This document shows, piece by piece, positions 1 to 8,257 of a DNA stretch of 8,257 bases. Position numbers and translations under genes: made by a program. The DNA is from Candidatus Mcinerneyibacteriota bacterium (lineage in GTDB: Bacteria > AUK180 > JAQVHJ01): the NCBI GenBank assembly GCA_030630935.1, contig DAOVMD010000117.1:1-8257 (forward strand), written 5' to 3'. The number at the start of each line of letters is the position of its first letter. Position 1 is the first letter of the stretch. The notes under the pieces were generated by a model. It was not told the origin of the DNA. It did no database searches and saw only the letters and a list, made by a program, of their open reading frames with translations.

Positions 1-241
1 ATATACCAGGAAATCTTTGACTTAACAAAGATCTTTGAATATATTCATCATAAATCATGGTTTTGTTCTTTTTATTTAACTAACAAAAATTAAAATCATT
101 AAATTTCATGAAAAAAAATCATGATTACGGAAAAACCATCTGCGTAATCTTAGTTATGACACAGTCTCAATGACACTCTGAAGTTTGCAAGTTGAATCAA
201 CATTGTTTAACAAACAATTCTTTTATCTCCATAAAAAATAT
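1..241. other. Non-coding leader region with palindromes
   Basis: I see no convincing gene here. One plus-strand frame stays open from base 1 to the stop at 91-93 (30 codons). It could be the tail of a gene from the left, but that length is expected by chance in AT-rich DNA. The stretch contains a perfect 12-base palindrome CAAAGATCTTTG (26-37) with an extra direct copy of ATCTTTGA at 13-20, a 7-base inverted repeat GATTACG/CGTAATC (123-129/143-149), and ATTGTTT/AAACAAT (202-208/212-218). Bases 161-175 hold ACAGTCTC and CAATGACA, two words that recur in the repeat cluster near 4818-4839, so a decayed repeat copy may lie here. Confidence 0.5.
202..218. promoter_or_regulatory. Palindrome upstream of the promoter, possible operator
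   Basis: ATTGTTT, AAC, AAACAAT form a perfect 7-base inverted repeat with a 3-base centre. It ends 23 bases before the -35 box of the PDZ-protein gene. That is a plausible place for an activator or an upstream regulator. The structure is seen directly; the role is inference. Confidence 0.25.
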
Positions 242-270
242 TTGACATTTAATTTTTTAAGTGCTATAAT
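242..270 (+). promoter_or_regulatory. Strong sigma70-type promoter
   Basis: TTGACA at 242-247 is followed by exactly 17 bases and TATAAT at 265-270. TG at 262-263 adds the extended -10 element. All twelve hexamer positions match the housekeeping consensus, so transcription should start near base 277. The start point then falls just upstream of the ribosome binding site at 292-297, giving a short leader of about 27 bases before the ATG at 304. Confidence 0.85.
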
Positions 271-291
271 TTATATATGAATTTTAAAAAC

Positions 292-297
292 AGGAGG
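292..297 (+). promoter_or_regulatory. Shine-Dalgarno site that fixes the start of the PDZ protein
   Basis: AGGAGG ends 6 bases before ATG 304. The longer in-frame ATG at 277 coincides with the predicted transcription start, so it would have no leader and no binding site. The ATG at 304 also puts the signal peptide at the very N-terminus, so 304 is the better start. Confidence 0.85.
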
Positions 298-303
298 ATA
301 GAT

Positions 304-1908
304 ATGAAAAGCAAGGCCATGATTGGTTTATTATTTGTTTTCATATTAGTTTCGTTATTCAGCGGCGCGGTTTATTCTGAGATAGAGTTTTTGAAGGAAG
401 CAGAAGATGAAGATGAAGATGAAGGTATTTTGATTGTAGGTTTTAAAGAAAACTCTGTATTAAAGTTTGCCGGGGCTGAAGTTGGAGACTGGTTAGTAAC
501 CTATAATGGAGTACCAGTAAAATCTATTAAGCATTTAGGTAAACTGAAAAAGAGGGTCAAGACAGATAAGGTGGAGGTTGTCGTTCTTAGAGGTAAAGAA
601 GAAATCAAATTGACTATTTGTAAAGGTTTTCTTGGTGTATTTCTAACGGAGGAAGAGATGAAATCAGAAGGAGTAATAATAACTGGATTTCCGAAGAAAT
701 CTGAAATGAAGAAAGCCGGGGCTGAAGCCGGAGATAAATTAGTTATGTATAACAAGCAAAAAGTTTTATCTGTTGAACATTTGGATGTACTAAAAGTTCT
801 GGTTAAGACAGATAATGTAGAAGTTATAGTAAGCCGTGGAGGGAAAGAAATTCCTTTAACTATCCCGAAGGGATTCCTTGGGATATATTTAAAGGATATT
901 GTTCCTGAACACAAGCGGGATAAGGATGCAGTAATAATTGATGGACTCGGAAAACTTGAATGGGCAAGTGGAATGGAGAATTCCTTCCTCGCTTGTTTAT
1001 ATTTATTGGATCAGAAGTTCGGGCAAAAAATTTCTTATATTGATATTCTTGGTTTATCAGGATATGGTTTCAGATTTGCATTCCATAAAGATTTATGTCC
1101 CAGTTCTCCGGATGCAACAGTCCCCAGAGATATTGGCTCTGAAATAATGGAAAAACTTGGTTATGAATTCGAATATGTGTTTGCTGATTCATTCAAGCAT
1201 GCCGGAAAGAATAAGAAGTCAAAAGAAGATATGCGTAAGATGATTACAAAGAGTATAGATAACGGCTGGCCTGTTATCGCAATTGACCTTATCGAAGTCG
1301 CTGAATGGGGACTTATCACCGGTTATCAGAAAAAGGGAGCAGAATTATTTTGCAGAACTTATTTTGATAAAACTGAAGGTTATGAGATTGCAGAGAAATT
1401 CCCATGGATCATTGTTATTATTAAAAGCAAAAAGAAAGTCGACTTAGCTCCTCTTTATAGAGAATCCCTTAAAGTTGCGAAAGAACTTTATAATACAAAA
1501 AAATATAAAGACTATTATTCTGGACTCGCTGCATCAAAATATTGGATTGAGTTTCTACAGAAAAAGAAGAATTTCCGCGGTAAAAAAAGTGTACGATATG
1601 AGAAAATGCATGCTAATTGGTGGATATATATAAGCCTGCTTAAAGCACGAGGGTTAAATGCAAAATACCTATCCAATAATAAAGAAAAATTCGGTGTGCA
1701 TGTGCCAAGTATTGAAATACTGTCAGAACTTTGTAAAAAAGAAGCTGAGCTACTCAAGAAAGGAACCAAAGAAGTTCCTTCCCGATGGGAACATAAAAGC
1801 CCAAAGGTCTGGACTCAAGAAAAAAGAAATGAACAGGCAAAAACCATTCATGAATTTCTTAGGCTTGAGCATGAGATCAATAAGTTCCTTATTGAGCTCA
1901 CAAAATAA
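304..1908 (+). CDS. Secreted tandem-PDZ protein with BtrH/C39-like domain
   Basis: This is a protein of 534 residues numbered from ATG 304; start choice rests on AGGAGG at 292-297. Residues 1-25 form a signal peptide with a likely cut after VYS and no lipobox cysteine, so a periplasmic or extracellular location is inferred. An acidic run (EDEDEDE) follows. Two PDZ-like units (about 38-115 and 116-190) share the AGAEVGD/AGAEAGD core and KGFLG at an 82-residue spacing. They are an internal duplication that still keeps the identical 12-base string GCCGGGGCTGAA (469-480, 715-726). Residues about 207-376 resemble the BtrH-type papain/C39-like fold: a Cys at 231, GLSGYGFRF (250-258), CPSSPD (265-270), EWGLITGY (334-341) and RTYFD (351-355). 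In C39-like enzymes a His starts the strand before GY; here it is Glu-Trp, so peptidase activity is doubtful. Residues 377-534 are mostly helical. The family is a recalled resemblance; substrate and role are unknown. Confidence 0.75.
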   Translation: MKSKAMIGLLFVFILVSLFSGAVYSEIEFLKEAEDEDEDEGILIVGFKENSVLKFAGAEVGDWLVTYNGVPVKSIKHLGKLKKRVKTDKVEVVVLRGKEEIKLTICKGFLGVFLTEEEMKSEGVIITGFPKKSEMKKAGAEAGDKLVMYNKQKVLSVEHLDVLKVLVKTDNVEVIVSRGGKEIPLTIPKGFLGIYLKDIVPEHKRDKDAVIIDGLGKLEWASGMENSFLACLYLLDQKFGQKISYIDILGLSGYGFRFAFHKDLCPSSPDATVPRDIGSEIMEKLGYEFEYVFADSFKHAGKNKKSKEDMRKMITKSIDNGWPVIAIDLIEVAEWGLITGYQKKGAELFCRTYFDKTEGYEIAEKFPWIIVIIKSKKKVDLAPLYRESLKVAKELYNTKKYKDYYSGLAASKYWIEFLQKKKNFRGKKSVRYEKMHANWWIYISLLKARGLNAKYLSNNKEKFGVHVPSIEILSELCKKEAELLKKGTKEVPSRWEHKSPKVWTQEKRNEQAKTIHEFLRLEHEINKFLIELTK

Positions 1909-1915
1909 TATATTA

Positions 1916-2019
1916 TCGTAATGCGATGTATTATTTGGATTTTTCAAGAATTTGCAATGGAAATATTGTAACTTTAAGTTTTTGGCTCTTTGGATTTCAA
2001 GAACTATATCGTATTACGA
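1916..2019. repeat. 104-base element with 15-base terminal inverted repeats
   Basis: TCGTAATGCGATGTA (1916-1930) and the reverse complement of 2005-2019 (TCGTAATACGATATA) match at 13 of 15 bases. On the plus-strand RNA both mismatches become G-U pairs, so the stem would be unbroken. Inside lie direct repeats TTTGGATTTTTCAAGAA (1934-1950) and TTTGGATTTCAAGAA (1989-2003). I see no clear target-site duplication. It may be a small MITE-like insertion or a structured leader for the following gene. No promoter is convincing within it. Confidence 0.45.
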
Positions 2020-2046
2020 ACAATAATTAAAAAAGGTGGAGAGAAC

Positions 2047-2709
2047 ATGACAAGATATACATCAAAAGGAAAGTGTAGTTTTTGCAATGCTATCTTTAGT
2101 AAAGGGTCAATAGCTTCGCACCTAAGAACATGTAAACAAAGAAAAGCTATGTTGAAGGCATCAGGAAAGAAACAGAAAAAAATAAAATTTTTTCATCTTG
2201 TGGTTGAGGGACGCTACTTGCCTGAGTATTGGCTGCATCTTTTAATTCCTTCTAGTTCACCGCTTTGGTACTTAGACAATTTCCTCAGGGGTATCTGGTT
2301 GGAATGCTGTAACCACTTAAGTGCGTTCACAATTGAAGGGGAAAGGTACTCCATAAGTCCGCTGGCTGATTTTGATGAAAAAGAAATGAATGCTGCATTA
2401 TGTGATGTCCTCACCCCCGGAATGAAATTTTACCATGAGTATGACTTCGGCACAACTACTGAACTTACCTTGAGAATTGTATCAGAATTGGAAAGCTTCT
2501 CTAATAGTGAATCCATTCAGATTCTTGCCAGGAATAATCCTCCATTAATAGTCTGTAGTTTTTGTGAAAAGCTTGCTACACAATGTTACGGAGGTGGTGA
2601 AGAATGGCTTTGCGATGAGTGTATACAAAAGTATGATTATGACGAAGATATGCTCTTACCTGTAGTTAATTCTCCACGGGTTGGAATGTGTGGATATACA
2701 GGACAGTAA
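2047..2709 (+). CDS. pRiA4b ORF-3-like protein with terminal zinc fingers
   Basis: The protein has 220 residues. ATG 2047 is chosen because GGTGGAGAG lies just upstream (2035-2043); an in-frame TTG at 1990 has no such site. Residues 10-29 form a C2HC finger (C10, C13, H25, C29). The centre (about 47-145) fits the plasmid pRiA4b ORF-3-like family: a pattern of LHLLIPSS, a helix with W, HLSAFTI, then FYHEYDFGTTTEL, which matches the family's YEYDFGD motif with the last Asp changed to Thr. Residues 170-192 hold a second likely zinc site (C170, C173, C189, C192, plus C180), and the protein ends NSPRVGMCGYTG. The family is common on plasmids and mobile DNA, but its molecular function is not established to my knowledge. 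The fingers suggest nucleic-acid or protein binding. It lies 138 bases after the PDZ gene and is probably a separate unit. Confidence 0.75.
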   Translation: MTRYTSKGKCSFCNAIFSKGSIASHLRTCKQRKAMLKASGKKQKKIKFFHLVVEGRYLPEYWLHLLIPSSSPLWYLDNFLRGIWLECCNHLSAFTIEGERYSISPLADFDEKEMNAALCDVLTPGMKFYHEYDFGTTTELTLRIVSELESFSNSESIQILARNNPPLIVCSFCEKLATQCYGGGEEWLCDECIQKYDYDEDMLLPVVNSPRVGMCGYTGQ

Positions 2710-2718
2710 TGATGAATT

Positions 2719-2749
2719 CTGATCAATTAGCTTAAGTTCAATTGGTCAG
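2719..2749. terminator. Stem-loop after the pRiA4b-like gene, possible terminator
   Basis: CTGATCAATT (2719-2728) pairs with AATTGGTCAG (2740-2749) over 10 pairs with one G-U, leaving an 11-base loop. It begins 9 bases after the stop codon. There is no T-tract, so intrinsic termination is uncertain. A second small hairpin, ACAGC-TTC-GCTGT (2755-2767), follows directly, and the whole 2719-2767 stretch may be a dispersed repeat. Confidence 0.3.
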
Positions 2750-2817
2750 GGCATACAGCTTCGCTGTTGAGAACAGAGAGCAGAAGAAGAAGAATTTATT
2801 TTAATTTTTTAGATTGG

Positions 2818-3213
2818 TTATTTTTCTTTCTTTTTCTCAGGTCTAAAACCTATCTTCCTTTTTTTTATTTTATTTTGATTACCAAGCATTTTTCTAAATG
2901 CTTCAAATACAATTTGAAATTGCTTATCGTATTTTTCTTCTAATTTAGCGATTTTTTCTTGCAAGTCTTTATAAGATAAAGAAAATTCATGGAGTTTTAA
3001 AAATGTTCTCATTATCTCAATATTTACAATAATCGCTTTTTCACTTTTTAACACACTTGATAACATTGCAATACCTTGCTCTGTAAATACATAGGGCAGA
3101 TACTTACGATGCTGACCCTTTCCATGATTCTTTAAGGTCACAATTTGTGACCTTAAAGAATTTTCTTCGTCTTTAGTAAGCTGAAACATAAAATCATCAG
3201 GGAAACACGGAAT
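2818..3213 (-). pseudogene. 5'-truncated ORF6N-domain protein
   Basis: From ATG at 3189 the frame gives 123 residues that match the middle and C-terminal parts of ORF6N (phage-type DNA-binding, KilA-N related) proteins: MFQLTKDE, LRSQIVTLK, the signature YLPYVFTEQGIAMLSSVLKS, IVNIEIMRTFLKL, then a coiled-coil LEEKYDKQFQIVFEAFRKM and a basic tail KRKIGFRPEKKK. The homology runs on upstream of that ATG: eight codons to 3213 read IPCFPDDF, as in the family's RFPDDF, before an in-frame TAA at 3214-3216. The N-terminal part of the ORF6N domain, usually some 45 residues, is missing. I see no ribosome binding site or promoter. It is therefore a decayed gene whose break lies about 50 bases from a repeat cluster. 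A short translated remnant starting at 3189 remains possible. Confidence 0.75.
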
Positions 3214-3263
3214 TTAAATTATTTCCATAAGGATTTCACACGGGAGGATTAAATTCTAATGAT

Positions 3264-3420
3264 CAGGGCTTCCCGCCGGAAGCCCCTACTTTGTTTGGGA
3301 TACAATGCTTTGGTCTTCGGAGACCACGAGATTGCCACGTCATTCACTTCGTTCAATTCTCGCAATGACAATCAAATGTTTCACTTCATAAGGATTAGTC
3401 GACTGGCAGGAAGCCCAATC
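3264..3420. repeat. REP-like repeat cluster, left of the radical SAM gene
   Basis: Three structures lie in a row. The hairpin GGGCTTCC-CGCC-GGAAGCCC spans 3266-3285. The hairpin TGGTCT-TCGG-AGACCA spans 3311-3326. A unit from GAGATTGCCACGTC (3328) to CGCAATGACAATC (3373) has inner complementarity ATTGC/GCAAT and GTCATT/AATGAC. A further GGAAGCCC at 3409-3416 repeats 3278-3285. The GAGATTGCC...GCAATGAC pattern is one I recall as a dispersed repeat in many uncultured diderm genomes. CAATGACAATCAAATGTTT (3363-3381) recurs at 4717-4735 with two changes. An ORF across this cluster (3259-3441, plus) is spurious. The last few codons of the radical SAM gene run into it. Confidence 0.7.
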
Positions 3421-4663
3421 GCGTGGCTACTTGTACATTAATTTCTTCTACTGTTTTTTCTTCTGGTTTATCAATGAAGTTTACTGCTATCATGCATGGG
3501 CCGCATTGTGTTCTGAAGTTTAGTTTGAAGAATTTTTTACTGATATAGCTTTTTAATTTTGAGAAATCGTTATTTTTATGTAGTTTATAAATTGAAGTAT
3601 TCTGGATATTATTTAAAATTTCGACTATATCGGAATCTATTATACTCCCGAAGCTTGCTGTTTTATTGAATATCCAGCAGCATGGGGTTACGAGATAATC
3701 AGTTTTTATCCACAAGGTGAGTGGTTTCAGAATAAAATTGCATTTTTTAGGAACATTTTTTGGTTTTACATCATACTGTGTTTTTAATGATATGCCCTTT
3801 TCGAACAGAAGTTTTACGTCCGATTTTTTCAAGATAAATCCCTGGTTATCCCCTACTCTTTCCGGAATTCCGAGGTTAATCTTTGATACCCCGTATTCTT
3901 TTAATAGCCTTAGAAATTCAGGGATATACTTAATATTTTTCTCTGTAAGGATAGACTGTACTTCAACCGTTCCAAAATCTTTTGTAAATGTTTTAATAAT
4001 ATTAATATTTTTTCTATATAGATCTGGAGATTTCCTGAATTCATCATGATCCGGACCAATCCCGTCAATGCTCAATACTAACTTTTTAAATCCTGATTTT
4101 GCAAGGAGTTTAATAAACTCCAGGTAATTAGCGAATTTCTTTTCTCCAATCTGGAATGGATCTTCTGATCCCCACCATCCGTTTGTAAAGAGAGATAAAT
4201 TTAGGTCTTCTTTTTTTGAAAGGAACTCAAGAAGCGGAATGAATTTACTATATAAAGTTGGTTCACCCCCGGTAAACAGGAAGTCTCTAATATCAATATC
4301 GATGCAATCATTTATTACGCCCCTGGTGATTTCAAAGTCAAGTGGGGTATCAATTTTTCTATATTGAAGATAACAATGGCAGCAACCCAAGTTGCATTCA
4401 TGAGTTAATTCAAATTTAATTTCTTTAATTCTTGCAGTGGGGTTATGTTTTTTTATAAGTTTCTTATATTCCTTCGTATTACCGAGGTTTTTATCATCAA
4501 CCGCTACAACTAATTTTTTAAGAAGCAGGAAATCATCTTCAAATAATTGAAATTCCGATTCAGGAATAACAATCTCCCTCAAAATTTTTTTATATTGTTT
4601 ATTTAACTTCTTCTGTTTTTTAAGGTATGTATAACCCGTTGTAGTAAGTAGATATGTTTTCAT
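3395..4663 (-). CDS. Radical SAM protein with SPASM/twitch-like C-terminus
   Basis: A protein of 422 residues. C90, C94 and C97 (ECNLGCCHC, with an extra C95) form the CX3CX2C loop that binds the 4Fe-4S cluster and S-adenosylmethionine. FTGGEPTLY (130-138) is the GGE motif, and LVLSIDGIGPDHDEFR (195-210) is the strand and helix typical of SPASM-type enzymes. Later cysteines C308, C328, C329, C387 and C390 (CGPC) fit an auxiliary cluster in a SPASM or twitch domain. Residues 1-77 are an unassigned helical N-terminal extension. Such enzymes often modify ribosomal peptides or mature other proteins. I find no precursor peptide, transporter or partner gene beside it, so the substrate is unknown. 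It stands alone between two REP-like clusters; the final ten or so residues (ATRLGFLPVD) are coded by repeat-derived DNA, so the C-terminus may have been changed by insertion. The ribosome binding site is weak (AAAAGAGA). Confidence 0.85.
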   Translation of the reverse strand: MKTYLLTTTGYTYLKKQKKLNKQYKKILREIVIPESEFQLFEDDFLLLKKLVVAVDDKNLGNTKEYKKLIKKHNPTARIKEIKFELTHECNLGCCHCYLQYRKIDTPLDFEITRGVINDCIDIDIRDFLFTGGEPTLYSKFIPLLEFLSKKEDLNLSLFTNGWWGSEDPFQIGEKKFANYLEFIKLLAKSGFKKLVLSIDGIGPDHDEFRKSPDLYRKNINIIKTFTKDFGTVEVQSILTEKNIKYIPEFLRLLKEYGVSKINLGIPERVGDNQGFILKKSDVKLLFEKGISLKTQYDVKPKNVPKKCNFILKPLTLWIKTDYLVTPCCWIFNKTASFGSIIDSDIVEILNNIQNTSIYKLHKNNDFSKLKSYISKKFFKLNFRTQCGPCMIAVNFIDKPEEKTVEEINVQVATRLGFLPVD

Positions 4664-4675
4664 CGTTTCTCTTTT

Positions 4676-4689
4676 CCCTGCAAACAGGG
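4676..4689 (-). promoter_or_regulatory. Hairpin just before the radical SAM start
   Basis: Read on the minus strand, CCCTG-TTTG-CAGGG forms a 5-pair stem that ends 12 bases before the ATG. It sits directly upstream of the purine-rich stretch that would act as ribosome binding site. It could affect the leader, but it may be only another piece of the repeat cluster. Confidence 0.25.
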
Positions 4690-4719
4690 TTTATAAAGGA
4701 GGCACAGCCTCTTTGACAA
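4690..4719 (-). promoter_or_regulatory. Possible promoter of the radical SAM gene
   Basis: On the minus strand TTGTCA (4719-4714) is followed by 18 bases and TATAAA (4695-4690), each one or two changes from consensus. The start would be near 4683, giving a leader of about 20 bases. The -35 box is part of the CAATGACAA repeat word, and the spacer holds the small hairpin GAGGC-TGT-GCCTC. If real, the repeat supplies the promoter. Confidence 0.35.
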
Positions 4720-4840
4720 TGACAATCTGATGTTTTTATAAAAGGGAGCTTTGCTCCCAGATTGCCGCGCACTGCTCGTGACTGAAGCAAAGCGGAAGTC
4801 ATCCCGACGTGTCGGGACAATGACAATTCAGACAGTCTCG
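4699..4840. repeat. REP-like repeat cluster between comEC and the radical SAM gene
   Basis: The cluster holds hairpins GAGGC-ACA-GCCTC (4699-4711), GGGAGC-TTT-GCTCCC (4744-4758) and TCCCGAC-GT-GTCGGGA (4802-4817). CAATGACAAT occurs at 4717-4726 and 4818-4827 in the same direction as the copy at 3363. AGATTGCCGCG at 4759-4769 parallels AGATTGCCACG at 3329-3339. A minus-strand ORF here (4620-4844) is a repeat translation and not a gene. The cluster lies downstream of comEC, and the strong 4802-4817 hairpin could stop transcription, but no T-tract follows. Confidence 0.7.
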
Positions 4841-4850
4841 TCACTGAACT

Positions 4851-7745
4851 TTAGTCAACGGTTACCATTACTTTTCTTTTTAATTTCACACCATTGGTTG
4901 TATAAATAACGGCTCCGACTTCATCGGTTCTGAAAATATTGATCTTTAACTTTTTATATTCCGGGAACAGAAAATCTTTCAAGTCTTCTTCCTTGTTTCT
5001 ATTTCTACCCCTTGAATCAAACTGTAATACGGCATCGAGAGGTTTTGCAGCGTGGAGTAATTCGAGGCATATTGCCTTTTTTTCGCCCTTATAGGGAACC
5101 GTGATAACGTCAGTTTCAGTAATAACGCCTTTCGTTACGAGTTCTAACTGAATATCCTTTCCTACATCGCTTAAGAGTAAAAATGACTTTTTCTTCAAGT
5201 ATTCTTTAGTTTCCTTATTAGGTTTTACTCCATAAACAACGTTAATGATAATTGATTTATTTGACAGCTCATCTCTTGCGCCGGTGAATTCAGAGTCTTT
5301 TGGATTCAGACAATAAATCTCCAATTCCTTAATCATCTTCCCTGACCGATGGAATTCATGTACAATAAACTCGCCATATTTTAGAGTTCTGCTTGGGATT
5401 TGTTTCTCTCTAATTAGTTTCAACAAAGAAATATACTGGTCATAATAATCCATGACCCACCATTTCTCTTTATTTTTAACATAGTAATCATTTTTTATTA
5501 ACTCCAGGAATTCGTCATAAGAAAGGTCAGCATGGAACTTTTCCTTATCAAGCGGGAGGAGTACATTTTTCACATTCATATTTTTAATAATTGTATGAAC
5601 TCCGGAGGTATTTTCTTTATTCAAGTTTGTAACCACGAGATAATCAATTGTTTTAATATTCATCTTCAGTAGTGTTGGGATAATAGTTTTTTCTGCAACG
5701 TCCCATTCCTGAGGAATTCCATCCTTCATATATTTATAATGAAGTCCTGCATCGATTAATATCCTTTTCTTGAGTGGAGTTTGTATAAAGACCGCATTCG
5801 ATCTCCCGACTGAGAAGAAGAGCACTTTTAATCTTGGAGTTTGCGGTTTAATAAAGAATACACTAATAAATATAACAACGACCACCGATGCAATCACTGA
5901 AATTAAAATCTTTCTTGATCTCTTCGGATAATTTCTGAATGAAACAACAATATTAAAATAGTATTTCTTCAAGTTCCCAATCACGAAATCCTTCCAAATA
6001 AATCCAGCTATTAACAGGTAATATATTGCAATCGCCGGTCCTGAAGGTTTAATCACGTGCGGGTATGGAAAGATTAAGGTTGCGACATGAGCCAGCCACA
6101 GGAAGAATTTACAGAAGAGGTAGTTTCCTGCATTCAGGAGCAGAGCAACGGATAAGCCTATTTTGGGGATAAGTCCAAATACTCCGGCTAAAATTCCCAG
6201 CTGAACATTCACCCCGATTAAGGGGATTGCGAGGAAGTTTGCATACGCTCCGGCAATCGGGTATCTCCCGAAATAGAATGCTGACAATGGAATCATCATT
6301 CCTAATTGAATTGCGAACTGTGCTCCGATAAATCCTCCAAGCCAGCCCGGGATTCTTCTGAATGAAAAGCCCAGCATAGGATTTGATTTTTGAATTTTCT
6401 CCCCGACTACCCAGATCCCTGCTGCTGCAGTCAGGAAAACAATGAACCATAGTATTGTAAAGAAGCTATTCTGCAGAATGATAATCATTGCCGTAAACAG
6501 AACGGTAATCACAATTCCCGCGATGAATCTATACCCTACAAGTTTCGTATTCAGGATTTCCATCACCGGCGGTGTTAAAAGTACCAGTGATAATACTGCC
6601 CCGAACGACAGGGTAAACGATGCTTCCACAACTACTCGCGGAGTAAACATAAGAATTAATGCCGCTGCTGCTGCGATACCTGTCATAATTGATGCCCGGA
6701 GTCCGGACTTTGTAAGAGCGTAAGTGGCAAGAATTAATGAGTTCATTATTGCAGCTCTAATTGTTGAAGGCCGGCCACCTGTAATTATTGTAAATAACAG
6801 TAGGAAAAATATAATTATAAAGGGGAATACTTTTCGTGGTAACTTAAACATTGCGAAAATTCCCCAGAACATGACCGTAATAATTGTAACATGTAATCCT
6901 GAGACTGCAAGAACATGGTTCACTCCGGAATGTTTAAATTCCTCTTCAATTAATGTTTCAGAGCCTTCCAGGTACATTTTTCTAATCCCATATCTCAAAC
7001 CCAATGTTACCCCGCCAAGAAATGCAGATTCGGGATACGGAATAGTTTTCCTGATAGTTACGAGCATATTCTCTTTTAACTTTAATGCAAGCTTAATTAT
7101 GGGATTCCCTTTCTCTGTCCCCAGTTTCAGGATTGCACCTGGGTCTCTAATAAACATCTGCGAATATATATTCGATGCGCGGAGGAATTTTGCATAATTA
7201 AATCCACCCGGATTCTCTGCGGGTCGGGGGTTTACAAGTTGCCCGGTAATTCGAACTTTATCATAGAAATATATCTTTCCATAATATTGATTACCTGGAT
7301 AAATATAGACCTGTACCTTACCCTTTCCGTTTATTTTTATCTCTTTATTATCCTGTATGAGTAAGTATGGTTTAACCCTGATTGTAACCTTGTCACGTTG
7401 AATCGTAGGTTCGTCAACAACGACCCCTTCAATTGTAACTGAGTCTTTCGGTTTAAATTCACCAAAACCGGAAAGGTGATTCTCAGGAATTCTATTCTGG
7501 AATTGAAAATTCAGAATTGCAATTATGAAACCTATCGAAATCAAAATAAAATTCAAGTATTTTTTTGAGAAATAATGATATTTCCTATGTTGAAGAAAGC
7601 CGAGTACAATCGCTGTGATCAAGACGATTGAAAACAATGCGATTGCAATTAATAAGACCGGGGCAACTTCAATAAACGCATAAGAAAATGCAATCCCAAC
7701 TACAAAAGCTGCACATAAAACAATCAGAAGTTTTTCCCAGTTCAT
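4851..7745 (-). CDS. comEC: ComEC/Rec2 DNA-uptake channel with degenerate MBL-like domain
   Basis: Full-length ComEC (964 residues) of the inner membrane, which carries single-stranded DNA into the cell during transformation. Residues 1-82 hold about three membrane spans, and 97-200 form the OB-like DUF4131 region ending in the typical NPGGFNYAKFLRA (178-190). The competence domain spans about 235-590 with many spans and the motifs HSGVNHVLAVSGLHV (272-286) and GGRPSTIRAAIM (323-334). One more span (612-632) leads to an MBL-like domain (637-964). There LIDAG (663-667) is kept, but FFSVGRSNA (643-651) replaces the usual DVGQGDA, TNLNKEN (706-712) replaces THxHxDH, and VPYKG (883-887) replaces the HHG region; only the Asp of LLLSD (856-860) is retained. 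The domain is expected to be inactive as a metallo-nuclease. It is the last gene of an operon: its ATG comes 2 bases after the stop of the small gene upstream, and its own ribosome binding site is weak, suggesting translational coupling. Confidence 0.93.
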   Translation of the reverse strand: MNWEKLLIVLCAAFVVGIAFSYAFIEVAPVLLIAIALFSIVLITAIVLGFLQHRKYHYFSKKYLNFILISIGFIIAILNFQFQNRIPENHLSGFGEFKPKDSVTIEGVVVDEPTIQRDKVTIRVKPYLLIQDNKEIKINGKGKVQVYIYPGNQYYGKIYFYDKVRITGQLVNPRPAENPGGFNYAKFLRASNIYSQMFIRDPGAILKLGTEKGNPIIKLALKLKENMLVTIRKTIPYPESAFLGGVTLGLRYGIRKMYLEGSETLIEEEFKHSGVNHVLAVSGLHVTIITVMFWGIFAMFKLPRKVFPFIIIFFLLLFTIITGGRPSTIRAAIMNSLILATYALTKSGLRASIMTGIAAAAALILMFTPRVVVEASFTLSFGAVLSLVLLTPPVMEILNTKLVGYRFIAGIVITVLFTAMIIILQNSFFTILWFIVFLTAAAGIWVVGEKIQKSNPMLGFSFRRIPGWLGGFIGAQFAIQLGMMIPLSAFYFGRYPIAGAYANFLAIPLIGVNVQLGILAGVFGLIPKIGLSVALLLNAGNYLFCKFFLWLAHVATLIFPYPHVIKPSGPAIAIYYLLIAGFIWKDFVIGNLKKYYFNIVVSFRNYPKRSRKILISVIASVVVVIFISVFFIKPQTPRLKVLFFSVGRSNAVFIQTPLKKRILIDAGLHYKYMKDGIPQEWDVAEKTIIPTLLKMNIKTIDYLVVTNLNKENTSGVHTIIKNMNVKNVLLPLDKEKFHADLSYDEFLELIKNDYYVKNKEKWWVMDYYDQYISLLKLIREKQIPSRTLKYGEFIVHEFHRSGKMIKELEIYCLNPKDSEFTGARDELSNKSIIINVVYGVKPNKETKEYLKKKSFLLLSDVGKDIQLELVTKGVITETDVITVPYKGEKKAICLELLHAAKPLDAVLQFDSRGRNRNKEEDLKDFLFPEYKKLKINIFRTDEVGAVIYTTNGVKLKRKVMVTVD

Positions 7746-7747
7746 AT

Positions 7748-7900
7748 TTATTCAACCACTTTATAATCAGGATAATAATTGCGGTTAGACTCCAAAATTT
7801 GGTCTGTTCTATAATCAGGTTTAAATATTAAAACTGCTGCGCCTAATAATAATGCAATTATAATTATAATCAGAAATATCTTTGATCCGGATTTATCCAT
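7748..7900 (-). CDS. Small single-span membrane protein upstream of comEC
   Basis: A 50-residue protein. It starts MDKSGSK, has a strongly hydrophobic span of about 19 residues (8-26) with five isoleucines in a row, and ends in a polar tail rich in Tyr, Asp and Arg (KPDYRTDQILESNRN, then PDYKVVE). The start is supported by AAGGA (7911-7907) at 6 bases; the stop codon of the upstream gene supplies the first bases of that site. Its own stop lies 2 bases before the comEC ATG. The tight packing on both sides argues that it is real. I do not recognise the family. It may be an assembly or anchoring partner of ComEC or of the barrel; that is inference from position only. Confidence 0.7.
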   Translation of the reverse strand: MDKSGSKIFLIIIIIALLLGAAVLIFKPDYRTDQILESNRNYYPDYKVVE

Positions 7901-7909
7901 GTTCAATCC

Positions 7910-8257
7910 TTAGAATTTTAATGATAAATATGCCCTATAAGTTTCTTCAGGCAGTTTGTCTTTGTTCCTAAGTGATCCTTCTTCAATATAATCTCTTTTC
8001 TTATATGCGAGAGTATATTTCAGATGTCTTCTGAAAAGATAATGTTCCAGCCTGAACTGATAGTCAACATACTCTTCATAAGAAGAATTATCCTGTTTTC
8101 TGTAAAGGTTGTCATCATTATATTTAAGTTCTGTGATGAACTTCAGGTCCTTAATAGGAGTATAAGTCATTTTCATCCTGTAGTAATTATTTTTCTTATA
8201 TTCAGGTGAAGAAGATTCAACATACTGTTTCAAACGATACTTAAAGGAATATTTAAT
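7910..8257 (-). CDS. C-terminal part of an outer-membrane beta-barrel-like protein (partial)
   Basis: The frame is open to the window edge, so the gene starts further right; 115 residues are visible. A TTG at 8231-8233 is not a credible start because the same strand pattern continues before it (IKYSFKYRL). The chain shows alternating polar and hydrophobic/aromatic residues in paired strands joined by charged turns: YYRMKMTY, LKFITELKY, DYQFRLEHYLF, LKYTLAYKKRDY and finally YRAYLSLKF. A final Phe is the usual end of proteins folded by the BAM machinery. It is the first gene of the comEC operon visible here and its stop is 9 bases from the next start. In some Bacteroidetes-like lineages large barrels with N-terminal helix-hairpin-helix DNA-binding repeats exist; whether this one has them lies outside the window. 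Confidence 0.7.
   Translation of the reverse strand: MKYSFKYRLKQYVESSSPEYKKNNYYRMKMTYTPIKDLKFITELKYNDDNLYRKQDNSSYEEYVDYQFRLEHYLFRRHLKYTLAYKKRDYIEEGSLRNKDKLPEETYRAYLSLKF

Follow-up and report, generated by a model that had tools for sequence, protein, structure and literature searches.

Canonical ComEC proteins, described in B. subtilis, Moorella and Legionella (PMC8579336, PMC12455585; structure 9ic4), end in an active nuclease domain of the metallo-beta-lactamase (MBL) or BLACT type, and we take the ligand roles of its motifs from PMC12455585 and PMC8579336. The alanine mutants H598, D602, H603 and D700 of the M. glycerini BLACT domain have next to no activity in vitro, and transformation in Legionella is abolished by the mutations that lower nuclease activity, with the exception of the S728 equivalent (PMC12455585). 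Almost half of the known ComECs are devoid of the MBL domain, and how the non-transforming strand is removed by a ComEC that has no active MBL domain is a stated open question (PMC8579336).

The window, i.e., the whole stretch of 8,257 nucleotides that was analysed, is one contig (C241) of a metagenome-assembled genome (MAG) of an uncultured organism (G000; 3.16 Mb, 471 contigs, about 80% complete). Its comEC gene is full length (964 aa), has no internal stop and is organised as follows:

4851..7745, minus strand: comEC, an open reading frame of 964 aa with a DUF4131/OB fold, a Competence channel domain and a degenerate MBL domain
7140..7646, minus strand: OB-fold (DUF4131) domain, residues 34-202, Pfam PF13567
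5946..6950, minus strand: Competence (channel) domain, about residues 266-600, Pfam PF03772, right-hand limit approximate
4854..5837, minus strand: degenerate metallo-beta-lactamase-like domain, residues 637-964, from an AlphaFold2 model and its match to 9ic4
7910..8257, minus strand: 3' end of the neighbour upstream of comEC, truncated at the contig end; its product resembles an outer-membrane barrel and has a helix-hairpin-helix domain at the N-terminus

The Pfam profiles PF13567 (E 8e-24, 85 bits) and PF03772 (E 6e-38, 131 bits) matched the protein above their cut-offs, and Lactamase_B gave a weak match under its cut-off at residues 647-707. The NCBI equivalog TIGR00361 (ComEC_Rec2) reached 117 bits against a curated cut-off of 190, and on profile scores we filed the protein as a divergent ComEC subfamily outside that equivalog. 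Channel motifs (e.g., HVLAVSGLHV) are invariant or almost so. Immediately downstream of comEC lies a gene for a radical SAM protein (3395-4663, minus strand); a similar gene adjoins comEC in G001, a second MAG of the same family (L033:7322-8515), and is absent beside comEC in other members of the class. The window also encodes a secreted-looking protein of 543 aa (277-1908, plus strand) that has PDZ domains and, in its C-terminal half, uncharacterised sequence. An ORF6N-domain protein (2818-3189, minus strand) is without the domain start, covering just profile positions 44-86 of 86, and may come from a phage-type gene that was truncated.

We aligned the MBL domain with canonical ComEC domains and read the ligand map in the M. 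glycerini BLACT numbering (PMC12455585), which gave the following sites:

5796..5813, minus strand: former DVGQGD motif, now SVGRSN (S645-N650), by alignment with canonical ComECs
5610..5630, minus strand: motif II at residues 706-712, formerly T-H-x-D/H-x-D-H and now TNLNKEN, with none of the four ligands left
5262..5264, minus strand: former motif III Asn, now S828, by the ligand map
5166..5168, minus strand: motif IV Asp, kept as D860 (equivalent to D700), by the ligand map
5085..5093, minus strand: former motif V HHG, now Y885-K886-G887, by the ligand map

Within motif II, H598 is replaced by N707, D600 by N709, D602 by E711 and H603 by N712; within motif V, H725 is replaced by Y885, the next His by K886 and S728 by E888. 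What the window retains of an active nuclease is the MBL fold and the Asp of motifs I (D665) and IV, and the ligands of motifs II, III and V are gone. The original prediction, made from the letters of the window, had already read SVGRSNA for DVGQGDA, and the alignment agrees at residues 645-650. It had also read motif II as changed from THxHxDH to TNLNKEN; the loss stands for all four ligands, with the refinement that the motif in ComEC is HxDxDH or HxHxDH. The change of HHG to YKG is equally real, although the interval proposed for the domain (5090-5820) begins just inside that motif. Since published mutants of the equivalent ligands are inactive, the window domain is very unlikely to work as a two-metal nuclease, and we infer that it is catalytically dead in vitro.

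A base-calling or assembly artefact is excluded because G001, whose protein is 69% identical, carries the same degenerate motifs (TNLSREN, SVGRSN and PYKG). In other class members, motif II reads TD...[DE]N and the DVGQGD position SL..GN. We also considered an alternative conserved metal site and ruled against it: no His or Cys of the MBL domain is invariant within the class, so that no such site is evident. D665, E711 and D860 are left, so that the domain may still bind metal weakly. It is very improbable, however, that it binds metal through these and Asn residues and acts as a slow nuclease, as Silale et al. thought possible for the pneumococcal domain. In S. pneumoniae, metal binding may survive conservative changes (PMC8579336), two Asp ligands persist in the window, and Glu for Asp is the commonest change in motif II; but every His of motif II is gone, as is that of motif V in the window, and even D860 varies within the class (Ala in G006).

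The loss of ligands has left the architecture of the domain in place. We ran AlphaFold2 on residues 629-964, with 22 relatives from genome contigs as input alongside. The model of the degenerate domain (pLDDT 88.8, pTM 0.90) has as its top structural match the nuclease domain of ComEC, 9ic4 (Foldseek E 1e-22; in VIA-align, Z 32.3 and rmsd 2.2 over 264/266 residues), followed by the pneumococcal Pce/CbpE family (Z 27). In the predicted structure the ComEC nuclease fold is thus retained and the metal site lost. Between G000 and G001, which represent two genera, amino acid identity is 66% in the MBL domain, 82% in the channel and 54% in the OB domain. For the MBL domain, pN is 0.20 and pS 0.85. 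Because the large domains have saturated synonymous sites (pS 0.76-0.92), we give pN and pS in place of a numeric dN/dS. Judged from these comparisons, the domain is under purifying selection. Many of its aromatic and polar residues are invariant within the class, as are N650 and N712, which occupy former ligand sites.

The same condition extends far beyond this family. The best relatives in a scan of genome contigs were ComECs of Kiritimatiellota, Verrucomicrobiota, Lentisphaerota, CSSED10-310, Schekmanbacteria, Lindowbacteria, Ozemobacter and Muiribacteriota, one labelled Elusimicrobia, and further MAGs. Motif II is lost in all of them where it can be read (L062 stops short of it), whereas it is intact in the next-ranked canonical group, except for a few Bacteroidota copies whose MBL region is vestigial or missing. 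A tree of the channel alone (MBL columns left out), which is a quick search over rows recruited with degenerate queries, has a fully supported branch that separates 35 degenerate rows from 75 others, a few of which are independently degenerate (e.g., L019, L023, L025 and L030). The tree of the MBL domain agrees, with the degenerate ComECs on one side of a 97* branch. The clade is further marked by an insert:

5394..5549, minus strand: clade-specific insert, residues 733-784 (52 aa), against 21 aa in nearly all canonical ComECs

The insert lies between motif II and the second sheet and amounts to about 30 extra residues in the degenerate clade. The region measures 49-73 aa in most clade members, 33 in part of the Verrucomicrobiota branch and 7 in L064; it is also 21 aa long in every separate MBL measured (see below). 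The degenerate domain itself is full length in most of the clade. These trees and alignments indicate that the state is old, spans several phyla and is not peculiar to the window copy. It would best be explained if the subfamily's ancestor had already lost most of the two-metal site while it kept the fold and acquired the insert. One genome (G035) has three full-length ComECs (C26, C28 and C33, i.e., L035, L036 and L037), all with a degenerate MBL domain. In a sub-branch of Kiritimatiellota/Verrucomicrobiota (L070, L071, L072, L075 and L095), the MBL domain is more eroded and motif II hardly recognisable; this sub-branch stands alongside long relatives of 1130-1185 aa, and several of its genomes have a second ComEC of canonical type.

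Simple decay of one copy is rejected by these observations, since the state is clade-wide and the domain full length and constrained. The original prediction of a retained pseudo-enzyme is upheld: the domain is in frame and complete, its fold is kept in the model, its relatives lack an intact motif II as well, and it retains 66% amino acid identity between genera whose synonymous sites are saturated. The domain could nonetheless be a dead remnant under weak constraint, kept for the folding of the C-terminus, with the strand handled by other nucleases or displaced and any separate MBL otherwise employed, e.g., in nutritional DNA degradation. Its ligand positions do vary freely over the clade, and it is less conserved than the channel; but its conservation exceeds that of the OB domain, and it keeps its full length in most of the clade and its insert across phyla, and has the invariant residues mentioned above. 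We regard this explanation as unlikely.

The original prediction had supposed that degradation of the strand would be done elsewhere. Rescue by a second comEC was considered, and no second ComEC or Competence-family gene was found in the window's genome, of which the MAG covers about 80%. A candidate for the nuclease was found: the genome encodes one strong separate ComEC-type MBL (G000:C119:4477-6090, 538 aa), on a different contig from comEC and near pheS, in which motifs I-V are intact (DVKQGD, DGG, THPDADHIGG, NDTS, LTGD and GHHGS). Its N-terminus, MKKNIKLLFILLSFIILIPVFTFAG, resembles a signal peptide by our reading of the sequence, and a relative, L144, has a lipobox-like site. The protein matches TIGR01259 (ComEA) with E 1e-58 (196 bits, cut-off 152) and contains three HHH_3 copies besides a Lactamase_B match, i.e., it carries ComEA repeats. 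Every class member has a counterpart, with two to four ComEA-type helix-hairpin-helix domains in the class. This enzyme is probably the one that cuts the non-transforming strand. A further and more distant MBL, lipoprotein-like and with intact ligands, is encoded upstream of uvrC in both G000 (C90, L170:2339-3547) and G001 (C205, L171:1259-2452), and has an extra N-terminal domain.

We searched for separate MBLs with a profile (A2) built from those of the class members. Strong separate MBLs occur in 16/17 genomes with degenerate ComEC outside the Kiritimatiellota/Verrucomicrobiota branch (the genome of L067 has none) and in 4/49 genomes with canonical ComEC (Fisher P 9e-11, a value that takes no account of kinship). 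Because the degenerate ComECs form one clade, the ComEC state is itself largely one event, and this value overstates independence. For a partly blind test, we ran the profile against 193 genomes, took the ten new ones that had a separate MBL and only then looked at their ComEC; the comparison genomes were canonical by listing and do not form a blind control. ComEC was degenerate in six of the ten (G139, G143, G148, G189, G203 and G247), had no MBL domain in two (G131 and G174) and was canonical in two (G165 and G188).

The two genes are also linked in several other lineages, and are co-inherited. In seven loci (L035, L051, L060, L068, L069, L178 and L180) the order is comEC, a ComEA-type helix-hairpin-helix gene and the separate MBL, the start of which falls at the contig end in L060; in L059 the MBL directly follows comEC. 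The sister ComECs G035b and L068 have sister separate MBLs in the MBL tree. In G024 the MBL adjoining comEC is itself degenerate, and two intact MBLs lie elsewhere in the genome. A separate MBL is present in G002, an incomplete MAG in which ComEC was not found. Linkage and the partly blind test thus tie the separate MBL to the degenerate comEC, which further argues against an unrelated employment of this enzyme beside a useless domain.

In the window's class, comEC follows two genes, one for a PorV-like protein that bears a pair of ComEA domains and one for a barrel-like protein with helix-hairpin-helix domains. The window's truncated neighbour is matched by an HMM of the barrel family that adjoins comEC in G001, G003, G004 and G006. 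Contig C41 of the same genome overlaps this neighbour with 93.8% identity over 337 bp; an exact join of the two contigs failed, the overlap being that of a strain variant. The barrels beside comEC in the class (window 7910-8257, minus strand; G000:C41, L169:618-4130; L033, L047, L048 and L049) have the look of outer-membrane barrels. The first gene is PorV/FadL-like with two C-terminal ComEA-type copies, and the second encodes 660-670 aa with N-terminal copies; by their sequences, both are candidates for an outer-membrane channel or receptor in DNA uptake. The separate MBL adjoins PorV-like genes in L046 (G024:C20, 160-5000), where a further helix-hairpin-helix gene lies beside it, and in L147 (G068:C218). 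PorV-like genes thus neighbour the separate MBL in these loci and comEC in the class of the window, an indirect link between the two gene sets.

DprA was found in 18/18 genomes of the degenerate clade that were searched (weakly in one), and PilB/PilT-type ATPases are numerous and present in 5/5 class members tested. Their presence makes a role of the degenerate ComEC in transformation plausible from gene content. The subfamily might instead be a specialised paralogue, e.g., for nucleotide scavenging or export, whose ligand loss reflects a changed substrate. Several Kiritimatiellota/Verrucomicrobiota genomes, a branch in which no separate MBL was found, carry a second ComEC of canonical type (intact in L148, partly altered in L149-L152). 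Both types (L073 with L100, for example) also share a genome in two other cases, G082 and G148; G035, as noted, has its three degenerate copies. Such genomes are what this explanation expects, but the window's ComEC is the only one found in its genome, adjoins ComEA-domain proteins, is accompanied by DprA and pilus ATPases and has kept its channel motifs. We consider a specialised paralogue even less probable than a dead remnant.

We thus favour, with a probability of about 0.62, the reading in which the MBL domain is a retained pseudo-nuclease that belongs to the channel mouth without being catalytic, and in which the separate, putatively exported MBL cuts the non-transforming strand. The degenerate domain would act as a strand guide or pin at the channel mouth and as a surface on which partner proteins assemble. 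For canonical ComEC it has been proposed that a loop of the MBL domain separates the duplex and guides its strands, and transformation is abolished by a double mutation in this loop (PMC12455585), which suggests that the domain is of use even when it does not catalyse. The guiding role in the degenerate domain is drawn from this analogy. In G000, the three ComEA-type domains of the separate MBL would hold the incoming double-stranded DNA in the periplasm, and the enzyme would cut one strand beside the channel. More tentatively, and at somewhat less than even odds, these proteins may represent a second general design of DNA importer across several phyla, in which a guide-type ComEC works with a detached nuclease that is homologous to its own domain and is either fused to the ComEA receptor or encoded next to it. 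If so, binding and strand degradation would reside on one exported protein ahead of the channel. The detached nuclease may also serve some of the bacteria whose ComEC has no MBL domain, as in two of the ten test genomes.

A search of the openly accessible literature for ComECs that are degenerate throughout a clade, or for a detached MBL partner of the ComEC type, returned nothing past the pneumococcal case, and the combination of a pseudo-nuclease shared by a whole clade with a detached homologue as its partner appears to be new. Such a natural pair makes the question of strand removal testable with two proteins, and the clade allows the structural role of the MBL domain to be parted from its catalytic role, which the published mutants could not do.

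Among known systems, canonical ComEC is the closest: it shares the three-domain order and the MBL fold with the window's protein, in which the ligands of an active nuclease are replaced and a long insert is present. The pneumococcal ComEC and EndA (PMC8579336, PMC12455585) are the known precedent for a separate nuclease that degrades the strand. EndA is a membrane-bound nuclease distinct from ComEC, whereas the separate nuclease here is a homologous MBL, is often fused to or encoded beside ComEA domains, and belongs to a state that spans a multi-phylum clade. To our knowledge, EndA is not homologous to the MBL domain. The ComEA receptors (TIGR01259, HHH_3) resemble the helix-hairpin-helix domains on the separate MBL of the class, where a single, putatively exported polypeptide joins receptor and putative nuclease; in other parts of the clade the two are encoded by neighbouring genes. 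An artificial ComEA-MBP-BLACT fusion has been built (PMC12455585), and the window's genome encodes a natural counterpart that unites these two functions in one protein. Finally, in RecBCD the inactivated nuclease domain of RecC became a DNA guide beside its active homologue in RecB (PMC1185551). The fold there is unrelated (PD-(D/E)xK) and the pathway is another, but a dead nuclease domain kept as a guide next to a homologous active one is the arrangement that we propose, by analogy, for ComEC and its detached MBL.
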